Part shown: piece after piece, positions 1 to 64,000 of the stretch
Layout: every line of letters begins with the position of its first letter
Position numbering within the stretch: position 1 is the first letter of the stretch
Source: Boseongicola aestuarii
Lineage (GTDB): Bacteria > Pseudomonadota > Alphaproteobacteria > Rhodobacterales > Rhodobacteraceae
DNA: 64,000 nt
NCBI RefSeq assembly: GCF_900184815.1
Contig: NZ_FXXQ01000004.1
Location: 1 to 64,000, forward strand
Reading direction: 5' to 3'
Notes under the pieces: generated by a model
Databases searched by the model: none
What the model saw: the letters and a program-made list of their open reading frames with translations, nothing else
Told to the model about the DNA's origin: nothing
Position numbers and translations under genes: made by a program

Positions 1-1054
1 CCGGGTGGATGCTTTCGTCATTGGCGCCGAGGAAACGCGTCACCGGGTCCTGAGCCAGCCAATCGACCTGGAGATCGGGGTGTAGCATGCGCAATTCACG
101 CGTTACCGCGAGATCACGCCGTGCGTGGCCAAGGCCGATTGGGGATGAGAGATAGAGCGCGCGTCTAGCGCCATTCATCTTGCGGCGTGAGGGTTTGTAC
201 GTGCCAAGATGTTTAGCGAGGAAGTCGCGCATGAGGGTGTTTACCATTGCGGGGAAACGCCCATGTGTCGCGTGGCCGCCACCTGGAATGAGATGAAACT
301 CACCACCCGTAATTTCGGCGATCCTTTGCGACCCTTGGTAAGGCGTGACCCGGTCATCGGACCCATGGATAAGCAGGCAAGGGCATTTCACAGCAGCATA
401 GGTTTCTTCCGTGATTGGAACCCCTTGATGCACACGCGTTTCTTGTGTGTTGATCAATATCTCTGCGTCGCCATCAGATGCCCAACGCACAGCATCCTCA
501 TGCTGCTTCGTCGAATGTGGTTCGGAATGAACGCGATGCATGAACCAGTCGCAAAAACCGGCGTAGTCTTTGCGCCAGTAACCATAGGAGAACTTAACTT
601 CATCCGAAGTGTCTTCGGATTGGATGTCTTTCCGGTAATCCAGTGGGTCGACGATTGTCGTCCACGCGCCCGAAGATATTACAGCCTCAATCCGTTCGGG
701 CATTCTGGCTGCCGCGCCGAAGGAAATGGCGCTTGAGAATGAGAACCCAAACAAAGTTGCTTTCTCGGTTTCGGTTACGTCCATAACGGCGCCGACGTCG
801 TCAATTATGGTGTCGAGCGCATAATCTCTGTAGTCATCTGGACGATCGGATTTTCCATTGCCGCGCGGATCGAAAGTAATGACGCGGAAGTGCTCGGCAA
901 AATAAGGGACTTGGGCTTTGTAGCATCGTGAGTGGATCAGGGCCCATGTGGGCACAAACACAATGGTATGCTTACCTTCGCCGTAGATCTCGTAGTGCAG
1001 CTTCACACCGTCACGATCAACGTAGCCTGTTGTATGTGGTAGCTTTGCGCGCAT
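1..1054 (-). CDS. alpha/beta hydrolase fused to a glycosyltransferase-like domain (partial, runs off left edge)
   Basis: The frame is open from an ATG at 1054 to base 1 with no stop, giving 351 residues. Residues 1-280 are an alpha/beta hydrolase: a strand-rich start, FDPRGNGKSDRP near 61, a nucleophile elbow GFSFS (Ser105, with Ser in place of the usual last Gly), the acid in IHGSDDRV near 234 and HATHG near 262. From about residue 297 a second unit starts with RRALYLSSPIGLGHARRDLAVTRELR, which resembles the N-terminal Rossmann half of GT-B/MGT-type glycosyltransferases. The ATG lies 3 bases after the tetR stop, so the two genes are probably co-transcribed. The substrate is unknown. The hydrolase call is firm; the glycosyltransferase call rests on about 55 residues. 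Confidence 0.8.
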   Translation of the reverse strand, partial: MRAKLPHTTGYVDRDGVKLHYEIYGEGKHTIVFVPTWALIHSRCYKAQVPYFAEHFRVITFDPRGNGKSDRPDDYRDYALDTIIDDVGAVMDVTETEKATLFGFSFSSAISFGAAARMPERIEAVISSGAWTTIVDPLDYRKDIQSEDTSDEVKFSYGYWRKDYAGFCDWFMHRVHSEPHSTKQHEDAVRWASDGDAEILINTQETRVHQGVPITEETYAAVKCPCLLIHGSDDRVTPYQGSQRIAEITGGEFHLIPGGGHATHGRFPAMVNTLMRDFLAKHLGTYKPSRRKMNGARRALYLSSPIGLGHARRDLAVTRELRMLHPDLQVDWLAQDPVTRFLGANDESIHP

Positions 1055-1057
1055 GGC

Positions 1058-1675
1058 CTATCCCCCAACGTCCAAGGATTCATAAAATTCGATGACCTTT
1101 CCAAACCGCCGAAGCGCCTGGCGGAATGGTATTTCCGGCGACTCGTAGTCGAGCATGATGGCAGCTTCAGAACCGATGAAAGCCGCGCTGACCAAGGCCC
1201 CAATGTCTTCTGCTGAGAACGGCCCGAGCGATCCGGTTTTCTCTTCGACTTGCCGGGTGAGCGTCAGGATAAGGTTGCGCCAATCGGCGTAGGCTGAGCG
1301 GACGGCCGCGCCGATCGCTGGATTGCTCCACCCTGCCGCCGTCAGCTCCATCAAAACACGGACATACCCGGACCCGATGTCATCATCGAGGTAGTCACAT
1401 GACAGCGCCCATTTCTCGGACACATTCAGTTCCGGGTTGGCGAAGGTCTTGGTTTGGCGGTCGATCAGTTGATCATTCAGGTACTCAAACAGGGCGAGGA
1501 TCATCCCCTCTTTCGAGCCAAAGTGATACTGGATCTGGCTCATCTGCGTGCCTGCGGCTTCAGCAACGCGGCGAGTCGATAGGCCTGAATACCCTTCCTC
1601 CAGCAAGACTTGCTGCGCTGCATCGAGAAGCTCGCGCTTGGTCTCCTTAACCCGTTCAGCAGTCACGCGAGGCAT
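1058..1675 (-). CDS. TetR/AcrR family transcriptional regulator
   Basis: A 205-residue protein with the N-terminal TetR helix-turn-helix at about residues 30-55 (GLSTRRVAEAAGTQMSQIQYHFGSKEGM) and a helical C-terminal ligand/dimer domain, normal length for the family. The start ATG follows an AAAGGAGA ribosome site. It precedes the hydrolase-glycosyltransferase gene by 3 bases and most likely represses that short operon. Upstream, around 1698-1715, an AT-rich patch with the palindrome TCGATCGA could be its operator, but this is weak. The ligand is unknown. Confidence 0.9.
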   Translation of the reverse strand: MPRVTAERVKETKRELLDAAQQVLLEEGYSGLSTRRVAEAAGTQMSQIQYHFGSKEGMILALFEYLNDQLIDRQTKTFANPELNVSEKWALSCDYLDDDIGSGYVRVLMELTAAGWSNPAIGAAVRSAYADWRNLILTLTRQVEEKTGSLGPFSAEDIGALVSAAFIGSEAAIMLDYESPEIPFRQALRRFGKVIEFYESLDVGG

Positions 1676-1769
1676 TCGAATCTCCTTTCATTTTTTTTAA
1701 ATCGATCGAACGAATAAATCAAGGATAGCGAGTCACAGCAGTCCATTCCTGTGTCAGGCGGAGGCTGCA

Positions 1770-1835
1770 AATGTCAGCTTTGGGCTCGAAGCGGACCTTC
1801 GCTGCGGCGTGCACCAACGACCGCTTTGGGGCTAA
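1770..1835. repeat. interspersed repeat fragment of the MSALG-ORF type
   Basis: The stretch contains CGAAG-CGGAC-CTTCG (1787-1801) and, read on the plus strand from 1771, a spurious peptide starting MSALGSKRTF. From memory, this peptide start recurs as an over-called ORF in many alphaproteobacterial genomes and marks a dispersed non-coding repeat. It lies between the tetR start and the small HGG-type gene. The repeat assignment rests on recall and was not searched. Confidence 0.4.
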
Positions 1836-1865
1836 CCGCTCATCGTGGCATCGACGGATGCTACG

Positions 1866-2132
1866 TCACTCTAGCTCCCTCGATGCTCGCGCCAACAAGC
1901 CTGCCAGCCGCCTCGCCTGTACGGTCTCTTGCGACCTCCCACCATGCACCCACCTTGGATGGCTCGGTCCCGCTCTATGACCGCCGCCAACACCGTGTAC
2001 GCGACACACAGCCCACCCACGCACAGCCGGACACTTGCAGCGCTCTCCGCTTCGCTTCGCCATTGCCCGGCACCTAGGCGCGTTCTGCAGTCTCGTGACA
2101 GGGCTCATGGGGTTATCGTCACTTTTTGCCAT
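1866..2132 (-). CDS. small Cys/His protein of mobile elements (HGG-type), hypothetical
   Basis: An 88-residue protein with a Cys/His-rich core (RCRAMAKRSGERCKCPAV, then CRVHGVGGG) followed by a basic tail with WVHGG. Such small proteins are common in alphaproteobacterial prophages and islands and may bind zinc. The start at 2132 is chosen because GAGGGGGAAGGTC precedes that ATG. A longer frame begins at 2183 but lies inside the upstream gene. The start overlaps the end of the 175-residue gene by 14 bases, so the pair is probably translationally coupled. The function is not known. Confidence 0.65.
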   Translation of the reverse strand: MAKSDDNPMSPVTRLQNAPRCRAMAKRSGERCKCPAVRGWAVCRVHGVGGGHRAGPSHPRWVHGGRSQETVQARRLAGLLARASRELE

Positions 2133-2646
2133 GACCTTCCCCCTCATGGCTGACTGAGCCAACAATCGCCTGACCACCTTCATTCACTGTCACGCGCTCG
2201 ACCCGTACGGTCTGCTGCGCCTTCGCACGGTACTTCTTCAGCCCGTCCATCTGCGCAAGAAACGTGCGGCTCAGACGTGTCATCGACCTCTCGTAGCCTT
2301 CGCGCACGTCGGGGCATGCCGCATGCAGACCTTTCTGCGACATGGAGCACAGCGCGAAGTGTGTGGCCGTCATTTGAGTGACCAGCATGGCTTCCACTGC
2401 GTCACGAGGCTCTAGCTCGACGGCCATAGCTGGCATCAGGTCAATGTACTCCAAACCGTTCTTTCCGAATGCATTCAGTGCGAGGCGGAGGAGCAGGTCG
2501 GCGGCTTCCGTTGTCTTCACTCCGTAGAGCGCCTGTAATTGGCTCTCATCGACAGGATGAATGGTTACGTTGCTATCGCCTTTTGTTACCAGCTTGGGAG
2601 CGGTGCGTTTTGCTGTGACAATCTCATGCTTGGTCTCTTTGCCCAT
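2119..2646 (-). CDS. hypothetical protein, mobile-element type
   Basis: A 175-residue, mostly helical, charged cytoplasmic protein without signal peptide or membrane segment. The middle (about 55-130) contains ADLLLRLALNAFGKNGLEYIDLMPAMAVELEPRD and looks like a four-helix arrangement. The start ATG has a GGAGG site 8 bases upstream. It is followed with overlap by the HGG-type protein, a pairing I have seen in alphaproteobacterial islands and prophages, but I know of no function. Nothing in the sequence indicates an enzyme. Confidence 0.7.
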   Translation of the reverse strand: MGKETKHEIVTAKRTAPKLVTKGDSNVTIHPVDESQLQALYGVKTTEAADLLLRLALNAFGKNGLEYIDLMPAMAVELEPRDAVEAMLVTQMTATHFALCSMSQKGLHAACPDVREGYERSMTRLSRTFLAQMDGLKKYRAKAQQTVRVERVTVNEGGQAIVGSVSHEGEGHGKK

Positions 2647-2731
2647 CTTCTGCCTCCAAGGTTAGTGGTGTTCGCAGCCGTTGTGTGTTCATGGTATGTT
2701 CTATCACACACTTGCACAGAAACGAACCGAT

Positions 2732-2908
2732 ATGCCGGACCGACGCGGGCGCAGAGCCAGTCTGGAAGACATCTTGCCGGAGGATAGGAGAGGGTGGGCC
2801 AAGGAGGTCTGGGCGAACCGATCTGATGTGGCAAAGCTAGGCTCCGGTGCCTGGATGCTCAGAGAGGGGGTAGCCATTCTGGGCCTCTCAGAGCTGACCG
2901 TTGATTAA
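2732..2908 (+). CDS. small hypothetical protein (uncertain)
   Basis: A 58-residue frame from the ATG at 2732, rich in charged residues (PDRRGRRASLEDILPEDRRGWAKEVWANRSDVAKLGSGAWML). Its composition looks protein-like rather than random, but no good ribosome site precedes the ATG, and a longer version from 2681 begins inside the promoter region of the divergent gene. No family was recognised. It ends just before a hairpin at 2931-2953. Confidence 0.35.
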   Translation: MPDRRGRRASLEDILPEDRRGWAKEVWANRSDVAKLGSGAWMLREGVAILGLSELTVD

Positions 2909-2930
2909 CTGTTGGGCGGCTAAGCCGACG

Positions 2931-2953
2931 CCAGCCCCTACATCAGGGACTGG
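2931..2953. terminator. hairpin between convergent genes, terminator-like without a clear U-tract
   Basis: CCAGCCCCT, a five-base loop, then AGGGACTGG form a 9-bp stem with one mismatch. It sits between the plus-strand small ORF and the minus-strand GYD gene. Neither side is followed by a real T-run, so termination is inferred from position only. Confidence 0.35.
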
Positions 2954-2973
2954 CAGAATTGCGCAGACCGTTT

Positions 2974-3303
2974 CTAGGCAGCCGGTTTGAAGTTCGCCGC
3001 AATACTCGCCGCCTTCTTCTGTGCGCTGAGGAATTGAGCGCTGGTAAAGGCTTGTACGGTCTTGAGGTTCGACACGGTGCCTGTTGCCCCAGCCACCATC
3101 AAAGCAGACATCAAGCCCTCGGTGTCGTCGGTTTCAATGACCATCGAGAAATCTGTGTCGCCAGTTGTCACCAGAAAAGACACCATCCTACCGCCTGCAG
3201 CCTCAACCAGTGGGCGAACAGCAGCCTCGCGGTCACTCGGAGCCGCCAATAGGCCTTTGATAGCATTAGATGTGTAGCACCCTGTCACAATGTACATTGC
3301 CAT
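2974..3303 (-). CDS. GYD domain-containing protein
   Basis: A 109-residue protein matching the GYD family in order: MYIVTGCYTSNAIKGL at the N terminus, LVEAAGGRMVSFLVTTGDTDFSMVIETDD in the middle and VSNLKTVQAFT near the end. These are small ferredoxin-like-fold proteins of unclear role. The ATG at 3303 is preferred because TTGGGGGAAATAATT precedes it. The frame extends upstream to 3393 but without family similarity. A copy of the palindrome-array repeat begins about 145 bases upstream. It stands alone on this strand. Confidence 0.8.
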   Translation of the reverse strand: MAMYIVTGCYTSNAIKGLLAAPSDREAAVRPLVEAAGGRMVSFLVTTGDTDFSMVIETDDTEGLMSALMVAGATGTVSNLKTVQAFTSAQFLSAQKKAASIAANFKPAA

Positions 3304-3449
3304 AATTATTTCCCCCAATCTATTGAGTGATGTCGACGCCCTGCAGAAATTGGGCCGACCACTCTCTGTACCACGCAGAACTGGAATCACCAAAATTCAC
3401 CATTCCTACTCTTCGAATGTGCTGTCGGTTCTCAGAGGTGGAATGATTA

Positions 3450-3595
3450 GTATTGGTGTTCCGTTTCAGAACTGAAAGAGCGGCTGAAAACGGCTCTGAC
3501 GGGTTCTGATTTGGAACCAGACAGGGTCCTTGGGTTCTCAAGTGGAATTATGGAAGAGGCTGACCGGTCCGCTTCAAGGCTATGTTTTGTTTGAA
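3450..3595. repeat. palindrome-array repeat, copy A
   Basis: This stretch aligns with 4699-4845 over its whole length. Palindromic sites at 3458-3472 (GTTCCGTTTCAGAAC) and 3502-3518 (GGTTCTGATTTGGAACC) are intact. Two more, near 3533 and 3565, have decayed. Between them the strings AAAACGGCTCTGACGGGTTC and CAGGGTCCTTGGGTTCT are shared with copy B. It lies about 115 bases upstream of the cupin gene start and contributes spurious open frames on both strands. Confidence 0.8.
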
Positions 3596-3709
3596 AGATT
3601 TCTGCCAGCTGACGGCCCGGCATTCCCCAAAAGCCCCCGTCCCATCGACGTCCAGTTTGGCTGGAAACTGAGTTTGTGTTATATCCTAAGCAGCAAAGGA
3701 GGGCTCCAA

Positions 3710-4243
3710 ATGTGGGACATCGGGAACTTCGTAGCTGATTGTCGGACTGCAATTGATAGGGATGGCACGCACAAATCAGTGGCGGATGTCGTGGGAAAGG
3801 CGATGTCTGACCCAGCCGCGGTGACGTCGGCGCTCGGCGAGCCAACCGAGAGTGGCATCATTCCTCTCTACAAGTCCTCGGACTTGACTATCGTCAACGT
3901 CATCTGGAAGCCCGGAATGACTATCATGCCTCACAATCACGAGATGTGGGCGGTCATAGGTATCTATGGCGGTCGCGAGGACAATATCTTCTGGCGCAGA
4001 GTCAAAGATGACCCTGAAGGGAGGATTGAAGCGGCCGGTGCACGTGCTTTGTCGACTGGAGATTTTGCGCCGCTCGGAAAGGATATCATCCATTCTGTCA
4101 CCAACCCGATACCGAAACTGACAGGTGCGATCCACGTCTATGGTGGAGACTTCTTTGAGGCGGAGAGAAGCGAATGGGACCCTGAAGTTCTGACTGAACA
4201 CGCCTATGATATGTCCAAAGTCAAAGCGATGTTCTCGGACTAA
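3710..4243 (+). CDS. cupin, cysteine-dioxygenase-like metal-binding protein
   Basis: A 177-residue single-domain cupin. The metal motif is HNHEMWAVIGIYGGRED near residues 73-90 (two His and a Glu), with a second His in DIIHSVTNP near 130, as in the COG5553/cysteine-dioxygenase-like double-stranded beta-helix group. The start at 3710 is set by AAAGGAGGG seven bases upstream; the open frame continues to 3530 but that part lies in the repeat. It stands alone on this strand, with the GYD gene divergent. The substrate cannot be read from the sequence; thiol oxidation is only a family-based guess. Confidence 0.85.
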   Translation: MWDIGNFVADCRTAIDRDGTHKSVADVVGKAMSDPAAVTSALGEPTESGIIPLYKSSDLTIVNVIWKPGMTIMPHNHEMWAVIGIYGGREDNIFWRRVKDDPEGRIEAAGARALSTGDFAPLGKDIIHSVTNPIPKLTGAIHVYGGDFFEAERSEWDPEVLTEHAYDMSKVKAMFSD

Positions 4244-4698
4244 GAGAACTGAGTTAAAATCTTTGAATTGTGAATGCGTGAATGTGGCTCCCCCCACCGG
4301 TGTCCAAGAATAACTTCCGAGGGATTTGACCCGCCCCCCTTTGCCTACGGCTAAAACTCTCCGCATATCGGCGCCAGAAGGGAGGTGTGCTGCCACTGAC
4401 GCCCTGCTAGGGGAAAACCAAATACCCGAACTTGGGAGTTAGTTTGCCAGCGGCAACACATATCTTAGATGCCGCATTCGTATTGTGTTGCCGTGACAAT
4501 TATCAATTCACTTTGGCAAAAGTAGATTGTCGGCGCCTGTGTCTGGCGTTCAGGGCGTGGTGACAGGGGGTTAGGGTTTTCTTAGGGTTCGCGTCCTAGT
4601 CTGTTTACGCCCAGGCAGTGTTGATGTTGAGAATGTTATTCCTTTGTCCAGCGGTAAGAATGGTGGGGAAGGTAAATACGCTTGGCAGGGAGTGGTAG
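4244..4698. other. non-coding spacer, possible decayed element
   Basis: No credible gene. Around 4285-4430 a GC-rich block (GGCTCCCCCCACCGG, CCGCCCCCC) contrasts with the AT-rich surroundings and could be the end of a vanished insertion sequence, but no inverted repeats or transposase fragment can be shown. Confidence 0.3.
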
Positions 4699-4845
4699 GT
4701 ATTAGTGTTCCGTTTCAGAACCGATGGAACGGTCGAAAACGGCTCTGACGGGTTCCAATTCGGAACCAAGCAGGGTCCTTGGGTTCTGGTTTGGAACCAT
4801 AGGAGAGGCTGACGGTTCCGTTTCAGAACCGCGTTCTGTTTTTGG
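4699..4845. repeat. palindrome-array repeat, copy B (best preserved)
   Basis: Four palindromes lie in 124 bases: 4707-4721 GTTCCGTTTCAGAAC, 4751-4767 GGTTCCAATTCGGAACC, 4782-4798 GGTTCTGGTTTGGAACC and 4814-4830 GGTTCCGTTTCAGAACC. Their centres are spaced 45, 31 and 32 bases, the last two close to three helical turns. The arms keep GGTTC/GAACC while the centre varies, as in protein-binding sites or RNA hairpins. It lies between the convergent cupin and universal stress genes. Confidence 0.85.
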
Positions 4846-4931
4846 GCGATTGATCGCTGGCAAATTCACATCATCTTGGTCGCGCGCAGAACTCGCGCAG
4901 CGTCAAATAGCAAGTGCTTTTAAGCGCGCAT

Positions 4932-5339
4932 TCAACGAACGACGTGAACTGCGCACTTTGCGTGGCGTACCACTCTGGATGCGGTGGAGCCAATGAGCAG
5001 GTCCTCGAAACCCGGACGATGCGAGGCCAATACGATGCAGTCGATTTCGTTTTCATCAGCATAGTTCAGAATGGCCTTTCCCGCATGACCGGATATCAGC
5101 TCTGGAACCGCGCCGGGTAACGCTTTGGCTGCATCGGCCAGCAATCGTTTGAGTTCATCGTGCTTTTTCTCGAGCAGATCTGTGGGCATTTCCATTCTTA
5201 CAAAGTTGGGTATTGCCTCAACAACATGCGCCACAGTGAATTTCGCGTTGTCATCTGCCAAGGCGCGAGCCACCTGAAACGACATTTGATTGTTATGTTT
5301 TTCGTCAAAAAGCACAGGAACAAGAATATTCTTATACAT
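4932..5339 (-). CDS. universal stress protein, UspA family
   Basis: A 135-residue single-domain protein: MYKNILVPVLFDE at the start, the Asp-containing nucleotide-binding first strand, SFQVARALADDN, and a C-terminal loop ASHRPGFEDLLIGSTASRVVRHAKCAVHVVR. The last part is a variant of the ATP-binding G-x2-G-x9-G(S/T) signature with the first glycines changed, so ATP binding is uncertain. A GGAGG site precedes the ATG. It is a monocistronic gene in the island, with a decayed palindrome array about 85 bases upstream. It probably has a stress or membrane-associated accessory role. Confidence 0.9.
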   Translation of the reverse strand: MYKNILVPVLFDEKHNNQMSFQVARALADDNAKFTVAHVVEAIPNFVRMEMPTDLLEKKHDELKRLLADAAKALPGAVPELISGHAGKAILNYADENEIDCIVLASHRPGFEDLLIGSTASRVVRHAKCAVHVVR

Positions 5340-5425
5340 CGCCTTGCCTCCAAATTTTCAGCCATCTCCGAGTAAGAGAACGATGTCAGATTCCATCAAT
5401 AGGTTCCTTGAGATACGTCAAGAGC

Positions 5426-5490
5426 GGTTTCCATGACCGTTTCCTTTCAGAACTGGGTTCATATCTGGGGTTGCTGGTTCTGGCAAAATT
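5426..5490. repeat. decayed palindrome-array repeat, copy C
   Basis: GACCGTTTCCTTTCAGAACTGGGTTC and, further on, CTGGTTCTGGCAAAATTGG resemble the 4814-4830 and 4782-4798 sites of copy B, but arms and spacing have drifted. It lies between the divergent universal stress and nuclease genes. Weak as a standalone call; it is listed because two clear copies lie within 2 kb. Confidence 0.4.
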
Positions 5491-5558
5491 GGCGGCTTTG
5501 CTTGCGTGGCTTACTCACAGAAGTCATGCATGAGGTAGTCGTTTCGAAGGACAGAGTT

Positions 5559-6203
5559 TTGAAGAAGCCAATTATCATTCTGCTCTTTCTTTTCGCGCTC
5601 GCTTCATCGGCTTATGCCCAAGTTATCGTAACAGATGGGGACACAATCGAGGTCGATGGCATTACGTATAGATTGAATGGCATTGACGCTCCGGAATACG
5701 GTCAGGTTTGCAACGGCCCGTCAAAAACGTGGGCGTGCGGCAAGGCAGCACTCGCGGCAATGGTAAATCTGGTCAAAGGGCAAAACGTTCGTTGTGAGCC
5801 CATTTCAGAAGACGGCTATGGTCGGACCATTGCCACCTGCTACGTAGGCAACCTCGACATTGGGGCGGAAATGGTTCGGAGCGGACTGGCGTGGGCATTT
5901 GTCCGATACTCTCGGGTATATGTAGCTGAAGAAGCCAAGGCTCGGGAGGCCAACACAGGCATCTGGATAGCTGCCACACAAGCGCCTTGGGAGTTCAGAG
6001 CCGCTAAATGGGAGGTGGCTAAACAAGACGCGCCAGCAGGCTGCCCAATAAAGGGAAACATATCCAATAATGGGCGCATTTATCATCCTCCCTGGTCTCC
6101 TTGGTACAGCCGCACGAAAGTGAGTGTCGAAAAAGGTGAGCGCTGGTTTTGCTCTGAGGCAGAAGCTGTGGAGGCTGGCTGGCGAGCGCCACGCTGGCAA
6201 TAA
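5559..6203 (+). CDS. secreted thermonuclease-family (SNase-like) nuclease
   Basis: It encodes a signal peptide (KKPIIILLFLFALASSAYA, cleavage before QVIVTDGDT), then a staphylococcal-nuclease fold: VTDGDTIEVDG, YRLNGIDAPEYGQ, CGKAALAAMVNLV, YGRTIATCYV (catalytic Arg) and GLAWAFVRYSRVYVAEEAKAREANTGIW. After about residue 155 comes a tail GNISNNGRIYHPPWSPWYSRTKVS...GERWFCSEAEAVEAGWRAPRW, like the small domain found after nucleases and micrococcal-type proteins. The TTG at 5559 is preferred because GAAGGA lies 7 bases upstream and it gives a compact signal peptide. An ATG at 5526, lacking such a site, would add 11 residues. It acts outside the cytoplasm on nucleic acid. Confidence 0.85.
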   Translation: MKKPIIILLFLFALASSAYAQVIVTDGDTIEVDGITYRLNGIDAPEYGQVCNGPSKTWACGKAALAAMVNLVKGQNVRCEPISEDGYGRTIATCYVGNLDIGAEMVRSGLAWAFVRYSRVYVAEEAKAREANTGIWIAATQAPWEFRAAKWEVAKQDAPAGCPIKGNISNNGRIYHPPWSPWYSRTKVSVEKGERWFCSEAEAVEAGWRAPRWQ

Positions 6204-6233
6204 AATCTCGCCCTAAGCCGAGCGTAAGATTTT
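6202..6233 (+). terminator. Rho-independent terminator of the nuclease gene
   Basis: AAAATCTCGC, a loop, then GCG-TA-AGATTTT: a 7-bp perfect outer stem plus 3 inner pairs, ending in TTTT. It overlaps the stop codon of the nuclease gene. Confidence 0.6.
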
Positions 6234-6656
6234 CAACTTCGGATGAACGTGAATGGTAGTGCACCTGCCCCTGAAAGAATGCCTGAAGGATTGAACGCCG
6301 CTGCCAAAAGGGCGAGTAGAGCGCTAAGGAAATGGCGACAAAACGGCCAACTAAGGTAATTTTCTGCCGAGGCTGCGTCGAAACTCGTCCAAGCAAACCA
6401 AACCCACAAGACAGAGGTCCTTTTGTCCGCTGGAACTCATTTAAATACTGTCCGTTAAGTATCTGTAAGTATGTAGTTTTATTCCAAACGGAATTGACGC
6501 TCAAAGCTCGTAATCCCTGCCCAATTCCAATGTATGATTTATCATCCGCGACTGGATGGAAATTGGCCCTATCAGGTTAGAATTTTAGATAATTGAGAAA
6601 AATCGCGAAATCCCCCAGATTGTATTCATCGAAACGGTGTTGTTCGGTTCGGTAGC
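6234..6656. other. non-coding spacer
   Basis: I see no gene here. Open frames on both strands lack ribosome sites and protein-like composition. The DNA becomes distinctly AT-rich after about 6420, in keeping with acquired DNA. Confidence 0.4.
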
Positions 6657-6746
6657 GTAACGAGTTTAGTTAGTTCTAGTGTGTGTAAAGAGTTCGACGT
6701 TTAGTTGTGTGTTGGTAACGAGTTTGACTGTTAGTCGTGTGTAAAA
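6657..6746. repeat. three degenerate tandem units of about 25-33 bp
   Basis: Units at 6657-6689, 6690-6714 and 6715-6746 share GAGTT...GTT...GTGTGTnnA. Units 1 and 3 both start GTAACGAGTTT and end GTGTGTAAA. The array ends about 30 bases before the start of a small membrane-protein gene and could be a regulatory array for it. Confidence 0.5.
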
Positions 6747-6777
6747 ATCTAGCAAAGTAACCAGTGAGAGTAATGTC

Positions 6778-6951
6778 ATGATGTTTGCAATTGGAATTGG
6801 TCTTGGGGCGTTGGTGTTTTCGCTTCTTTTTTCCTTGATGGCGAATATCCGGGATTCACGTCCTGGAGAAACGGTCTACGAAGTCTGGCTGAAGGAAGTG
6901 GCTAACGACAACATCGTACCTGCCCGCAGAGACTTCACTTATACCGCATAG
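6778..6951 (+). CDS. small single-pass membrane protein, hypothetical
   Basis: A 57-residue frame. Residues 2-22 (MFAIGIGLGALVFSLLFSLM) form one membrane helix, followed by a hydrophilic tail (NIRDSRPGETVYEVWLKEVANDNIVPARRDFTYTA). GAGAG lies 9 bases before the first ATG. A second ATG follows immediately. The orderly hydrophobic-then-polar layout suggests a real gene, but no family was recognised. It stands convergent to the replication-type winged-helix gene. Confidence 0.55.
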   Translation: MMFAIGIGLGALVFSLLFSLMANIRDSRPGETVYEVWLKEVANDNIVPARRDFTYTA

Positions 6952-6984
6952 CTCTGTGCGGAATGGAACAATAACGGTCCAGCC

Positions 6985-7395
6985 CTAGTCTACTGGGCCA
7001 TCGTCCATTAGGGGTTCTGAGCGAAACTCTTGGCTCTTTGAGCGCCAATCGCGCCAATCCATCGTTGCAGCTTCCCGGCTTCTTGCACGGTCCATGGGCT
7101 TCGTCGTCAGCCGCCATTCATGTGCGCGACGAGAATACCAGTCGCCCTCCTTCTCCAACGCCAGGAAGCCATGCTCCATGAGCTCCTTATATGCCCGCTG
7201 AACGCTTGCTTTACCCATACCAAGCGCTTCAGCTGCCTCAGCATAGGAGAGCGTCAGACGCCCGTTGTTGCCGCCGTTGTAGCGCCCATGTAGCTCCAGC
7301 CATAACTTGACAGCAGCGCCGCTCAGAGACCGCCAGGCGGGACTCTTGAGTTGTGCGTATGGGAGGGGCACATACTGCCCCTCCGTTCGTTTCAT
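6985..7395 (-). CDS. winged-helix / replication-type DNA-binding protein of the island
   Basis: A 136-residue protein. Residues 1-30 read MKRTEGQYVPLPYAQLKSPAWRSLSGAAVK, as in plasmid/ICE replication-initiator-like helix-turn-helix proteins, followed by LTLSYAEAAEALGMGKASVQRAYKELMEHGFLALE (about 50-85), a clear winged-helix recognition unit. The ATG at 7395 follows AGAAGGGGCAGC; the frame extends to 7443 without a ribosome site. It is the last of a minus-strand series that starts near the integrase. It probably controls replication or expression of the element, but the exact role is inferred. Confidence 0.65.
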   Translation of the reverse strand: MKRTEGQYVPLPYAQLKSPAWRSLSGAAVKLWLELHGRYNGGNNGRLTLSYAEAAEALGMGKASVQRAYKELMEHGFLALEKEGDWYSRRAHEWRLTTKPMDRARSREAATMDWRDWRSKSQEFRSEPLMDDGPVD

Positions 7396-7539
7396 GCTGC
7401 CCCTTCTACCCACGTCGAGCTCCCCCATTGCAAAGAGAGGCAAGCAAGCGGGCAGAAGGCTCAGACAGTCCGTGTCGAAGCCGCATACGCCTTGTCAGAG
7501 CGTCGTTCGGGTCAGGCCGAAAGTTGCGCTTTTCGTCCC

Positions 7540-7857
7540 TCATGCCGCGACCTCACCACTACGTTTCGGAGTAGCGCGACACCGCAAGACGTAGCGCGCG
7601 CGTGTGCCAGCAAATGGTCCTTGGTGTTTCTCGTGAATGGTCTCAATGAAAACGTCCATCTGGCGCAGGTTGTGGACATAGCCGCTCCAGCGAGGGGCAG
7701 GATTATCGATGGGAGTGCAGCCTTTTGAGCCGGACGCTATCAGTTCTTCAAGCGCCCACCTGGCACGGCCAGAAACAACGATTTCACTGGTTTTTTCGTC
7801 AGTCTGGATTTCATAGATAAGTGCGCTCCAGTCGGTGCTTTGGTGTTTTGCCGTCAT
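7540..7857 (-). CDS. winged-helix domain protein
   Basis: A 105-residue protein: SEIVVSGRARWALEELIASGSKGCTPIDNPAPRWSGYVHNLRQMDVFIETIHEKHQGPFAGTRARYVLRCRA. This is the layout of a small Rhodobacterales winged-helix family in which the pattern CTP-x4-APRWS-x2-VH-L is typical (recalled, not searched). GAGG precedes the ATG by 9 bases. It lies between the excisionase-like gene and the replication-type gene on the same strand and is probably part of the element control module. Confidence 0.65.
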   Translation of the reverse strand: MTAKHQSTDWSALIYEIQTDEKTSEIVVSGRARWALEELIASGSKGCTPIDNPAPRWSGYVHNLRQMDVFIETIHEKHQGPFAGTRARYVLRCRATPKRSGEVAA

Positions 7858-7914
7858 AATTGCCTCGTTGATTTACGAGGGCGATGGTCATAGGTAGATG
7901 GTGCTAGCACTACC

Positions 7915-7957
7915 GAACGCCCGAGCCCTCTGTTTCATGGTTCGGGTGTTCTTTTAT
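7915..7957 (+). terminator. strong hairpin plus T-run on the plus strand with no upstream gene
   Basis: GAACGCCCGAGCC (7915-7927), an 11-base loop, and GGTTCGGGTGTTC (7939-7951) form a 13-bp stem with two G-U pairs, followed by TTTTAT. It reads as an intrinsic terminator on the plus strand, opposite to the flanking minus-strand genes. The palindrome GTGCTAGCAC at 7901-7910 is next to it. Confidence 0.55.
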
Positions 7958-8157
7958 CTGGCGTTTGGGTCGGTACGTTGGGCGGTCAAATACGCATTAA
8001 GGTCAGTGCCCAGATAGGCGACTTTGCGGCCTATCTTGACCCAAGGTGGCCCGACCATGCGGTGCCGCCACTGAGCGAGTTTTTCCCGGCTGCCGAGAAC
8101 GTCAAGTTCAGGGTCACCAAGAATGTAGGTTCGGTCGTTCTGAAATAGTTCGAGCAT
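7954..8157 (-). CDS. AlpA/excisionase-like small DNA-binding protein
   Basis: A 67-residue protein with REKLAQWRHRMVGPPWVKIGRKVAYLGTDLNAYLTAQR, the helix-wing-helix layout of AlpA/Xis-type (MerR-like) proteins: a recognition helix, PPW-x-KIGR-x-V-Y, then DL-x-AYL. The ATG has AAAGGACTT upstream. Its position two genes downstream of a P4-type integrase fits a recombination directionality factor or an element regulator. Small size and context agree; the exact role is inferred. Confidence 0.7.
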   Translation of the reverse strand: MLELFQNDRTYILGDPELDVLGSREKLAQWRHRMVGPPWVKIGRKVAYLGTDLNAYLTAQRTDPNAR

Positions 8158-8258
8158 CGGTAAGTCCTTTCCAAAACTTTTCGATGCTCGTTAATTCTTG
8201 AAAATACGGATGCAAAATAGGCGTCACGAAAGTCTTTTTGAATCGAAACGCGTTGTGA

Positions 8259-9134
8259 TTAGCTCTTTGTGCGTCGGCCAGGGCGGCCAATTTTTGGGCG
8301 TTCCTCGCGAGCCCTCTCCCATGCGCGCCCGAAAGCCCTGGTGCGCATACCGTGCGATGTTTTCAAATCCAAAAACTCACTTCGAGTGAATTTTTCGCCT
8401 CTATCGAAAGCGTCGACTATCTGCCTCGCGACAGCTTTTTCAGCATTACTAGGTTCGATTTCCTCCTCGTCATCTGCGACAATATTCAGATACTCGGTGT
8501 ATCTAGCCTCCTCAAACATCAACGCAAAACCACGCAAGTCATCCAAATCACCAGACTCGCTGCTACGGTGTCGCCGAACCATTCCAATCAATTGGAGAGC
8601 GGAAAAGGCCAAAAGGGAAATTGCCGACAAGCCAAGCCAATAAGGGAGCGAAAACTTCCAAGAATCGAGGTCATTCATCGAACCCTCCAGCCTCGGAAAA
8701 AACCAATCGAGAATGAAGAATGTTCCGGGCATCAACCAAAATACGGCTAAGAGGGAAAAGGTAATCGTCGTCGCTAATTGCACATACTGAAATGGCCGAA
8801 AAATACCCGAAATGAAGGACAATTCTTTCTCCGACTCGCGGTAGATACTCGGCCATTCGTTTCCGACGAGACCGGATACGGCGCTGAATAGAGTTGGCCT
8901 ATCCGTTTCGCCATCGATTGAGGTCAAGAAAACTGGTCCGACAGTCAACAATTGGCCATTTGGGCCAACTACCTTGCCTCGCTCGACCCAGTGTAGAAAA
9001 TCAATAATTTGGTGGCGCGCTTTTTGACGAAGGCTGGAAAAATCTGTCTGCTCTTGCTTCAACTCAACATAGATACGACGCGAAATATCTCGATTTATAT
9101 CAGCGATGGATAGATGGCCTTCCAAGCTATACAA
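8259..9134 (-). CDS. unknown membrane protein coupled to the integrase gene
   Basis: A 291-residue protein with two membrane helices at about 116-144 (FQYVQLATTITFSLLAVFWLM) and 162-186 (YWLGLSAISLLAFSALQLIGM). A roughly 110-residue N-terminal and a roughly 100-residue C-terminal soluble part flank them; the last 40 residues are strongly basic (MRTRAFGRAWERAREERPKIGRPGRR). The start is a TTG at 9134 with AGGAGA upstream, overlapping the integrase end by 8 bases, so translation is coupled. No family was recognised. As the gene directly behind the integrase it is cargo or part of element biology; a defence role is possible but unsupported. Confidence 0.7.
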   Translation of the reverse strand: MYSLEGHLSIADINRDISRRIYVELKQEQTDFSSLRQKARHQIIDFLHWVERGKVVGPNGQLLTVGPVFLTSIDGETDRPTLFSAVSGLVGNEWPSIYRESEKELSFISGIFRPFQYVQLATTITFSLLAVFWLMPGTFFILDWFFPRLEGSMNDLDSWKFSLPYWLGLSAISLLAFSALQLIGMVRRHRSSESGDLDDLRGFALMFEEARYTEYLNIVADDEEEIEPSNAEKAVARQIVDAFDRGEKFTRSEFLDLKTSHGMRTRAFGRAWERAREERPKIGRPGRRTKS

Positions 9135-10326
9135 AGCGTTCTCCTGAAATTGCCCGTGCCGAAATATATGTCGACCATTTGTTCATTAGTTGGCGACGTT
9201 TCTCAAGTAAGTCCGACCGTGCGTACGCGCGCTCGACCTCTGAACCCACCTGATGCGCTAATGCCGCCTCGGCCAGTTCTCGTGGTGCATTTGCATCTTC
9301 CGCTGACCAATCGCGAAAGCTGCTTCTAAATCCGTGTACGGTAAATCCATTCGCATCCATCCGACGGAGCAGCATAAGCATCGACATATTTGAGAGCGGA
9401 TGGTGACGCTTTTGTCCTTCAAACACAAACACTGAGTCCAATGCTTTCAAAGGTTCAAGAATTGCCAGCATCTCTTCGGTCAAAGGCACCCTGTGCGCCT
9501 TGCCACCCTTCATACGCTCAGCTGGCACCGTCCAGAGCTTGGCGTCAAAATCCACTTCCGGCCACTTCATCTCGAGAACTTCAGACGTACGACTTGCCGT
9601 TAGAATGGTGAACCTCAGCGCCTTGGCGGCCATTGCGGGTCGTGGAGCAAGGCTGGTATAGAAGGCAGGTACGTCCCGCCACGGCATAGCGTCGTGGTGG
9701 TGAACCTTCGCCCGGACGGTCGGCAGAACCTTGGCGTCCTTAATTGCCGTCACCGGGTTCTCACCTGAGCGAAACCCCTTGGATTTGGCCACATCAAGAA
9801 CCGTCTTGATGCGCTGCGCCAGCCGCCGCGCGGTTTCGTGCTTCTCGGTCCAGATGGGAGACAGACACATCAACACTTCGGGTTGGCCAATACTATCAAC
9901 CGGCATCCGGCCAATTTTGGGGAATGCATAGTCTCGGAGATTGTTCAGCCAGATTTGGCCATGCTTCGCGCTCTTCCATGTGGGCAGCCGGTCTATGTGA
10001 ACTTGTCGGCTGACTTCTTCGAACGTTGGGATTTCGCGATTGGCATTGAAACGTGGGTTAAGGCCGGATTTGGCCATGCGGCGATACTCCAACGCCCGTT
10101 CGCGCGCCTGGTTCAGAGTGACTACGTCTGCCCCGCCCAAACCAAAGTCCGTGCGCAACGGTGCTCCTTTGCGGTTCTTCTGACCTTTGACCGTGACGCG
10201 AACAATCCAGCGCCGTGCCGCGCTCTCCGTGGCATCAACAACCAAATAGAGACCGCCCCCATCGCCATGACGACCGGGACCAAGATTTTCGACCAGCTTT
10301 TTCGTAAGCTTCCCAGTTAGGGCCAT
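9127..10326 (-). CDS. tyrosine recombinase, P4-type integrase
   Basis: A 399-residue, full-length protein. The N-terminal DUF4102-type arm-binding domain (GDGGGLYLVVDATESAARRWIVR) is followed by the core-binding domain (about 100-200) and the catalytic domain with Arg246 (TASRTSEVLEM), His331-x-x-Arg334 (HGFRSSFRDW), His358 and the nucleophile Tyr368 (VERAYARSD). The catalytic set appears complete, so the enzyme is probably active. It starts 150 bases beyond the 3' end of tRNA-Glu and points away from it, the usual layout of tRNA-inserted islands. Confidence 0.95.
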   Translation of the reverse strand: MALTGKLTKKLVENLGPGRHGDGGGLYLVVDATESAARRWIVRVTVKGQKNRKGAPLRTDFGLGGADVVTLNQARERALEYRRMAKSGLNPRFNANREIPTFEEVSRQVHIDRLPTWKSAKHGQIWLNNLRDYAFPKIGRMPVDSIGQPEVLMCLSPIWTEKHETARRLAQRIKTVLDVAKSKGFRSGENPVTAIKDAKVLPTVRAKVHHHDAMPWRDVPAFYTSLAPRPAMAAKALRFTILTASRTSEVLEMKWPEVDFDAKLWTVPAERMKGGKAHRVPLTEEMLAILEPLKALDSVFVFEGQKRHHPLSNMSMLMLLRRMDANGFTVHGFRSSFRDWSAEDANAPRELAEAALAHQVGSEVERAYARSDLLEKRRQLMNKWSTYISARAISGERFV

Positions 10327-10420
10327 TCAAAAAATACCACTTTCCGTACCACTCAACATAACGATACGAAACAAATCGAGACAAAGCGAGGGAAATCCTA
10401 GGGGGCGCTAAGTCGCTAAA

Positions 10421-10450
10421 AAGCAAAAATAAACCGCCCTGAGAGCGGTT
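10421..10450 (-). terminator. Rho-independent terminator of tRNA-Glu
   Basis: Read on the minus strand, AACCGC, a 7-base loop and GCGGTT are followed by TTATTTTTGCTTTTT. It lies 26 bases after the tRNA CCA end and before the integrase gene. Confidence 0.65.
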
Positions 10451-10476
10451 CAAACAAATGCGATGAAATGGAGAAA

Positions 10477-10551
10477 TGGTAGCCCGTAGGGGAATCGAAC
10501 CCCTCTTTCCAGGTTGAAAACCTGGCGTCCTAACCGATAGACGAACGGGCC
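10477..10551 (-). tRNA. tRNA-Glu (anticodon TTC)
   Basis: Read on the minus strand from GGCCCGT to ACGGGCT-A-CCA. The cloverleaf has a 7-bp acceptor stem (first pair G-U), the anticodon arm CCAGG-TTTTCAA-CCTGG with anticodon TTC, the T arm AGGGG-TTCGATT-CCCCT and an encoded CCA. Its 3' half is the inferred integration site of the island to the left. Confidence 0.97.
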
Positions 10552-10694
10552 ACGGTGCGTGGAGCGCTAATTAGGGAAACTCCCCCGGAAGGGCAAGAAG
10601 ATTCTTTCGTGAATGGCGGGGAAAGTGTCCGGCCTGTTTCAGACCTTGTCGGTGGGTGTTCACAGGTGGCGCGTTGCGCTCTGGCAATGGTCGC

Positions 10695-12455
10695 TCATTC
10701 GCTTGCCCGCGCAGCATCTTCCAGCCGCATCTGGGGGATTTGGCGCCCGCCCCAGTGGTTGATCTCAAGCCGCCCGGCAAGGTGGAACCGCGCGCCGCCA
10801 TGGTTCATCACGGCAGGGCCAAGCGCGCTGTCGAAGGCCCCAAAAGCGATTGCGTCGAGCCGCGCGCCCAGACCGTCTCCGAAGCTGACCTTCAGGTGCC
10901 CCGAGCCGACTTGTTTGGCATGGAGAATTTTCGCATCCGGGAACGCAAACCGCGGGGCAGGGGCGCCTTGTCCGAAGGGGCCTGCGGCTTCGATCTGTTC
11001 GATCAACTCAACCGTCGCGGCCCCAGGCATCAAGGTCGCGTCCAGCCGCAAGTCGCGCGGGCCGTGCGCGCCGGCACCCTGTTTCGCAAGCAACTCGGAC
11101 AACCGCTCCATCGCCGCTTCAAGCTGATCGCGCGCCACGGTCAGCCCCGCCGCCATCCGATGACCACCGCCCTTCAGCAAAAGTCCCTCGGCGGCCAGTT
11201 TCTGCACCACATGCCCAAGGTCCACACCCGTGATCGAGCGCCCCGAACCCTTGCCTTCGTCGCCGTCCAGACCGATCACCACCGCAGGCCGGTTCGTCGC
11301 CTCCTTCAGCCGCGCCGCGACAATGCCGACGACGCCGGGATGCCAGCCTTCGCCAGCCGCCCAGACCAAGGGCGCGTCCAGCCCACGGTCTTCGGCCTGC
11401 GCCAAAGCTGCGTCACGCACGGCGTTTTCGATCTCGCGCCTTTCGCTGTTCAGCGCATCGAGTTTTTCGGCCAGACTTTGCGCCTCGTGAGGATCGCGTG
11501 TGGACAGACATCGCGCCCCAAGGTCAGCGCGCCCGACGCGACCGCCGGCATTCACGCGTGGGCCGAACACGAATCCAAGCGTATAGGCCGACGGCGGAGA
11601 ACTCAGGTTCGCCACATCCGCCAACGCCGCCAATCCGGGGCGCGCGCGGCGTGCCATGATCTTCAATCCCTGCCGCACCAAGGCGCGATTGACACCTGTC
11701 AACGGCGCCACATCGGCCACTGTCGCCAGCGCCACGAGATCCAGCATCGACATCAAGTCCGGCCCGGCCTTCCCGCGGGCCTTCAAGCGACGGTTTGCGT
11801 CGACCAGAACCAGAAAAACCACCGCCGCCGCGCACAGATGCGCCAGGTCGCCGCTTTCGTCCTGACGGTTCGGGTTCACGACCGCCAATGCGTCCGGCAG
11901 GGTCTCGCTGCCCAAGTGGTGATCCAAGATCACAACATCCGCACCCCTTGCCGCCGCAACAGCGTCAAAGCTGAGTGTGCCGCAGTCCACGCAAATGATC
12001 AGATCATGCGATGCTGCCAACTCCGCCATCGCCGGTTCGTTCGGGCCGTATCCCTCGTCGATGCGGTCCGGCACATAAAGTGTCGCGTCCCGCCCAAGCT
12101 GGTGCAGCCAGTCAAGCAAAAGCGCAGCCGATGACCCTCCATCCACATCGTAATCGGCAAAGATCGCGATCTTTTCACCCCGGTCCACGGCGGCGATCAA
12201 CCGCTCGGCGGCCGGCTCCATGTCAAGCAAGGTCATGGGATCGGGCAATAAATCCCGCAAAGCCGGGGCAAGGAAGCGGTCGACGTCTTCTGCTGCCACG
12301 CCGCGTTGGACAAGTATCCGGCACAAAGCAGGCGGCAGTTCGGTTTGCTGCTCCATCGCTTCGGCCAAGCGCAGGCTGTCCGCCGATGGCCCGACCCACT
12401 TTCGCCCCGTCAAAGAGGCCGAAACGCCAAGATATCCAGCCCCAGCGTCGCTCAA
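10695..12455 (-). CDS. recJ: single-stranded-DNA-specific exonuclease RecJ
   Basis: A 586-residue protein with the DHH phosphoesterase motifs: IFADYDVDGGSSAALLL (motif I, near 96), VDCGT (motif II), VVILDHHLGSE (motif III, DHH) and VNPNRQDESGD, then the DHHA1 domain with GGGHRMAAGLTV near 430 and a C-terminal OB part. It degrades ssDNA 5' to 3' in repair and recombination in the cytoplasm. Its start overlaps the glpX stop by four bases, so glpX-recJ is an operon, an order common in Rhodobacteraceae. Confidence 0.97.
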   Translation of the reverse strand: MSDAGAGYLGVSASLTGRKWVGPSADSLRLAEAMEQQTELPPALCRILVQRGVAAEDVDRFLAPALRDLLPDPMTLLDMEPAAERLIAAVDRGEKIAIFADYDVDGGSSAALLLDWLHQLGRDATLYVPDRIDEGYGPNEPAMAELAASHDLIICVDCGTLSFDAVAAARGADVVILDHHLGSETLPDALAVVNPNRQDESGDLAHLCAAAVVFLVLVDANRRLKARGKAGPDLMSMLDLVALATVADVAPLTGVNRALVRQGLKIMARRARPGLAALADVANLSSPPSAYTLGFVFGPRVNAGGRVGRADLGARCLSTRDPHEAQSLAEKLDALNSERREIENAVRDAALAQAEDRGLDAPLVWAAGEGWHPGVVGIVAARLKEATNRPAVVIGLDGDEGKGSGRSITGVDLGHVVQKLAAEGLLLKGGGHRMAAGLTVARDQLEAAMERLSELLAKQGAGAHGPRDLRLDATLMPGAATVELIEQIEAAGPFGQGAPAPRFAFPDAKILHAKQVGSGHLKVSFGDGLGARLDAIAFGAFDSALGPAVMNHGGARFHLAGRLEINHWGGRQIPQMRLEDAARASE

Positions 12456-13417
12456 GTGCTGATCGGGTTGCGATAGTTCATCCGACGCACGGATCCGGTT
12501 TTCGAGCGCATCAGAATCGTTTCCGCCGTCAGAAAACCCGGCTCGCGTTTGATGCCCGGCAGGATTGACCCGTCCGTCACCCCAGTGGCCGCGAAAATCA
12601 CATCGCCCGTCACCATATCGTCACGCGTGTAAACGCGGTCAAGATTGGTGATCCCGGCCTTCTTCGCACGTGCCCGTTCATCGTCGTTCCGAAATGTCAG
12701 ACGACCGTACATCTGCCCGCCCATGCACTTCAGGGCCGCCGCCGCCAGAACGCCTTCGGGCGCGCCGCCGGATCCCATATACATGTCGATGCCTGTGGAC
12801 GGTTCGGCGCAGTGAACGACACCCGCAACATCACCGTCGGTGATAAGCCGGATTGCGGCGCCCGTCGTGCGGATTTCCGCGATCATTTCCTCGTGGCGCG
12901 GACGCTCAAGCACGCAGACGGTGATGTCCTGGGTCGAGCAGCCCTTGGCCGAGGCCAGTGCATTTACGCGTTCGGCGGGCGACATATCCATCGTGACGAC
13001 ACCGCGACGAAAGCCGGGACCGATCGCCAGCTTGTCCATGTAGGTGTCGGGCGCGTGCAGCATCGAACCGCGCGGACCCATGGCAATGACCGCCAGAGCG
13101 TTTGGCATGTCCTTGGCCGTCAGCGTCGTGCCTTCCAGCGGGTCCAGTGCGATATCCACCTCAGGGCCATTCCCGGTGCCGACTTCTTCGCCGATATAAA
13201 GCATCGGCGCTTCGTCACGTTCGCCTTCGCCGATGACCACGACGCCCTTGATGTCGAGCTTGTTCAACTGCGTGCGCATCGCATCCACCGCAGCCTGATC
13301 GGCGGCCTTTTCGTCGCCACGCCCGATCAGGCGGGCCGAAGCAAGAGCCGCAGCCTCGGACACGCGTCCAAGGCCAAGCGAAAGCATACGATCGTGAAAT
13401 TCAGGAGCGTCGGGCAT
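12452..13417 (-). CDS. glpX: class II fructose-1,6-bisphosphatase
   Basis: A 321-residue protein of GlpX type. Metal- and phosphate-site motifs are visible: DEKAADQAAVDAMR near 35, VVIGEGERDEAPMLYIGEEVG near 60-80, DIALDPLEGTTLTA near 88-101 and SGGAPEGVLAAAALKCMGGQM near 205-225. It removes the 1-phosphate of fructose-1,6-bisphosphate in gluconeogenesis, consistent with growth on organic acids and C1-linked amines. Normal length; recJ overlaps at its end. Confidence 0.95.
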   Translation of the reverse strand: MPDAPEFHDRMLSLGLGRVSEAAALASARLIGRGDEKAADQAAVDAMRTQLNKLDIKGVVVIGEGERDEAPMLYIGEEVGTGNGPEVDIALDPLEGTTLTAKDMPNALAVIAMGPRGSMLHAPDTYMDKLAIGPGFRRGVVTMDMSPAERVNALASAKGCSTQDITVCVLERPRHEEMIAEIRTTGAAIRLITDGDVAGVVHCAEPSTGIDMYMGSGGAPEGVLAAAALKCMGGQMYGRLTFRNDDERARAKKAGITNLDRVYTRDDMVTGDVIFAATGVTDGSILPGIKREPGFLTAETILMRSKTGSVRRMNYRNPIST

Positions 13418-13545
13418 GGAATATCTATCCTTTTGAGGCCGGTTGCTTCCGTCCTATCGGCCTGCCTCAAGAGGGGCAAGGTCTGCGCCGGGCGTGTTAG
13501 CGTGAACAGACCGCCCGATCGACGGGTAAATGTCCGTAGGCCGCT

Positions 13546-14502
13546 TCAGGCCCCGGCGCGGGCGCGCTGGACGTAATGCGCAATGCGATCGAAATGCTTA
13601 TCCCAGGTGCCGCAGCATCCGCCCCAGATGTCCACAGCTGGATATCGGGTCGCAAGATCACCCATGGACTTGCCCAGTTCTTCCGGGTCGCCTTCCTCGA
13701 TATGGCCGAGACGGCACAAAGATACCTTGTCCATTGCCGCCGCATTCGGACGAAGGAGCCGGATACGATCCGTCCAGGCGCCATCCTCCAGTGCGGGTTC
13801 GAACTCGACCGGATGCGAGCAATTGATGCCATAGGAATCTGGCCTGGACACGCCCGCGATGGCATCTGTGGTTTCGACGGCTTCTTTCAGGCTCGGCCCG
13901 GATTTCAGCTTGTGATTGCTGTCCAGTGTGAACGAGATATTGACAGGCAATCCCGCAGCGGCGGCCGCGCGCGAGATTCCCACGGCCTCGGGGATGTTGT
14001 TGATCGTTGCAGCCCAGATCATGTCCACGCCGCAGTCTTTCAACGTCGCAATCTGCACCGCGTGATAGTCCTCGGCTTGCGCTTCGGTGATCGTTTCGTT
14101 CAGTGAATAGGCGTCACCCCGAGGACCGACGCATCCGGCATAAACCATATGCGTGATCTGTCCTTCATACGGCTTTGAAACGTCCCGCAGGAAATCGATG
14201 CACTTGTGCTGCATCTCGGCCAGACCTTCGGGCGAATATCCCAGCTTTGCCGCCCAGTCGGGGCTGGCACGATAGTCAAAGCTGGCCATCATCGCGCCGA
14301 ACCCATGCTCGGTCGCGACATCCAGATAGCGGCGATACATATCCTTCATATGTGTCACGGCGTCGGGGTTGTTCATCAGTTCGAATGCGGCAAACTCCCG
14401 AAGCTTGTGGCCGTGACGGTAAATCAGTTCTGTCTCGGTTCCGCCTTCGGCAAGATACAAAACACCGTCATTATTCGGGAAAGCTGCGGCGACATTGTTC
14501 AT
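13546..14502 (-). CDS. homocysteine S-methyltransferase family protein (betaine-homocysteine type)
   Basis: A 318-residue barrel enzyme with the zinc cysteines Cys228 (YGINCSHP) and Cys296-Cys297 (WGGCCGT), and the N-terminal LAEGGTETELIYRHG homologous to the (D/E)GG(M/T)-x-TE start of the family. It transfers a methyl group from betaine or a related donor to homocysteine or a similar thiol. AGGAGGGTCCC precedes the ATG. It is the first of two such genes in the window (the other at 24802); here it stands alone between glpX and a DedA operon. The donor cannot be fixed from sequence. Confidence 0.9.
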   Translation of the reverse strand: MNNVAAAFPNNDGVLYLAEGGTETELIYRHGHKLREFAAFELMNNPDAVTHMKDMYRRYLDVATEHGFGAMMASFDYRASPDWAAKLGYSPEGLAEMQHKCIDFLRDVSKPYEGQITHMVYAGCVGPRGDAYSLNETITEAQAEDYHAVQIATLKDCGVDMIWAATINNIPEAVGISRAAAAAGLPVNISFTLDSNHKLKSGPSLKEAVETTDAIAGVSRPDSYGINCSHPVEFEPALEDGAWTDRIRLLRPNAAAMDKVSLCRLGHIEEGDPEELGKSMGDLATRYPAVDIWGGCCGTWDKHFDRIAHYVQRARAGA

Positions 14503-14553
14503 GGGACCCTCCTGCGTTCACAGGCGCAGTCTTAGCACAGGACAGGCGAATTC

Positions 14554-15186
14554 CTAAACTGACTGGTCTTTCAGCCGGTTTCGCGGGGATTTCTCGCGAT
14601 GTGCCCGCATCACTGCCCGGAGCCAAAAGAACGCTCCCGTCGCCACAACAAGCGCCACCAGAAATCCGATCACATCGCCCATGATTTCGGCGACCGTCGC
14701 GACCCGGTCCATGAAAACATACCCAAGACCAACGTAAAGCGTGACCCAAACCGTTTCGCCCAGCACGTCCCAGAACGCAAACCTGCGCCATGACAGCCGG
14801 GTTGCACCAGCGATGAAGTTGACCCACGGGCCAAGCGGCGCGACGGCCCATGTGGACAGAAAAACTCCCATGCCGCCGCGCTTGTCGATCAAGGTCGAAG
14901 CTTGCGCGATCACGGCGGAGCGGGCAGGGGATTTTTTCATGCGCTCAACCAGAGGCGCTCCGCCATAGCGACCAATGATATACCCTGCCTGATCGCCAAT
15001 CACCGCGCCACAATAGGCGGCAAGCCCGACCGTCCAGAACGACAGATCCCCCGAAGCGACGAAGGCGCCGCCCGTCAGCATCATCAGCGACGTCGGGATC
15101 GGCAACGCCAGACAGGACAGGAACGCCGAGACGAAGATCACATAGACACCGTAATCCGTCACAAGGCCAAACACGGTCTCGGTCAT
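14554..15186 (-). CDS. DedA family membrane protein
   Basis: A 210-residue, multi-spanning protein (about five hydrophobic segments). Family marks are SAFLSCLALPIPTSLMMLTGGAF, GAVIGDQAGYIIGRYGG, the amphipathic stretch with FLSTWAVAPLGPWVNFIAGATRLSWRRFAFWDVLGETVW and a basic tail. DedA/VTT-domain proteins move or flip lipids, including undecaprenyl phosphate, and affect membrane potential. The start overlaps the stop of the preceding small protein by four bases, so the two are co-expressed. Confidence 0.92.
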   Translation of the reverse strand: MTETVFGLVTDYGVYVIFVSAFLSCLALPIPTSLMMLTGGAFVASGDLSFWTVGLAAYCGAVIGDQAGYIIGRYGGAPLVERMKKSPARSAVIAQASTLIDKRGGMGVFLSTWAVAPLGPWVNFIAGATRLSWRRFAFWDVLGETVWVTLYVGLGYVFMDRVATVAEIMGDVIGFLVALVVATGAFFWLRAVMRAHREKSPRNRLKDQSV

Positions 15187-15566
15187 CGAGCAGCCTCGCC
15201 GTCTTCGCGCGGTGGACGTCGCGATGCGACCAGGGCTTCGGCTTCGGCCAGCACTTGCTCGACGCTCACTCCGCGAAATTCGGCCAACTCGCGCAGGCTC
15301 ATCGGACCATCCGGCGGCGGTCGCGGAGCGCCGAGGGCCTCACTCACCTGTTCGGGCGGAATGCGCCAGGTTCGCGAAACATAGCGCGGCGTCATCCAGG
15401 CTTCGACGGGTTGCTCCAGCGCCGCCATGGGCGGGCGGTTGTACCAGAACACGGCCGCCCGTGCGCCAAAGAAAAGGCAGGCGACAAGCGCAACGGCAAG
15501 AACCGCAGTTGCAACGGGCGCGATCGACCACGCGTGTCTGATCCGGGTGATGAGATTTGAAATCAC
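15183..15566 (-). CDS. hypothetical membrane-anchored protein
   Basis: A 127-residue protein. Residues 14-38 (IAPVATAVLAVALVACLFFGARAAVF) form one membrane helix, followed by a soluble part with PVEAWMTPRYVSRTWRIPPEQVSEALG and SLRELAEFRGVSVEQVLAEAEALVASRRPP, where the latter looks like a helix-turn-helix fold. It overlaps the DedA start by four bases. Probably a lineage-conserved protein; no function known to me. Confidence 0.75.
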   Translation of the reverse strand: MISNLITRIRHAWSIAPVATAVLAVALVACLFFGARAAVFWYNRPPMAALEQPVEAWMTPRYVSRTWRIPPEQVSEALGAPRPPPDGPMSLRELAEFRGVSVEQVLAEAEALVASRRPPREDGEAAR

Positions 15567-15744
15567 GGGTTCCTCTTGGGCAAAGCCACGTCAACACTAA
15601 CGCACGGCGACGCCATTTCCGTCTGCGTTAATTCAATTCCGTCGACAAGTCAGACCGAAAGCTGTTTTTTTGCGCCTCCAAGCGACGGAAAAAGCGCGAC
15701 CCTGCGTTAAAAGGCCAACTCTGAACACTTCAAAGGTCAGGCCT

Positions 15745-15834
15745 ATGCGCATCAATCTCACAGCGATCAGCTTCATCATCGCCTTTCTGTTGTTGTCTCT
15801 CGGCGCTGTCATCACATCGAATACCCTGTGGTAA
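15745..15834 (+). CDS. 29-residue membrane peptide, hypothetical
   Basis: ATG at 15745, stop at 15832-15834. It encodes MRINLTAISFIIAFLLLSLG... ending in SNTLW, essentially one membrane helix. CAAAGG lies about 10 bases upstream. The frame is short, so chance cannot be excluded, but the hydrophobic run with polar ends is typical of real small membrane proteins. It is divergent from the DedA operon and 160 bases before purA. Confidence 0.45.
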   Translation: MRINLTAISFIIAFLLLSLGAVITSNTLW

Positions 15835-15994
15835 GACGACCGGAAACTAGCCTCGAAAGCGCCTTACGCCGCTGGCACGAACTGGCGCAATGCTCGTCTT
15901 GCACCCTTGCTTTCAAAACCACCGTTTTGAGGTTTCCACCTAGAACCCCAACCGCTATACGCGATCCCGGTGAGACTCCTAGGGGAAGAATTTC

Positions 15995-17287
15995 ATGGCC
16001 AATGTCGTCGTCGTCGGCGCCCAGTGGGGTGACGAAGGAAAGGGCAAGATCGTTGACTGGCTCAGCGAACGCGCCGATGTGATCGCGCGGTTTCAGGGCG
16101 GCCACAACGCCGGTCATACGCTGGTCATCGGCGGTGAGGTCTTCAAGCTGCACGCGCTGCCATCCGGCGTCGTGCGCGGCGGCAAACTGTCAGTCATCGG
16201 CAACGGCGTCGTGCTGGACCCTTGGCACCTGATCAAGGAGATCGCCACGATCCGCGCCCAGGGCGTCGAGATCACGCCCGAGACGCTGATGATCGCCGAA
16301 AACACGCCCCTGATCCTGCCGCTTCACGGCGAACTGGACCGTGCCCGCGAAAGTCAGACGGCGGTCGCCAAGATCGGCACCACCGGTCGCGGCATCGGCC
16401 CCGCCTACGAAGACAAAGTGGGTCGCCGGGTCGTGCGCGTTGCCGATCTCGCCGACCACGCGACGCTTGAAACCCGCGTTGACCGTCTGCTGGTCCATCA
16501 CGATGCCCTGCGCCGGGGCCTCGGCCTTGAGCCGGTCGACCGCGACGGTCTGGTGGCCTCACTGAAAGAGATTGCGCAGGAAATCCTGCCCTACGCCGCC
16601 CCGGTCTGGAAGGTTCTGAATGAACGCCGCCGCGCGGGTCAGCGAATTCTGTTCGAAGGCGCACAAGGCGCACTTCTCGACGTCGATTTCGGCACATATC
16701 CCTTCGTGACTTCCTCTAATGTGATCGCCGGGCAGGCGGCCACCGGCACAGGCATCGGGCCGGGGTCCATCGACTACGTTCTGGGCATCGTCAAAGCCTA
16801 TACGACCCGCGTGGGCGAGGGGCCTTTCCCGACCGAACTGGAAGACGCCGACGGCCAGCGCCTTGGTGAACGCGGCCATGAATTCGGCACCACCACGGGC
16901 CGCAAGCGGCGCTGCGGATGGTTCGATGCGGTACTGGTTCGCCAGACCTGCGCGACCTCGGGCGTCAATGGTATCTCATTGACAAAGCTCGATGTTTTGG
17001 ATGGTTTCGAGGAGCTGAAGATCTGCACCGGCTACGAGCTTGACGGAGAGATCCTCGATTATCTTCCAACGGCGGCCGACAAACAGGCGCGCGTGAAACC
17101 CGTCTACGAGACGATGAAAGGCTGGAGCGAAAGCACCGCCGGCGCGCGCTCATGGGCGGACCTTCCGGGCGAGGCCGTCAAATACGTGCGTCGCATCGAA
17201 GAGCTGATCCAATGCCCGGTGTCGATGGTCTCGACCTCGCCCGAGCGGGAAGACACGATCCTCGTCACCGACCCTTTCGAGGACTGA
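15995..17287 (+). CDS. purA: adenylosuccinate synthetase
   Basis: A 430-residue, full-length enzyme. The GTP-binding N terminus [20 protein letters not shown], the catalytic His in [34 protein letters not shown], and the substrate loop [15 protein letters not shown] are all present. It condenses IMP with aspartate using GTP in AMP synthesis. Start ATG with AGGGGAAG upstream. It is a core gene followed by a Dabb protein and a DUF2842 protein. Confidence 0.98.
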
Positions 17288-17313
17288 CGCACCCCTTTCC
17301 CGGAGGCACCCGA

Positions 17314-17607
17314 ATGCTGCGCCACATCGTCCTGAGCACATTCAAATCCGATGCGACCGGCGACCAACTTGATGCCTGGCGCAAAGCCGTGACCGAGATG
17401 TGCGAGGCCAGCGAGCACGTCGTGGCTTTCACTCTGGGTGCCAACATCGGCAGCGGCCCGAACCATCACGATTCGGCCCTTGTCGCGGATTTCAAAGACC
17501 TTGAAGGGTTTCGCGCCTACATCGCCTCGCCTGCGCACAAGGCCTATGTGGAAGACCACGCCAAGCACGTCGTCGAGAAACTCGCAGCCGTTCAGCACGA
17601 ATTCTAG
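17314..17607 (+). CDS. Dabb (stress-responsive alpha-beta barrel) family protein
   Basis: A 97-residue protein beginning MLRHIVLSTFKSDATGDQL, with the Dabb ferredoxin-like dimer features: LRHIVL-x-F first strand, FTLGANIGSGPNHHDSALVADFKDLEGFRAYIASPAHKAYVE. The start at 17314 is fixed by CCGGAGGCA. These small dimers include stress proteins and some polyketide-type aldolases/cyclases; the reaction here is unknown. It lies 26 bases after purA and may be co-transcribed. Confidence 0.88.
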   Translation: MLRHIVLSTFKSDATGDQLDAWRKAVTEMCEASEHVVAFTLGANIGSGPNHHDSALVADFKDLEGFRAYIASPAHKAYVEDHAKHVVEKLAAVQHEF

Positions 17608-17654
17608 GGCGCGATCCGGTTGACGCTTGCCCAATCCGCCCCATAACCAAAGAC

Positions 17655-17888
17655 ATGGCACTCAACTATAAATCCCGCCGACGTCTGTCGCTTCTGGTCC
17701 TTCTGGTCGGCCTGCCGCTCTATGTGGCGGCATCGCTCTGGGTGATCTCGCTGTTCGACCGCCCTCCATTCCTGCTGGAAATCGTCGTTTATGTGACCCT
17801 TGGCGTGCTCTGGGCGCTGCCCTTCAAGGCGGTGTTCAAGGGCGTCGGCAAGGCTGACCCCGACGCGCCACCGGATGACACCGGCTGA
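17655..17888 (+). CDS. DUF2842 domain membrane protein
   Basis: A 77-residue protein with two membrane helices (about 11-33 LSLLVLLVGLPLYVAASLWVISL and 40-61 LLEIVVYVTLGVLWALPFKAVF) and an acidic tail DPDAPPDD. The short basic start NYKSRRR, FDRPP in the connecting loop and WALPFK-x-VF-G-G fit DUF2842, a small inner-membrane family of alphaproteobacteria of unknown function. Confidence 0.85.
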   Translation: MALNYKSRRRLSLLVLLVGLPLYVAASLWVISLFDRPPFLLEIVVYVTLGVLWALPFKAVFKGVGKADPDAPPDDTG

Positions 17889-17934
17889 TCAATCTCGACT
17901 CCGACAGCTCTTCTGCCTATTCAGGTTTCATACC

Positions 17935-18498
17935 ATGGAAGGGCGCGCCTTGGAGAATCCCCGTAAGATATTCGTTTTCAAAGATATTACGACATCTGAC
18001 GCTATGGGTCAGCCGTGCGATCCTGTGACCCGAGTAGCGGTGGCCGCCATCATTGCGAACCCGTGTGCGGGCAGGTTTCAGCAAGACCTTGCGATCCTCT
18101 TCGAAACGGGTGGTGCTCTTGGCAAAAGGCTTGCCGACGAAGCGCTGGAACAGCTGCGAAATCCTGCCGTCGCCTACGGCAAGGCGGCGATTGTCGGCAT
18201 TAACGGAGATATCGAACATGGCGGCGCGGTCATTCATCCGAAACTTGGAGCTCCGATGCGAAATGCTGTCGGAGGCGGCGACGCGGTGATCCCATCCAAC
18301 GTCAAGATCGGAGGCCCCGGAACGGCCATCGACCTGCCGCTTGGGCACAAGGACAACCCGTGGTCGTTTGATCATTTCGACACAATGACACTGACCATTC
18401 CCGATGGCCCCCGACCAGACGAGATCGTGATGTTCGTCGCCTATTCCGACGGTGCTCGCCCAATCCCGCGATGTGGCAAAGGCCCGGTCAAGAGCTGA
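17935..18498 (+). CDS. DUF1185 (amino acid synthesis-like) family protein
   Basis: A 187-residue protein: RKIFVFKDITTSDAMGQPCDPVTRVAVAAIIANPCAGRFQQDLAILFETGGALGKRLADEALEQL in the first third, then KAAIVGINGDIEHGGAVIHPKLGAPMRNAVGGG and VIPSNVKIGGPGTAIDLPLGHKDNPWSFDHFDT. This is the DUF1185 (PF06684) layout; members occur in catabolic clusters and are named amino acid synthesis proteins without a proven reaction. The ATG at 17935 has only a weak ribosome site. It is convergent with argE, the stops being adjacent. Confidence 0.85.
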   Translation: MEGRALENPRKIFVFKDITTSDAMGQPCDPVTRVAVAAIIANPCAGRFQQDLAILFETGGALGKRLADEALEQLRNPAVAYGKAAIVGINGDIEHGGAVIHPKLGAPMRNAVGGGDAVIPSNVKIGGPGTAIDLPLGHKDNPWSFDHFDTMTLTIPDGPRPDEIVMFVAYSDGARPIPRCGKGPVKS

Positions 18499-19656
18499 TC
18501 ATGTGCAAAGATGCGCGATCAGCCGGTCCATGAAGGCCTCTCCCGCCTCCATCTGAGCGATTGTTACGTATTCATTCGGCTGATGTGCCAGCGCGATATC
18601 GCCGGGACCGCAGATTACGCCTGAATAGCCCGCGTTTTGGAAATGCCCGGCTTCGGTGCCGTAGCTGACCACATGATTGGCGTTGTCGCCGGTCAATCGC
18701 CGCGCCAAGTGTTCGGCCGCACCGTCGTTTTCAGGCCGCAGTCCTGGCAGACTGTAAAACGGCTCGAGGTCGATGCCGACGTCGGGTTGAATGGCTTTCA
18801 TTCCAGCTTCAACGCGGCGAACTTCTTCGATGAACCGAGCCTCCCAAGCCTCGCGCGAGTCGGTCGGCACAAACCGGAAATCCACGTCGAAACGGCAATC
18901 CCTGGCGGTGATGTTGTGCGCAGTTCCGCCGGAAATCTCACCCACATGCAGCGTCGTCCACGGAGGGTCGAACATCGCGGCGATCTCGCTCGGCTCGCTT
19001 GCCGCACTTTCGGCGTTCATCCGATTGCACCAGTCGATCAGCCTTGCGCCTTCCATGATCGCGTTCACCCCGGTGTGCATCAGCGACGAATGCACCTCGA
19101 ACCCGCGCACATGCACCATAAACCCGCTGCCACCCTTGTGACCCGTTACGACCTTCATCATCGAGGGCTCTCCGACAATCACCAAAGCCGCCGGGGGCAG
19201 ATGCTCTCGCATCTTCTCGATCAGCGGAGGCGCGCCCTCGCAGCCGATTTCTTCGTCGTATGACAGCGCGATCTGCAGGGGCTTCTTCAACGGCGCCTTG
19301 GCGGCCTTTACCAGAGCCACCAGCGCCAGCGCATCGAACCCCTTCATGTCGCAAGTCCCGCGTCCGAACAGCTTGCCGTCCTTATCGGTCACAACCCAGG
19401 GGTCGGTCACCCAGGCCTGCCCATCGACCGGCACCACATCCGTGTGCCCCGACAAGACCACACCTCCGGGTGCGTCCGGCCCGACATGCGCATAGATTGC
19501 CGCCTTCTGTCCGTCCTCGTTCAGCATCCGGTGCGAGGTCACGGCGTTGTCGGTCAGAAACCCCTGCACCCAGTCGGCAAGATCGAGGTTGCTGTCGCGA
19601 CTGACTGTCGGAAATGAGACGAGCTTTTCAAGAACGTCGCGTGAGGTCAGTGTCAT
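18499..19656 (-). CDS. argE: acetylornithine deacetylase (M20 family)
   Basis: A 385-residue zinc amidohydrolase. Metal and catalytic motifs: LSGHTDVVPV (His and Asp), FGRGTCDMKGFDAL (bridging Asp), SYDEEIGCEGAP (Glu pair), VGEPS and the C-terminal YGTEAGHFQNAG (His); the lid domain lies at about 180-290. It hydrolyses N-acetylornithine to ornithine in arginine synthesis; related M20 deacylases are possible, but the motifs fit ArgE well. The start overlaps the stop of the small upstream ORF by four bases. Confidence 0.92.
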   Translation of the reverse strand: MTLTSRDVLEKLVSFPTVSRDSNLDLADWVQGFLTDNAVTSHRMLNEDGQKAAIYAHVGPDAPGGVVLSGHTDVVPVDGQAWVTDPWVVTDKDGKLFGRGTCDMKGFDALALVALVKAAKAPLKKPLQIALSYDEEIGCEGAPPLIEKMREHLPPAALVIVGEPSMMKVVTGHKGGSGFMVHVRGFEVHSSLMHTGVNAIMEGARLIDWCNRMNAESAASEPSEIAAMFDPPWTTLHVGEISGGTAHNITARDCRFDVDFRFVPTDSREAWEARFIEEVRRVEAGMKAIQPDVGIDLEPFYSLPGLRPENDGAAEHLARRLTGDNANHVVSYGTEAGHFQNAGYSGVICGPGDIALAHQPNEYVTIAQMEAGEAFMDRLIAHLCT

Positions 19657-19886
19657 GTGATGTCCAATACCGAATGACCGAGCGATACCGTCTTTCGCAG
19701 GGCTTTGGTATCCTTATGCCATTGCTCTTCAAATTTCGACACGCAGCCACCGGGTTCGATACTGCGGTCCGTGTCCATCACGTCGTCGGCCTGCGTCACG
19801 CAGGTGACCCAAACGCCCGGACCCGGCGAGCGGGCCTTTCCCTTGCAATCATTCCAGCCGATTGCGCATTTTCCGCACCATGACAA
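19653..19886 (-). CDS. small hypothetical protein between DUF3422 and argE (uncertain)
   Basis: A 77-residue frame. The part after the DUF3422 stop (VWVTCVTQADDVMDTDRSIEPGGCVSKFEEQWHKDTKALRKTVSLGHSVLDIT) has protein-like composition and four-base overlap with argE, which suggests coupling. The start is unclear: the TTG at 19886 lies within the DUF3422 gene, and an ATG at 19778 would give about 41 residues. No family was recognised. Confidence 0.4.
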   Translation of the reverse strand: MSWCGKCAIGWNDCKGKARSPGPGVWVTCVTQADDVMDTDRSIEPGGCVSKFEEQWHKDTKALRKTVSLGHSVLDIT

Positions 19887-21129
19887 ACACCAGCGCCAGC
19901 ACGATCGGCGTCACGATTGCCAGCGTCATTCCCTTGGAAAGCCCTAACCCTTCCGCAAAGGGATATGACAGATAGCCCAGCAGATTCACCGCATAGTAGC
20001 TGATCGCCGCGACCGAGAATCCCTCGACCGTACGCTGCAACTTCAACTGCGCATCCGCGCGCCGGTCCATGCTTTCCAACAATTTCTGGTTCTGCGCCGA
20101 GCGTTCGACATCGACCCGCGTGCGCAGCAAGTCGCCCGCTCGCATCGCCCGTTCAGCCAGAGTCTTCATCCGTGTCTCGGTCGATTTCACTGTGCGCATC
20201 GCCGGATCGAACCGCCGCATCATGAATTCAGCGATCGTTTGGCGCCCCTTGAACCGCTCTTCGCGCAGGATCGAGGTGCGCTGATTGACCAAAGCCTCGT
20301 AAGCGCCGGTCGCACCGAAACGGAACGAGGACGAGGCGAGAATGCCCTCCAGCTCCGAAGACACTTTCAACAGCGCCTCAAGTGTCTCCGCCGGCTCGCT
20401 TCCGATGCCGGTCATATCATCCATCAGCGCATTCAGCCGCACGTCGATTTCGCCGATCTGCGGTCCCAATTCGCGCACGCGGGTCAGGCCAAGCATCGAC
20501 ATCGTCTTGTACGTCTCGATTTCGCATATTCGCTGCACGATCCGCCCGACCCGCCGCGATCCGGCTTCCGGCGTCACGAAGATCGCGAACCGCATATGGC
20601 CCGCCGTATCGAGGCGGAAATCCCCTGCGACCACGGCGCTGTCGTCTAGGACCTGACTGACGGCAAGGCTTTCGGTGACGAACCATTCGTCCACCTTTTT
20701 CTCGATAACCGTGTCGTCGGCCTCGGCCTCGACCCGGATCAGCGCCGAACTCGTCACCACACCCGGTGCGGCCCCCAGCCATTCGCTTGGGAAAACCTCG
20801 AAATCGCGCGCATCAAAGGGCGTTTCGCTCAAGCCTTCCGCGAAAATGGTGTAGGTGACGAATTCGGTGTGGCTCTCCCACTTCAGGCGAAACTTTCCGA
20901 TATCGCCGAAATAATGCGTGGCACCCGGTTGCGGATGCTTTGCACCATAGCGATCCAGCAAAGCAATCAGATGCGCCCGGTCAAGATCACGGTCGCGGCC
21001 AACCGCGTTCGACACTGGCTTGATCGCCAGATAGGCCGCGCGGCAGGGTACGCTCAGCACCGGGAAGGGGCGGGCGTGAAGCTCGTTTATCATCTGATAA
21101 CGTAGCGGATGGTCTTGCAACTGGCTCAT
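19849..21129 (-). CDS. DUF3422 family membrane-anchored protein
   Basis: A 426-residue protein starting HPLRYQMINELHARPFPVL, the family hallmark, with a soluble helical body, a coiled-coil region around 320-375 (RTVKSTETRMKTLAERAMRAGDLLRTRVDVERSAQNQKLLE) and two C-terminal membrane helices (about 378-420, ending VMVRKMRNRLE). DUF3422 proteins are widespread in proteobacteria, resemble RmuC/Mg-channel-like topology at the C terminus, and have no settled role. First gene of the minus-strand unit running to argE. Confidence 0.9.
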   Translation of the reverse strand: MSQLQDHPLRYQMINELHARPFPVLSVPCRAAYLAIKPVSNAVGRDRDLDRAHLIALLDRYGAKHPQPGATHYFGDIGKFRLKWESHTEFVTYTIFAEGLSETPFDARDFEVFPSEWLGAAPGVVTSSALIRVEAEADDTVIEKKVDEWFVTESLAVSQVLDDSAVVAGDFRLDTAGHMRFAIFVTPEAGSRRVGRIVQRICEIETYKTMSMLGLTRVRELGPQIGEIDVRLNALMDDMTGIGSEPAETLEALLKVSSELEGILASSSFRFGATGAYEALVNQRTSILREERFKGRQTIAEFMMRRFDPAMRTVKSTETRMKTLAERAMRAGDLLRTRVDVERSAQNQKLLESMDRRADAQLKLQRTVEGFSVAAISYYAVNLLGYLSYPFAEGLGLSKGMTLAIVTPIVLALVFVMVRKMRNRLE

Positions 21130-21251
21130 GGCACCTCGATTCCTGATCCTCTACCTAGCCGGATTTGCGCATCTGTAAACGAAAAAATCGCCCAATTTCC
21201 TTAACTTAGCGGTCGACGATTGCATACAGTGATCGCGCCATGAAAATTCAA

Positions 21252-21298
21252 TTGACTTTTTCAGCATTAGGGCGTGAAAATATTCTTGGAAATTTCAC
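21252..21298 (+). promoter_or_regulatory. promoter with inverted-repeat operator of the XRE-cupin operon
   Basis: TTGACT (21252-21257) and GAAAAT (21276-21281), 18 bases apart, fit -35/-10 boxes. GTGAAAAT (21274-21281) and AATTTCAC (21291-21298) form an inverted repeat with one mismatch that overlaps the -10 box and lies just before the GTG start at 21314. This is the expected position for autorepression by the XRE-cupin regulator. Confidence 0.5.
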
Positions 21299-21313
21299 GA
21301 AGGATCGCCTCCT

Positions 21314-21880
21314 GTGTCTCTGATCGATATGCCAGACAGCCTTGGACGCGACATCCGAGCCTTGCGCAAATCGCGCAAGCTGACCCTGTCGGAACTGGCC
21401 GAAAAACTAGGCCGGTCCGTAGGCTGGATGAGCCAGGTCGAGCGCGATCTCTCTGAACCTTCCATGAGCGAAATCAAGGACCTCGCACGGGCCTTCGACG
21501 TGCCAGTGCAGACACTCTACGGCCACGCACCCGCCCGCGCCGGCGAAGAGGGGCGCATCGTGCGCGCCAATGCGCGCCGACCAGTCGGGCACCGCGCCGA
21601 CGGGTTGTCCGAGGACCTCTTGTCGCCCGATCTCACCGACGATTTCGAAGTCGTGCATTCGACCTTCGCCCCCCTTGCGCGCCGCGATGAACCCTTGTCG
21701 CGCCCTACGCAAGAGGTCGGCTACATCATTTCCGGTGCCCTCGATCTGACGGTCGGCGGCACGACGCACCGCCTCAATCCCGGCGACAGCTTCCGCATCC
21801 GTGGCGAGCCGTTTTCCTGGGCCAATCCAAACACCACACCGTGCATCGCGATCTGGGTGATCGCGCCACCGGTCTACTAA
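21314..21880 (+). CDS. XRE-family regulator with C-terminal cupin domain
   Basis: A 188-residue protein. The helix-turn-helix lies at about 13-66 (LGRDIRALRKSRKLTLSELAEKLGRSVGWMSQVERDLSEPSMSEIKDLARAF) and the cupin domain at about 105-185 (EVGYIISGALDLTVGGTTHRLNPGDSFRIRGEPFSWANP). This is the PuuR/MppR-type architecture that senses small amines or amino-acid-like ligands. GTG at 21314 with GGATCGCCTCCT upstream; an ATG at 21329 is an alternative. It precedes the first FAD/GcvT gene by 16 bases and probably represses this operon from the inverted repeat in its own promoter. Confidence 0.92.
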   Translation: MSLIDMPDSLGRDIRALRKSRKLTLSELAEKLGRSVGWMSQVERDLSEPSMSEIKDLARAFDVPVQTLYGHAPARAGEEGRIVRANARRPVGHRADGLSEDLLSPDLTDDFEVVHSTFAPLARRDEPLSRPTQEVGYIISGALDLTVGGTTHRLNPGDSFRIRGEPFSWANPNTTPCIAIWVIAPPVY

Positions 21881-21896
21881 TTCAGGGAGGACACCC

Positions 21897-24347
21897 ATGT
21901 CCGATTTTCCAACGACCGCCCGCGTGGTCATCATCGGCGGCGGTGTCGTCGGCACCTCGACTCTTTATCACCTTGCCAAAGCGGGCTGGAGCGATTGCGT
22001 CCTTCTTGAAAAAAACGAACTGACCGCAGGGTCCACATGGCACGCCGCAGGCAATGTGCCGAACTTTGCGGGGTCTTGGGCAGTGATGAACATGCAGCGG
22101 TATTCGGCCACGATGTATCGCACGCTTGGCCAGGACGTCGATTACCCGATGAACTACCACGTCACCGGTTCGATTCGTCTGGCGCACTCGAAAGAGCGCA
22201 TGCAGGAGTTTGAGCGCGTCGCTGGCATGGGCCGCTATCAGGGCCTGCAAATGGATATCTGCACGCCTGCCGAACTGAAGGACATGCACCCCTTCATGGA
22301 AACCCACGACATCATGGGCGGCATGTGGGACCCGCTGGACGGTGACATCGACCCGGCACAATTGACCCAGGCCCTTGCCAAAGGCGCCCGCGATACGGGG
22401 GGCCAGATCGAACGCTTCTGCCCGATCACCGGGCTCGACCGCGACGGCGACGAGTGGATCGTAAAGACCGCCAAAGGCGATATCCGTTGCGAATACGTTG
22501 TGAACTGCGCAGGCTACTATGCCCAACGTGTCGGCGAGATGTTCAAGCCTTTTGGTGGTCGCACCGTGCCGATGGTCGTCATGTCTCACCAGTATTTCCT
22601 GACCGGACAACTGCCCGAACTTGAGGCATGGACCAAGGAAAAGGGCCACAAAGTCCCGCTACTGCGCGATGTCGATATCAGCTATTACCTGCGACAGGAC
22701 AAGAACGGCCTGAACCTCGGCCCCTACGAGCGGAACTGCAAAGCCCATTGGGTCACGCCCGACGATCCCATGCCCGAGGACTTCAGCTTTCAGCTTTACC
22801 CCGATGACCTCGACCGCCTCGAATTCTACATGGAAGATGCCATGGCCCGCGTGCCGCTCTTGGGCGAGGGCGGCATCGAGCGCAATATCAATGGCCCGAT
22901 CCCGTACGCCCCCGATGGCCTGCCGATGATCGGCCCTATGCCCGGCGTCAAGAACGCCTTCGAGGGACATTCCTTCACCTTCGGCATCGCGCAAGGCGGC
23001 GGTGCAGGCAAGGTTCTGTCGGAATGGATCATGCACGGCGAAACCGAACTGGACATGTGGGCCGTCGACCCGCGCCGATACACTGACTACACCGACCACG
23101 ACTATTGCCTCGCCAAAGCGCTCGAAACCTATGGCCACGAATACGCCATGCACTTTCCGCACCACGAATGGCCTGCGGGTCGTGACAAAAAGCACGGGCC
23201 CTTGCACGACAAGCTCGTCGAACAGGGCGCAGTGCTTGGCGCTTACAACGGCTGGGAGCGCGCAAATTGGTTCGCGAAACCAGGGGACGACACCTCCGAG
23301 GAATCGACGCAAACCTGGGATCGCAGCGGCCCTTGGGAAGTCCGCGTCAAAGAGGAATGCGAATCCGTCCGCGATGGCTGCGGCGTCATTGCAATCACCG
23401 GCTTTTCGCGCCTCAAAGTCGAAGGCCCCGGAGCGAAAGACTTCGTCGATAGCCTCACCGCCTCGCAACTGCCGAAACCGGGCCGCATCTCGTTGGCTTA
23501 CTTCGCCGACAGCCGTGGTCGCATCCTGACCGAGATGTCAGCGATGGTGCATGGCGACGACGAGGTCGGCCTTATCACTGCCGCGGTCGCACAATGGCAC
23601 GACGCCGAAATCCTGAAGCGCAAAGCGCCCGAGGGCATCACCATCACCGACCACACCAAAGAGGTCGAGGCCATCCTCGTTACCGGTCCAAAAGCCCGCG
23701 ATACCCTTGCGCCAATCACCGAAGGCCACGATCTTTCCGCCCCTTGGCTCTCGGTCAGCCTGGACGGCAAAGTTGCAGGGCGCGATGCAGCCTTGGTGCG
23801 CGTCAGTTTCGCCGGTGAGCTTGGCTGGGAAATCCATTGCGCCGTCGCCGACGCCCCTGCCATTTACGACGCGCTGATGGATCAGGGCGCAACCCCCTTC
23901 GGCATGTATGCCCTGAACGCCCTGCGCATCGAAAAAGGCTATCGCGCATGGAAAGGCGACCTCTCCACCGACTACAGCCTTCTCGAAGGCGGCCTTGACC
24001 GGTTCGTAAAACTCGACAAACCGCAAGATTTTCCCGGCAAAGCCGCGTTGCAAAACGAAAGACAGCAAGGCGTCAAGAAACGCTTCGTCACTCTGACAGT
24101 TGATGCAGGCGACGCAGACGCGCCCTATATGTCCACACTCTGGCACGGTGACGAAGTGGTCGGTGAAACCACCTCGGGCGCATGGGGCTACCGCGTGAAC
24201 AAATCCATCGCGCTGGGCATGCTGCGCGTTGATCTGACCACCCCCGGAACCGAGGTTGAGGTCGAGATCTTCGGCAATCGCTACAAAGCCACGGTCGAAG
24301 AAGACCGGCCGCTCTGGGATCCCACAAACGAGCGGATCCGCGCATGA
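21897..24347 (+). CDS. FAD-dependent oxidoreductase-GcvT fusion (dimethylglycine/sarcosine dehydrogenase type)
   Basis: An 816-residue protein. The Rossmann motif GGGVVG (14-19) is followed by GSTWHAAG with His49, the residue that carries covalent FAD in dimethylglycine and sarcosine dehydrogenases. The DAO domain runs to about 380, an FAO_M-type linker follows, and the GcvT folate domain covers about 430-700, with the GcvT C-terminal barrel to 816 (TSGAWGYRVNKSIALGML). It should demethylate an N-methylated amine, passing formaldehyde to tetrahydrofolate. First enzyme of the operon behind the XRE-cupin regulator; the next gene overlaps by four bases. Exact substrate unknown. Confidence 0.9.
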   Translation: MSDFPTTARVVIIGGGVVGTSTLYHLAKAGWSDCVLLEKNELTAGSTWHAAGNVPNFAGSWAVMNMQRYSATMYRTLGQDVDYPMNYHVTGSIRLAHSKERMQEFERVAGMGRYQGLQMDICTPAELKDMHPFMETHDIMGGMWDPLDGDIDPAQLTQALAKGARDTGGQIERFCPITGLDRDGDEWIVKTAKGDIRCEYVVNCAGYYAQRVGEMFKPFGGRTVPMVVMSHQYFLTGQLPELEAWTKEKGHKVPLLRDVDISYYLRQDKNGLNLGPYERNCKAHWVTPDDPMPEDFSFQLYPDDLDRLEFYMEDAMARVPLLGEGGIERNINGPIPYAPDGLPMIGPMPGVKNAFEGHSFTFGIAQGGGAGKVLSEWIMHGETELDMWAVDPRRYTDYTDHDYCLAKALETYGHEYAMHFPHHEWPAGRDKKHGPLHDKLVEQGAVLGAYNGWERANWFAKPGDDTSEESTQTWDRSGPWEVRVKEECESVRDGCGVIAITGFSRLKVEGPGAKDFVDSLTASQLPKPGRISLAYFADSRGRILTEMSAMVHGDDEVGLITAAVAQWHDAEILKRKAPEGITITDHTKEVEAILVTGPKARDTLAPITEGHDLSAPWLSVSLDGKVAGRDAALVRVSFAGELGWEIHCAVADAPAIYDALMDQGATPFGMYALNALRIEKGYRAWKGDLSTDYSLLEGGLDRFVKLDKPQDFPGKAALQNERQQGVKKRFVTLTVDAGDADAPYMSTLWHGDEVVGETTSGAWGYRVNKSIALGMLRVDLTTPGTEVEVEIFGNRYKATVEEDRPLWDPTNERIRA

Positions 24348-24805
24348 TCACCGACGAAGCCCGCCGCATCATCCGCGAGTTCCCCCTCGGGATCGTTGCC
24401 ACCATCACCGCAGACGGGCGGCCAGCCGCGTCGCCCAAGGGGACGTTTCTGGTGCTGGATGACACGACGATCGCCTATGGTGATATCCGCTCGCCCGGCA
24501 CGCGGCGCAACCTGCAAAAGCTCCCCATGGCCGAGGTCGTTTTCGTCGACACCTTCCGCCGCAAAGGCGTGCGCCTCAGTGGTACCACCGAAGTCGTAGA
24601 CAGTGAGGCCGCGCGGTTCAAGACCCTGATAACACAATGGAAAGCAACTTGGGGCGATCTGGCCAACCGGATCACAGCCCTCGTCCTTATCCATGTCGAC
24701 ACCGTCAAACCACTCACCACGCCGCCCTACGATGACGGCGCAACCGAAGCCGAAATGATCGCAATGTATCGCGACAAATATGCAAAGATGTTCCCGGGAT
24801 CATGA
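24344..24805 (+). CDS. pyridoxamine 5'-phosphate oxidase-fold flavoprotein
   Basis: A 153-residue protein with a split-barrel flavin-binding start: FPLGIVATITADGRPAASPKGTFLVLDDTTIAYGDIRSPGTRRNLQKLPMAEVVFVD. The family includes PNPOx, heme-degrading and FMN/F420 reductases; the classical PNPOx C-terminal signature is missing, so vitamin B6 synthesis is not implied. It overlaps both neighbours by four bases within the demethylation operon, suggesting a flavin-linked accessory role for the adjacent dehydrogenases (inference). Confidence 0.85.
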   Translation: MITDEARRIIREFPLGIVATITADGRPAASPKGTFLVLDDTTIAYGDIRSPGTRRNLQKLPMAEVVFVDTFRRKGVRLSGTTEVVDSEAARFKTLITQWKATWGDLANRITALVLIHVDTVKPLTTPPYDDGATEAEMIAMYRDKYAKMFPGS

Positions 24806-25683
24806 CACATATTACCCTTCTAGGCGGTGGCCTCGGCCAGGAATTGGTCCGCCGCTCGAAAGACGCTCCAACGCCGCTTTGGTCCACGCAGGTCATGATT
24901 GACCATCCCGGCATGGTCGAGGACCTGCACCGCGACTACTACGATGCGGGTGCCACGGTTGCGACGACCAACACCTATGCCCTGCATTTGGATCGCCTTG
25001 TGGATACCCCCTTCGCTGGTAAGCAAGTCAATCTTGTCACAGCCGCTTTGAATGAAGCCAAAGCCGCGCGCACGAAACCGGGCCAGCGGCTTGCAGGCTC
25101 GATCGGCCCGCTCATCGCCAGCTATCGCCCCGACATTCACCCAGACCTTGAAACGGCCATCCCGCTTTACGCCGACATGGCCCGCCAACTGGCCCCGCAC
25201 GTTGACTTTCTGATCTGCGAAACCGTGGCGTCCGTTTCCCACGCCGAAGCCATCCTGACCGGCGCGCGCCAGACGAACCTGCCGGTCTGGCTCTCCGTAA
25301 CGCTTGACGACGAGGACGGCACGCGCCTGCGCTCTGGTGAACCTGTGACCGAACTTGGCCACCTCACACCCGACGCATGGCTCGCCAATTGCTCGGCTCC
25401 CGAAGCCATGGCCGCCGCGCTCGACGTCTTTGCGACCTTTGGCAAGCCATACGGCGCCTACGCTAACGGCTTCAAGGAGATCACCAAGGATTTCCTCAAG
25501 GATAAACCAACCGTCGACGCACTTGCCCCCCGCGAAGACGTGACCCCTGCCAGCTACGCCGAAACAGTCCTGTCGTGGGTCGATCAAGGGGCCACAATCG
25601 TCGGCGGTTGCTGCGAGGTCGGCCCTGATCATATCCGCGAAGTCGCCCGTCGCCTGACCGCCGCCGGTCACACAATCGTCTGA
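24802..25683 (+). CDS. homocysteine S-methyltransferase family protein
   Basis: A 293-residue barrel protein. It starts [16 protein letters not shown], in which the usual acidic residue before GG is changed to Gly. The zinc cysteines are present: [10 protein letters not shown] (Cys near 198) and [12 protein letters not shown] (Cys-Cys near 272). It probably moves a methyl group from a betaine-like or S-methyl donor to homocysteine. Located inside the FAD/GcvT operon (four-base overlap upstream, 16-base gap downstream), it can supply the demethylated substrate for the dehydrogenases, as BHMT does for dimethylglycine dehydrogenase. Confidence 0.88.
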
Positions 25684-25699
25684 CAAAGGACCACCGAAA

Positions 25700-28132
25700 A
25701 TGAGCCTTCCCGCACAAGCCCGCGTCGTCATCATCGGCGGCGGAGTCATTGGCTGTTCCATCGCCTATCACCTCGCCAAGATCGGCTGGTCCGACGTCGT
25801 GCTCATGGAAAGAAAACGCCTCACGTCGGGCACCACTTGGCATGCTGCTGGCCTGATCGGGCAACTGCGCGCCAGCGCGAACATGACGAAACTCGCGAAA
25901 TATACCCAAGGTCTTTACGTCCAGCTTGAAGAAGAAACCGGCGTCGCCACCGGCTGCCGCTGGTGCGGGTCGATGACCGTCGCCCTGACCGAGGACCGCA
26001 AAGAGGAACTTCTGCGTCAGGCCTCCATGGCGCGCGCCTTCGGCGTCGAAGTTCACGAGATTTCGCCCGCCGAAGTCGCCGAGAAATACCCTCATCTGAA
26101 AGTCGACGACATCACCCAGGCGCTCTGGCTGCCGTCAGACGGGCAGGGCGACCCGGCCAACATTACTCAGGCCCTCGCCAAGGGCGCGCGCCAACGCGGC
26201 GCCAAGACGTTCGAGGGCACCAAGGTCACGAAAATCCACAAAGACGGCGCCCGCGTCACCGGGGTCGACTGGGAAACCGAAGCCGGAGACACCGGCCACA
26301 CCGCTTGCGAACACGTCGTTATCGCCTCGGGCATGTGGTCCCATTCGGTTGGCAAAATGGCCGGCGTCAACATCCCGCTCCACGCCTGCGAACATTTCTA
26401 TATCGTCACTGAAGGCATTGATAAACTGACACAATTACCCGTCCTGCGCGTACCTGACGAATGCGCCTACTACAAAGAGGACGCCGGCAAAATCCTCCTC
26501 GGCGCGTTTGAACCCGTCGCCAAACCTTGGGGTATGAGCGGCATCTCCGAGAGCTTCGAGTTCGACCAGCTGCAAGAGGACTTTGACCACTTCGAACCGA
26601 TCCTGGAACAGGCCGTTGAGCGCCTGCCGATCCTCGCCGAAGCCGGGATCCACACCTTCTTCAATGGCCCCGAAAGCTTCACCCCCGACGACGCCTACCA
26701 TCTCGGCCTCGCTCCCGGCAGCGAAAACATCTGGGTCGCAGCGGGCTTCAATTCCATCGGTATCCAGTCCGCAGGCGGGGCTGGCATGGCTCTGGCACAA
26801 TGGATGGACACAGGCGAAAAGCCCTTCGATCTCGGCGACGTCGACATCTCTCGGATGCAGCCGTTTCAAGGCAACAAACGCTACCTCCACGACCGCTCAA
26901 CCGAAACGCTCGGCCTGCTTTACGCCGACCACTACCCCTATCGCCAAAAAGCCACCGCGCGCGGAATTCGCCGCACACCGCTGCACGAACACCTGCTGAA
27001 AGCCGGCGCCGTCATGGGCGAAACCGCAGGCTGGGAACGCGCGAACTGGTTCGCCAATGAAGGCCAGACGCCCGAGTACGAATACAGCTGGGGACGTCAG
27101 AACTGGTTCGAAAATCAAGCCGCCGAACACCGTGCGATCCGCGAAAACGTCGGTCTTTATGACATGACGTCCTTCGGCAAAATCCGTGTCGAAGGACGCG
27201 ACGCCGAAGCCGTGATGAATCGCATCTGCGGCGGCGACATGTCCGTGCCCGTGGGCCGCATCGTCTACACGCAATTCCTCAACAACCGGGGCGGAATCGA
27301 AGCCGACGTCACCGTCACACGCCTGACGGAAACCGCCTATCTCGTCGTAACACCCGCCGCGACGCGCCTTGCTGACGAGACATGGCTGCGCCGTCACGCA
27401 GGAGACGCTAATGTCGTCATCACCGACGTCACGCCGGGCGAAGGTGTCATCGCCGTGATGGGTCCGAATGCACGCAATCTGATGGCCCGTGTCAGCCCAG
27501 ACGACTGGTCCAACGAGGCGCATCCTTTCGGCCACGCCCGTGAGATCGAGATCGGGTACGGTCTGGCCCGCGCGCATCGTGTGTCCTATGTCGGCGAACT
27601 TGGCTGGGAACTTTACACGTCCTCCGACATGACCGCGCATGTCTACGAAACGCTGGTCGAGGCGGGGGCTGACGTGGGCCTGAAACACGTCGGCCTGCAC
27701 GCGATGGACAGCCTGCGCATTGAGAAAGCCTTCCGCCATTTCGGCCATGACATCACCTGCGAGGACCACGTGGTCGATGCGGGACTATCCTTTGCGGTCA
27801 AAACGGAAAAGCCTGACTTCATCGGCCGCGACGCAGTCCTGAAACGCAGGGAAACGGGGCCAAAACTCCGCATGGTGCAATTCCGGCTGAGGGATCCGAG
27901 GCCTCTGCTGTTCCACCATGAACCGATCCTGAAGGACGGTAAATTCGTTGGATATCTGGCGTCCGGTAACTATGGTCATACGCTGGGCGGGGCCATCGGT
28001 CTTGGCTATGTTCCGGCGGAAATCGCAAAAGAAACAGACGGTTGGTCCATTGAAGTCGCCGGAGAGCGGGTTGCAACGGATGCGTCCCTACGGCCAATGT
28101 ATGACCCCAGATCCGAACGGATGCGAGGCTGA
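25700..28132 (+). CDS. FAD-dependent oxidoreductase-GcvT fusion (dimethylglycine/sarcosine dehydrogenase type)
   Basis: An 810-residue paralogue of the 21897 gene: GGGVIG at about 13-18, SGTTWHAAG with His48 for covalent FAD, the FAD domain to about 380, the GcvT domain from about 425 ([39 protein letters not shown]) and a C-terminal barrel ending [10 protein letters not shown]. It is diverged enough from the first copy that a second substrate or a second step (dimethylglycine versus sarcosine) is likely. Last gene of the operon; its stop touches that of the convergent epimerase-like gene. Confidence 0.9.
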
Positions 28133-29041
28133 TTAGCGCTTGGAGAAGCGATGCACTGTGGTCTGTCGAAAGACGTTCGACGGGTCGAGCCTGATTGACG
28201 GAAAGTTCGGCTGGTTTGGTGCGTCGGGGTGAATTTCCGGCTCGACCGCGATGCCATAGTCCATGCCCGTATATACATGAACCGCCGGCGCGTCGCTCAG
28301 AATCTCCAGTCTGAGGTTCCCGCTTTCAAGCGTGACGCAAGGTTGAAGCTTAGTGGTCCGCGGCAACACAAAGCAGTGGTCGACGCTGTGCGACGGTCCG
28401 CGCGCCTTGCGGTAGTCCAATGCCGTTCCGTCGACTTGCGCGATGTCACCGGTTGGGATGTTGGCGGCATCCATCGCCAAGACGTGATCGGCGTAGATTT
28501 GCAGAGTGTGACCATCGCGACCCTGCCCTGAAAGCGCCCAGAACGGATGAAAACCGACGTTCATCAAAGTCGGCGCGTCGGTCGTTGCCGTTATATCCAA
28601 CACCAGATCGGCCTCCTTCAGCCGATAGGAAACCAACACACGCCGCTGACCGGGGAAGGCATCCGGGGGCAGGTCGACGCAGAAGGTCACAGAGCTTTCG
28701 TCTGCCGCTGCTATGTCCCAGACCATCCGGTGCAAACCTAAGGCGCCAGAATGGAGTAGGTTCGCCCCCTCGTTCGCGGGAAAGCTCAGGGTCTGTTCGT
28801 CCAACACTGCGCTGGCATTGGCGAGACGGTTCATCACCGGCCCGACGATAGTGCCGCAAAACGGGCGCGCTTCGGCTTTCGCAAGCGAAAGCGCAGGCGT
28901 CAGACCGTCGATACCGTCAAATATCAAACCGTTGATCCGCGCGCCTAGCGTCAGGAACCGTGCCGTCAAATGCTCGTTGGCGATCGTCACTTCGCGGACC
29001 GACCGACCGTCGGACAGGACTCCGAACTCGCGCGTGTTCAC
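28133..29041 (-). CDS. aldose 1-epimerase family protein
   Basis: A 302-residue galactose-mutarotase-fold protein. Active-site marks are His in NLLHSGALGLHR, the catalytic base His in NVGFHPFWAL near 163 and the Glu in VEPEIHPDAPNQPNFPSIRL near 280. It interconverts alpha and beta anomers of a sugar. It is the last gene of the tctCBA-atuA-DUF4387 operon, overlapping the DUF4387 stop by four bases, which hints that the transported compound or an intermediate is sugar-derived (for example a sugar acid). It may alternatively have lost mutarotase activity. Confidence 0.85.
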   Translation of the reverse strand: MNTREFGVLSDGRSVREVTIANEHLTARFLTLGARINGLIFDGIDGLTPALSLAKAEARPFCGTIVGPVMNRLANASAVLDEQTLSFPANEGANLLHSGALGLHRMVWDIAAADESSVTFCVDLPPDAFPGQRRVLVSYRLKEADLVLDITATTDAPTLMNVGFHPFWALSGQGRDGHTLQIYADHVLAMDAANIPTGDIAQVDGTALDYRKARGPSHSVDHCFVLPRTTKLQPCVTLESGNLRLEILSDAPAVHVYTGMDYGIAVEPEIHPDAPNQPNFPSIRLDPSNVFRQTTVHRFSKR

Positions 29042-29340
29042 GGGATTTCAATCTCGGCAATCAAAGCAGCCAAAGCGGCACCGTGCATGTCGCGGTCGGC
29101 GGTGGTGCCTTGCACGGCGGGGCGGGGCAGGGACAGTTTCACGACCGCCAAATCCTCGATATCGAAGCGTTTCAGCGTTTGCGCGGGCGTATCGAGAATG
29201 CGCGCCACACCGGATGTCGACAACCCGTCGCGCACGCGCACAAAGGCATCCTGAGAGCCGCAGAAAATGTCCACGGTCAGCCAGAACGGTCCGGCATTCT
29301 TTGAACGGACTTTCTCGACGATCCGGCCAAGTTCAGGCAT
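29038..29340 (-). CDS. DUF4387 domain-containing protein
   Basis: A 100-residue protein: LGRIVEKVRSKNAGPFWLTVDIFCGSQDAFVRVRD in the first half and LPRPAVQGTTADRDMHGAALAAL near the end, the usual DUF4387 layout (VRSKNAGPF-x-LT-DI-F is diagnostic). The ATG at 29340 lies within the last codons of the AtuA-type gene (8-base overlap). DUF4387 proteins almost always follow AtuA/DUF1446 proteins and probably form one enzyme complex with them; the reaction is unproven here. Confidence 0.85.
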   Translation of the reverse strand: MPELGRIVEKVRSKNAGPFWLTVDIFCGSQDAFVRVRDGLSTSGVARILDTPAQTLKRFDIEDLAVVKLSLPRPAVQGTTADRDMHGAALAALIAEIEIP

Positions 29341-30685
29341 CGAAAGTCTCCAGCGAAAACGCATCCATCGGGTCATCCAGTCGCAAAACATGGTTGAGAC
29401 AAAACTCGTAAATCGCGCCCCTGTCGATCTCGGCGGGTGAAAAGGGAAACGCAAACGTCGGCTGTTCTTCGTCGCGCGTAAGGGGGTGGTGCAGCAGGTA
29501 GGGGTTCAGAAGCTTACCGATCTCTCCGGCAAGTTCGGGCGTCTTCGCCGTGACCAGACCAAGCGCGCCGATTTCAACCGGATCACCAAGGCGCGTTTCC
29601 AGCGCGCCCAATGTCGCATTCTGCCCTATCAGTCTGATCTCAATCGAAAAATCATCCTCAGTGGCCGAGGTTCTTGCCACTGCCTTCGCGGTGCATCTCG
29701 CGACGATATCCTCGGCCCATGCCGCGGCATTTGCCACGTATCGCGCGTCCCTCAAAAGTGCGAGAACGATCGTCTGAAAGCCTGCCACCCGCGCGCCTTC
29801 AAGCTTTACCGTGTAGTCGTCGGAGGGGCTCCATTTCGATCCCGTGACCCGCACGCGCGTGTCATCCAAGGCCTCATAGCGAGCGCCCGTAACATCCAGA
29901 ACGCCACCCGGCTCATACAGCAGGAACGGATCGGAGTTTTCATAAAGCATATGCGCCGATACGGTGTGCGGTGTGGCGTGGGCGCCCTCGGCCAAGGGCG
30001 TCAGGACAAAGCTGTCGCTTTCAAAATCCACCTGCAAGACGCCCGACTGCGGGTTCGTCGCGCAAAGGGCGCCACATTCGCCGATCTTCGCCGCATGCCA
30101 GGCCAGTCCTGCGTCCACGCCGCGTTCGATTGGCAAGGCCGCGATGATCGCCGTGTCTGTGGTTCGCCCCGCAATCACGATGTCCGCACCTGTCGCAAGC
30201 GCGGCCGAAATCTGCTCGACCCCGGCCAAAGCGACGATGTTGGTGCAGCTTTCAATAAGCGGAACGTCGATCTCGGGTGCGGCGGGCAGGGGGGTAACCC
30301 GGCCCGCAGCAAGAGCCGCCGATATGTCATCGGGCGCTTGATCCGACTTCAACACCGCGATCTTCGCGCTTTGTCCGGTGTCGGCCAGAACTTCGCGCGT
30401 GATCCCCAAAAGCCAGTCCACTGCCGACCCTGCGCCGCAGGTTCCGGCCGTGCCGATCACCAAAGGACAACCCGCACGCCGCGCGGCATCCATCAGTCCG
30501 GCCCATTCGGCCTTGGTCGAAGACCGCGCGTATTTCGATACGCCCCGTCCAAGATAGGACGGGCCGCTGTCCGTCGAGCCGCCGTCAATGGCGATCAGGT
30601 CAGGCTTGTTGGCAATGCCCCGTTCAAGCGCGTCGGGGTCATAGCCAAGCCCAAGCGCACCGGATGGGATCAGAATTCTGACCAT
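29333..30685 (-). CDS. AtuA-like (DUF1446) acyclic terpene utilization family protein
   Basis: A 450-residue protein starting VRILIPSGALGLGYDPDALERGIANKPDLIAIDGGSTDSGPSYLG, the DUF1446 opening, followed by LVIGTAGTCGAG and IVIAGRTTDTAIIAALPIE. AtuA was named from terpene degradation in Pseudomonas, but the family is much wider and often linked to tripartite carboxylate transporters. Its start overlaps the tctA stop (TGATG). With DUF4387 it likely makes a two-subunit hydratase/isomerase-like enzyme for the imported acid (inference). Confidence 0.88.
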   Translation of the reverse strand: MVRILIPSGALGLGYDPDALERGIANKPDLIAIDGGSTDSGPSYLGRGVSKYARSSTKAEWAGLMDAARRAGCPLVIGTAGTCGAGSAVDWLLGITREVLADTGQSAKIAVLKSDQAPDDISAALAAGRVTPLPAAPEIDVPLIESCTNIVALAGVEQISAALATGADIVIAGRTTDTAIIAALPIERGVDAGLAWHAAKIGECGALCATNPQSGVLQVDFESDSFVLTPLAEGAHATPHTVSAHMLYENSDPFLLYEPGGVLDVTGARYEALDDTRVRVTGSKWSPSDDYTVKLEGARVAGFQTIVLALLRDARYVANAAAWAEDIVARCTAKAVARTSATEDDFSIEIRLIGQNATLGALETRLGDPVEIGALGLVTAKTPELAGEIGKLLNPYLLHHPLTRDEEQPTFAFPFSPAEIDRGAIYEFCLNHVLRLDDPMDAFSLETFDA

Positions 30686-32190
30686 CAGTCAGTGATCGCG
30701 GGCGGTTTTTTCAAGACGTTGCGCAGGAACATCGGAGCGACGAAGCCCAGAATGGCCGCGACCCACAGGCCGATCGAAATCGGGCTGGAAAACAGATAGG
30801 TCACATCACCGTCCGAAAGGATCATCGCGCGCCGCAATGCGTCCTCCATGTTGCCGCCCAGCAAGATGCCAAGAATTACCGGCACCGTCGGCACGTCGAG
30901 CTTGCGCAGGAAGTAGCCCAACACACCGAAACCGATCATCATCAGCATGTCGAAATAGCTGCCCGTTAGTGAGAATATGCCCACGAACGAGATCATCGTG
31001 ACACCCGGCAACAGGATCCACGCCGGCACCATCAGGACTTTGACGAAGATCTTCACCATCGGCACGTTCATCAACAGCAACACGACGTTCGCGATCAGCA
31101 ACGAGGCAATCAACCCCCAGACGACCTCGGGTCGTTCTGTGAACAACGTCGGCCCCGGCGTGATGTTCAGCGTCATCAAAAGCGCCAGCAAAACCGCAGT
31201 GGTGCCCGATCCCGGAACGCCAAGCGTCAGCATTGGCACCAGAGCACCGCCCGCCGCAGCGTTGTTGCCCGCCTCGGGGGCGGCCACGCCTTTCGGCACA
31301 CCCGTTCCGAAACCGCCGTTTGGCCCGGCGATGGACTTTTCGGTCATATAGGCCAGGAACGATCCAAGAGAGGCCCCGGCTCCGGGCAGGATACCTGCGA
31401 CAAAACCAACACCGGAAGAGCGCAACATCGTCCACTTGGTGTCAAAAATGTCCTTCCACGGCACACGTACCTTGTCGAGCGCGACTCCGATGGAAGACCC
31501 TTTGCCGTGGCTCTCGATAAAGAAGAACAGCTCGGCAATCGCGAAAAGACCGACAATCGCGACCAGGAAATCAACGCCGTCAAACAAGTGCAGGCTTCCT
31601 CCGGTCAAACGAGGCAGGCCGGACGAACTGTCGACGCCGATCATCGCTATCCCAAGACCCATACAGGCCGCCAAAGCCGCCTTGGCCTGGTTGTTGGACG
31701 CCATGCCGCCCAGCGTGCAGAACGCCAGCAAATACAGGGCGAAATACTCGGCCGGTCCGAACAGGAATGCCACACGTGCCAAAGACGGGGCCAGCAGCAT
31801 CAAACCGATGGTCGCCAACAATGCACCCACAAAAGACGCAACGCCCGACAGAACCAAAGCATCGCCCGCACGACCTTGCTTGGCCATCGGATAGCCATCC
31901 AGAGTGGTCATCAGTGCCGGCTCGTCACCCGGAATGTTCAGCAGGATCGAACTGATCCGCCCGCCATACATCGCGCCGTAATAAACCGACGTCATCAGGA
32001 CCAGCGCAGAAGTCGCATCAAGCCCCAGCGTGAAGGTGATCGGGATCAGGATCGCAACGCCGTTCGACGGACCAAGGCCCGGCAATGCGCCGATGATCGT
32101 TCCCAAAAAGCAGCCGCAAACGGCCAGAAATAACGTGTAGGGCGAAAGCGCGACGCCAAATCCAAGCGCAAGGTTGGACAGGATATCCAT
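30685..32190 (-). CDS. tctA: tripartite tricarboxylate transporter, large permease TctA
   Basis: A 501-residue protein with about 10-12 membrane segments. TctA signatures: FLGTIIGALPGLGPSNGVAILIPITF near 30-55, GRISSILLNIPGDEPALMTTLDGYPMAKQGRAGDAL near 95-130 and GAGASLGSFLAYMTEKSIAG near 270. It forms the ion-coupled channel of a periplasmic-binding-protein-dependent carboxylate importer with TctB and TctC. It sits one base after tctB and overlaps the AtuA-like gene. Confidence 0.95.
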   Translation of the reverse strand: MDILSNLALGFGVALSPYTLFLAVCGCFLGTIIGALPGLGPSNGVAILIPITFTLGLDATSALVLMTSVYYGAMYGGRISSILLNIPGDEPALMTTLDGYPMAKQGRAGDALVLSGVASFVGALLATIGLMLLAPSLARVAFLFGPAEYFALYLLAFCTLGGMASNNQAKAALAACMGLGIAMIGVDSSSGLPRLTGGSLHLFDGVDFLVAIVGLFAIAELFFFIESHGKGSSIGVALDKVRVPWKDIFDTKWTMLRSSGVGFVAGILPGAGASLGSFLAYMTEKSIAGPNGGFGTGVPKGVAAPEAGNNAAAGGALVPMLTLGVPGSGTTAVLLALLMTLNITPGPTLFTERPEVVWGLIASLLIANVVLLLMNVPMVKIFVKVLMVPAWILLPGVTMISFVGIFSLTGSYFDMLMMIGFGVLGYFLRKLDVPTVPVILGILLGGNMEDALRRAMILSDGDVTYLFSSPISIGLWVAAILGFVAPMFLRNVLKKPPAITD

Positions 32191-32191
32191 G

Positions 32192-32683
32192 TCAGTGCCC
32201 TCCTACGAAGGGAATGAGAATAGCCAGCGCGTCCCAAAGCTGGCCCTCTTTCGGAATGCGATAGGCGACAATGTTTCCAAGCCCAAGCGCGTATTTGAAC
32301 AGAACGAACAGCCCAAGCGACAACCCAAACCCCGACAGGATCGAAGCAACCGGACGGAATGAAATCTGATAGCTCAGGATCCCGGCGGCAAAGATCGTCG
32401 GCCCGATGAATCCCAAAGGCTTCAGCAGCACCGCGTAGATCGCCAGCACCACTACCGCGATGGCCATGGAAATCCATGTCGGACCACCAGGCCAGTCCGG
32501 ATCGGGATCAGCCCGGAAGATGATGGACAGGGAACAAATCGCCGCCACGCCGCCGATCAGAAGCGGGAACAGTTTCGGCAGAAACTCACCCGAGAAGAAA
32601 TTCGTCTGAATCTGGGTGGCGGCCGCGATATACGCGACCGCCGTGATCAGAGTGATCAGACCGAATATTCGGTCCGAAGCCAT
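32192..32683 (-). CDS. tctB: tripartite tricarboxylate transporter, small permease TctB
   Basis: A 163-residue protein with about four hydrophobic helices (FGLITLITAVAYIAAATQI; LFPLLIGGVAAICSLSIIF; WISMAIAVVVLAIYAVLLKPLGFIGPTIFAAGILSY; ILSGFGLSLGLFVLFKYALGL). The KPLGF motif with the following G-P-T-x-F segment is typical of TctB. The ATG shares a base with the tctC stop (TAATG). Confidence 0.92.
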   Translation of the reverse strand: MASDRIFGLITLITAVAYIAAATQIQTNFFSGEFLPKLFPLLIGGVAAICSLSIIFRADPDPDWPGGPTWISMAIAVVVLAIYAVLLKPLGFIGPTIFAAGILSYQISFRPVASILSGFGLSLGLFVLFKYALGLGNIVAYRIPKEGQLWDALAILIPFVGGH

Positions 32684-33645
32684 TACTGGATGACTCCAAG
32701 CTCTTTGGACATCGCGTTGATGTCTGCAACCAGCCCGTCAACATATGACTGGAACTGACCACCAACCAGCGTGAACGGAGCCAAGCCGTTGTCGGCCATG
32801 GCCTGAGCCCATTCTTCCGAGTCTGCGACCTGCTGCAACTTGCCGGCCCATTCCTCGAAGTGCGCGTCCGAAATGCCTTTCGGTACATAAAGACCACGCC
32901 AGTTAACGGCCACGACGTCATAGCCCTGCTCTTTGGCGGTCGGAATGTCCTCGAAGCCAGGCACGCGGTCTTCGGTCAGAACCGCGATCACGCGAATGTC
33001 GCCGTTGGCAAGGAACGAAACCACTTCCGACATGTCGCCGGTCATCGCTTGGGTGAAGCCACCGACTGTCTGCGTGATGGCATCCGCGCCACCGTCAACA
33101 CCGATGTACTTGATCGACGTGATATCGGTGAAGCCGCCCTCTTTGAGGATCATCAAAGGCTTCATATGGTCAAATCCACCAACGGCTGAACCGCCGGCAA
33201 AGGCAACCGAACCGGGATCGGCCTTGATCGCCTCAACCATGTCACCCAGCGTCTGAAACGGGCTGTCAGCCGCCACAACGATCACGCCCGGATCAGCACC
33301 GATGGCACCGACGAAACGCACCTGATCTGCAGTCATGCCTGCATAGGCGTTCTGTGCAAGACGTGTGGTTGTCGCCGAAGAAGCCGCGATAATCAGGTTT
33401 TCTTCGTCGTTGCGCTCGTTGACGACCGTTGTGTAGGCCAGTCCGCCGCCGGCACCCGGCATGTTGGTGACCTGAACGGGCGTGTCGACAGCACCGATAT
33501 CGTACAGGATCTTGCCGATCTGACGGCAGGTAAAGTCCCAGCCACCGCCGGGGTTGGCCGGTGCGATGCACTCAGCCGCAGAAGCTGCTCCGCCGATCAG
33601 GCAAAAAGCAGCGGTCAGCCCAAAGGCTTTTACTTTCGTTTTCAT
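32683..33645 (-). CDS. tctC: tripartite tricarboxylate transporter substrate-binding protein TctC (Bug family)
   Basis: A 320-residue periplasmic protein: signal peptide (FGLTAAFCLIGGAASAAE, cleavage near 23), CIAPANPGGGWDFTCRQIGKIL as the first loop, VQVTNMPGAGGGLAYTTV, and ADQVRFVGAIGADPGVIVVAADSPFQTLGDMVEAIKADPGSVAFAGGSAVGGFDHM. Bug-type proteins bind carboxylates, amides or related small anions. First gene of the operon; the TctD/E system is encoded divergently and likely senses the same compound. Confidence 0.93.
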   Translation of the reverse strand: MKTKVKAFGLTAAFCLIGGAASAAECIAPANPGGGWDFTCRQIGKILYDIGAVDTPVQVTNMPGAGGGLAYTTVVNERNDEENLIIAASSATTTRLAQNAYAGMTADQVRFVGAIGADPGVIVVAADSPFQTLGDMVEAIKADPGSVAFAGGSAVGGFDHMKPLMILKEGGFTDITSIKYIGVDGGADAITQTVGGFTQAMTGDMSEVVSFLANGDIRVIAVLTEDRVPGFEDIPTAKEQGYDVVAVNWRGLYVPKGISDAHFEEWAGKLQQVADSEEWAQAMADNGLAPFTLVGGQFQSYVDGLVADINAMSKELGVIQ

Positions 33646-33706
33646 GAAGTCCTCCCATTTGACTTGGCGGTTTTTTTCCGCTCATCGTGACAAAAGCCTA
33701 AGCACC

Positions 33707-33722
33707 TGACACCGACCTGTCA
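33707..33722. promoter_or_regulatory. candidate TctD operator between tctC and tctD
   Basis: TGACA (33707-33711) and TGTCA (33718-33722) form an inverted repeat with a 6-base spacer, 24 bases before the response-regulator start. A further TGACA lies at 33688-33692. The 100-bp intergenic region also holds GCGG-TTTTTTT-CCGC. Assignment to the response regulator is inferred from position only. Confidence 0.35.
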
Positions 33723-33745
33723 CGGCCAATTTTAAACGGGGCCCC

Positions 33746-34414
33746 ATGCGATTTCTGCTGATCGAAGATAATGCCAACCTTGCCAGCGCCGTCGCCGAGC
33801 GTCTGCAACTGGATGGCCACGCCGTTGATCACGCAGGTACGCTGGATGATGCCGAATCCTGCATCGCTGCCGCCGATTACGATTTGATATTGCTGGATAT
33901 TATGCTTCCCGACGGAGATGGCCGGACCTTCCTTCAATCGCACCGCCGAGCCGCAAAAAGCACGCCAATCATCGTCACCACAGCCCGCTCCGAAGTCTCG
34001 GACCGTGTCAGCCTTTTGGACCTTGGCGCCGACGATTACATCACCAAGCCTTTCGACTTTTCCGAGCTTGAAGCCCGCTGTCGCGCTGTTCTGCGCCGCC
34101 GCGGGGGTGTCGCAGCCAACCGTCTCACAGTCGCCAATGCGGTGCTTGATTCGACCGCTGGCGAGCTACAGATCGACGGCGTCGGCCAAACCCTGCGCAA
34201 CCGCGAACTGCGCCTTCTTGAAGTCTTTTTCACCTCACCCGGTCAGGTCTTCTCCAAATCCTATCTTCTTGACCGGCTTTTTTCCTTCTCCGAAGACGTC
34301 GGTGAAAACGCCATCGAGGTCTACGTCGGACGCATCCGCAAACGCCTTGAACCTTCTGATGCCGTCATCGAAACCGTGCGCGGCCTGGGCTATCGACTGG
34401 TCGCAAAACAGTGA
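33746..34414 (+). CDS. tctD: OmpR-type response regulator (TctD-like)
   Basis: A 222-residue protein. Receiver domain 1-120: RFLLIEDNANLA, phospho-acceptor Asp in LILLDIMLPDGDGRTF (near 51) and the Lys in DYITKPFDFSEL. Winged-helix effector domain about 128-220: LTVANAVLDSTAGELQIDGVGQTLRNRELRLLEVFFTSPGQVFSKSYLLDRLF...VYVGRIRKRL. It is divergent from tctC and overlaps the kinase gene by four bases, so it most likely activates the tctCBA operon when the substrate is present. Confidence 0.93.
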   Translation: MRFLLIEDNANLASAVAERLQLDGHAVDHAGTLDDAESCIAAADYDLILLDIMLPDGDGRTFLQSHRRAAKSTPIIVTTARSEVSDRVSLLDLGADDYITKPFDFSELEARCRAVLRRRGGVAANRLTVANAVLDSTAGELQIDGVGQTLRNRELRLLEVFFTSPGQVFSKSYLLDRLFSFSEDVGENAIEVYVGRIRKRLEPSDAVIETVRGLGYRLVAKQ

Positions 34415-35793
34415 CCTTTCCACCCCTCACGCGATCGATCCGCACCCGGCTCTTCCTCCAGCTGGCCGCCATCTCCGCGCTATTGTCAGTCGCGCTTTTT
34501 CTTGTCGTGCGCGGCCTTGCCGAAACCGCCGCCGAAGCCACGCAAGACGGTATCCTCTCCGCATCCGCCACCTCAATCGCCGATGCCTTGCGCTCTGAAG
34601 ACGGCGAGATCACCCTCGATCTGCCCTATTCCGCGCTCTCGATGCTTGGCACCACCAACGATGACCGCGTGTTCTACAAAGTCGAGGTGAACGGCGAAAC
34701 GCTGACAGGATATGACGATCTGCCAGCACCAACCGACGCGCCGACGATCTCGCGAAACACTTTCGCAACCTTCGATTATCGCGGCGACGAAGTGCGCATG
34801 GTGTCTGCATCGCGCACCGTCAGCGCGGGTGGCGTGCCGTCAAATGTCTTGATTTCCGTCGCCCAGACCCGCCTCGGCCTTGCCGCCATTTCTCAGCGCA
34901 TCAGCGCCATCGCCACCGGCGTCGGCCTTGTGTTCTTCCTCGTCGCCACCGCCCTCAGCCTGCTTGCCGCGCGCTCTGCCTTGCGTCCTCTGAAAGAACT
35001 CACCGCCGCCGTCACGCGTCGTGGTCCCGCCGACCTGCGCCCCCTCGCAATCCAGCCGCCGACCGAACTGGAACCCTTCGTTTCTGCTTTGAACACTTTC
35101 ATCGCCCGCCTGCGCGCCTCGCTCCTGCGCTCCGAGGACCTCATCGCCGAAGCCGCCCACCGCGTCCGCACACCCCTTGCCACCGTGCGCGCCAAAGCCG
35201 AGGTCACGCACCGCAAACTGAACAAACCCGAGCACCGACAGACCATGCGGGAAATGATCCGCGCCATCGACGAAAGCTCGCGCTCCGCCGGTCAGCTTCT
35301 TGATCACGCCATGGTCACCTTCCGCACCGACAGCCTCGCAACGGAATCCATCGATATGGGCGAACTGGTGCGCGAAACCGTCGCCCGTCTGGAACCCGCC
35401 GCCGACCTCAAGGACGCCACAATCCGCTGCACCATTCCCAAACAGCCGCCCCATTTCACTGGCGACCGCATCCTGTTGCAAAGTGCGATCCAGAACATCC
35501 TCGACAACGCGATCAAATATTCCCCCGACGATAGCGATATCGCCGTCACCCTGACCGCCGTCGACACCCTCCGACTTGATGTCTCCGATCAGGGCAGGGG
35601 CTTTGGCGACACCGACACGAACACCCTGAAGGCCCGCTTTTCACGCGGTGCCAACGTCGACGACATCGTCGGCTCCGGCCTCGGGCTCACCATCGCGGAC
35701 GAGGTCGCCCGCGCGCACGGCGGCACCCTTGCAATCACCCGAAACGAAGGAGCAAAAGGCGCATGCGTTTCGCTTGTCTTCCCGCTGCAATAA
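34411..35793 (+). CDS. tctE: sensor histidine kinase (TctE-like)
   Basis: A 460-residue inner-membrane kinase. Membrane helices lie near 13-33 and 165-190, with a periplasmic domain between them (family DUF/TctE_N-like). A HAMP-like segment is followed by the H-box EAAHRVRTPLATVRAKAEV (phospho-His near 249), the N-box NILDNAIKYSP, the G1 SDQGRGFGD and the G2 GSGLGLTIADEVA. It phosphorylates the upstream regulator. The 3' end overlaps the next gene by 31 bases, which points to coupling with a secreted binding protein that may present the ligand. Confidence 0.92.
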   Translation: MTFPPLTRSIRTRLFLQLAAISALLSVALFLVVRGLAETAAEATQDGILSASATSIADALRSEDGEITLDLPYSALSMLGTTNDDRVFYKVEVNGETLTGYDDLPAPTDAPTISRNTFATFDYRGDEVRMVSASRTVSAGGVPSNVLISVAQTRLGLAAISQRISAIATGVGLVFFLVATALSLLAARSALRPLKELTAAVTRRGPADLRPLAIQPPTELEPFVSALNTFIARLRASLLRSEDLIAEAAHRVRTPLATVRAKAEVTHRKLNKPEHRQTMREMIRAIDESSRSAGQLLDHAMVTFRTDSLATESIDMGELVRETVARLEPAADLKDATIRCTIPKQPPHFTGDRILLQSAIQNILDNAIKYSPDDSDIAVTLTAVDTLRLDVSDQGRGFGDTDTNTLKARFSRGANVDDIVGSGLGLTIADEVARAHGGTLAITRNEGAKGACVSLVFPLQ

Positions 35794-36800
35794 TCGCGTC
35801 GTTAACCTTCCTTAACGCCGCTGCCGCTTTCGAGATTGAGGAGCGCGCGACCTACGCCGCGTCCAATCCGCAAACTGAACTGCGCATCATCTCCACCGCT
35901 GATCGGGGCGTCTTCGAGCCGATCCTGGTCGCGTTCCAACAAAAAAACCCCACGGTTTCAATAGACTACGTTATCGCCAGCACAACCGAACTGATGAAAG
36001 CCGTCCACGAGGAGGGCGAGGTTTTCGACCTTGTCATCTCCTCTGCGATGGACCTGCAAACCAAACTTGCCAATGACGGTTTCGCGCAAACATACCGTTC
36101 ACCCGCCACTGACGCGCTGCCGGATTGGGCCAAATGGCGCGATCAGGTCTTCGCCTTCACGCAGGAACCCGCCGTCCTGATCCTCTCCGAAAAAGCCTTT
36201 CCAACGGACGATTATCCAACGTCCCGCGACGCGCTGATCGACCTCTTGCGGGACCAGCCCGACCGCTTCCGCGGCAGGGTCGGAACTTACGACGTGCGCA
36301 TCTCCGGTTTCGGCTACATGATGGCCACGCAGGATGCCCGCGTTTCCGAGAATTTCTGGCGCCTGCTCGAGGTCATGGGCCGCCTTGATGCGCGGCTCTA
36401 CTGCTGTTCGGGCGCCATGTTGCAGGACATCCGAAACGGCGATCTTGCCATCGCCTATAACGTCCTCGGCAGCTACGCCCAAGCTCAACTGGCCGACGGC
36501 GGTGGCTATCGGATCGTCCTGATGAGCGATTTCGCCAACATCATGCTGCGCACCGCCGTGATCTCGTCGAATGCAGAAAACGTGACCGACGCGCAGATCA
36601 TGGTCGACTTCCTCGCCTCCCTCGAAAGCCGCCCGGATCTCGTTGCCGCCTCCGGCCTTCCGGCCATCGACACCGATGCGTTGCAGTCCAATGTCGCGCT
36701 CAGACCCATCCGTCTAGGGCCGGGTCTTCTGGCCTTCCTCGACCGCCTCACACGCCGCAATTTCCTGCGCAACTGGGAAGCCTCGATCACTCAGGAATGA
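35763..36800 (+). CDS. secreted type-2 periplasmic binding protein linked to the TctDE system
   Basis: A 345-residue protein: signal peptide RFACLPAAIIASLTFLNAAAAFE, then an iron-type/ABC extracellular binding protein fold (RIISTADRGVFEPILVAFQQKNPTVSIDYVIASTTELMKAV; FDLVISSAMDLQTKLANDG; GDLAIAYNVLGSYAQAQLADGGGYRIVLMSDFANIMLRTAVI). No permease or ATPase gene follows. The start (AAGGAG upstream) lies 31 bases inside the kinase gene. This suggests an accessory sensor that modulates TctE, as extracytoplasmic binding proteins do in BctCDE-type systems, rather than transport (inference). Confidence 0.85.
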   Translation: MRFACLPAAIIASLTFLNAAAAFEIEERATYAASNPQTELRIISTADRGVFEPILVAFQQKNPTVSIDYVIASTTELMKAVHEEGEVFDLVISSAMDLQTKLANDGFAQTYRSPATDALPDWAKWRDQVFAFTQEPAVLILSEKAFPTDDYPTSRDALIDLLRDQPDRFRGRVGTYDVRISGFGYMMATQDARVSENFWRLLEVMGRLDARLYCCSGAMLQDIRNGDLAIAYNVLGSYAQAQLADGGGYRIVLMSDFANIMLRTAVISSNAENVTDAQIMVDFLASLESRPDLVAASGLPAIDTDALQSNVALRPIRLGPGLLAFLDRLTRRNFLRNWEASITQE

Positions 36801-36804
36801 TGGC

Positions 36805-37809
36805 TCAGACCTGTTGCCTTGCCATTCGCTCCAGCACATCGACGCCTTGCGTTTTCATCCAGTGCAGCATGTCGATGAAAACCCAGTTCTCTGCCAGTTT
36901 TGCGTCCCGGCGCAGGTAAATATCCACCACGCGAAACTCGGTCTTCTGCCCCTGCGAAGACGGCATTCCCAGGAATCCGCCTTCATGCACTGCCTGAAAA
37001 TTCGGCCAGCCAAAGAACCCGCCAAAATGCCCCTCGGCCAGTCGCGCCAGATGTCCGGTTTTCGTGCGATCCTTGAACGCCGCCCGAAACGGCCCCGAAT
37101 GCTGCTTTGCGTAACGCTCGATCGTGTAGGTCGCGCCGATCCCCTCGGGGCCCCACCAGATCATGTCGTCATGCCATGTGCGGGCCAGTTCTTCTTCAAG
37201 CGGCACCCCAAGGTTCCATGTCCCCAAGTCACCTATCATCGCGTTAATGGTTCTTAACGTTGCCGTTCCCTCGGCTTCGGGCGCGTCTTCAAACAGTAAA
37301 CCATTATGCGAAATCGGCCCCGGTTGCACCAGATGCTGCGCCGTCGCGGGCGGGAAGGGCGACTGTCCTGCTTGCGTCATGATATGTGGAATATCGCAGA
37401 AGAACGCTGTCTCGACGATCCGCTCACTCTCCACGCGGTTGAATTCTGCATAGCGCAAAAAAGCCATTTTGCGCGTCGGGCGAATCCCCAGCCAGGGCGC
37501 ATCAAATAGCCCCATCAAATGCCCCATCGACACGACCCAAACGCCCTTGAATCCGTCAATCTCGTTGCGTCCGGCAAAGAAGATATCCTGTCGCCGTTGC
37601 ACGCGTGAGAATGCGCGCAGATACGGCTTCCAGAAGGTATCTGCGACGGCTTCGGCACCGCTGTGTACATTGAACGGATGCACGCCCCGCCACGTCCAGT
37701 CGGGTGCCACGCGCGCGCTCAGGACCCCGGAGACATCTTCAGACGTCGCACGAGACAAGACCTCGTAATGCGCCAATACAACGGCCTTTTCGGCCTGAAA
37801 TCCGGACAT
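36805..37809 (-). CDS. double SnoaL-like (NTF2-fold) protein
   Basis: A 334-residue protein with two NTF2-fold halves: about 10-160 (LAHYEVLSRATSEDVSGVLSARVAPDWTWRGVHPFN...GLFDAPWLGIRPTRKMAFLRYAEFNRVESERIVET) and about 190-330 (HDDMIWWGPEGIGATYTIERYAKQHSGPFRAAFKDRT...GGFLGMPSSQGQKTEFRVVDIYLRRDAKLAENWVFIDMLHWMKTQGVDV). SnoaL-type proteins catalyse aldol, cyclisation, dehydration or isomerisation steps without cofactor. It lies 8 bases after the permease start side of the ABC operon on the same strand, as its last gene. Paralogous domains are at 42497 and 46762. Confidence 0.85.
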   Translation of the reverse strand: MSGFQAEKAVVLAHYEVLSRATSEDVSGVLSARVAPDWTWRGVHPFNVHSGAEAVADTFWKPYLRAFSRVQRRQDIFFAGRNEIDGFKGVWVVSMGHLMGLFDAPWLGIRPTRKMAFLRYAEFNRVESERIVETAFFCDIPHIMTQAGQSPFPPATAQHLVQPGPISHNGLLFEDAPEAEGTATLRTINAMIGDLGTWNLGVPLEEELARTWHDDMIWWGPEGIGATYTIERYAKQHSGPFRAAFKDRTKTGHLARLAEGHFGGFFGWPNFQAVHEGGFLGMPSSQGQKTEFRVVDIYLRRDAKLAENWVFIDMLHWMKTQGVDVLERMARQQV

Positions 37810-37817
37810 TTTTATCT

Positions 37818-38699
37818 TTAACCCTTAACCGCTCCCGCTGTCAGACCGCTGACGATCTGGCGCTGGAAGAACAGGATCAATACAAACAACGGCGCGGTCG
37901 CAGACACAACCGCTGCCACCGCGAACATCACGTTGCCCTCTTCGAATGTAGACCCAAGGAAGCTGGCAATTTTCGGAACCATCGTTTGATTTTCCTGGCT
38001 GAGAAGCATCGCCGTCACGGCGAAATCGTTATATGCCAAAAGAAAGCTGAACAGCCCTGTCGTGATGACGCCCGGCCACATGACTGGAATGATCACATAC
38101 CGAAACGCCTGAAAACGGGTGCATCCATCGACCATCGCGCTTTCGTCCAGGTCTTTGGGAATATTCAGAAAAAACGAATGCAGCATCCACAGTGTAAACG
38201 GCTGGTTGATCGCAACCAAAACGATGATGGACGTGGGCAAATGCCCCCAGACATTCCACTCGAAAAATGGCAGCAGATAGCCTGAAACCAGCGTGATATG
38301 CGGCATCGCCCGGAACACCAGCGCAATCATAAGCAGCCAAAACGCATAGCGGTATCCGGACCGCGCCAAGGCATATCCTCCCAGCGTTCCGAACGTGAGA
38401 GAGATGATGACCGTGAAGAAAACCACGATGAACGTGTTCAGCGAAGCGCGCCAGAACTCCTGATCGATCCATGCGCCCGAGTAGGCGTGAGTGGTAAACG
38501 CATCTCCCGTTTCCACGATTGTACGCGTCCCCCAAAGCGCATTCGTCCAATCCGCTTTCGAGAAGAAATCGCCCTGCACTTTGAATGAACCCCAAAGGGT
38601 CCAAAGGAACGGGAACGAGGCGATAATGACCCAGAGGATCACGAAACCCGTGGCGAATATTGCCAGCGTCGGCGAGCGCTTCATTGCTGCGGATGCCAT
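37818..38699 (-). CDS. carbohydrate-type ABC transporter permease (MalG-like)
   Basis: A 293-residue inner-membrane protein with six membrane segments and the EAA loop DLDESAMVDGCTRFQAFRYVIIPVMWPGVITT near 190-220. It starts three bases after the stop of the MalF-like gene. It pairs with that permease, the ATPase at 41308 and the binding protein at 39790 to form one importer of the CUT1 (sugar/glycerol-phosphate) class. Confidence 0.93.
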   Translation of the reverse strand: MASAAMKRSPTLAIFATGFVILWVIIASFPFLWTLWGSFKVQGDFFSKADWTNALWGTRTIVETGDAFTTHAYSGAWIDQEFWRASLNTFIVVFFTVIISLTFGTLGGYALARSGYRYAFWLLMIALVFRAMPHITLVSGYLLPFFEWNVWGHLPTSIIVLVAINQPFTLWMLHSFFLNIPKDLDESAMVDGCTRFQAFRYVIIPVMWPGVITTGLFSFLLAYNDFAVTAMLLSQENQTMVPKIASFLGSTFEEGNVMFAVAAVVSATAPLFVLILFFQRQIVSGLTAGAVKG

Positions 38700-38702
38700 C
38701 GC

Positions 38703-39731
38703 TCAGGTCCTCTTTCGATTGAAGTCGCGCCAAGTCCGGATCAGCACCGGCGTCAGCAGAATGGCCACGCCGATGATCGTCAGAATCGACGTCGCGGCGG
38801 CCGAGTTGAACCGTGCAATATCGCCGCGCAAGTCCGCGAAAATGATATAGGACAGTGACGTCGCATTGGCCGATGCGGAAAAGCCGACGATCGGTTCAAA
38901 CACGCGGAAGTTGTCCATCAGCTGGATCAGCGTGATAAAAACGACCAACGGCATCAGATAGGGCACCACGACGTATCGCACCCGCTCCCAACGGCTGGCC
39001 CCGTCGACCATCGCGGCCTCCAATGTGTCTTCCGGCACGGTCTGCAAGCCTGCGTAAAACACCACAAAGGCAAAGGGTGCCGAACTCCAAACGCCATAAA
39101 CGATCAGCGTTATCCATGTCAGCGCGGGCGAAGCTTTCAACGACAAATCGGGGTCGTCGAACAACACTTGCAGCGTCTTTCCGATCACCCCTTCGGCGTC
39201 GATCATCCAGAACAGGATCAGCGATCCAATCAGCGGCGTGATGATCATCGGCAAGAGCGACACGAAGATCGTCGGACCCTTGAACATCTTCGGCAAGGCA
39301 TTCACGCCAAGCGCAATCGCCAGCCCCAACAGGATGATCAGGGGCGTACAAACGAAAGTATAGGTTAACGTAAATGCCAGCGCCCGGTAAAACGGCAGGT
39401 TCATCACTTCGCTGACGAATGCCCCGAGACTCTCTCGCGTGGACCAGGCTTCGCCGATCTCGGATGTCGCCAGATGGCCCCGGTCGAAGTATGTGCCAAG
39501 CCCGTTGAAACGGCCAAGAGGCTCGGCCTCGCGGATGGCAGCAGTTGCGTCGTTATCGATAATCGTTTCGGTTTCACAGCCGAAGGGACCGCAGTTTTCG
39601 ACCTCGATCAGGACTTGTTCGTGTTCGATGAAAAGGGACTGAAACGCCACCGAGACAATCGGCATGGCGATGAACAGAAACATCGCGGCCAGTGACGGAA
39701 AAATGAACCAAAAGAAGGTCTTATGCGGCAT
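38703..39731 (-). CDS. carbohydrate-type ABC transporter permease (MalF-like)
   Basis: A 342-residue protein with an N-terminal membrane helix (FWFIFPSLAAMFLFIAMPIVSVAFQSLF), a periplasmic loop with CGPFGCETETI (two Cys), then five further helices and the EAA motif DTLEAAMVDGASRWERVRYVVVPYLMPLVVF near 230-260. The long first loop is unusual for this family. Upstream, a stable hairpin separates it from the binding-protein gene. Confidence 0.92.
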   Translation of the reverse strand: MPHKTFFWFIFPSLAAMFLFIAMPIVSVAFQSLFIEHEQVLIEVENCGPFGCETETIIDNDATAAIREAEPLGRFNGLGTYFDRGHLATSEIGEAWSTRESLGAFVSEVMNLPFYRALAFTLTYTFVCTPLIILLGLAIALGVNALPKMFKGPTIFVSLLPMIITPLIGSLILFWMIDAEGVIGKTLQVLFDDPDLSLKASPALTWITLIVYGVWSSAPFAFVVFYAGLQTVPEDTLEAAMVDGASRWERVRYVVVPYLMPLVVFITLIQLMDNFRVFEPIVGFSASANATSLSYIIFADLRGDIARFNSAAATSILTIIGVAILLTPVLIRTWRDFNRKRT

Positions 39732-39757
39732 CTGACAGCCCTCGTGTTCCAGTAGAA

Positions 39758-39779
39758 CCGGGGCGCCAATGCGCCCCGG
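39758..39779 (-). promoter_or_regulatory. intercistronic stem-loop between binding-protein and permease genes
   Basis: CCGGGGCGC-CAAT-GCGCCCCGG: a perfect 9-bp GC stem with a 4-base loop, not followed by a T-run on the minus strand. It lies between the abundant binding-protein cistron and the permease cistrons. In ABC operons such hairpins protect the upstream mRNA and raise binding-protein levels over permease (established for malE-type operons). Confidence 0.7.
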
Positions 39780-39789
39780 CAGTCAGGCA

Positions 39790-41025
39790 TTACTGGAGAA
39801 AGCCTTGCTCTTTTGCTGCCGCCGTATAGGCCGCTTCAATGTCTGCCAGGGCTTGCTCGGCACTTTCACCGCCTTGCAGGAAGTCCGACAATTCGTCGCC
39901 CAAAGCCGAATGCATCAGGCCCATGAACGGGATCATCGGATAGGGGCGTGCGCCGGCCGAAGCCGTTGCGAAAACGCCGGTGGCAGCCGGGCCAGGCGTG
40001 AATCCGTCGGCCAGCCAGACCGCTGCATCGTTGTTGGCTGTGATCACTTCGGGGCGGATGCCGTTAACCATGGCGATAAAAGTCGCTTCGGCGTCTTCGT
40101 CGCTGATGTTGGCGGCAATCGTGAAGCCGTCCCACCACAGTGTCGACGCTGGCGTGTCGCCACCGCCGACGGTCGGGGCCGCGGCCAGAACCGTATTTGA
40201 CGTCACTTCCTCGGTCGAGCCTTCGTCATCCAGAATGCCCGAAGCGCGTGATCCCCAAAGCTGTGCAATCGCCACATCGCCGGCTTCCCAGATCGCGCCC
40301 GTCGCATTGGAATCGAACGTCAGGAAGTCGGGGTTCGACAAATCCGCTAACGCTTTCAACGTGTTCAGCGCCAAAATGCCGCTTTCGTTGTTGATCGCCG
40401 GTTCAGCCGTTCCCGGTTTGAAAAAGGACGCGCCCGTGCCCGTGTACATGTTGACGAATTCTTCCCCGAGGTTCCATCCGGTCTTTGAATTCATCGCAAA
40501 CGGATGCTCCATCAGGCCTGCGTCCCGTATCGCCTGACCGGCTGCAATCACCTCTTCATACGAAGAGGGCACTTCAAGCCCGGCTGCGTCCAGAATATCC
40601 TGACGCACATAGAGGTGCTGCGCGTTCGCCATGAAGGCTATCGCCATGACCTTGCCGTCGATGGTAATCTTCTGTGTGTCCTTGATCCCTGCGCCATACT
40701 TGGCGATCAGATCATCAAGTGGCCGGATCAGCCCTTCGTTCAGCAACGGAACAATGGACGAGTTCGCGACGATGGCCGAGGTGTATTGCGCCGGGTTCGC
40801 CGTCAAGGCGGCGACCTGAATGTCGCGATGTTCGGTTGTCAGGTTGCTTTCGATCGTCACCGTGGACGACGCACATTCCTTCGCGCCTGCGACCAGCGCC
40901 TGAATGGCGCCGAACTCGTTGCCAAGGATGTTCACGTTGCCGCTTGCGATCCCGCAATCGGCATATGCGGTCGATCCCATCAGCACGATGGCTGCGGATG
41001 CCGCGGTCGTTTTGAAGAAGTTCAT
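39790..41025 (-). CDS. carbohydrate-type ABC transporter substrate-binding protein
   Basis: A 411-residue protein: signal peptide NFFKTTAASAAIVLMGSTAYA, then family-1 extracellular binding protein features (VNILGNEFGAIQALVAGAKEC; IVANSSIVPLLNEGLIRPLDDLIAKYGAGIKDTQKITIDGKVMAIAFMANAQHLYVRQDIL; LWWDGFTIAANISDEDAEATFIAMVNG). The ATG at 41025 is preferred because the frame from 41052 would put nine residues before the signal. Its ligand is unknown. First gene of the minus-strand arm, expressed from the operator-bearing region at 41053-41307. Confidence 0.92.
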   Translation of the reverse strand: MNFFKTTAASAAIVLMGSTAYADCGIASGNVNILGNEFGAIQALVAGAKECASSTVTIESNLTTEHRDIQVAALTANPAQYTSAIVANSSIVPLLNEGLIRPLDDLIAKYGAGIKDTQKITIDGKVMAIAFMANAQHLYVRQDILDAAGLEVPSSYEEVIAAGQAIRDAGLMEHPFAMNSKTGWNLGEEFVNMYTGTGASFFKPGTAEPAINNESGILALNTLKALADLSNPDFLTFDSNATGAIWEAGDVAIAQLWGSRASGILDDEGSTEEVTSNTVLAAAPTVGGGDTPASTLWWDGFTIAANISDEDAEATFIAMVNGIRPEVITANNDAAVWLADGFTPGPAATGVFATASAGARPYPMIPFMGLMHSALGDELSDFLQGGESAEQALADIEAAYTAAAKEQGFLQ

Positions 41026-41140
41026 GGTCAAAAGACCCCCCTGTTTCTCCACCTTTGATGATCAAAGGCCGTTGTTTTTTGGTCGGCCCTGCAGCCGGTC
41101 TGCACTTGGTGCAGCGCAACGGACGCGAATCGCAAGTCCA

Positions 41141-41156
41141 TTGCATACGATTGCAA
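41141..41156. promoter_or_regulatory. LacI-type operator, site 1
   Basis: TTGCATACGATTGCAA. Half-sites TTGCA/TGCAA flank a CG centre. It is the exact reverse complement of the site at 41263-41278. It lies 116 bases upstream of the binding-protein start. The likely binder is the LacI protein encoded at 45743. Confidence 0.7.
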
Positions 41157-41262
41157 TTACACGTCATGAATGAGCCTCATGGCAAGAAAAAACTTGGTTT
41201 AGTTGCTAGATTTGGATCATAAAAGATTAACTCTTGCGCAGAATCGAGAATCCGAATTACGC

Positions 41263-41278
41263 TTGCAATCGTATGCAA
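41263..41278. promoter_or_regulatory. LacI-type operator, site 2
   Basis: TTGCAATCGTATGCAA, 30 bases before the GTG start of the ABC ATPase gene. The centre-to-centre distance to site 1 is 122 bases, which would allow a repressor tetramer or two dimers to loop out the divergent promoters between them. Confidence 0.7.
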
Positions 41279-41307
41279 AATGAAAACGTCGCACAGGGGG
41301 AAACGCC

Positions 41308-42363
41308 GTGGCCGAGGTTCAGCTCCGTAATATCAACAAGCGCTGGGGCGATTTCGTGGGTGTCGAGAATTTCGACCTGACAATTGCCGATCGTGAATTC
41401 CTCGTTCTGCTCGGGCCTTCGGGATGCGGCAAGACGACGACGATGCGGATGATCGCGGGACTTGAGGATGCGACAGAGGGCGATATCCTGATCGACGGCA
41501 AGCGCGTCAACGATCTTGACCCGAAAGACCGCGACGTCGCGATGGTTTTTCAAAGCTACGCGCTCTATCCGAACCTCGACGTCTACGAGAATATCCGTTT
41601 CCCGCTGAAGGTCCGCAAGGTCGACCCGGCCACCCATGACGCTGCTGTCATGCGGGCTGCCGAAATGGTCGAACTGACCGAATTCCTCCACCGTCGCCCG
41701 GCGGAATTGTCCGGCGGTCAGCGCCAGCGCGTCGCGCTTGCCCGCGCCATCGTGCGCCAGCCGAACGTATTTCTGATGGACGAGCCACTGTCTAATCTCG
41801 ACGCGAAATTGCGCGTGTCGACCCGTGCGCAGATCAAGAACCTCAGCCACGAACTGAAGGTCACCACGGTTTACGTCACCCATGACCAGATCGAAGCCAT
41901 GACCCTTGCCGACCGCGTTGTCGTCATGTCGCGCGGAGTCGTGCAGCAGGTGGGAACACCCACCGAAATCTACGACAAACCCGCAAACACCTTCGTCGCC
42001 AGCTTCATCGGTAACCCCGCGATGTGTCTGATGGACGGGACGCTGACCAACGGTGTTTTCGAGGGCAAGAACGTCCGGATCGAGGGCCTTCCCACGCATC
42101 ACAATGGCCCCGTCACGCTTGGGTATCGGGCCGAAGACGCAAGTCTCGCCGACAGCGGCGCCATCACCGCGCCGATCTACTCGCTCGAACTTCTGGGCGA
42201 CGCGACGATGGTCACCGTCAGGGCCGGTGGTGCGATGGTGTCGATAAAGGCGCACAAGGATTACCGGGCGGAAATCGGAGATCCCGTGACCGCAGATATC
42301 CCCGCCGGCATCTGCCATATCTTCGATGCGGCGTCCGGAAAACGCCTCGACGTTGCGGTGTAA
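41308..42363 (+). CDS. ABC transporter ATP-binding protein (UgpC/MalK type)
   Basis: A 351-residue protein: Walker A GPSGCGKTTTMRMIAGLE near 37, Q-loop FQSYALYPNLDVYENIRFPLKVR, signature LSGGQRQRVALARAIVRQP near 135, Walker B VFLMDEPLSNLDAKLR and the switch His in VTHDQIEAMTLADR, then a C-terminal MOP/TOBE regulatory domain from about 240. GTG start with CAGGGGGAA upstream. It energises the CUT1 importer whose other parts are on the opposite strand. Confidence 0.95.
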   Translation: MAEVQLRNINKRWGDFVGVENFDLTIADREFLVLLGPSGCGKTTTMRMIAGLEDATEGDILIDGKRVNDLDPKDRDVAMVFQSYALYPNLDVYENIRFPLKVRKVDPATHDAAVMRAAEMVELTEFLHRRPAELSGGQRQRVALARAIVRQPNVFLMDEPLSNLDAKLRVSTRAQIKNLSHELKVTTVYVTHDQIEAMTLADRVVVMSRGVVQQVGTPTEIYDKPANTFVASFIGNPAMCLMDGTLTNGVFEGKNVRIEGLPTHHNGPVTLGYRAEDASLADSGAITAPIYSLELLGDATMVTVRAGGAMVSIKAHKDYRAEIGDPVTADIPAGICHIFDAASGKRLDVAV

Positions 42364-42401
42364 GTCTCTGATATGACGATGATAAGAATGAGATCCTTCC
42401 G

Positions 42402-42500
42402 ATGACCACATACGACTTCATAGTGGTCGGCGACGGGTCCGCAGGTTGCGCAGTTGCGGTCCAACTCGCGACGCACTTCAATTGCGAGGACGCAACATGA
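42402..42500 (+). pseudogene. N-terminal stub of a GMC-family oxidoreductase
   Basis: A 32-codon frame encoding MTTYDFIVVGDGSAGCAVA... then VQLATHFNCEDAT and a stop. This is the FAD-binding start of GMC (choline/glucose dehydrogenase-type) enzymes, D-(F/Y)-I-V-V-G-G-G-S-A-G-x-V-x-A, with one Gly changed to Asp. The rest of the roughly 530-residue enzyme is missing. The stub runs directly into the SnoaL gene, whose ATG overlaps its stop (ATGA) and whose ribosome site lies in it, so the stub may persist as a leader peptide. Confidence 0.75.
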
Positions 42501-42982
42501 GCCTTGATCCCAAATCCGCAGAAACCCTCGCTGTCGTGCGCCGCATGGAAGCGGGGCTTGCGGCAAACGAAAACGACATGACGCAATACTTCCACGAGGA
42601 TTTCCTGTGGCGCGGCAATCAGGGCTGCGGCACGAAAAATGGCGTCGAGGCCTTCCGGAACAACTGGCAGCTTCCCTTCCGTGCCGCCTTCACAGACCGC
42701 GATTACATCACCGAAAAGTTCATGGCCGACGGCGAATGGGCCTCGTGTTTCGGCCACATCGAGGCCACGCATTCCGGCACCTTCATGGGCATCCCCGCCA
42801 CCGGAAAGCGCGTGCGCATCCCCTATATGGATTTCTGGCGTGTCGAGGATGGCCGGATTGTCGACAATCCCGTTTCTGTCGATTTTGCAAGTGTTCTCAT
42901 GCAGTTAGGTGTCGATATCTTTGACGGAAAGGGCTGGGAACACTACGACAGTGGCGCCGCCACGCCCCCGAAACCCGAATGA
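42497..42982 (+). CDS. single SnoaL-like (NTF2-fold) protein
   Basis: A 161-residue protein: MTQYFHEDFLWRGNQGCGTKNGVEAFRNNWQLPFRAAFTDRDYITEKFMADGEWASCFGHIEATHSGTFMGIPATGKRVRIPYMDFWRVEDGRIVDNPVSVDFASVLMQLGVDIFD, a full SnoaL fold with the usual G-I-P-x-T-G-K-x-V and W-R-V-x-D-G-R-I-V blocks. The ATG at 42497 has GAGGA upstream; the longer frame from 42446 lies in the GMC stub. Its FRAAF-(T/K)-DR block recurs in the 36805 protein. It is followed after 25 bases by the HisD-like gene. Confidence 0.88.
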   Translation: MSLDPKSAETLAVVRRMEAGLAANENDMTQYFHEDFLWRGNQGCGTKNGVEAFRNNWQLPFRAAFTDRDYITEKFMADGEWASCFGHIEATHSGTFMGIPATGKRVRIPYMDFWRVEDGRIVDNPVSVDFASVLMQLGVDIFDGKGWEHYDSGAATPPKPE

Positions 42983-43007
42983 CTGATCCAGATCAGGACC
43001 TAAACCA

Positions 43008-44318
43008 ATGACCATCACACATTTGAAATCCGGTAAGCCCGAAAGCGAGCGTGCCGAAGATGACGCCAAGGTCCGCGCCATTGTCGAGACCACTTTGAAA
43101 GACATCGAAACACGTGGTGATACCGCCATTCGTGAACTCTCGGCCAAATTCGACAAATACGAGCCCCCAAGCTTCCGCCTCACCGCTTCCGAGATCGAGG
43201 CCGCGGTGCAAAAGGTCAGCGCGCGCGACATGGACGATATCAAGTTTGCCCAATCGCAGATCCGCACCTTTGCTCAGGCCCAACGCGCTTCGATGACCGA
43301 TATCGAGGTCGAAACCCTGCCCGGTGTGATCCTCGGCCATAGAAACATCCCCGTGCAGTCCGTCGGGTGCTACGTCCCCGGCGGCAAATTCCCGATGGTC
43401 GCCTCCGCGCACATGTCCGTCCTGACCGCGTCGGTTGCGGGCGTGCCGCGCATCATCGCCTCTGCGCCGCCGCAGAACGGCGCGCCGCACCCGGCCATCG
43501 TCGCGGCCATGCACATGGGTGGCGCACATGAAATCTACGTTCTCGGCGGTATGCAGGCCGTCGGAGCCATGGCGATCGGCACCGAAACCATCGACCCCGT
43601 CCACATGCTTGTCGGCCCTGGCAACGCGTTCGTAGCGGAAGCAAAACGCCAGCTTTACGGCCGCGTAGGCATCGACCTGTTCGCCGGCCCGACCGAAACC
43701 ATGGTCATCGCCGACCACTCAGTCGACGCCGAACTTTGCGCCACCGACCTTCTTGGACAGGCCGAACACGGCTACAATTCGCCTGCTGTTCTTCTGACAA
43801 ATTCCGAAAAACTCGCTCGCGAAACTCTGGCCGAGATCGACCGCATTCTCGACATTCTGCCGACCGCCGAAACCGCCCGGACGTCGTGGAACGACTACGG
43901 CGAGGTCATCGTCTGCGACACCTACGACGAGATGCTGGAGGTCGCCAACGACATCGCCTCCGAGCACGTTCAGGTCATGACCGACCGCGACAACTGGTTC
44001 CTTGAAAACATGCACAGCTACGGCGCCTTGTTCCTCGGGCCCCGCACGAATGTTGCCAACGGCGACAAGGTGATCGGCACAAACCACACGCTGCCCACCA
44101 AAAAGGCGGGTCGATATACCGGTGGTCTTTGGGTGGGTAAGTTCCTGAAAACCCACAGCTATCAGCGCATAACCACGGACGAGGCCGCCACCACGATCGG
44201 TGAATACGGCTCGCGGCTGTGTATGCTTGAAGGCTTTGTCGGCCACGCCGAACAATGCAATATCCGCGTGCGCCGCTACGGCGGCAAAAACGTCGCTTAT
44301 GGAAAGGCGGCCGAGTAA
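43008..44318 (+). CDS. HisD-family NAD-dependent dehydrogenase, HpsN (sulfopropanediol 3-dehydrogenase)-like
   Basis: A 436-residue protein with the histidinol-dehydrogenase catalytic set: Gln251 and His254 (GQAEHG, zinc), Glu319-His320 (ASEHVQV, base), Asp353, His360 (GTNHTLPT) and His413 ([13 protein letters not shown], zinc). The family oxidises a primary alcohol to a carboxylate in two NAD steps. Its place in a LacI/ABC/SDR catabolic cluster and the C-terminal RVRRYGG resemble HpsN, which converts R-2,3-dihydroxypropane-1-sulfonate to sulfolactate, rather than biosynthetic HisD. That choice is an inference; the real substrate may be another polyol. Confidence 0.85.
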
Positions 44319-44322
44319 CACC

Positions 44323-44982
44323 ATGCCCAGACGCACCCCCGGCACCTATACTGGACTGGAAGACTTGGGCCGTGTGCGCCTGTCGCCCTACTTTTACATG
44401 CGCGATTTCCTCTATTCCGAGATCGGCAATTTCTTCGGCAAACCGAACCTGCCTGTTGACCCCGACCTTGCCATCGCCGCGGGCAAGAAGCTTTGCGCGG
44501 CCATTCTCGATCCCATGACCGAAACCTTTGGCCCTCTCCATATCCGCTCGTCCTATCGCTCGCCCGACCTCAACCACTTTGGCGCGACGGAAGTGAAACC
44601 GCAGAAATGCGCCCGAAACGAGGCCAATTACGCCGGTCACATCTGGGACATTCGCGACGCAAAGGGCCGCATGGGAGCAACCGCGTCAATCGCCGTGCCG
44701 TGGTTCGCCGACCAGTTCGAAAAGGGTCGCGACTGGCGCGATCTGGCATGGTGGATTCACGACCATCTGGACTACCACCAGCTTTATTTCTTCCCCAAAC
44801 TCGCGGCCTTCAACGTCACTTGGCGGCAGGCCCCCGAACGTTCGATCCTGAGTTACGTCGCGCCTCGGGGAAAACTCTACGCCGACGGGCAAATACCGCC
44901 CGAGCCTGCGAAAACCCGAAAAGCCCGCTACGCCGATTTCCCGCCCTTCAAGGGCATCTCCTACCCAAAGGTTGCCGCGTGA
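44323..44982 (+). CDS. unknown protein, M15 peptidase-like motif order
   Basis: A 219-residue protein. LSPYFYMRDFLYSEI opens it; IRSSYRSPDLNHFGATEV then GHIWDIRDAKGRMG (about 92-130) have the order S-x-YRSP...H-x2-D seen in M15/hedgehog-type metal peptidases, and HDHLDYHQLYFFPKLAAFNVTW (about 150-172) could give the third ligand. The usual S-x-H-x(6)-D spacing is not preserved, so the fold is only suspected. The ATG at 44323 lies 4 bases after the dehydrogenase stop; the end overlaps the SDR start. It has no signal peptide. Confidence 0.65.
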   Translation: MPRRTPGTYTGLEDLGRVRLSPYFYMRDFLYSEIGNFFGKPNLPVDPDLAIAAGKKLCAAILDPMTETFGPLHIRSSYRSPDLNHFGATEVKPQKCARNEANYAGHIWDIRDAKGRMGATASIAVPWFADQFEKGRDWRDLAWWIHDHLDYHQLYFFPKLAAFNVTWRQAPERSILSYVAPRGKLYADGQIPPEPAKTRKARYADFPPFKGISYPKVAA

Positions 44983-45743
44983 CATTACCCAAAACACCTT
45001 CCTTCCGCCTCGACGGCAAACGCGCACTTGTCGCCGGAGCTTCCTCTGGCATCGGTGAAGGCTGCGCCGTCGCCCTGGCCGAGGCGGGTGCGCATGTGAC
45101 TTTGGCCGCGCGTCGCGAAGAACCGCTGAACGCCTTGGCGCGCACCATGCGGGCCGCTGGTTTTGACGCTGATATCCTGCCGCTTGACGTTGCAGACATC
45201 GCCGCGACCGACGCCAAGGTCTCGGCCCATGGCCCGTTCGATGTGCTGGTGAATTCCGCCGGTCTTGCCCGTCACAGCCCCGCGCTCGACACGACGCCGG
45301 AAGATTACGACGCCGTGACTGATCTCAATGTCAAAGGCGCTTATTTCCTCACCCGCACCGTCGCGCGCGGATTGATCGAGGCAAGAAAACCCGGCAGCCT
45401 GATCAATATTTCCAGCCAGATGGCCCACGTCGGCGGCATCGACCGCGCTGTTTACTGTGCCACCAAACATGCGGTCGAAGGCTTCACCAAATCCATGGCG
45501 ATTGAGTGGGGCAAACGCGGCATCCGCGTCAACACGATCTGCCCGACCTTCATCCGCACCCCCCTTACGGCGCAAACCTTCGAGAATCCCGAACGGGTCG
45601 CTTGGATCGAGGAAAAGATCAAAATGGGCCGCGTCGGGGAAGTCACCGATATCATGGGTGCCGTCGCCTATCTCGCATCCGACGCCGCGGCGCTGGTCAC
45701 TGGCGCGTCCCTTTTGATCGACGGAGGCTGGACCGCGGACTGA
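44979..45743 (+). CDS. SDR family NAD(P)-dependent oxidoreductase
   Basis: A 254-residue classical SDR: cofactor loop ALVAGASSGIGEG near 17-29, LDVAD, LVNSAGLARHS (N-x-A-G), NISSQMAHVGG (catalytic Ser), YCATKHAVEGF (Tyr-x3-Lys near 156-160) and C-terminal ASLLIDGGWTAD. GTG start overlaps the preceding stop (GTGA). In the cluster it would oxidise a secondary alcohol before or after the HisD-like step, comparable to HpsO in sulfopropanediol degradation (inference). Confidence 0.93.
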   Translation: MTLPKTPSFRLDGKRALVAGASSGIGEGCAVALAEAGAHVTLAARREEPLNALARTMRAAGFDADILPLDVADIAATDAKVSAHGPFDVLVNSAGLARHSPALDTTPEDYDAVTDLNVKGAYFLTRTVARGLIEARKPGSLINISSQMAHVGGIDRAVYCATKHAVEGFTKSMAIEWGKRGIRVNTICPTFIRTPLTAQTFENPERVAWIEEKIKMGRVGEVTDIMGAVAYLASDAAALVTGASLLIDGGWTAD

Positions 45744-46765
45744 TGGCTCAGGGCAAGATCACCTCTCTCGATGTGGCACGACTTGCGGGCGTCAGTCAGT
45801 CTGCCGTCAGCCGCGTATTCACCAAGGGCGCTTCGGCCAGCCCCGCAACGGCCGCCAAAGTGAAAAAAGCCGCGCTTGAACTTGGCTATCGCCCCAACCC
45901 AATCGCGCGTGCCATGATCACCGGAAAAAGCCGGATCATCGGCCTTCTGGTGGCCTATCTCGACAATCAGTTTTACCCAATCGCGCTTGAACGCCTGTCT
46001 GCCGCCTTGCAAGAACGCGGCTACCACATTCTTGTTTTCATGGCGAAAAACTCAACCGACGGGATCGAGGAAATTGTGCAGGAACTGCTCGACTATCAGG
46101 TCGACGGCATCATCGCCGCCAGCGTTTCAGTGAACGGTGCCCTCGCTGAACGCTGCGCGGATGCAGGGATCCCGGTCGTCTTGTTCAACCGCGGGCAGGA
46201 TGGCTCGGGCCTGTCGACCATCACCTCCGCCAATGTCGAAGGGGGGCGCAAAGTCGCCGATTTCCTCGTCGCGGGCGGGCATAGGCGCATCGCCCATATT
46301 GCCGGGTGGTCGGGCTCCTCGACAGGGCGGGATCGCCAACGCGGCCTGACCGAAGGCCTTGCCGCGCACGGACTTGAGCCCACTCACATTATCGACGGCA
46401 TGTACAACCGCGACACGGCCGCCGGAGCTGCGCGCCAGTTGATGGCGCTACCGGATCCTCCCCATGCCATCTTCGTCGGCAACGATCACATGGCCTTTGC
46501 AGTCATGGACGTGATCCGCAGCGATATGGGCTTGTCGATCCCGGGCGATGTCTCGATTGTCGGCTATGACGATGTGCCCCTCGCGGCCTGGGCGGCCTAT
46601 GACCTGACGACAGTGCGCCAGCCCGTGAACCGCATGGTCGAAGCCACCGTCGAGACACTTCTGGGCGAAATAGATTCCGCTGACCGCCCGGGCCAGAAAA
46701 CCGCTATCGAAGGGCCGCTCATCCTGCGCGGTTCTGCAAGAAAACCAATAGGATCAATGCCATGA
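45743..46765 (+). CDS. LacI family transcriptional regulator
   Basis: A 340-residue protein. The DNA-binding headpiece reads ITSLDVARLAGVSQSAVSRVFTKGASASPATAAKVKKAALELGYRPNPIARAM (5-58) and the sugar-binding type effector domain 62-335 includes DYQVDGIIAASV, FVGNDHMAFAVMDV and VSIVGYDDVPLAAW. The start shares bases with the SDR stop (TGATG). The two matching operators at 41141 and 41263 have the symmetric CG-centred form expected for this family, so it most likely controls both arms of the cluster in response to the substrate. Confidence 0.94.
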   Translation: MAQGKITSLDVARLAGVSQSAVSRVFTKGASASPATAAKVKKAALELGYRPNPIARAMITGKSRIIGLLVAYLDNQFYPIALERLSAALQERGYHILVFMAKNSTDGIEEIVQELLDYQVDGIIAASVSVNGALAERCADAGIPVVLFNRGQDGSGLSTITSANVEGGRKVADFLVAGGHRRIAHIAGWSGSSTGRDRQRGLTEGLAAHGLEPTHIIDGMYNRDTAAGAARQLMALPDPPHAIFVGNDHMAFAVMDVIRSDMGLSIPGDVSIVGYDDVPLAAWAAYDLTTVRQPVNRMVEATVETLLGEIDSADRPGQKTAIEGPLILRGSARKPIGSMP

Positions 46766-47730
46766 AGGGCTTCTCGAACCGCTGGAAAGACTTCCCCGAC
46801 TATATCATTGGCATAACTAAGGAGATCTGGGAGGACCGGGGCGTCGCGACGCTGGATCACTACTACGCGCCGAACATACCCGTGCGCTCCCCCATGGGCA
46901 TCCAGCAAGGCAACCTCGCGGTCAAAGCCTCGACCATGGCGACGATCAACGAGTTCCCGGACCGCGAACTTCTTGGTGAAGACGTCATCTATTCCGACGA
47001 TCCCGAGCATGGGCTTTTGTCGTCGCACCGGCTTTTGACCAAAGCCACGCACACCCAAGACGGTCAGTTCGGTCCCGCCACCGGCAAACACTGGGTCGTT
47101 CGCGTCATTGCCGATTGCGCGGCGAAGAACGACACGATCTATGACGAATGGCTGGTGCGCGACTATGGCGGAATCGTCCGACAGTTGGGCATGAACCCGC
47201 GCGAATACGCCGCCGGTCTGATCGAAAGCGAAGGCGGTGCGGCGTCGGCGAAGAAACCCTTCACGCCGGGCGATGACGTCGAGGGTGACTACAAGGGACG
47301 CGGCAATGACAACGAATGGGGTGTGGCCTATGCCAACTCTCTCAACCGCATCATGGGTCACGACTTCAACCATATCCTGGCCGACTGGGACCGCGCGGCG
47401 ATTGGCGAATATCCCGGCGCGCAGACGGCGTATGGCCGCGATGAGATGGTGAAATTCTGGATCGGCCTCAGGGCGTCCTTCCCGAACGCGACGTTCAACA
47501 TTCATCACCAGATCGGCATGGACGCCGATATGCTCAGCCCGCGCGCGGCGGTGCGTTGGTCTTTGGATGGTCTGCACGAAGGGTGGGGGACTTTCGGCAA
47601 ACCGACCGGCGTTCCTGTCCACGTCTTCGGCATGAGCCACGCCGAGTTCGGCCCCTGGGGCTTGCGCCGCGAGTTCGCGCTTTTTGATGAGGTTGCGATC
47701 TGGAAGCAGATTCTGATGGCCGCGGCATGA
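46762..47730 (+). CDS. double SnoaL-like (NTF2-fold) protein
   Basis: A 322-residue protein with two NTF2-like halves: about 18-155 (KEIWEDRGVATLDHYYAPNIPVRSPMGIQQG...THTQDGQFGPATGKHWVVRVIADCAAKNDTIYDEWLVRDYGGIVRQLGM) and about 190-320 (ILADWDRAAIGEYPGAQTAYGRDEMVKFWIGLRASFPNATFNIHHQIG...FGKPTGVPVHVFGMSHAEFGPWGLRREFALFDEVAIWKQIL). It overlaps the LacI gene by four bases and is followed by a Rhodobacteraceae-type repeat, which marks the end of this transcription unit. A cofactor-free lyase or isomerase role is inferred from the fold. Confidence 0.83.
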   Translation: MKGFSNRWKDFPDYIIGITKEIWEDRGVATLDHYYAPNIPVRSPMGIQQGNLAVKASTMATINEFPDRELLGEDVIYSDDPEHGLLSSHRLLTKATHTQDGQFGPATGKHWVVRVIADCAAKNDTIYDEWLVRDYGGIVRQLGMNPREYAAGLIESEGGAASAKKPFTPGDDVEGDYKGRGNDNEWGVAYANSLNRIMGHDFNHILADWDRAAIGEYPGAQTAYGRDEMVKFWIGLRASFPNATFNIHHQIGMDADMLSPRAAVRWSLDGLHEGWGTFGKPTGVPVHVFGMSHAEFGPWGLRREFALFDEVAIWKQILMAAA

Positions 47731-47767
47731 GCTTTGCATCTCATGTTGCGCCGGCTTTGCCGTCGCG

Positions 47768-47838
47768 AGGGGAGGGGGCCAGCCCCCTCTTGGCCTTTGG
47801 CCAATCCACCCCCGGGATATTTTTGCCAAAAAGAAAGA
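47768..47838 (+). repeat. Rhodobacteraceae-type interspersed hairpin repeat
   Basis: Two adjacent hairpins, GAGGGGGC-CA-GCCCCCTC (47772-47789) and TTGGCC-TTT-GGCCAA (47790-47804), are followed by CCACCCCCGGGATATTTTTGCC and AAAAAGAAAGATGAAG. I recall this arrangement (GC-rich hairpins, then CCCCGGGATATTT) from many intergenic sites in Rhodobacteraceae genomes. With its T-run it can also serve as a terminator after the SnoaL gene. Confidence 0.65.
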
Positions 47839-47877
47839 TGAAGGTCGCGTGATCGTAATGAAACAAGGAAGAAACGG

Positions 47878-48834
47878 ATGACATCCACGGCTCAAATCGT
47901 CCGCTATGGCGAGCTAAAGCCCTGCAGAACGGCTTTTATCGACGCCCATACGCCCGGCTCGGATCAAAAGGAAAACTTTACGATCATCGGTGGGGGCGTT
48001 TCGGAAAGTCCTGACCAGTATGTCCACATAGCCGACCCCATCGGTTTCAACATAGGGGCGGCAGGGCAACCGCCAAAGTGCCGTAACTCGCTGCATTCGC
48101 ATCGTACGGCCGAGGTGTTTTTCGTCGCCAAAGGCCGCTGGAGATTTTTCTGGGGCCGTTGGGGGGACGCGGGCGAGGTCGTGTTGCAGGAAGGTGATAT
48201 CTTCAACATCCCGACAGGTATCTTTCGGGGGTTCGAGAATATCGGCACCGACTACGGGATGATCATGGCGGTCCTTGGAGGCGACGATGCAGGCGGCGGG
48301 GTCATCTGGGCGCCGCAAGTAATCACCGATGCGGCCGAACATGGTCTGGTTCTGTCGGAGAAAGGTAAGCTTTACGACACCAAGAAAGGCCAGAAATTGC
48401 CTGAAGGTGTGCGCCCGATGGCGCTCCTTACCCAGCAGGAGTTGGCCGCTTTTCCAGAACCGACGACGCTGGACGTCGTGCCGCATTATGTGGCCCGCTA
48501 CTGGGACATGATGGCGCTTGCCGACAAGCAGCCGGCGCGTGTGATCGGTGAAAACGCGATGCTGCGCGACAAGCCCGGCTTCGAGATCGATTTCCTCACC
48601 CGCGGTTCAATTCCGGACGCGCCTTACAAGGTCGAAGTCAACGAAGTGGTGATGCCTGTGCGCGGACACTGGCACGCTGATGTTGATGGCGATGCGTATA
48701 CCCTCGCGCCCGGAGACACCTGTCTGATAAAGCCGGGCGCCCATCTGCGACTTGCACCCTCAATGACCGGCGAAAGCAGCCTATATCGCATTCGTGCCAC
48801 CAAAGATCCGGCAGGTCCCACATGGAAACCTTAG
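47878..48834 (+). CDS. bicupin protein
   Basis: A 318-residue protein with two cupin domains. The first, about 55-135, has the metal motif NSLHSHRTAEVFFVAKGRWRFFWG and EGDIFNIPTGIFRGFEN. The second, about 230-305, reads VEVNEVVMPVRGHWHADVDGDAYTLAPGDTCLIKPGAHLRL and keeps His residues. Bicupins include dioxygenases (gentisate, homogentisate-like) and isomerases. Its end overlaps the dipeptidase start by 13 bases. The substrate is unknown, but the position suggests the same catabolic programme as the SnoaL/ABC cluster. Confidence 0.82.
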   Translation: MTSTAQIVRYGELKPCRTAFIDAHTPGSDQKENFTIIGGGVSESPDQYVHIADPIGFNIGAAGQPPKCRNSLHSHRTAEVFFVAKGRWRFFWGRWGDAGEVVLQEGDIFNIPTGIFRGFENIGTDYGMIMAVLGGDDAGGGVIWAPQVITDAAEHGLVLSEKGKLYDTKKGQKLPEGVRPMALLTQQELAAFPEPTTLDVVPHYVARYWDMMALADKQPARVIGENAMLRDKPGFEIDFLTRGSIPDAPYKVEVNEVVMPVRGHWHADVDGDAYTLAPGDTCLIKPGAHLRLAPSMTGESSLYRIRATKDPAGPTWKP

Positions 48835-49865
48835 TCTTTGACGGGCATAACGATGCGCTCTCGCGTCTCTGGGGCGGCATGGTCGAACCTGTCACCGAGT
48901 TCGCCGGGACGAACGGCCACGTGAATGTTCCGAATTGCGCAAAGGGTGGCATGAAAGCCGGGTTCCTTGCCATTTACTCGCCGATGAATCGCGGCGTATT
49001 CGACTTTTCCAGCTTCGACCCGGCGATTTTCGACATGCCTATGCCGCCCATTATGGACGAAGCTGTTGCACTGACTTCGGCCATAGGGCAGGCCGCCATC
49101 GCCCGGGCGCTGCACGACGCCGGCCAGATCGAGATCGTCACCAATGCGCCCGGACTTGCGCAGGCCTTCATGGCCGACCCGATCGCCTGCGTTCTTCACC
49201 TCGAAGGCGCGGACTGCATCGGTCCTGATCTTTTGGCGCTCGACGCGCTTTACGCCCTCGGCCTCAGGTCGCTGGGGATCGTGTGGTCCCGTCCGACCAT
49301 TTTTGGCGATGGTGTGCCCTTTGGCCTCGGCCGCGACGGCGACACCGGCGCTGGTCTTACCGAGGACGGCAAACGCCTTGTGACCCGCTGCAAAGAGTTG
49401 GGCATCGTGGTCGATACCTCTCACCTGACGATGAAAGGTTTTTGGGATGTGGCCGAGACCGACGTCCCGCTTGTGGCCACGCACTCCAACGCTTGCGCGG
49501 TTTTGAACACCACGCGCAACCTGACCGATGACCAGCTTGCCGCCATCGGTGAAACCGGCGGCATCGCTGGCCTGAACTTCGGGACCATCTTCCTGACCGC
49601 CGAGGCCTGGAAAACTGGCAAGGCGCCGCTGGACGCCTGTATCAAGCACCTCGCCCACATGGTCGAGATCGCGGGCGAGGATCATGTCGCCTTGGGGTCC
49701 GACTTCGACGGTGCGCCATTGCCGGAGGGCATCGAAACGGCCGCTGATTTGCCCAAACTGGTTCAGGCGATGACCGACGCCGGGTTCGGGCAAACCCTGA
49801 TCGCCAAGATCACGCACGAGAACTGGCTTGCACACCTTGGAAGTCACTTTGACCGAAAATCGTAA
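48822..49865 (+). CDS. membrane dipeptidase (M19 family, renal dipeptidase type)
   Basis: A 347-residue zinc hydrolase without signal peptide. Ligands: DGHNDALSRLWGG (His and Asp, 8-10), LHLEGADCIG (bridging Glu near 126), VDTSHLTMKGFWDV (His near 203) and LVATHSNACAVLNTTRNLTDDQL (His near 224), then GSDFDG. The family cleaves dipeptides and related amide or lactam bonds. The start lies inside the bicupin gene, indicating coupling. In Rhodobacteraceae such genes accompany C1/betaine clusters; the substrate is not known. Confidence 0.92.
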   Translation: METLVFDGHNDALSRLWGGMVEPVTEFAGTNGHVNVPNCAKGGMKAGFLAIYSPMNRGVFDFSSFDPAIFDMPMPPIMDEAVALTSAIGQAAIARALHDAGQIEIVTNAPGLAQAFMADPIACVLHLEGADCIGPDLLALDALYALGLRSLGIVWSRPTIFGDGVPFGLGRDGDTGAGLTEDGKRLVTRCKELGIVVDTSHLTMKGFWDVAETDVPLVATHSNACAVLNTTRNLTDDQLAAIGETGGIAGLNFGTIFLTAEAWKTGKAPLDACIKHLAHMVEIAGEDHVALGSDFDGAPLPEGIETAADLPKLVQAMTDAGFGQTLIAKITHENWLAHLGSHFDRKS

Positions 49866-49888
49866 CGAAACCCTAAACATGAGAATGC

Positions 49889-49937
49889 GCGCACCGACGC
49901 AAAACCGAGGTTAAGCCGACGCGATACCGACATGTCA
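49889..49937 (+). repeat. four-unit 11-bp iteron array, copy 1
   Basis: Units starting at 49893, 49904, 49915 and 49926 (ACCGACG, ACCGAGG, GCCGACG, ACCGACA) are spaced exactly 11 bases. The whole block matches 59227-59275 at 41 of 49 positions. It lies in the 94-bp gap before the MetE-like gene. Confidence 0.8.
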
Positions 49938-49959
49938 AAAACCGAACGGAGCCCCGCCC

Positions 49960-51081
49960 ATGACCATCTTGTCCACCCACGTTGGAAGTCTCCCACGCAG
50001 TCAGGACGTCGTTGACCAAATCTTCGCCCGCGAGCGCAAAGAACCCTATGATACCAATACCTTCGACAAGATCATGACCGATCACGTCGACATACTGGTG
50101 CGCCGGCAGAAAGAGGCCGGGATCGACATTGTCAGCGACGGCGAGACTTCGAAAATCTCTTATGCCACCTACGTCAAGGATCGCTACACCGGCTTTGGCG
50201 GCGATAGCCCGCGAAACGCTCCCGCCGACCTGAAACTGTATCCAAGTTTCTTAAAACGCCTCGCAAATGACGGTGGCACCCCCAAGTACGCGCGGCCCAT
50301 GTGTGTGGGCGAAGTGAAGTCCAAAGGGCAGGGCGAGCTGGAAAAAGACATTGCTAATCTCAAAACCGCAATGGCTCATCATGGCGTCGAACGCGGCTTT
50401 ATGAACGCCGCTTCTCCGGGTGTTATCTCCCTGTTTTTGCAAAACGATTACTACAAGACCCGTGACGCCTATCTTGCCGCGCTCGCCGACGCGATGAAGG
50501 CGGAATACGAAACCATTGTCGCTTCGGGCCTTGATCTGCAACTTGATTGTCCCGACCTCGCGCTGTCTCGTCATATGTTGTTTACCGAATTGTCGGATGA
50601 TGAGTTCGTTAAGGTCGCCGCCAGCCATGTCGAGGCGCTCAATCACGCGCTTTCGGATGTGCCGCAGGACAAGGTTCGTATCCACATCTGCTGGGGCAAT
50701 TATGAGGGGCCCCATGTCTGCGACATCGACATGGCCAAAATGTTCGACACGCTGATGTCCGCCAAGGCGCGCTATACGCTCTTTGAAACCTCAAACCCGC
50801 GTCACGGTCACGAATGGACCGTTTTTCGCGACCGCAAAGCCGATATTCCAGACGACAAGATCCTCGTTCCGGGCGTTGTCGACACCACCACAAACTTTGT
50901 CGAGCACCCTGACCTTGTCCGGCAACGTGTTGAAAGATTTGTGGAAATTGTCGGTGCAGATCGCGTGATCGCGGGTTCGGACTGTGGCTTCGGCACCTTC
51001 GCGGGCTTTGGCGCGGTGGACCCGGAAATCGCCTGGGCCAAGCTCGAAACTCTCGCCAAAGGGGCTCACGCCGCGTCATGA
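49960..51081 (+). CDS. MetE C-terminal-domain-like (cobalamin-independent) methyltransferase
   Basis: A 373-residue protein corresponding to the catalytic C-terminal half of MetE. The zinc set is present: His242-x-Cys244 (IHICWGNY), Glu277 (LFETSN) and Cys342 (AGSDCGFGTF), and the barrel starts THVGSLPRS. Lacking the N-terminal MetE half that binds folylpolyglutamate, it probably uses another methyl donor. It overlaps a small hydrolase gene by four bases. It is one of four methyl-transfer genes in the window, together with the two homocysteine methyltransferases and the broken MttB gene. Confidence 0.9.
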   Translation: MTILSTHVGSLPRSQDVVDQIFARERKEPYDTNTFDKIMTDHVDILVRRQKEAGIDIVSDGETSKISYATYVKDRYTGFGGDSPRNAPADLKLYPSFLKRLANDGGTPKYARPMCVGEVKSKGQGELEKDIANLKTAMAHHGVERGFMNAASPGVISLFLQNDYYKTRDAYLAALADAMKAEYETIVASGLDLQLDCPDLALSRHMLFTELSDDEFVKVAASHVEALNHALSDVPQDKVRIHICWGNYEGPHVCDIDMAKMFDTLMSAKARYTLFETSNPRHGHEWTVFRDRKADIPDDKILVPGVVDTTTNFVEHPDLVRQRVERFVEIVGADRVIAGSDCGFGTFAGFGAVDPEIAWAKLETLAKGAHAAS

Positions 51082-51764
51082 CCCCTCTTGTTCTGATCCC
51101 CGGATTCATGTGCGACGGACGCCTGTTCGACCCGCAGGTCCGTGGTCTGCACAAGAACCACGACATCACCATCGCCATTCCAACCGAGCGCACCCTCGGC
51201 GAGATGGCGCGGTGCGTTCTCGACGATAATCCCGGCACATTCGCGCTGGGCGGCTTGTCTATGGGCGGTATCATCGCGCTCGAAATTCTCCGACTGGCGC
51301 CTGACCGGATCACCCGCCTCGCGCTTATGGACACGACCCCTCTGGCCGATGCGACGCAAAACTATGATATCCGCACCCGACAGATTGCAGACGTCCACGC
51401 AGGCCATCTGGAATCTGTTATGCGGGATGAGTTGAAGCCCGCCTATCTCGTTGAAAGTCGGTCGAAACCTGCCATCCTCGATCTCTGCATGGCGATGGCG
51501 AAATCGCTCGGACCGGACGTGTTTGAAGCGCAGTCCCTGGCGCTCAGGGATCGCGCGGATCTGCAAGGTGCGCTCGCCCATGCTCCCGAGCACACGCTGA
51601 TCCTGTATGGTGCGGAAGACCGGCTCTGTACGCCCGAGCGCCACCACCTGATGCATCGCCTTGCGCCGCACAGTCGGCTCGTCTCCATCGAAAAGGCGGG
51701 GCATCTGCCGACTTTGGAACGCCCGTTTCAGACCACCGCCGCCGTTCAAACCTGGCTCGCCTGA
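51078..51764 (+). CDS. alpha/beta hydrolase
   Basis: A 228-residue serine hydrolase: LVLIPGFMCDGRLF (oxyanion region), nucleophile elbow GGLSMGGIIA near 58-67 (Ser in G-x-S-x-G), acid in ILYGAEDRLCTPE near 175 and His in EKAGHLPTLERP near 204. The compact, cap-poor layout resembles small esterases. It overlaps the MetE-like gene by four bases and is probably co-translated; the substrate is unknown. Confidence 0.9.
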   Translation: MTPLVLIPGFMCDGRLFDPQVRGLHKNHDITIAIPTERTLGEMARCVLDDNPGTFALGGLSMGGIIALEILRLAPDRITRLALMDTTPLADATQNYDIRTRQIADVHAGHLESVMRDELKPAYLVESRSKPAILDLCMAMAKSLGPDVFEAQSLALRDRADLQGALAHAPEHTLILYGAEDRLCTPERHHLMHRLAPHSRLVSIEKAGHLPTLERPFQTTAAVQTWLA

Positions 51765-51794
51765 CCTGAACGCACGGCCCGGAATGTCGTTTTA

Positions 51795-51819
51795 AGACAA
51801 GTATTGGACATAATTGTCT
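51795..51819. promoter_or_regulatory. candidate operator/promoter region of the third FAD/GcvT operon
   Basis: AGACAA (51795-51800) and TTGTCT (51814-51819) form an inverted repeat with a 13-base spacer in an AT-rich patch 62 bases before the start at 51881. The TetR protein encoded at 55584 is a possible binder. Position-based inference. Confidence 0.35.
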
Positions 51820-51880
51820 AGTCTTCGTCCCGAAACTCCCGCAGGCTTCTTTCAAAAGCGCCCAAAGGGAGGGATCACAC

Positions 51881-54286
51881 ATGAAATCGCAGTATCGTGT
51901 CGTCGTCATTGGTGGCGGAGTTGTCGGAAGTTCCGTCCTTTATCACCTCGCAAAATTCGGTTGGACCGACGTTGTCATGCTTGAAAGACGCCGCCTTGCT
52001 TCGGGTTCAAGCTGGCACGCTGCGGGCGGCATCCATGCCCTGAACGCAGACCCGAACATGGCAGCGCTTCAGGCATATACCATCGACCTTCTTTCCGAGA
52101 TCGAGAAAGAATCGGGCCAGAACATTGGCCTCCATATGACCGGCGGCCTGACCCTTGCAGGCACGCCCGAACGCTGGGAATGGTTACAGGCCAACTATCG
52201 CGTCTTCCAGTCTATCGGCATCGACGATTGCGAATTGATGACCCCGAAGCAGGCACAGGAACGCTGCCCCATTATGTCGACTGACGGGGTTCTGGGCGCG
52301 ATGTGGGCCGACCGCGAAGGCTACATCGACACTACCGGCACCGTGCAAGCCTATGCAACGGCAGCAAAAAAACGCGGCGCGGAATACTATGAGGAAACCA
52401 AGGTCGAAAGGCTCACCCAAACCGCCGACGGGTGGGAGGTCGTCACCGACAAAGGCACGATCACCTGCGAACACGTGGTTAACGCCGCCGGTCTCTGGGC
52501 AAAACAGGTCGGCCGGATGGCAGGCATCGAACTTCCGGTGTCGCCCCTGAAACACCATTACCTCATAACCGACACCGTCCCCGAAGTGGCCGCCGCCGAT
52601 TTCGAGATGCCCATGACCGTCGACCTCGAAGGCTTCACTTACATGCGGCAGGACCAAAAAGGCATCCTCGTCGGCATCTACGAGATTGAACACGAACACT
52701 GGGCCATGGACGGCGCCCCTTGGGGCTACGGCGAGGAACTGTTTCAGGAACAACTCGACCGCATCGAAAACGAACTCACCCTCGGCTTTGAACGCTACCC
52801 CGCGATCCAAGACGTCGGCATCAAGAACTGGGTCAACGGCGCCTTCACCTTCTCCCCCGACGGCAACCCCCTGGTCGGGCCCGTCCCCGGCAAACGCGGC
52901 TACTGGTCCGCCTGCGCCGTCATGGCGGGCTTCCTGCAAGGCGGAGGCGTTGGCAAATCGCTGGCCGAATGGATGATCCACGGCGAACCCGAAGCCGACG
53001 TGTGGTCGATGGACGTCGCGCGATATGGGAAATTTGCAGAAAATCGTCAGTACATCAAAGAAACGACAGGCCAGTTCTACTCCCGCCGCTTTGTCATGTC
53101 CTATCCGAACGAGCAACTCCCAGCAGGGCGCCCCCTCAAAATGGCCCCCGCGCATGACGCCATGACCCAAGCCGGGTGCCGCTGGGGTGTGTCATGGGAC
53201 CTTGAAACCCCTCTCTATTTCGCGCCCGCAACGGACTTCGAAGAAAACCTCACTCTCAAACGTTCCAACGCCCACGACATAGTCGGGGCCGAGTGCCGAA
53301 ACGCCCGCGAGAACGTTGGCATGGTCGATATCACGGGTTTTTCCCGCTACGAAATCTCCGGCCCAAATGCTGAAAAATGGCTGAACAAACTTCTCGCCAC
53401 CAAGCTCCCGACACCGGGTCGCGCCCGTCTCGCCGTCATGCTGTCACCGGAGGGACGCCTGAAAGGGGACCTCACCCTGCTCAATTGGGGCGACGGCACG
53501 TGGTGGCTCATGGGCTCATACTATTTGCGAAGCTGGCACATGCGCTGGTTCAATGACCATCTCGAAGACGGAGTCGAAATTCGCGACCTCGGTGAAGAAC
53601 TTTGCGGCTTCGGACTCACCGGTCCAAACAGTCGCAAAGTTCTGCAAAAACTCGTGAATGATGAGATTACCCTCCCTTTTATGGGCTGCACCAAAGCCGA
53701 TGTCGGCTTGGTCTCGGCCCGCATAGCCCGCATGTCCGTCGCCGGGGAACTGGGTTTTGAGATAAACTGCCGCATGGGGGACCACGTCAAACTCCGCCGC
53801 ATCCTGTTGGAAGCAGGAGCAGAATTCGGTATGCAGGAATATGGATTCAACGCCATGCTTTCCCTGCGGCTTGAAAAATCCTTTGGCATCTGGTCCGCCG
53901 AATTCACTCAGGACCGTACCCCCGGCATGACCGGCATGGACCGCTGGATCGCCTGGGATAAGGGTGACTTCATCGGTCGTGAAGCAGCGTTGGCCGAACG
54001 CGATGGCGGCTGGCCCGCAAAATGCCTGGTGACACTCGAAATTGATGCTTACGACGCCGACGCCAGCGGGTACGAACCCGTCTGGTCCGGCGACGAATTG
54101 GTCGGCTTCGTTACCTCCGGCGGCTATGGCCACACAGTGAACAAGTCAATCGCCATGGCCTTGGTGAATGTCGACCAGACCGCCGAGGGAACGCCCCTCA
54201 AAGTCCATGTTGTCGGCAAGGAGCGCGCCGCCAAAGTCATCGCTTCGTCGCCCTACGACCCAACTGGCCAAGCAATGCGCGGATGA
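51881..54286 (+). CDS. FAD-dependent oxidoreductase-GcvT fusion (third paralogue)
   Basis: An 801-residue protein: GGGVVG at about 11-16, SGSSWHAAG with His46 (covalent FAD site), the DAO-type FAD domain to about 370, the GcvT domain from about 420 (DIVGAECRNARENVGMVDITGFSRYEISG) and a C-terminal barrel (TSGGYGHTVNKSIAMALV). It is a dimethylglycine/sarcosine dehydrogenase-type demethylase that delivers C1 to tetrahydrofolate. AAGGGAGGGATC precedes the ATG. The MttB-family gene follows with four-base overlap, which would have fed it demethylated amine; that partner is broken here. Confidence 0.9.
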   Translation: MKSQYRVVVIGGGVVGSSVLYHLAKFGWTDVVMLERRRLASGSSWHAAGGIHALNADPNMAALQAYTIDLLSEIEKESGQNIGLHMTGGLTLAGTPERWEWLQANYRVFQSIGIDDCELMTPKQAQERCPIMSTDGVLGAMWADREGYIDTTGTVQAYATAAKKRGAEYYEETKVERLTQTADGWEVVTDKGTITCEHVVNAAGLWAKQVGRMAGIELPVSPLKHHYLITDTVPEVAAADFEMPMTVDLEGFTYMRQDQKGILVGIYEIEHEHWAMDGAPWGYGEELFQEQLDRIENELTLGFERYPAIQDVGIKNWVNGAFTFSPDGNPLVGPVPGKRGYWSACAVMAGFLQGGGVGKSLAEWMIHGEPEADVWSMDVARYGKFAENRQYIKETTGQFYSRRFVMSYPNEQLPAGRPLKMAPAHDAMTQAGCRWGVSWDLETPLYFAPATDFEENLTLKRSNAHDIVGAECRNARENVGMVDITGFSRYEISGPNAEKWLNKLLATKLPTPGRARLAVMLSPEGRLKGDLTLLNWGDGTWWLMGSYYLRSWHMRWFNDHLEDGVEIRDLGEELCGFGLTGPNSRKVLQKLVNDEITLPFMGCTKADVGLVSARIARMSVAGELGFEINCRMGDHVKLRRILLEAGAEFGMQEYGFNAMLSLRLEKSFGIWSAEFTQDRTPGMTGMDRWIAWDKGDFIGREAALAERDGGWPAKCLVTLEIDAYDADASGYEPVWSGDELVGFVTSGGYGHTVNKSIAMALVNVDQTAEGTPLKVHVVGKERAAKVIASSPYDPTGQAMRG

Positions 54287-55587
54287 GCGATCCCACACCA
54301 TGTGAGCGACCAAAAAGCCGGGGCCGGGGGGCTCGGCCAGCGGTCACGCGCGAGGTCAACTGTCGCAACCTGAAGTACCCATTCCCGCCAATGAACGCCT
54401 TCAGCGATGACCGGATCCCCGCAATGCACGAAGCCGCATTGTACGTGCTTGAAATCACCGGTGTGCGAGTCCGCTTGCCTGATGACCGCGATCACTTCAC
54501 TCGCGGCGGTGCGATCCTCAAAGACGACACCATGATCTACATCGGTCGCGATAGGGTCGAAGCGGCGCTTGCCAGCGCGCCGAAACCGTTCCGCGCCCAT
54601 GGTGCCGTCCCGGCACGAGATGTCATCCTCGAACCCGGCTCTATGGTCTTCCAGCCCGGCGCAGGCGCACCTCGCACCACAGACCTGACCCGCGGTCGCC
54701 GTCCCGGCACCGCCAGCGATTTTCGGAACCTCACGCGACTGACCCAGCGCGTCGACGTCCTGCAAATTCTCCTGCCGCCGATTGAACCGCAAGACGTGCC
54801 AACAAACGCCCGTCACTACATGACGATGGAAGTGCAGCTCACACTCTGTGACAAACTTCCTCTCATTTTCTCATGCGGCACCCCGCAAGTGGATCAATCC
54901 TTTGAAATCCTGTCTGACTTTCGCATCCTTCTGACGCAACTGGTCCGTCCGGGCGCGCAGGTGCCCTATGGCACCTTCACGTCGAGCGTCGATATGAAGT
55001 CCGGCGCGCCTGCTTTTGGCACACCAGAGCATTTCAGTACCTCCCCGGCGGCCGGACAAATGGCGCGGCTTTTCGAGCTGCCGTGGCGCTCAGCAGCCGG
55101 ATATGCGGCCGACACATCCGACGTGCAGGCGGCGGGCGAGACCCCGTTCGGCCCTTGGGACTGTCTCATGGCCGGGGCGACGGTCACGATCCATGCCGCA
55201 GTCAGGCTCGAAGAAGGTCTAACAGTCAGTTATGAAAAACAGATTACCGATATCGAGATCTTGCAGATGGTTGCTGATCATCGTGCAGAAACACCTGCCA
55301 CCGACGCCCTTACAGAAATTGCCCCAGCGGCCACTTCTTCGCCGCCCAGCAAACCAAATCGGGCAATCAGACCGAGTTTTGCCAATACCTCGCCGCCAAT
55401 TGGTCGGTCTTTGGCTCGAGGACCAAAAATGGCAGTATCGACGTCACAACCCGCGCCACCGCCATCTGGCTTCACATCCAGAACGAGGAATAAGGCCCCC
55501 AAGTCAACGCCAATCGCAAAGTCGCCTTCGATGACCACATTGCCAACAACGCCGCCAAAGGCGGCGCGGAACGGGAGAGCCAGATGA
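54283..55587 (+). pseudogene. MttB-family (trimethylamine/betaine methyltransferase) gene with C-terminal frameshift
   Basis: The first about 348 codons match the MttB barrel (NAFSDDRIPAMHEAALYVLEITGVRV; FQPGAGAPRTTDLTRGRRPGTASDFRNLTRL; LTVSYEKQITDIEILQMV; DALTEIAP). At about 55325-55331 the family continuation jumps frame: GHFFAAQQTKSGNQTEFCQYLAANWS, then DVTTRATAIW and VNANRKVAFDDHIA, lie in the next frame, as expected after a one-base deletion. That frame also has TAA at 55491. The listed frame instead ends in a low-complexity S/P/T tail. No in-frame TAG, so it is a non-pyrrolysine member. It starts inside the FAD/GcvT stop. Confidence 0.78.
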
Positions 55588-56258
55588 CCCAACCCATCCC
55601 CCTCCACCGTGATGACCCGTCCAAGGCACCCCTCGTTGGCAACATCAAAGTCACGCGTCAGGATTGGCTGAATGTCGCAAAGGATATCCTCATTTCCGAC
55701 GGCATCGAGCAGGTAAAGATCCTGCCCATGAGTGACCGCCTCGGCGTGTCGCGCTCATCCTTCTACTGGTATTTCAAATCCCGCCAGGACCTGCTCGATG
55801 CGCTCCTCGATCACTGGCAACAAACCAACACCGCCGCTCTCGTTGCCAAGGCCGGCACCCCTGCGCAATCCGTCACTCAGGCCGTCACTTTCGTCTTTCA
55901 CTGCGTTGTAAATCCTCAGATTTTTTCGATCCCCTTTGATTTCGCCGTTCGCGATTGGGCGCGCCGGTCTGCCACAGTCCGCGCCGTGCTTCACGCGTCC
56001 GAAGACGCCCGCATTGCCGCCATCCAAGCCATGTTCCAGCGCCACGGCTACCCTGAAATCGAAGCCCTCACCCGTGCGCGCATCCTTTACTACATGCAAA
56101 ACGGCTATAACGACGCCGACCTGCAGGAACCCCTTGAACACCGCATGAAAATGGTGCCGCATTACCTCTACGGCTTCACCGGCCGCCACGCGCCACAACA
56201 CGAAATCGACGACTTCCGCGCCTATTGTCAGGCCATTCAGACCGGAGACACCCCATGA
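55584..56258 (+). CDS. TetR/AcrR family transcriptional regulator
   Basis: A 224-residue protein with the helix-turn-helix at about 28-75 (WLNVAKDILISDGIEQVKILPMSDRLGVSRSSFYWYFKSRQDLLDALLDHW) and a helical ligand domain with FAVRDWARRSATVRAVLHASEDARIAAI. It overlaps the MttB remnant and the following FAD oxidase by four bases each, so it is a mid-operon regulator that probably controls its own unit. Ligand unknown, presumably the methylated amine. Confidence 0.9.
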   Translation: MTQPIPLHRDDPSKAPLVGNIKVTRQDWLNVAKDILISDGIEQVKILPMSDRLGVSRSSFYWYFKSRQDLLDALLDHWQQTNTAALVAKAGTPAQSVTQAVTFVFHCVVNPQIFSIPFDFAVRDWARRSATVRAVLHASEDARIAAIQAMFQRHGYPEIEALTRARILYYMQNGYNDADLQEPLEHRMKMVPHYLYGFTGRHAPQHEIDDFRAYCQAIQTGDTP

Positions 56259-57562
56259 GCAAACCCATCGACGCAATCATCATCGGCACCGGCGTGATTG
56301 GCACCGCGACCGCCTTCGAGATGGCGAAAGCCGGCTACAAGACGCTCTCGCTCGACCGCAACACCCAAATCGGCCACGGCTCGACCGCCGGGTCCTGCGC
56401 GATCATCCGGATGCACTATTCCACATTCGACGGGACTGCCTTCGCGTGGGAGGGCTATCATTACTGGCGTGACTGGGCCGACTATCTCGGCCTGCCTGTT
56501 GGCGAAGAACTGGCCCAGTTCAAGGAATGCGGCTGCCTCGTGATGAAGACCGCTGGCAACGACTACCTCGTCAAACACATGGAAAACTCCGCCGCGCTCG
56601 ACTGTCCGTTCGAGGAATGGGGACCCGACCAGATCACCGACCGCCTGCCGGTCTACGAACTGCAAAGCTACACCCCCCCCAAACGTCAGGACCAACCGGG
56701 CTTTGGCGAACCAAACGGCGACCACATCCGAGGTGGCGTCTACTGGCCGCGCGCCGGATATGTTACCGACCCGGCCCTTTCATCACAAAACCTCGCAGCA
56801 GCTGCTCGCCTGCACGGCGCAGACTTCCGCATGGGCGTCGAAGTGGTTGAAATTCTGCAGGAAAATGGCCGCGTCCAAGGCGTGAAACTCGCCGACGGCG
56901 GGGAAATCCACGCGCCAATCGTCATCAACGTCGCAGGTCCCGGCAGCGCCATCATCAACGAAATGGCCGGCGTCACGGACGAAATGACGATCAAGACCCG
57001 CCCCTTGCGACAGGAAGTTGTCCACGTTCCATCACCTGAAGGTTTCAACTTCGAGGAAAACGGCACCATCGTATCAGACAGTGATATCGCGCTTTATTGT
57101 CGGCCAGAGCAGGGCAACAACATCCTCGTCGGCTCGGAAGACCCCGAATGTGATCCCCATCACTGGACCGAGAATGACACCGATTATGACCGCGACTTCA
57201 CGGACCAGTGGACGACTCAGGCATTGCGCTATGGTCAGCGCGTGCCAAGCCTTGGCATCCCGTCCAAAATGCGCGGCGTTGTCGATCTCTATGATGCCTC
57301 GACCGACTGGATCCCGATCTACGACAAGACGAGTGTGGCCGGCTACTACATGGCCTGTGGAACCAGCGGGAACCAATACAAGAACGCCCCCATCGCCGCC
57401 AAGATGATGGCCGCGCTGGTGACCTACTGCGAGGCCGGAAACGATCACGACTCCGACCCGCTGACCTTCACGCTGCCCTACACCGGCAAGGACATTAACG
57501 TCGGCTTTTACTCTCGCAAACGCCCGATCAACGAGGAATCGAGCTTCTCCGTCCTTGGCTAA
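56255..57562 (+). CDS. FAD-dependent oxidoreductase (sarcosine oxidase/DAO type)
   Basis: A 435-residue stand-alone DAO-fold enzyme: IIIGTGVIGTATAFEMAKAGYKTLSLDRN (FAD-binding, 7-35), a GSTAGSCAIIRMHYS segment in place of the WHAAG covalent site, and the C-terminal AGYYMACGTSGNQYKNAPIAAKMMAALV. It probably oxidises an N-methyl amino acid or amine to imine/aldehyde with oxygen or an electron-transfer partner. The ATG overlaps the TetR stop. The stop is convergent with the glucosidase gene (four shared bases). Confidence 0.88.
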   Translation: MSKPIDAIIIGTGVIGTATAFEMAKAGYKTLSLDRNTQIGHGSTAGSCAIIRMHYSTFDGTAFAWEGYHYWRDWADYLGLPVGEELAQFKECGCLVMKTAGNDYLVKHMENSAALDCPFEEWGPDQITDRLPVYELQSYTPPKRQDQPGFGEPNGDHIRGGVYWPRAGYVTDPALSSQNLAAAARLHGADFRMGVEVVEILQENGRVQGVKLADGGEIHAPIVINVAGPGSAIINEMAGVTDEMTIKTRPLRQEVVHVPSPEGFNFEENGTIVSDSDIALYCRPEQGNNILVGSEDPECDPHHWTENDTDYDRDFTDQWTTQALRYGQRVPSLGIPSKMRGVVDLYDASTDWIPIYDKTSVAGYYMACGTSGNQYKNAPIAAKMMAALVTYCEAGNDHDSDPLTFTLPYTGKDINVGFYSRKRPINEESSFSVLG

Positions 57563-59181
57563 GGCACCGAGACAACTGCCAGATCATCTGTGTGGCCCTC
57601 AAGGTAGACAAACCCGTTTCCTTGCAGGGTCACGCGGCCATTGTTCAGGTCACCACTTGTCGACAAACCGACCGTCGCGTCCCCGGTCACCTCAACCTCG
57701 CGCGCTTCGGGCGACAGATTGAACACACAGGTTAACGCCTGATCGTCCAACACCCGCCGAAACGCCAGTACCGGTTCGCCCACGTCCAGAAACGCCGTCC
57801 GCCCGCGCCGCAATACGTCCGATCTCCGCCGATAGGCCAGAATCCGGCGGTAGTGCTCCAAGACCGAGCCCTCGCCCTGACCCGATACAGCACGCGCCCA
57901 TTGCGGTGCCTTCACTGGCAACCAAGGCGTCGCCTCCGTAAAGCCTCCGTGCTCGGCCTGTGTGTCCCAGACCATTGGCGTGCGGCACCCATCTCGCCCC
58001 TTCACCTCCGGCCAGAACCGCAATCCCGGTGGATCGGTCAGCTCATGGTATTCCATCTCTGTCTGCTCAAGACCCAGCTCTTCGCCCTGATAAATGCCAA
58101 TCGTTCCTTCAAACGCCGCCAGAATGCCGATCGCCAGCTTCGCCAGGCTGTCCGTATCCACCCCATGCGCTGCCCAACGCGTGACGTGCCGTTCCACATC
58201 GTGGTTCGAAAACGACCACTTCGGCCAACCATCCGGTGCTGCCTCAAAAAACGCCTCCTGCGTCGTGCGGAAATGCTCCGCCGAAAACTTCGGCCCCAAA
58301 AGATCGAATGAATACGCCATCTGCAAACGATCCGACCCGCGCGTGTATTCCGCCATCACCTGCATCGAGCGCTGCGATTCGCCCACTTCCCCGACCATAG
58401 CCCGATCACCATACTGATCCGTTAACGCCCGCAATCGCTGCAAAAACGCAATGTTTTCAGGCCTGGTCTTGTCGTAAACGTGCTCCTGCATCTCATATGT
58501 ATCATCGCCCAAGGCGTTGCTTCCGGCGGGGCGAGGGGGGTTATTTCGCAACTCAATATCGTGGAAATAATAGTTCACCGTATCAAGGCGAAACCCGTCC
58601 ACACCGCGTTCCAGCCAGAACCGTTTTGTCTCGATCAGATAGTCCTGAACGTCCGCGTTATGCATGTTGAAGTCTGGCTGATCAGACAGGAAATTGTGCA
58701 TGTAGTACTGCCCGCGCCGCGGCTCATACGTCCATGCGGGTCCGCCAAAATGCGACAGCCAGTTCGTCGGCGCGGTTCCGTCCGGCGAAGGATCCGCCCA
58801 GACGTACCAATCCGCCTTCTCATTGTCGCGCGAAGCCCGGCTGATCTCGAAGAACGGATGCTTGATGGACGAATGTGAAATCACCTGATCCAGGATCACC
58901 TTCAGCCCCAGTTCATGCGCCCGCGCGATCAACGCGTCGAAATCCTCCAGCGTGCCGAACAGCGGATCAATGTCTGTATAGTTTGAAACGTCGTATCCCA
59001 TATCCGCCATCGGAGAGGTAAAGATCGGGCTAAGCCAGATCGCATCCGCGCCCAGTTCGGCCACATGGTTCAGCCGTCGGGTGATGCCCTTCAAGTCCCC
59101 AACCCCGTCGCCGTTGTCGTCCTGAAAGGACCGCGGATAAATCTGATAGACCACCGCGCCGCGCCACCATTCCTGAGCCAA
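57559..59181 (-). CDS. GH13 alpha-glucosidase
   Basis: A 540-residue protein: WWRGAVVYQIYPRSFQDDNGDGVGDLKGI opening, GYDVSNYTDIDPLFGT, VILDQVISHSS, nucleophile Asp in GVDGFRLDTVNYY near 200, acid Glu in AMVGEVGES and the third Asp in FSNHDVERH. It is typical of bacterial alpha-1,4/1,6-glucosidases acting on sucrose, maltose or short alpha-glucans. The TTG at 59181 is preferred because AAGGAGA lies upstream; the frame continues to 59232. No signal peptide, so cytoplasmic. The iteron array at 59227-59275 lies directly upstream. Confidence 0.93.
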   Translation of the reverse strand: MAQEWWRGAVVYQIYPRSFQDDNGDGVGDLKGITRRLNHVAELGADAIWLSPIFTSPMADMGYDVSNYTDIDPLFGTLEDFDALIARAHELGLKVILDQVISHSSIKHPFFEISRASRDNEKADWYVWADPSPDGTAPTNWLSHFGGPAWTYEPRRGQYYMHNFLSDQPDFNMHNADVQDYLIETKRFWLERGVDGFRLDTVNYYFHDIELRNNPPRPAGSNALGDDTYEMQEHVYDKTRPENIAFLQRLRALTDQYGDRAMVGEVGESQRSMQVMAEYTRGSDRLQMAYSFDLLGPKFSAEHFRTTQEAFFEAAPDGWPKWSFSNHDVERHVTRWAAHGVDTDSLAKLAIGILAAFEGTIGIYQGEELGLEQTEMEYHELTDPPGLRFWPEVKGRDGCRTPMVWDTQAEHGGFTEATPWLPVKAPQWARAVSGQGEGSVLEHYRRILAYRRRSDVLRRGRTAFLDVGEPVLAFRRVLDDQALTCVFNLSPEAREVEVTGDATVGLSTSGDLNNGRVTLQGNGFVYLEGHTDDLAVVSVP

Positions 59182-59226
59182 ACTGCTCTCCTTCTTTCGT
59201 AAACGAGTCGTAAGTCCCCCGAACGG

Positions 59227-59275
59227 GCGCACCGACGCAATACCGACGTTACACCGACGTCATACCGACGTGCCA
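59227..59275 (+). repeat. four-unit 11-bp iteron array, copy 2
   Basis: ACCGACG units start at 59231, 59242, 59253 and 59264, each exactly 11 bases apart (one helical turn). It aligns with 49889-49937 at 41 of 49 bases. It sits between the glucosidase start and the ThDP enzyme stop, both on the minus strand. Confidence 0.85.
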
Positions 59276-59286
59276 GATTACACGTT

Positions 59287-60948
59287 TTAGGGCGTTAGCC
59301 GCGCAGTCGTCGTTAACGCTTCTGAAGACACTCTTAAGTCGAGGATCGCAGGCGTCCCCGAGGCTCTTGCGGCAGCGAAAGCCGCCTCGAAATCCTCGGT
59401 CTTTTCCACTGTCGCGCCAAAGGCGCCATAGCTCCGGGCCAGTGCTGCGAAGTCGGGGTTCACCATCGTTGTTCCCGACACTCGCCCCGGATAGGTTCTC
59501 TCCTGATGCATGCGAATTGTGCCGTATATCCCATTGTTATGAATAAGGATAATGACATTCGCCTGGTACTGGCACGCGGTCCCGAACTCCTGCGAGATCA
59601 TCTGAAAGCAACCGTCCCCCGCAAAGCAAACAACGTCGCGATCCGGGTGCCTCAACTTCGCCGCAACTGCGGCCGGAAGCCCATATCCCATTGACCCGGA
59701 CGTCGGCGCCAACTGTGTCCGCCAACCGCGGAACATATAGTACCTGTGCACCCAACCGGCATAATTTCCAGCGCCATTGGTGATAATCGCACGCTCGTCC
59801 AGAATTTCGTTAAGAGACCGCACGACGGTTTCCATCTGAACCGGTCCGGGTGTCGTAACTGGCTGTTTCCATTTGGAAAAAGCGTTGCGCATGGAGTCCA
59901 CATCCGCCGCGCGTTCCGTGTTCGAAAATACATGAGCTTCGGTGCGTAACTGTTTGATCATAATAGAAGGACGCGCTGCGACACCATGTGTTGGCCAATA
60001 CACACGCCCAAGTTCATTCGGGTCACTATGGACGTGTGTCAGCCTTTGCGACGGCATCGGCGCATCTATCAGCGAGTAACCTCCTGTCGTAATCTCACCT
60101 AATCGCGCGCCGAAAACAAACAGATGGTCCGCTTCCCGAATGCGCGCCGACAGTGCTGGATTTATCGCAATTCCGACATCGCCAGCGTAATTCGGATGCC
60201 TGTTGTCGATGTAATCCTGGCATCTGAATGATGTTCCGACAGGCACTTGCATGGCCTCGGCAAATTCGCCCAAAGACTGACGTGCTTCACCGTCCCAGCC
60301 ACCGCCGCCGACCATCAGAAATGGTTGAGAAGCCGCGCGCATATCTTTGATAATACGTTCTATATCTGATGCCGAAGCCCCTTGTCCGGCAGATTCGGCA
60401 CGCGGCAGAGCGACCGCCTCGCAGGGTGCCGACAGCACGTCCTCGGGCAAGGCCAGAACCACTGGGCCGGGACGTCCCGACATCGCGGTGTGAAAGGCGC
60501 GGCTCACGTATTCGGGGATCCGGTCGGTTCGGTCAATTTCCGCCACCCACTTGGCCAAAGGCCCGAACATGGCGCGATAATCGACCTCCTGAAAGGCCTC
60601 GCGGTCCCTCTGATCGCTCGCGACCTGGCCAACAAACAGCACCATCGGTGTTGAATCCTGGAATGCGATATGCACTCCCGCCGCAGCATTCGTCGCCCCC
60701 GGACCTCTTGTCACAAAGGCTACGCCGGGCCGTCCGGTCAGTTTTCCATCGGCTTCGGCCATCATCGCCGAGCCGCCTTCCTGCCGATTTACGATCACGT
60801 CGATATCGCTGTCGTAAAGCCCGTCCAGAGCCGCCAAAAAGCTCTCTCCTGGCACGCAGAAGACCCGTTCGACGCCTTGCTGGACCAAGGCCTCTACAAG
60901 CGCGGTGCCGCCGTGCCGCGCTCTCGGTATGGAAATTTTGTCCGTCAT
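59287..60948 (-). CDS. thiamine diphosphate-dependent enzyme (acetolactate synthase large-subunit-like)
   Basis: A 553-residue three-domain ThDP enzyme: VFCVPGESFLAALDGLYDSDIDVIVNRQEGGSAMMAEADGKLTGRPG (Glu near 57), the central FAD/nucleotide domain about 190-330, and the C-terminal cofactor motif VVCFAGDGCFQMISQEFGTACQYQANVIILIHNNGIYG (GDG...NN). It belongs to the AHAS/POX/Icl superfamily; without an adjacent ilvN it may be a 2-oxoacid decarboxylase or acetolactate-type carboligase rather than the biosynthetic AHAS. It is divergent from the MATE exporter gene. Confidence 0.9.
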   Translation of the reverse strand: MTDKISIPRARHGGTALVEALVQQGVERVFCVPGESFLAALDGLYDSDIDVIVNRQEGGSAMMAEADGKLTGRPGVAFVTRGPGATNAAAGVHIAFQDSTPMVLFVGQVASDQRDREAFQEVDYRAMFGPLAKWVAEIDRTDRIPEYVSRAFHTAMSGRPGPVVLALPEDVLSAPCEAVALPRAESAGQGASASDIERIIKDMRAASQPFLMVGGGGWDGEARQSLGEFAEAMQVPVGTSFRCQDYIDNRHPNYAGDVGIAINPALSARIREADHLFVFGARLGEITTGGYSLIDAPMPSQRLTHVHSDPNELGRVYWPTHGVAARPSIMIKQLRTEAHVFSNTERAADVDSMRNAFSKWKQPVTTPGPVQMETVVRSLNEILDERAIITNGAGNYAGWVHRYYMFRGWRTQLAPTSGSMGYGLPAAVAAKLRHPDRDVVCFAGDGCFQMISQEFGTACQYQANVIILIHNNGIYGTIRMHQERTYPGRVSGTTMVNPDFAALARSYGAFGATVEKTEDFEAAFAAARASGTPAILDLRVSSEALTTTARLTP

Positions 60949-61063
60949 TTACCTACCGTTTACCTGTTTGTGTCACTATGCCCGGAAGGCCCACAAAAAC
61001 CAGTCGATTATCTGCGAAAAATTAGATTTGCTGGAAAGGCGGCCAGCGCGTATAGCCGCAGGC

Positions 61064-62431
61064 ATGTCGGAAACATCGAAACCAGACGCACCAAACCCAA
61101 CGTTTGGTGGACAGGCACGTGCTTTATGGACGCTTGGATTGCCCTTGGTCGGCAGTCAGCTTGCGCAGATTGCGATTCAGACCACCGATGTTCTGATGCT
61201 TGGGTGGTATGATGTCGTCGCCCTTGCGGCGATTTCGCTGGTCAGCCCGATCTATTTCACGATTTTCATCGTCGGGGCAGGCTTTGCGATTGGTGTCATG
61301 CCAATGGTCGCCAGTGCGGCAGGCACGGAAGACGACCGTCAGGTGCGGCGCGTCACGCGGATGGGCCTTTGGTTGTCCATTGCATATGGCCTTGCGGTCA
61401 TTCCGCTTTGTCTTTTCTTCGAGCCATTTCTTCTGGCGATCGGACAGGACGAAGACATCAGTATTCTGGGCGGTCAGTATATGGCCTACGCAGGCGTCGG
61501 CATCCTGCCAGCCCTCATTGTCATGGTCATGCGCAGCTATCTGTCCGCGCTTGAACTGACCCGCATCGTACTGATTGCCACGCTTGCGACCTTCGTCCTG
61601 AACATCTTCGTCAACTATGCCCTGATCTTCGGCAACTGGGGCGCACCCGAACTCGGTGTCATAGGAGCGGCCATAGCCTCGGTAATCGGTCACCTGTTCG
61701 GCTTGTGCATCCTCGTGGTCTATGCCCTTAAAAAGACGCCACAATACACGCTTTTCAAAAACTTCCGGCGCCCCGATTGGGAGGCCATGTCCCGTGTCTT
61801 TCACCTTGGCTGGCCGATCGGGATAACGCTTTTGTCCGAGGTCGGTCTCTTCGCCATCACCTCGATCATGATGGGTTGGATCGGGACCATCGCGCTTGCC
61901 GCCCACGGGATCGCACTTCAGATTGCGTCGATCACCTTCATGATCCACCTCGGCCTCAGTCAGGCCGTCACGGTGCGGGCAGGGCGCGCCTGGGGACGCT
62001 CTGATGCGGTAACACTGCGCCTTGCGTGCCAGGCGGCACTGGTGATGTCGGCCATTGCCGTCGGCGTCACCATGGCCGTTTTCCTGCTTCTGCCCGAAAC
62101 CTTGATCGGCGCCTTCATTGACCCCAGCGACCCAGACCGCCTAGAAATCCTTGCTGTAGGGACGGTCTTGTTGGCATTGGCCGCGCTTTTCCAAGCCGTC
62201 GACGCGGGGCAGGTCATGGCGCTTGGGATGCTACGCGGCGTGCAGGACACGCGCGTTCCTATGATCATGGCCGCCTTCAGCTATTGGGTTGTTGGCGTCC
62301 CGTGTAGCTATGTCCTTGGATTCACTCTGGGTCTGGATGGGGTCGGCATCTGGCTCGGTCTCTCTGTCGGCCTGGCGGTTGCCGGCGTGTTGCTTCAGAT
62401 GCGTTTCTGGACGCGTCACGCGCGCATCTAG
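61064..62431 (+). CDS. MATE family multidrug/toxin efflux transporter
   Basis: A 455-residue inner-membrane protein with 12 predicted helices and two-fold repeat: LWTLGLPLVGSQLAQIAIQTTDVLMLGWYDVVALAAISL near 17-55 and FHLGWPIGITLLSEVGLFAITSIMMGWIGTIALAAHGIALQI near 245-290 are the matching MATE halves. It exports cationic compounds in exchange for sodium or protons. The ATG at 61064 is chosen because the longer frame from 60905 lacks family similarity. Convergent with ptsP, ends overlapping by four bases. Confidence 0.93.
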   Translation: MSETSKPDAPNPTFGGQARALWTLGLPLVGSQLAQIAIQTTDVLMLGWYDVVALAAISLVSPIYFTIFIVGAGFAIGVMPMVASAAGTEDDRQVRRVTRMGLWLSIAYGLAVIPLCLFFEPFLLAIGQDEDISILGGQYMAYAGVGILPALIVMVMRSYLSALELTRIVLIATLATFVLNIFVNYALIFGNWGAPELGVIGAAIASVIGHLFGLCILVVYALKKTPQYTLFKNFRRPDWEAMSRVFHLGWPIGITLLSEVGLFAITSIMMGWIGTIALAAHGIALQIASITFMIHLGLSQAVTVRAGRAWGRSDAVTLRLACQAALVMSAIAVGVTMAVFLLLPETLIGAFIDPSDPDRLEILAVGTVLLALAALFQAVDAGQVMALGMLRGVQDTRVPMIMAAFSYWVVGVPCSYVLGFTLGLDGVGIWLGLSVGLAVAGVLLQMRFWTRHARI

Positions 62432-64000
62432 GCGCGGTCCACCTTGGTGCGAAGCCATTCCATCACGTCGCCGCGCACCGATTGCACCCCGGACTCCCGA
62501 GAGGCGTCGATCATCTTTTTTGCCTCGGTCAGGTCGACCCGTCGCAACAGATGCTTGACCGGCCCGATGGATGCCGGGCGCATGGACAATGCGCGCAGAC
62601 CCATCGCCGCAAAGCACAAGGCTTCGATCGGCCGGCCCGCGTCTTCGCCGCAGAAACTGACCGGCGTGCTTGTTTCGGCGCAGCGTTCGACGATTTTTTC
62701 GATGAAAGTCAGATAGCTGACGTTCAGCGTATCATAGCGTCGACGCACCCGTTCGTTCTCGCGATCCGCGGCAAAGAAGAACTGTTTCAGATCATTCCCG
62801 CCGATTGAAATAAAATCAGCCATTTCAAAGAATTGCCGCGGCGCGAACGCAAGGCTTGGTGTCTCCAACATGGCCCCGACCCGCACCGTCTCCGGCAACA
62901 CATGCCCCAGTTTCTTTTCGCGCTCCAATTCGCTGAAGACATGCTCGCGCGCCTGTTTGAACTCGTCGAACTGCGCGACAAACGGGAACATCACTGTCAA
63001 CGGACGTCCTTTGGTCGCCCGGATCAGGGCCTGCAACTGCATCCGCATGACGCCCGGTTTATCAAGGCCCACCCGGATCGCGCGCCACCCAAGTGCTGGG
63101 TTCGGTTCGTCCTCGCGCTTCATGTAGGGAAGCACCTTGTCCGAACCGATATCAAGCGTGCGAAACACCACGGGCTTCCCCTTGGCCGCATCCAGAACGC
63201 GCGTATAAATCGCCGCCAATTCTCCGCGCCGTGGCACTTTCGAACGGATGAGAAACTGCAATTCCGTGCGGAAAAGCCCGACCCCTTCGGCGCCCGAATT
63301 TTCCAGCGACGGCAGATCGGCAATCAATCCGGCGTTCATATGAAGCGCGACAACCGCACCGCATTTTGTCTGCGCTGGCAGGGACTTGAGCCCCGAGTAC
63401 CGTTCCTGTGCCTTGGCCTGCATCGCAATCTTGTCGCGGAAGGCCGCCACCACCGTGTCGTCGGGCCTTAGATGCACAAGCCCCTGATCACCGTCCACCA
63501 TGACGTGATCGCCGTTCAGCGCCTCGGTCGCGACCTTGGCCGCATGGATGATCAACGGAATGGCCCATGCCCGCGCTACGATCGCGGCATGACTGCCAAC
63601 CGAGCCTTGCTCCAGCACGATGCCCTGCAACCGTTCGCGACCATAATCCAAAAGTTCGGCCGGCCCGATATTGCGCGCCACCAGAATAGCCTTGTCCGGT
63701 AAGGCGGCGCCAGTGTCCCTGCCTTGCCCTGTGAGGATACGCAAAAGCCGGTTTGACAGATCGTCAAGATCGTGCAGACGCTCGCGCAGATAGGCGTCAG
63801 GCACCTGACTCATGCGGGTGCGCGCGGCGGATTGTTCTTTTTCTACAGCAGCTTCGGCAGAAAGCCCGGCGGCGATGTCTTCCTCCATCCGCCGCAGCCA
63901 GCTGCGGGAATTGGCGAACATCCGGTAGGCTTCCATAACTTCGCGCTGGTCCTTATCCGCAGTTTCGTTGCTGACCGAACTCAGCATATCGTCCACAGAC
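62428..64000 (-). CDS. ptsP: phosphoenolpyruvate-protein phosphotransferase PtsP (5' part beyond right edge)
   Basis: At least 523 residues in window; the frame is open to the right edge. Present are the EI core: EAYRMFANSRSWLRRMEEDIAAGLSAEAAVEKEQ, the phospho-His loop QGSVGSHAAIVARAWAIPL, GVGLFRTELQFL, PGVMRMQLQALIRATKGRPLTVMFPFV, ISIGGNDLKQFFFAADREN and the catalytic Cys in SFCGEDAGRP. It phosphorylates NPr-type proteins in the nitrogen PTS. The GAF domain that defines PtsP would lie outside; PtsI-type EI cannot be excluded, but the upstream link EAYRMFA suits PtsP. Confidence 0.92.
   Translation of the reverse strand, partial: SVDDMLSSVSNETADKDQREVMEAYRMFANSRSWLRRMEEDIAAGLSAEAAVEKEQSAARTRMSQVPDAYLRERLHDLDDLSNRLLRILTGQGRDTGAALPDKAILVARNIGPAELLDYGRERLQGIVLEQGSVGSHAAIVARAWAIPLIIHAAKVATEALNGDHVMVDGDQGLVHLRPDDTVVAAFRDKIAMQAKAQERYSGLKSLPAQTKCGAVVALHMNAGLIADLPSLENSGAEGVGLFRTELQFLIRSKVPRRGELAAIYTRVLDAAKGKPVVFRTLDIGSDKVLPYMKREDEPNPALGWRAIRVGLDKPGVMRMQLQALIRATKGRPLTVMFPFVAQFDEFKQAREHVFSELEREKKLGHVLPETVRVGAMLETPSLAFAPRQFFEMADFISIGGNDLKQFFFAADRENERVRRRYDTLNVSYLTFIEKIVERCAETSTPVSFCGEDAGRPIEALCFAAMGLRALSMRPASIGPVKHLLRRVDLTEAKKMIDASRESGVQSVRGDVMEWLRTKVDRA

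Follow-up and report, generated by a model that had tools for sequence, protein, structure and literature searches.

Predicted LacI-family operators on the back-to-back promoters of a Rhodobacteraceae importer cluster and a recurrent YGATTCG neighbor

Which regulator acts on two identical 16-bp sites set head to head between the arms of an importer gene cluster, and do the sites work together or each on its own? The question is raised by a 64,000-nucleotide stretch of the Boseongicola aestuarii genome, called the window here. The 282-bp gap between the gene for the solute-binding protein (SBP; ATG at 41025, minus strand) and the gene for the importer ATPase (GTG at 41308, plus strand) houses TTGCATACGATTGCAA at 41141-41156 (plus strand) and its exact reverse complement at 41263-41278. 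Sequence matching confirmed the description in a first-pass annotation of two CG-centered, exactly reverse-complementary 16-mers 122 bp apart (start to start and center to center); the LacI gene that it placed 4.5 kb off in the same cluster is there too, starting at 45743. By our own estimate, the chance of an exact inverted 16-mer pair within a few hundred base pairs is ∼1e-5. The palindrome in either 16-mer is imperfect, TTGCATAC.GATTGCAA, and relatives conserve a form that tends to TTGCATACGTATGCAA.

Table 1. Genes and predicted regulatory features of the importer cluster, in window coordinates
Feature	Position	Strand	Basis or remark
Double SnoaL-like protein	36805-37809	-	Pfam; gene order as in orthologs
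Importer permease	37818-38699	-	Pfam; gene order as in orthologs
Importer permease	38703-39731	-	Pfam; gene order as in orthologs
CUT1-type SBP, leading gene of minus arm	39790-41025	-	Pfam SBP_bac_1
CGATTCG element, inside predicted SBP leader	41126-41132	-	8 bp 3' of SBP-side operator
SBP-side operator (predicted)	41141-41156	-	Exact match; reads TTGCAATCGTATGCAA along SBP transcription
Putative SBP promoter	41156-41185	-	Sequence reading and CTTG conservation
Putative ATPase promoter	41234-41263	+	Sequence reading and CTTG conservation
Two GANTC (GAATC) sites in -35/-10 spacer of putative ATPase promoter	41241-41252	+	Sequence
ATPase-side operator (predicted)	41263-41278	+	Exact match; reads TTGCAATCGTATGCAA along ATPase transcription
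Importer ATPase (UgpC/MalK type), leading gene of plus arm	41308-42363	+	NCBIfam NF008653
SnoaL-like protein	from 42497	+	Plus arm
Sulfopropanediol/histidinol-dehydrogenase-like protein	43008-44318	+	Plus arm
Hypothetical protein	from 44323	+	Plus arm
SDR dehydrogenase	to 45743	+	Plus arm
LacI-family regulator, 340 aa, inside ATPase-side operon	45743-46765	+	Pfam LacI and Peripla_BP_3
SnoaL-like protein	from 46762	+	Plus arm; remainder of the arm spans 42497-47730

The genes and sites of the cluster are collected in Table 1. The ATPase scored 434.5 bits against NCBIfam NF008653, exceeding the cut-off of 432. The LacI-family regulator combines a LacI helix-turn-helix with a periplasmic-binding-protein-like domain and is encoded beside its putative targets; its closest NCBIfam models are of the RbsR/PurR type, with scores under their cut-offs. 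The HisD-family protein (43008-44318) matches the sulfopropanediol 3-dehydrogenase structures 8v35 and 8wwe (E, ∼1e-107) and matches true histidinol dehydrogenases far worse. The matches to 8v35 and 8wwe hint that the substrate may be a hydroxy-sulfonate or a polyol. Behind the ATPase gene, a 32-codon remnant of a GMC-type (choline-dehydrogenase-like) oxidoreductase, MTTYDFIVVGDGSAGCAVAVQLATHFNCEDAT, is found at 42402-42500 on the plus strand; a relative, locus L069, has in its place an open reading frame of ∼500 aa with a similar beginning.

The search for extra copies of the 16-mer that the first-pass annotation had proposed was run on the whole 4.0-Mb genome and returned these two sites as the only exact copies, the next-best site having 2 mismatches. 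A wider regulon was considered and rejected: sites elsewhere in the genome with 3 or fewer mismatches were not beside cluster genes, and relaxed searches gave results near background. Nothing relevant was found in the literature on the operator string or on the cluster. Elsewhere in the genome, positions 67955-67970 of contig C42 hold a perfect CG-centered palindrome, TTGCAACCGGTTGCAA, which probably serves a different LacI-family protein as operator.

To follow the sites across relatives, we searched 298 genomes of the family and fetched 80 orthologous importer loci, which were annotated by tblastn. The exact 16-mer was present in 21 of the 298 genomes, the window's own counted, while the reversed pattern, used as a control in the same genomes, gave 0 matches. 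The other 20 genomes together carry 22 exact copies, all of which adjoin genes of the importer cluster. Operator pairs were found in 25 fetched divergent loci from many genera, the window among them, and 10 further divergent loci were found independently by the operator pair alone; the latter served as a held-out set, and the two together make up the 35 loci referred to below. The divergent loci have the operator pair between ATPase and SBP. A second arrangement, where SnoaL is divergent from ATPase-SBP-permeases, has the paired operators 54 to 58 bp apart, flanking the ATPase promoter. An even palindromic operator with a conserved central CG is found upstream of orthologous targets, almost exclusively in intergenic DNA. 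The first-pass annotation had regarded missing sites upstream of orthologous importers as grounds for giving up its reading; the sites are present there, and the reading was not refuted.

The sites also vary with the regulator. The recognition helix of the LacI protein, SQSAVSR, is identical in 50 of 51 orthologs, in keeping with a constant operator, and diverged LacI proteins accompany diverged palindromes, such as TCGCATACGTATGCGA next to a 47%-identical LacI. When a site above random was looked for in L068, L075, and L088, loci without LacI, none was found. On the other side, only degenerate sites remain in a small number of loci that do have LacI (L117 and L118, for instance), which speaks against the assignment of the operators to LacI. 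Because the sites are conserved, covary with LacI, and are absent from the three LacI-less loci examined, they track the cluster and its LacI.

Some of the loci merit separate mention. At L069, the single LacI ortholog whose helix reads SRSAVSR goes with an operator at 9657-9672, TTGCATAGGTTTGCAA, in which the central CG is altered, a pairing that gives a hint of covariation at a single locus. In L062 and L063, a SAR324-labeled record carries the importer cluster twice, in nearly identical form and on separate contigs, the operators being diverged and the SBP ∼65% identical to that of the window; transfer or mis-binning would explain their presence in this record.

A strict sigma-70 consensus scan called no promoter. 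The two that we propose were instead read by eye and anchored on conservation. The putative SBP promoter comprises a -35 element TTGCCA (41180-41185), an 18-bp spacer, and a -10 element TGTAAT (41156-41161), and the putative ATPase promoter comprises TTGCGC (41234-41239), again an 18-bp spacer, and TACGCT (41258-41263); in both, the first T of the operator is the last T of the -10 element. CTTG occurs ∼30 bp 5' of the SBP-side operator in 29 of the 35 loci and ∼33 bp 5' of the ATPase-side operator in most of them (within -40 to -21 in 29 of 35). When loci were anchored on the operator, first 25 and then 35 of them, the two sides looked alike, with an A-tract at about -40, CTTGC at about -30, and a -10 element ending at the operator start. 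As read from these sequences, each operator would overlap the -10/start region of its own promoter.

The two halves of the operator are not equally conserved. The half turned toward the gene, GTATGCAA, is the better conserved; the other, weaker one is shared with the -10 element. On the SBP side, the downstream half GTATGCA is exact in 33 of 35 loci and outscores the upstream half in 28 loci, with the reverse in 0; on the ATPase side, it is exact in 26 of 35 and outscores the upstream half in 23, with the reverse in 6. The exact mirror relation of the two operators is not kept in relatives. The mirror-image look of the pair arises because each operator has the same orientation with respect to its own transcription unit, and the two units face apart.

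Comparison of the loci shows that the sites are conserved, specific to the cluster, and placed so as to overlap the promoters as read here, and it is highly probable that both 16-mers serve as operators for the LacI-family repressor encoded in the cluster, which would occlude two back-to-back promoters. We infer from this comparison the binding by the cluster LacI, the repression, the release by ligand, and the dimeric state. In our model, a leftward sigma-70-type promoter would drive SBP, both permeases, and SnoaL, and a rightward one would drive ATPase, SnoaL, the HisD-like protein, SDR, LacI, and SnoaL. Without inducer, a LacI dimer at each operator would shut out RNA polymerase independently, and the importer substrate or a catabolite would free LacI from the operators. 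Since lacI is itself one of the repressed rightward genes, negative autoregulation would follow. Of the interpretation in the first-pass annotation, the part that made the sites LacI-family operators of the same-cluster LacI on the importer arms most probably stands, and the looping that it predicted from their arrangement does not.

Looping would require a tetrameric (or dimer-of-dimers) LacI that bridges both operators and represses cooperatively, as with lac O1-O3. Two identical strong sites at a distance of ∼120 bp, for which the modal spacing of 121 to 126 bp is conserved, would suit such a bridge, as would those spacing outliers that lie about one turn from the mode (113 and 135), and small LacI loops form even with operators out of phase (PMC2553838). 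However, spacing over the 35 loci ranges from 113 to 148 bp, and about half of the outliers (113, 117, 119, 135, 146, and 148) are out of helical phase with the mode; 117, 119, 146, and 148 are not whole turns off it. With no clear phase in these loci, helical phasing was rejected as support for looping. The shorter spacing in the second arrangement also argues against a bridge, and the constant spacing is accounted for by two full promoters packed back to back. Moreover, the LacI protein aligns with PurR to within 10 residues of its C terminus, which leaves no room for the tetramer helix of E. coli LacI, and LacI and its orthologs (51 sequences in all) end like PurR. PurR is a dimer. Looping is in our judgment unlikely. 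Direct occlusion suffices, since each operator lies over the putative -10/start region of the promoter next to it: one dimeric, autoregulated repressor that sterically blocks two promoters is all that the arrangement calls for.

Nor does another LacI-family paralogue offer a persuasive explanation. At least 10 more LacI-family proteins are encoded in the genome, and one of them might share the sites, but the sites go with the cluster, and the cluster LacI has a constant recognition helix and, in its diverged forms, varies together with the site, so that regulation by a paralogue is quite improbable. That LacI acts here by activation, or in a dual role, is more doubtful still, for although some LacI-family proteins, e.g., of the PckR/FruR types, are known to activate (PMC4052901), the position of both operators over the putative -10/start region suits occlusion and not activation.

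LacI may not be the only input at the SBP promoter. The CGATTCG at 41126-41132 fits YGAKTCK, the extended motif (also given as TGATTCG) of the GcrA/CcrM DNA-methylation system, for which Caulobacter GcrA targets were defined as lying within 40 bp of the start (PMC7987155). Counted from our predicted start site, the element lies within that distance, and it is conserved in orthologs: YGATTCG stands 6 to 11 bp 3' of the SBP-side operator in 34 of the 35 divergent loci, compared with a frequency of 0.16% in random 24-bp stretches. Nine of the 10 held-out loci have it. The base 5' of GATTCG is C in 31 loci and T in 3; among all hexamers, GATTCG is by far the most recurrent, and its flanks showed no conservation in the aligned divergent loci. 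The element is missing in L151 and also in the degenerate-operator loci L082, L106, L117, and L118. On the ATPase side, 19 of the 35 loci have a GANTC in the promoter spacer, within the 45 bp ahead of the operator, and offset -18 is its usual place. Genes for GcrA and CcrM are both present in the window's genome.

Other evidence is less favorable. The intergenic enrichment of YGAKTCG in 464 kb of the genome, a weak test, was 1.49, within the control range of 0.72 to 1.92, and the ctrA promoters of Rhodobacterales are poor in GANTC (PMC8116508), which counts against GcrA. A small-RNA target or another regulator could also lie behind the YGATTCG pattern. It is therefore only tentatively that we propose that the SBP promoter is also wired to CcrM/GcrA methylation through YGATTCG, often with GANTC in the ATPase promoter spacer as well, such that uptake capacity across Rhodobacteraceae may depend both on substrate and on replication or methylation state. 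Apart from this element, the predicted SBP leader contains a perfect 17-bp hairpin, CCTTTGATGATCAAAGG, at 41052-41068, terminator-like on the plus strand; as a candidate conserved leader element it was rejected, being absent from the nearest relatives.

The operator pair itself is an ordinary local LacI regulon of known type, in a cluster for nutrient uptake in a marine bacterium. Its value is that it defines a conserved regulon of Rhodobacteraceae with exact operator and promoter geometry, an aid in identifying what substrate a widespread importer-dehydrogenase cluster acts on. The most interesting part of the locus is the YGATTCG neighbor, which the first-pass annotation did not contain. If it is a GcrA/CcrM site, it would tie the import of nutrients to cell-cycle DNA methylation, and this in bacteria for which one study suggested little role for methylation in gene control (PMC8116508).

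The closest parallels are the LacI-family local regulons that RegPrecise lists for sugar/catabolic clusters with divergent transcription, in which 16-bp CG-centered palindromes lie 30 to 140 bp upstream of start codons and autoregulation is typical (PMC4052901); our locus shares these palindromes and their placement, a putatively autoregulated regulator within the cluster, and one site per divergon arm. With E. coli lac O1/O3 it shares two operators for one repressor, ∼100 bp apart, one of them over a transcription start. It differs in that each operator here would serve its own promoter, the cluster repressor is without the tetramerization helix of E. coli LacI, and operator spacing varies among relatives. 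With the GcrA/CcrM promoters of Caulobacter (PMC7987155, PMC3667746) it has in common a YGATTCG within 40 bp of the predicted start and the genes for GcrA and CcrM. Most of the known Caulobacter targets are genes of the cell cycle, replication, and division, whereas the candidate target here is an importer predicted to be repressed by LacI.

Follow-up and report, generated by a model that had tools for sequence, protein, structure and literature searches.

A probable remnant of a GMC oxidoreductase gene in an uptake cluster of Boseongicola aestuarii and probable repeated loss of the enzyme gene among relatives

Results

The window analysed here is a stretch of 64,000 nucleotides from the B. 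aestuarii genome. It carries a cluster whose plus strand encodes, in order, an ABC transporter ATPase, a short stub ORF, a SnoaL-like protein, a histidinol-dehydrogenase-like dehydrogenase (HisD), an SDR, a LacI-type regulator, a double-SnoaL protein, a cupin, an M19 dipeptidase and a MetE-like protein. A further double-SnoaL protein, two permeases and a solute-binding protein are encoded on the minus strand. Permease, solute-binding protein and LacI are designations taken from our own reading of the sequence, not from a library scan. The stub lies between the ATPase gene, with its stop at 42363, and the SnoaL gene, with its ATG at 42497-42499 (Table 1). Its 32 codons plus stop, 42402-42500, are translated as MTTYDFIVVGDGSAGCAVAVQLATHFNCEDAT*, and stop and SnoaL start overlap in an ATGA at 42497-42500. 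A GAGGA motif in the tail of the stub ends 6 nt before the SnoaL ATG. Further downstream, between HisD and SDR, an ORF of 219 residues at 44323-44982 (MPRRTPGTYTGLEDLGRV...) found no Pfam match at E<=0.001. The congeneric locus L034 has a similar ORF at the same place, and a double-SnoaL gene occupies this position in L172, another locus from the genus.

Table 1. Features at the stub locus, in window coordinates.
Feature	Position	Strand	Evidence
ABC transporter ATPase, gene 5′ of the relic	41308..42363	+	PF00005 E 5.2e-34; same neighbour in orthologous clusters
Probable GMC oxidoreductase relic, 32-codon ORF	42402..42500	+	translation, HMM match, tail match
Part probably derived from a GMC N-terminus, about 24 codons, GxGxxG motif kept	42402..42473	+	HMM match codons 2-25; best split after codon 22-25
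Part probably derived from a GMC C-terminus (HFNCEDAT*, cf. QFIAEDAA*)	42474..42500	+	tail score vs GMC C-termini
GAGGA, SnoaL ribosome-binding site (placed by position), in the relic's tail	42486..42490	+	same place in intact GMC of L035
SnoaL-like gene, start inside the relic (ATGA overlap)	42497..42982	+	PF07366 E 1.8e-20
Histidinol-dehydrogenase-like gene (HisD) of the cluster	43008..44318	+	PF00815 E 2.5e-134; TIGR00069 above cut-off

Both ends of the stub resemble a GMC oxidoreductase. We combined 22 GMC genes from related clusters in a hidden Markov model, which scored 25.8 bits over codons 2-25 (E 5.5e-10, three sequences searched), and the FAD/ADP-binding motif GxGxxG is present as GDGSAG at codons 10-15. 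The last nine residues were compared with GMC C-termini; only 2 of the 1626 ORF ends from both strands of the window, the stub's own frame included, scored as well. Against the 11 of 15 GMC proteins that have a usable N-terminus (the other four count for tails only), the best division between head and tail fell after codon 22-25. Pfam yielded only sub-threshold FAD/Rossmann matches to the stub, the best being PF01266 with E 0.016, and no match to GMC_oxred_N (PF00732) at E<=1. Since Pfam thus fails to assign the stub, the family call rests on the orthologous clusters. A preliminary description made from the window alone had taken the ORF for a GMC stub in front of SnoaL that keeps the FAD-binding start and supplies ribosome site and overlap to the next gene. 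The model match, the intact orthologues described below and the positions of GDGSAG, GAGGA and ATGA bear this out. What that description missed is the tail: as the final residues correspond to a GMC C-terminus, the stub points to an internal deletion and not to a truncation.

The intact GMC genes of related clusters comprise 491 to 517 codons, the shortest (L087, 491) reaching a contig end, and roughly 470 codons are therefore missing from the stub. Because its head corresponds to the N-terminus and its tail to the C-terminus of such a gene, the deletion was in frame. By comparison with the intact genes, a single event of about 1.4 kb would have fused some 24 N-terminal codons to the last 8-9. 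The catalytic His/Asn region of GMC enzymes falls in the C-terminal domain PF05199, which is missing from the stub apart from these final 8-9 codons. The enzyme is lost, as neither the substrate-binding domain nor the C-terminal catalytic region is left and most of the FAD domain is absent too.

An intact counterpart is found in L035, from an uncultured member of the Rhodobacteraceae, where a GMC gene of 500 codons (4502-6004) lies between ATPase and SnoaL. Its product matches PF00732 (E 4e-34) and PF05199 (E 2.9e-29), and its C-terminal end, ...AAGGATGCCGCATGA, overlaps the SnoaL start by the same ATGA. SnoaL and HisD of this locus are 81% and 89% identical to those of the window. The nearest solved structures to the L035 enzyme are a chloramphenicol-inactivating oxidoreductase, alcohol oxidases and choline oxidase or dehydrogenase; its scores stay far under the NCBIfam cut-offs for choline dehydrogenase and MftG. 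The order ATPase-GMC-SnoaL recurs in L053, L153 and L154. This supports an ancestral cluster with an intact GMC gene, which the preliminary description had proposed together with a search of orthologous clusters for an intact gene in this slot. In L155, L156, L160 and L161 the order is ATPase-GMC-HisD, and no SnoaL gene separates GMC from HisD; as these loci illustrate, GMC and SnoaL often fill the slot one without the other. Of 18 GMC regions drawn from the 19 GMC-positive genomes of the family (G317 was left out), 17 have the gene immediately 5′ of SnoaL or HisD, and L170 has it elsewhere in the cluster.

SnoaL/HisD clusters of this kind extend to SUP05/Thioglobus, and more distant sets of SnoaL, double-SnoaL and transporter genes occur in MAGs of Chloroflexi (both within L069-L086 and L095-L113). 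A plasmid collection gave only partial matches, covering at most about 64% of the query among the best 12 of 2154.

Relatives of the window display further stages of erosion in the same slot. In the congeneric G004 (L172), with an ATPase and a HisD 94% identical to those of the window, a degenerate GMC remnant of 77 codons begins with MITYDFIVVGAGTVGCAIDGQLAAQ; a second part of it, around GCAWSDVAPT, matches GMC weakly. ATPase and HisD of this locus are 332 nt apart (3776-4107), and this interval contains no match to SnoaL. In G003 (L034), likewise of the genus and with a SnoaL identity of 88%, only an 86-nt gap separates ATPase and SnoaL; in the frame that we read, it ends in a GMC-like tail, ISKDAS*, overlapping SnoaL. 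The gaps of L043, L046 and L048 measure 57, 47 and 98 nt and all end in AGGACGC(A/C)GC-ATGA. In these three loci, which belong to the same clade, the GMC tail alone is kept, as SnoaL ribosome site. A separate truncated GMC fragment of about 63 aligned residues directly precedes SnoaL at 5715-5946 of L090, a Hasllibacter MAG.

The surviving 3′ end is a regular feature of the longer gaps. We found 59 GMC-less clusters and set aside two with HisD between ATPase and SnoaL. In the remaining 57, with the ATPase directly before SnoaL, the GMC-tail motif AGGA[C/T]GC ends all five gaps longer than 41 nt (the window, L034, L043, L046 and L048) and none of the 52 others. Fisher's exact test gave 2.4e-7 for the 57 clusters and 3.8e-7 for the 52 left without identical HisD, values that serve as a guide only, as the rows share ancestry. 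Where GMC sequence immediately precedes SnoaL, the motif likewise occurs, in 8 of 15 loci; the tally includes the fragment of L090 and counts one locus double, as L134 and L169. On the HisD tree, the five long-gap clusters fall in one clade with L035. The simplest account is therefore a GMC-bearing ancestor in whose descendants the gene was lost several times while its 3′ end was left in place. The last codons would have stayed because they carry the ribosome-binding site and the ATGA overlap of SnoaL; the position of both elements is given by the sequence, and selection would be the force behind their retention.

Elsewhere in the genome of B. aestuarii no GMC orthologue was found, only paralogues of 36-39% identity, so a relocation of the orthologue within the genome was rejected. 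The nearest of the three paralogues, which is the one that was scanned, lies at C39:68919-70490 (L171, 6923-8494); it is a choline dehydrogenase (BetA) according to NCBIfam and is encoded on the same contig about 5 kb past the end of the window. The missing orthologue also bears on the question whether the strain in truth has an intact gene and the deletion arose in assembly or sequencing. The species is represented by a single assembly in 69 contigs, which leaves some room for such an error. Against it, the assembly is 99.96% complete and still devoid of the orthologue, the joined ends have diverged from those of relatives, and sister species show related but different erosion. We regard an artefact as very improbable.

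Across the family, a GMC gene similar to that of L035 (E<=1e-140) was detected in 19 of 394 genomes and the HisD of the cluster (E<=1e-160) in 192. All 19 GMC genomes are among the latter, as judged by matching the two lists by eye. At the same threshold, GMC is absent from 173 of the 192 HisD-bearing genomes (90%). As the GMC-less form is the commoner one, GMC looks like an accessory component. This distribution gives no support to the further suggestion of the preliminary description that a first oxidation step may have been lost or replaced here. The GMC enzyme may have carried out a first oxidation or may have widened the range of substrates. The HisD and SDR dehydrogenases are still present in the cluster. 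A replacement enzyme in the GMC slot was considered and none was seen; the slot is closed in most relatives.

The rarity of GMC in the family and the missing Pfam assignment would also fit a cluster that never held a GMC gene in this genus, the stub being a chance ORF or a fragment from elsewhere. However, both of its ends match GMC at the place where relatives hold the gene, and sister species L172 has a longer GMC remnant at the same position. A chance ORF was rejected on the matches at both ends, and the explanation as a whole is scarcely credible.

The GMC state was further mapped on a HisD tree of 103 rows (108 less four duplicates and L100), of which 102 were scored and L173 was not. At least 13 changes of state are required. 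The correlation between GMC and HisD divergence is weak (Mantel r 0.24, a value reached in 129 of 5000 permutations), so GMC may have been gained or exchanged in some lineages. Together with the number of state changes, this leaves a strictly vertical history of GMC unsupported.

Discussion

The stub is probably the residue of a GMC gene of about 500 codons that once lay between ATPase and SnoaL and had its middle deleted; we put the probability of this reading at roughly 93%, based on sequence comparison. GMC itself looks accessory: its loss has been frequent, and some lineages may have regained it. From the pattern among relatives we infer repeated loss of this enzyme from an otherwise conserved uptake/catabolic cluster. 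In the open-licence PMC papers searched, we found nothing on GMC together with SnoaL or HisD clusters in roseobacters or Rhodobacteraceae.

Is the stub more than debris? On positional grounds, its tail is needed as the ribosome site of SnoaL. A role of the whole stub in translational coupling of SnoaL is possible. The relic may have been kept as a short leader cistron, whose translation would open a hairpin over the SnoaL ribosome site, with restart at the ATGA coupling SnoaL to the upstream genes. The ATGA overlap, the GAGGA inside the stub and the deletion in frame accord with such a function. However, both the overlap and the ribosome site are a legacy of intact GMC genes, and a deletion is in frame by chance in one of three cases.

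Structure predictions are similarly divided. In the region from −90 to +35, the AGGA core was predicted to be unpaired to 7%, compared with 69% on average after shuffling of the first 70 nt; 5% of 300 shuffled sequences were as low. On the other hand, shuffled sequences fold as stably as the hairpin region (z −0.68), and accessibility of AGGA rises only to 25% once the upstream part is cleared.

Substitutions between the stub and the L172 remnant also point both ways. The first 10 codons differ by one amino-acid and four silent changes, as would suit a leader peptide under constraint, whereas codons 11-25 differ by eight amino-acid and two silent changes. The nine amino-acid changes in 25 codons exceed every one of the 737 windows of 25 codons from ATPase and HisD (maximum 7). 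Over all 25 codons, dN is 0.20, dS 1.42 and dN/dS 0.14, values to which divergence older than the deletion may contribute. The divergence as a whole is not neutral-looking, which counts against a plain relic. Intact GMC N-termini of more distant relatives differ by dN of 0.21-0.24 (0.04 in one close pair), so part of the divergence of the stub may predate the deletion. Moreover, L034, the nearest relative with SnoaL, lacks the stub. Weighing these points, we consider a leader cistron unlikely. A stricter version, in which the remains of the deleted enzyme gene act as a translational switch, appears more doubtful still: the head and tail joined by the deletion would form a hairpin over the SnoaL ribosome site, and SnoaL synthesis would depend on translation of the 32-codon leader.

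The internally deleted GMC gene is an ordinary example of a recurrent kind of gene loss, and its value lies in the clean decay series to which it belongs. One slot of one cluster presents the loss of an enzyme gene by stages: intact, 77 degenerate codons, 32 codons, tail only and nothing. What tends to survive is the 3′ end, with the ribosome site for the next gene. Natural strains with and without GMC also provide a resource for finding the substrate of the widespread SnoaL/HisD/SDR uptake cluster.

Compared with the GMC family (PF00732 plus PF05199), the relic shares the dinucleotide-binding start with GxGxxG and a tail like the C-termini of its orthologues, whereas about 94% of the protein is deleted and a working GMC enzyme is ruled out. 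Translationally coupled cistrons can share an ATGA stop/start overlap. The stub has the same 4-base overlap and a ribosome site within the upstream frame, and coupling is putative here; the arrangement differs in that often, in 32 of the 57 GMC-less clusters, it is the ATPase gene itself that overlaps SnoaL (gap below 0). The locus comes close to an operon pseudogene formed by internal deletion: the ORF was apparently shortened by one deletion, the neighbours are intact and sister species contain other products of erosion. Unlike such a pseudogene, the relic still has an uninterrupted reading frame and contains both the ribosome site of the downstream gene and the overlap with its start.
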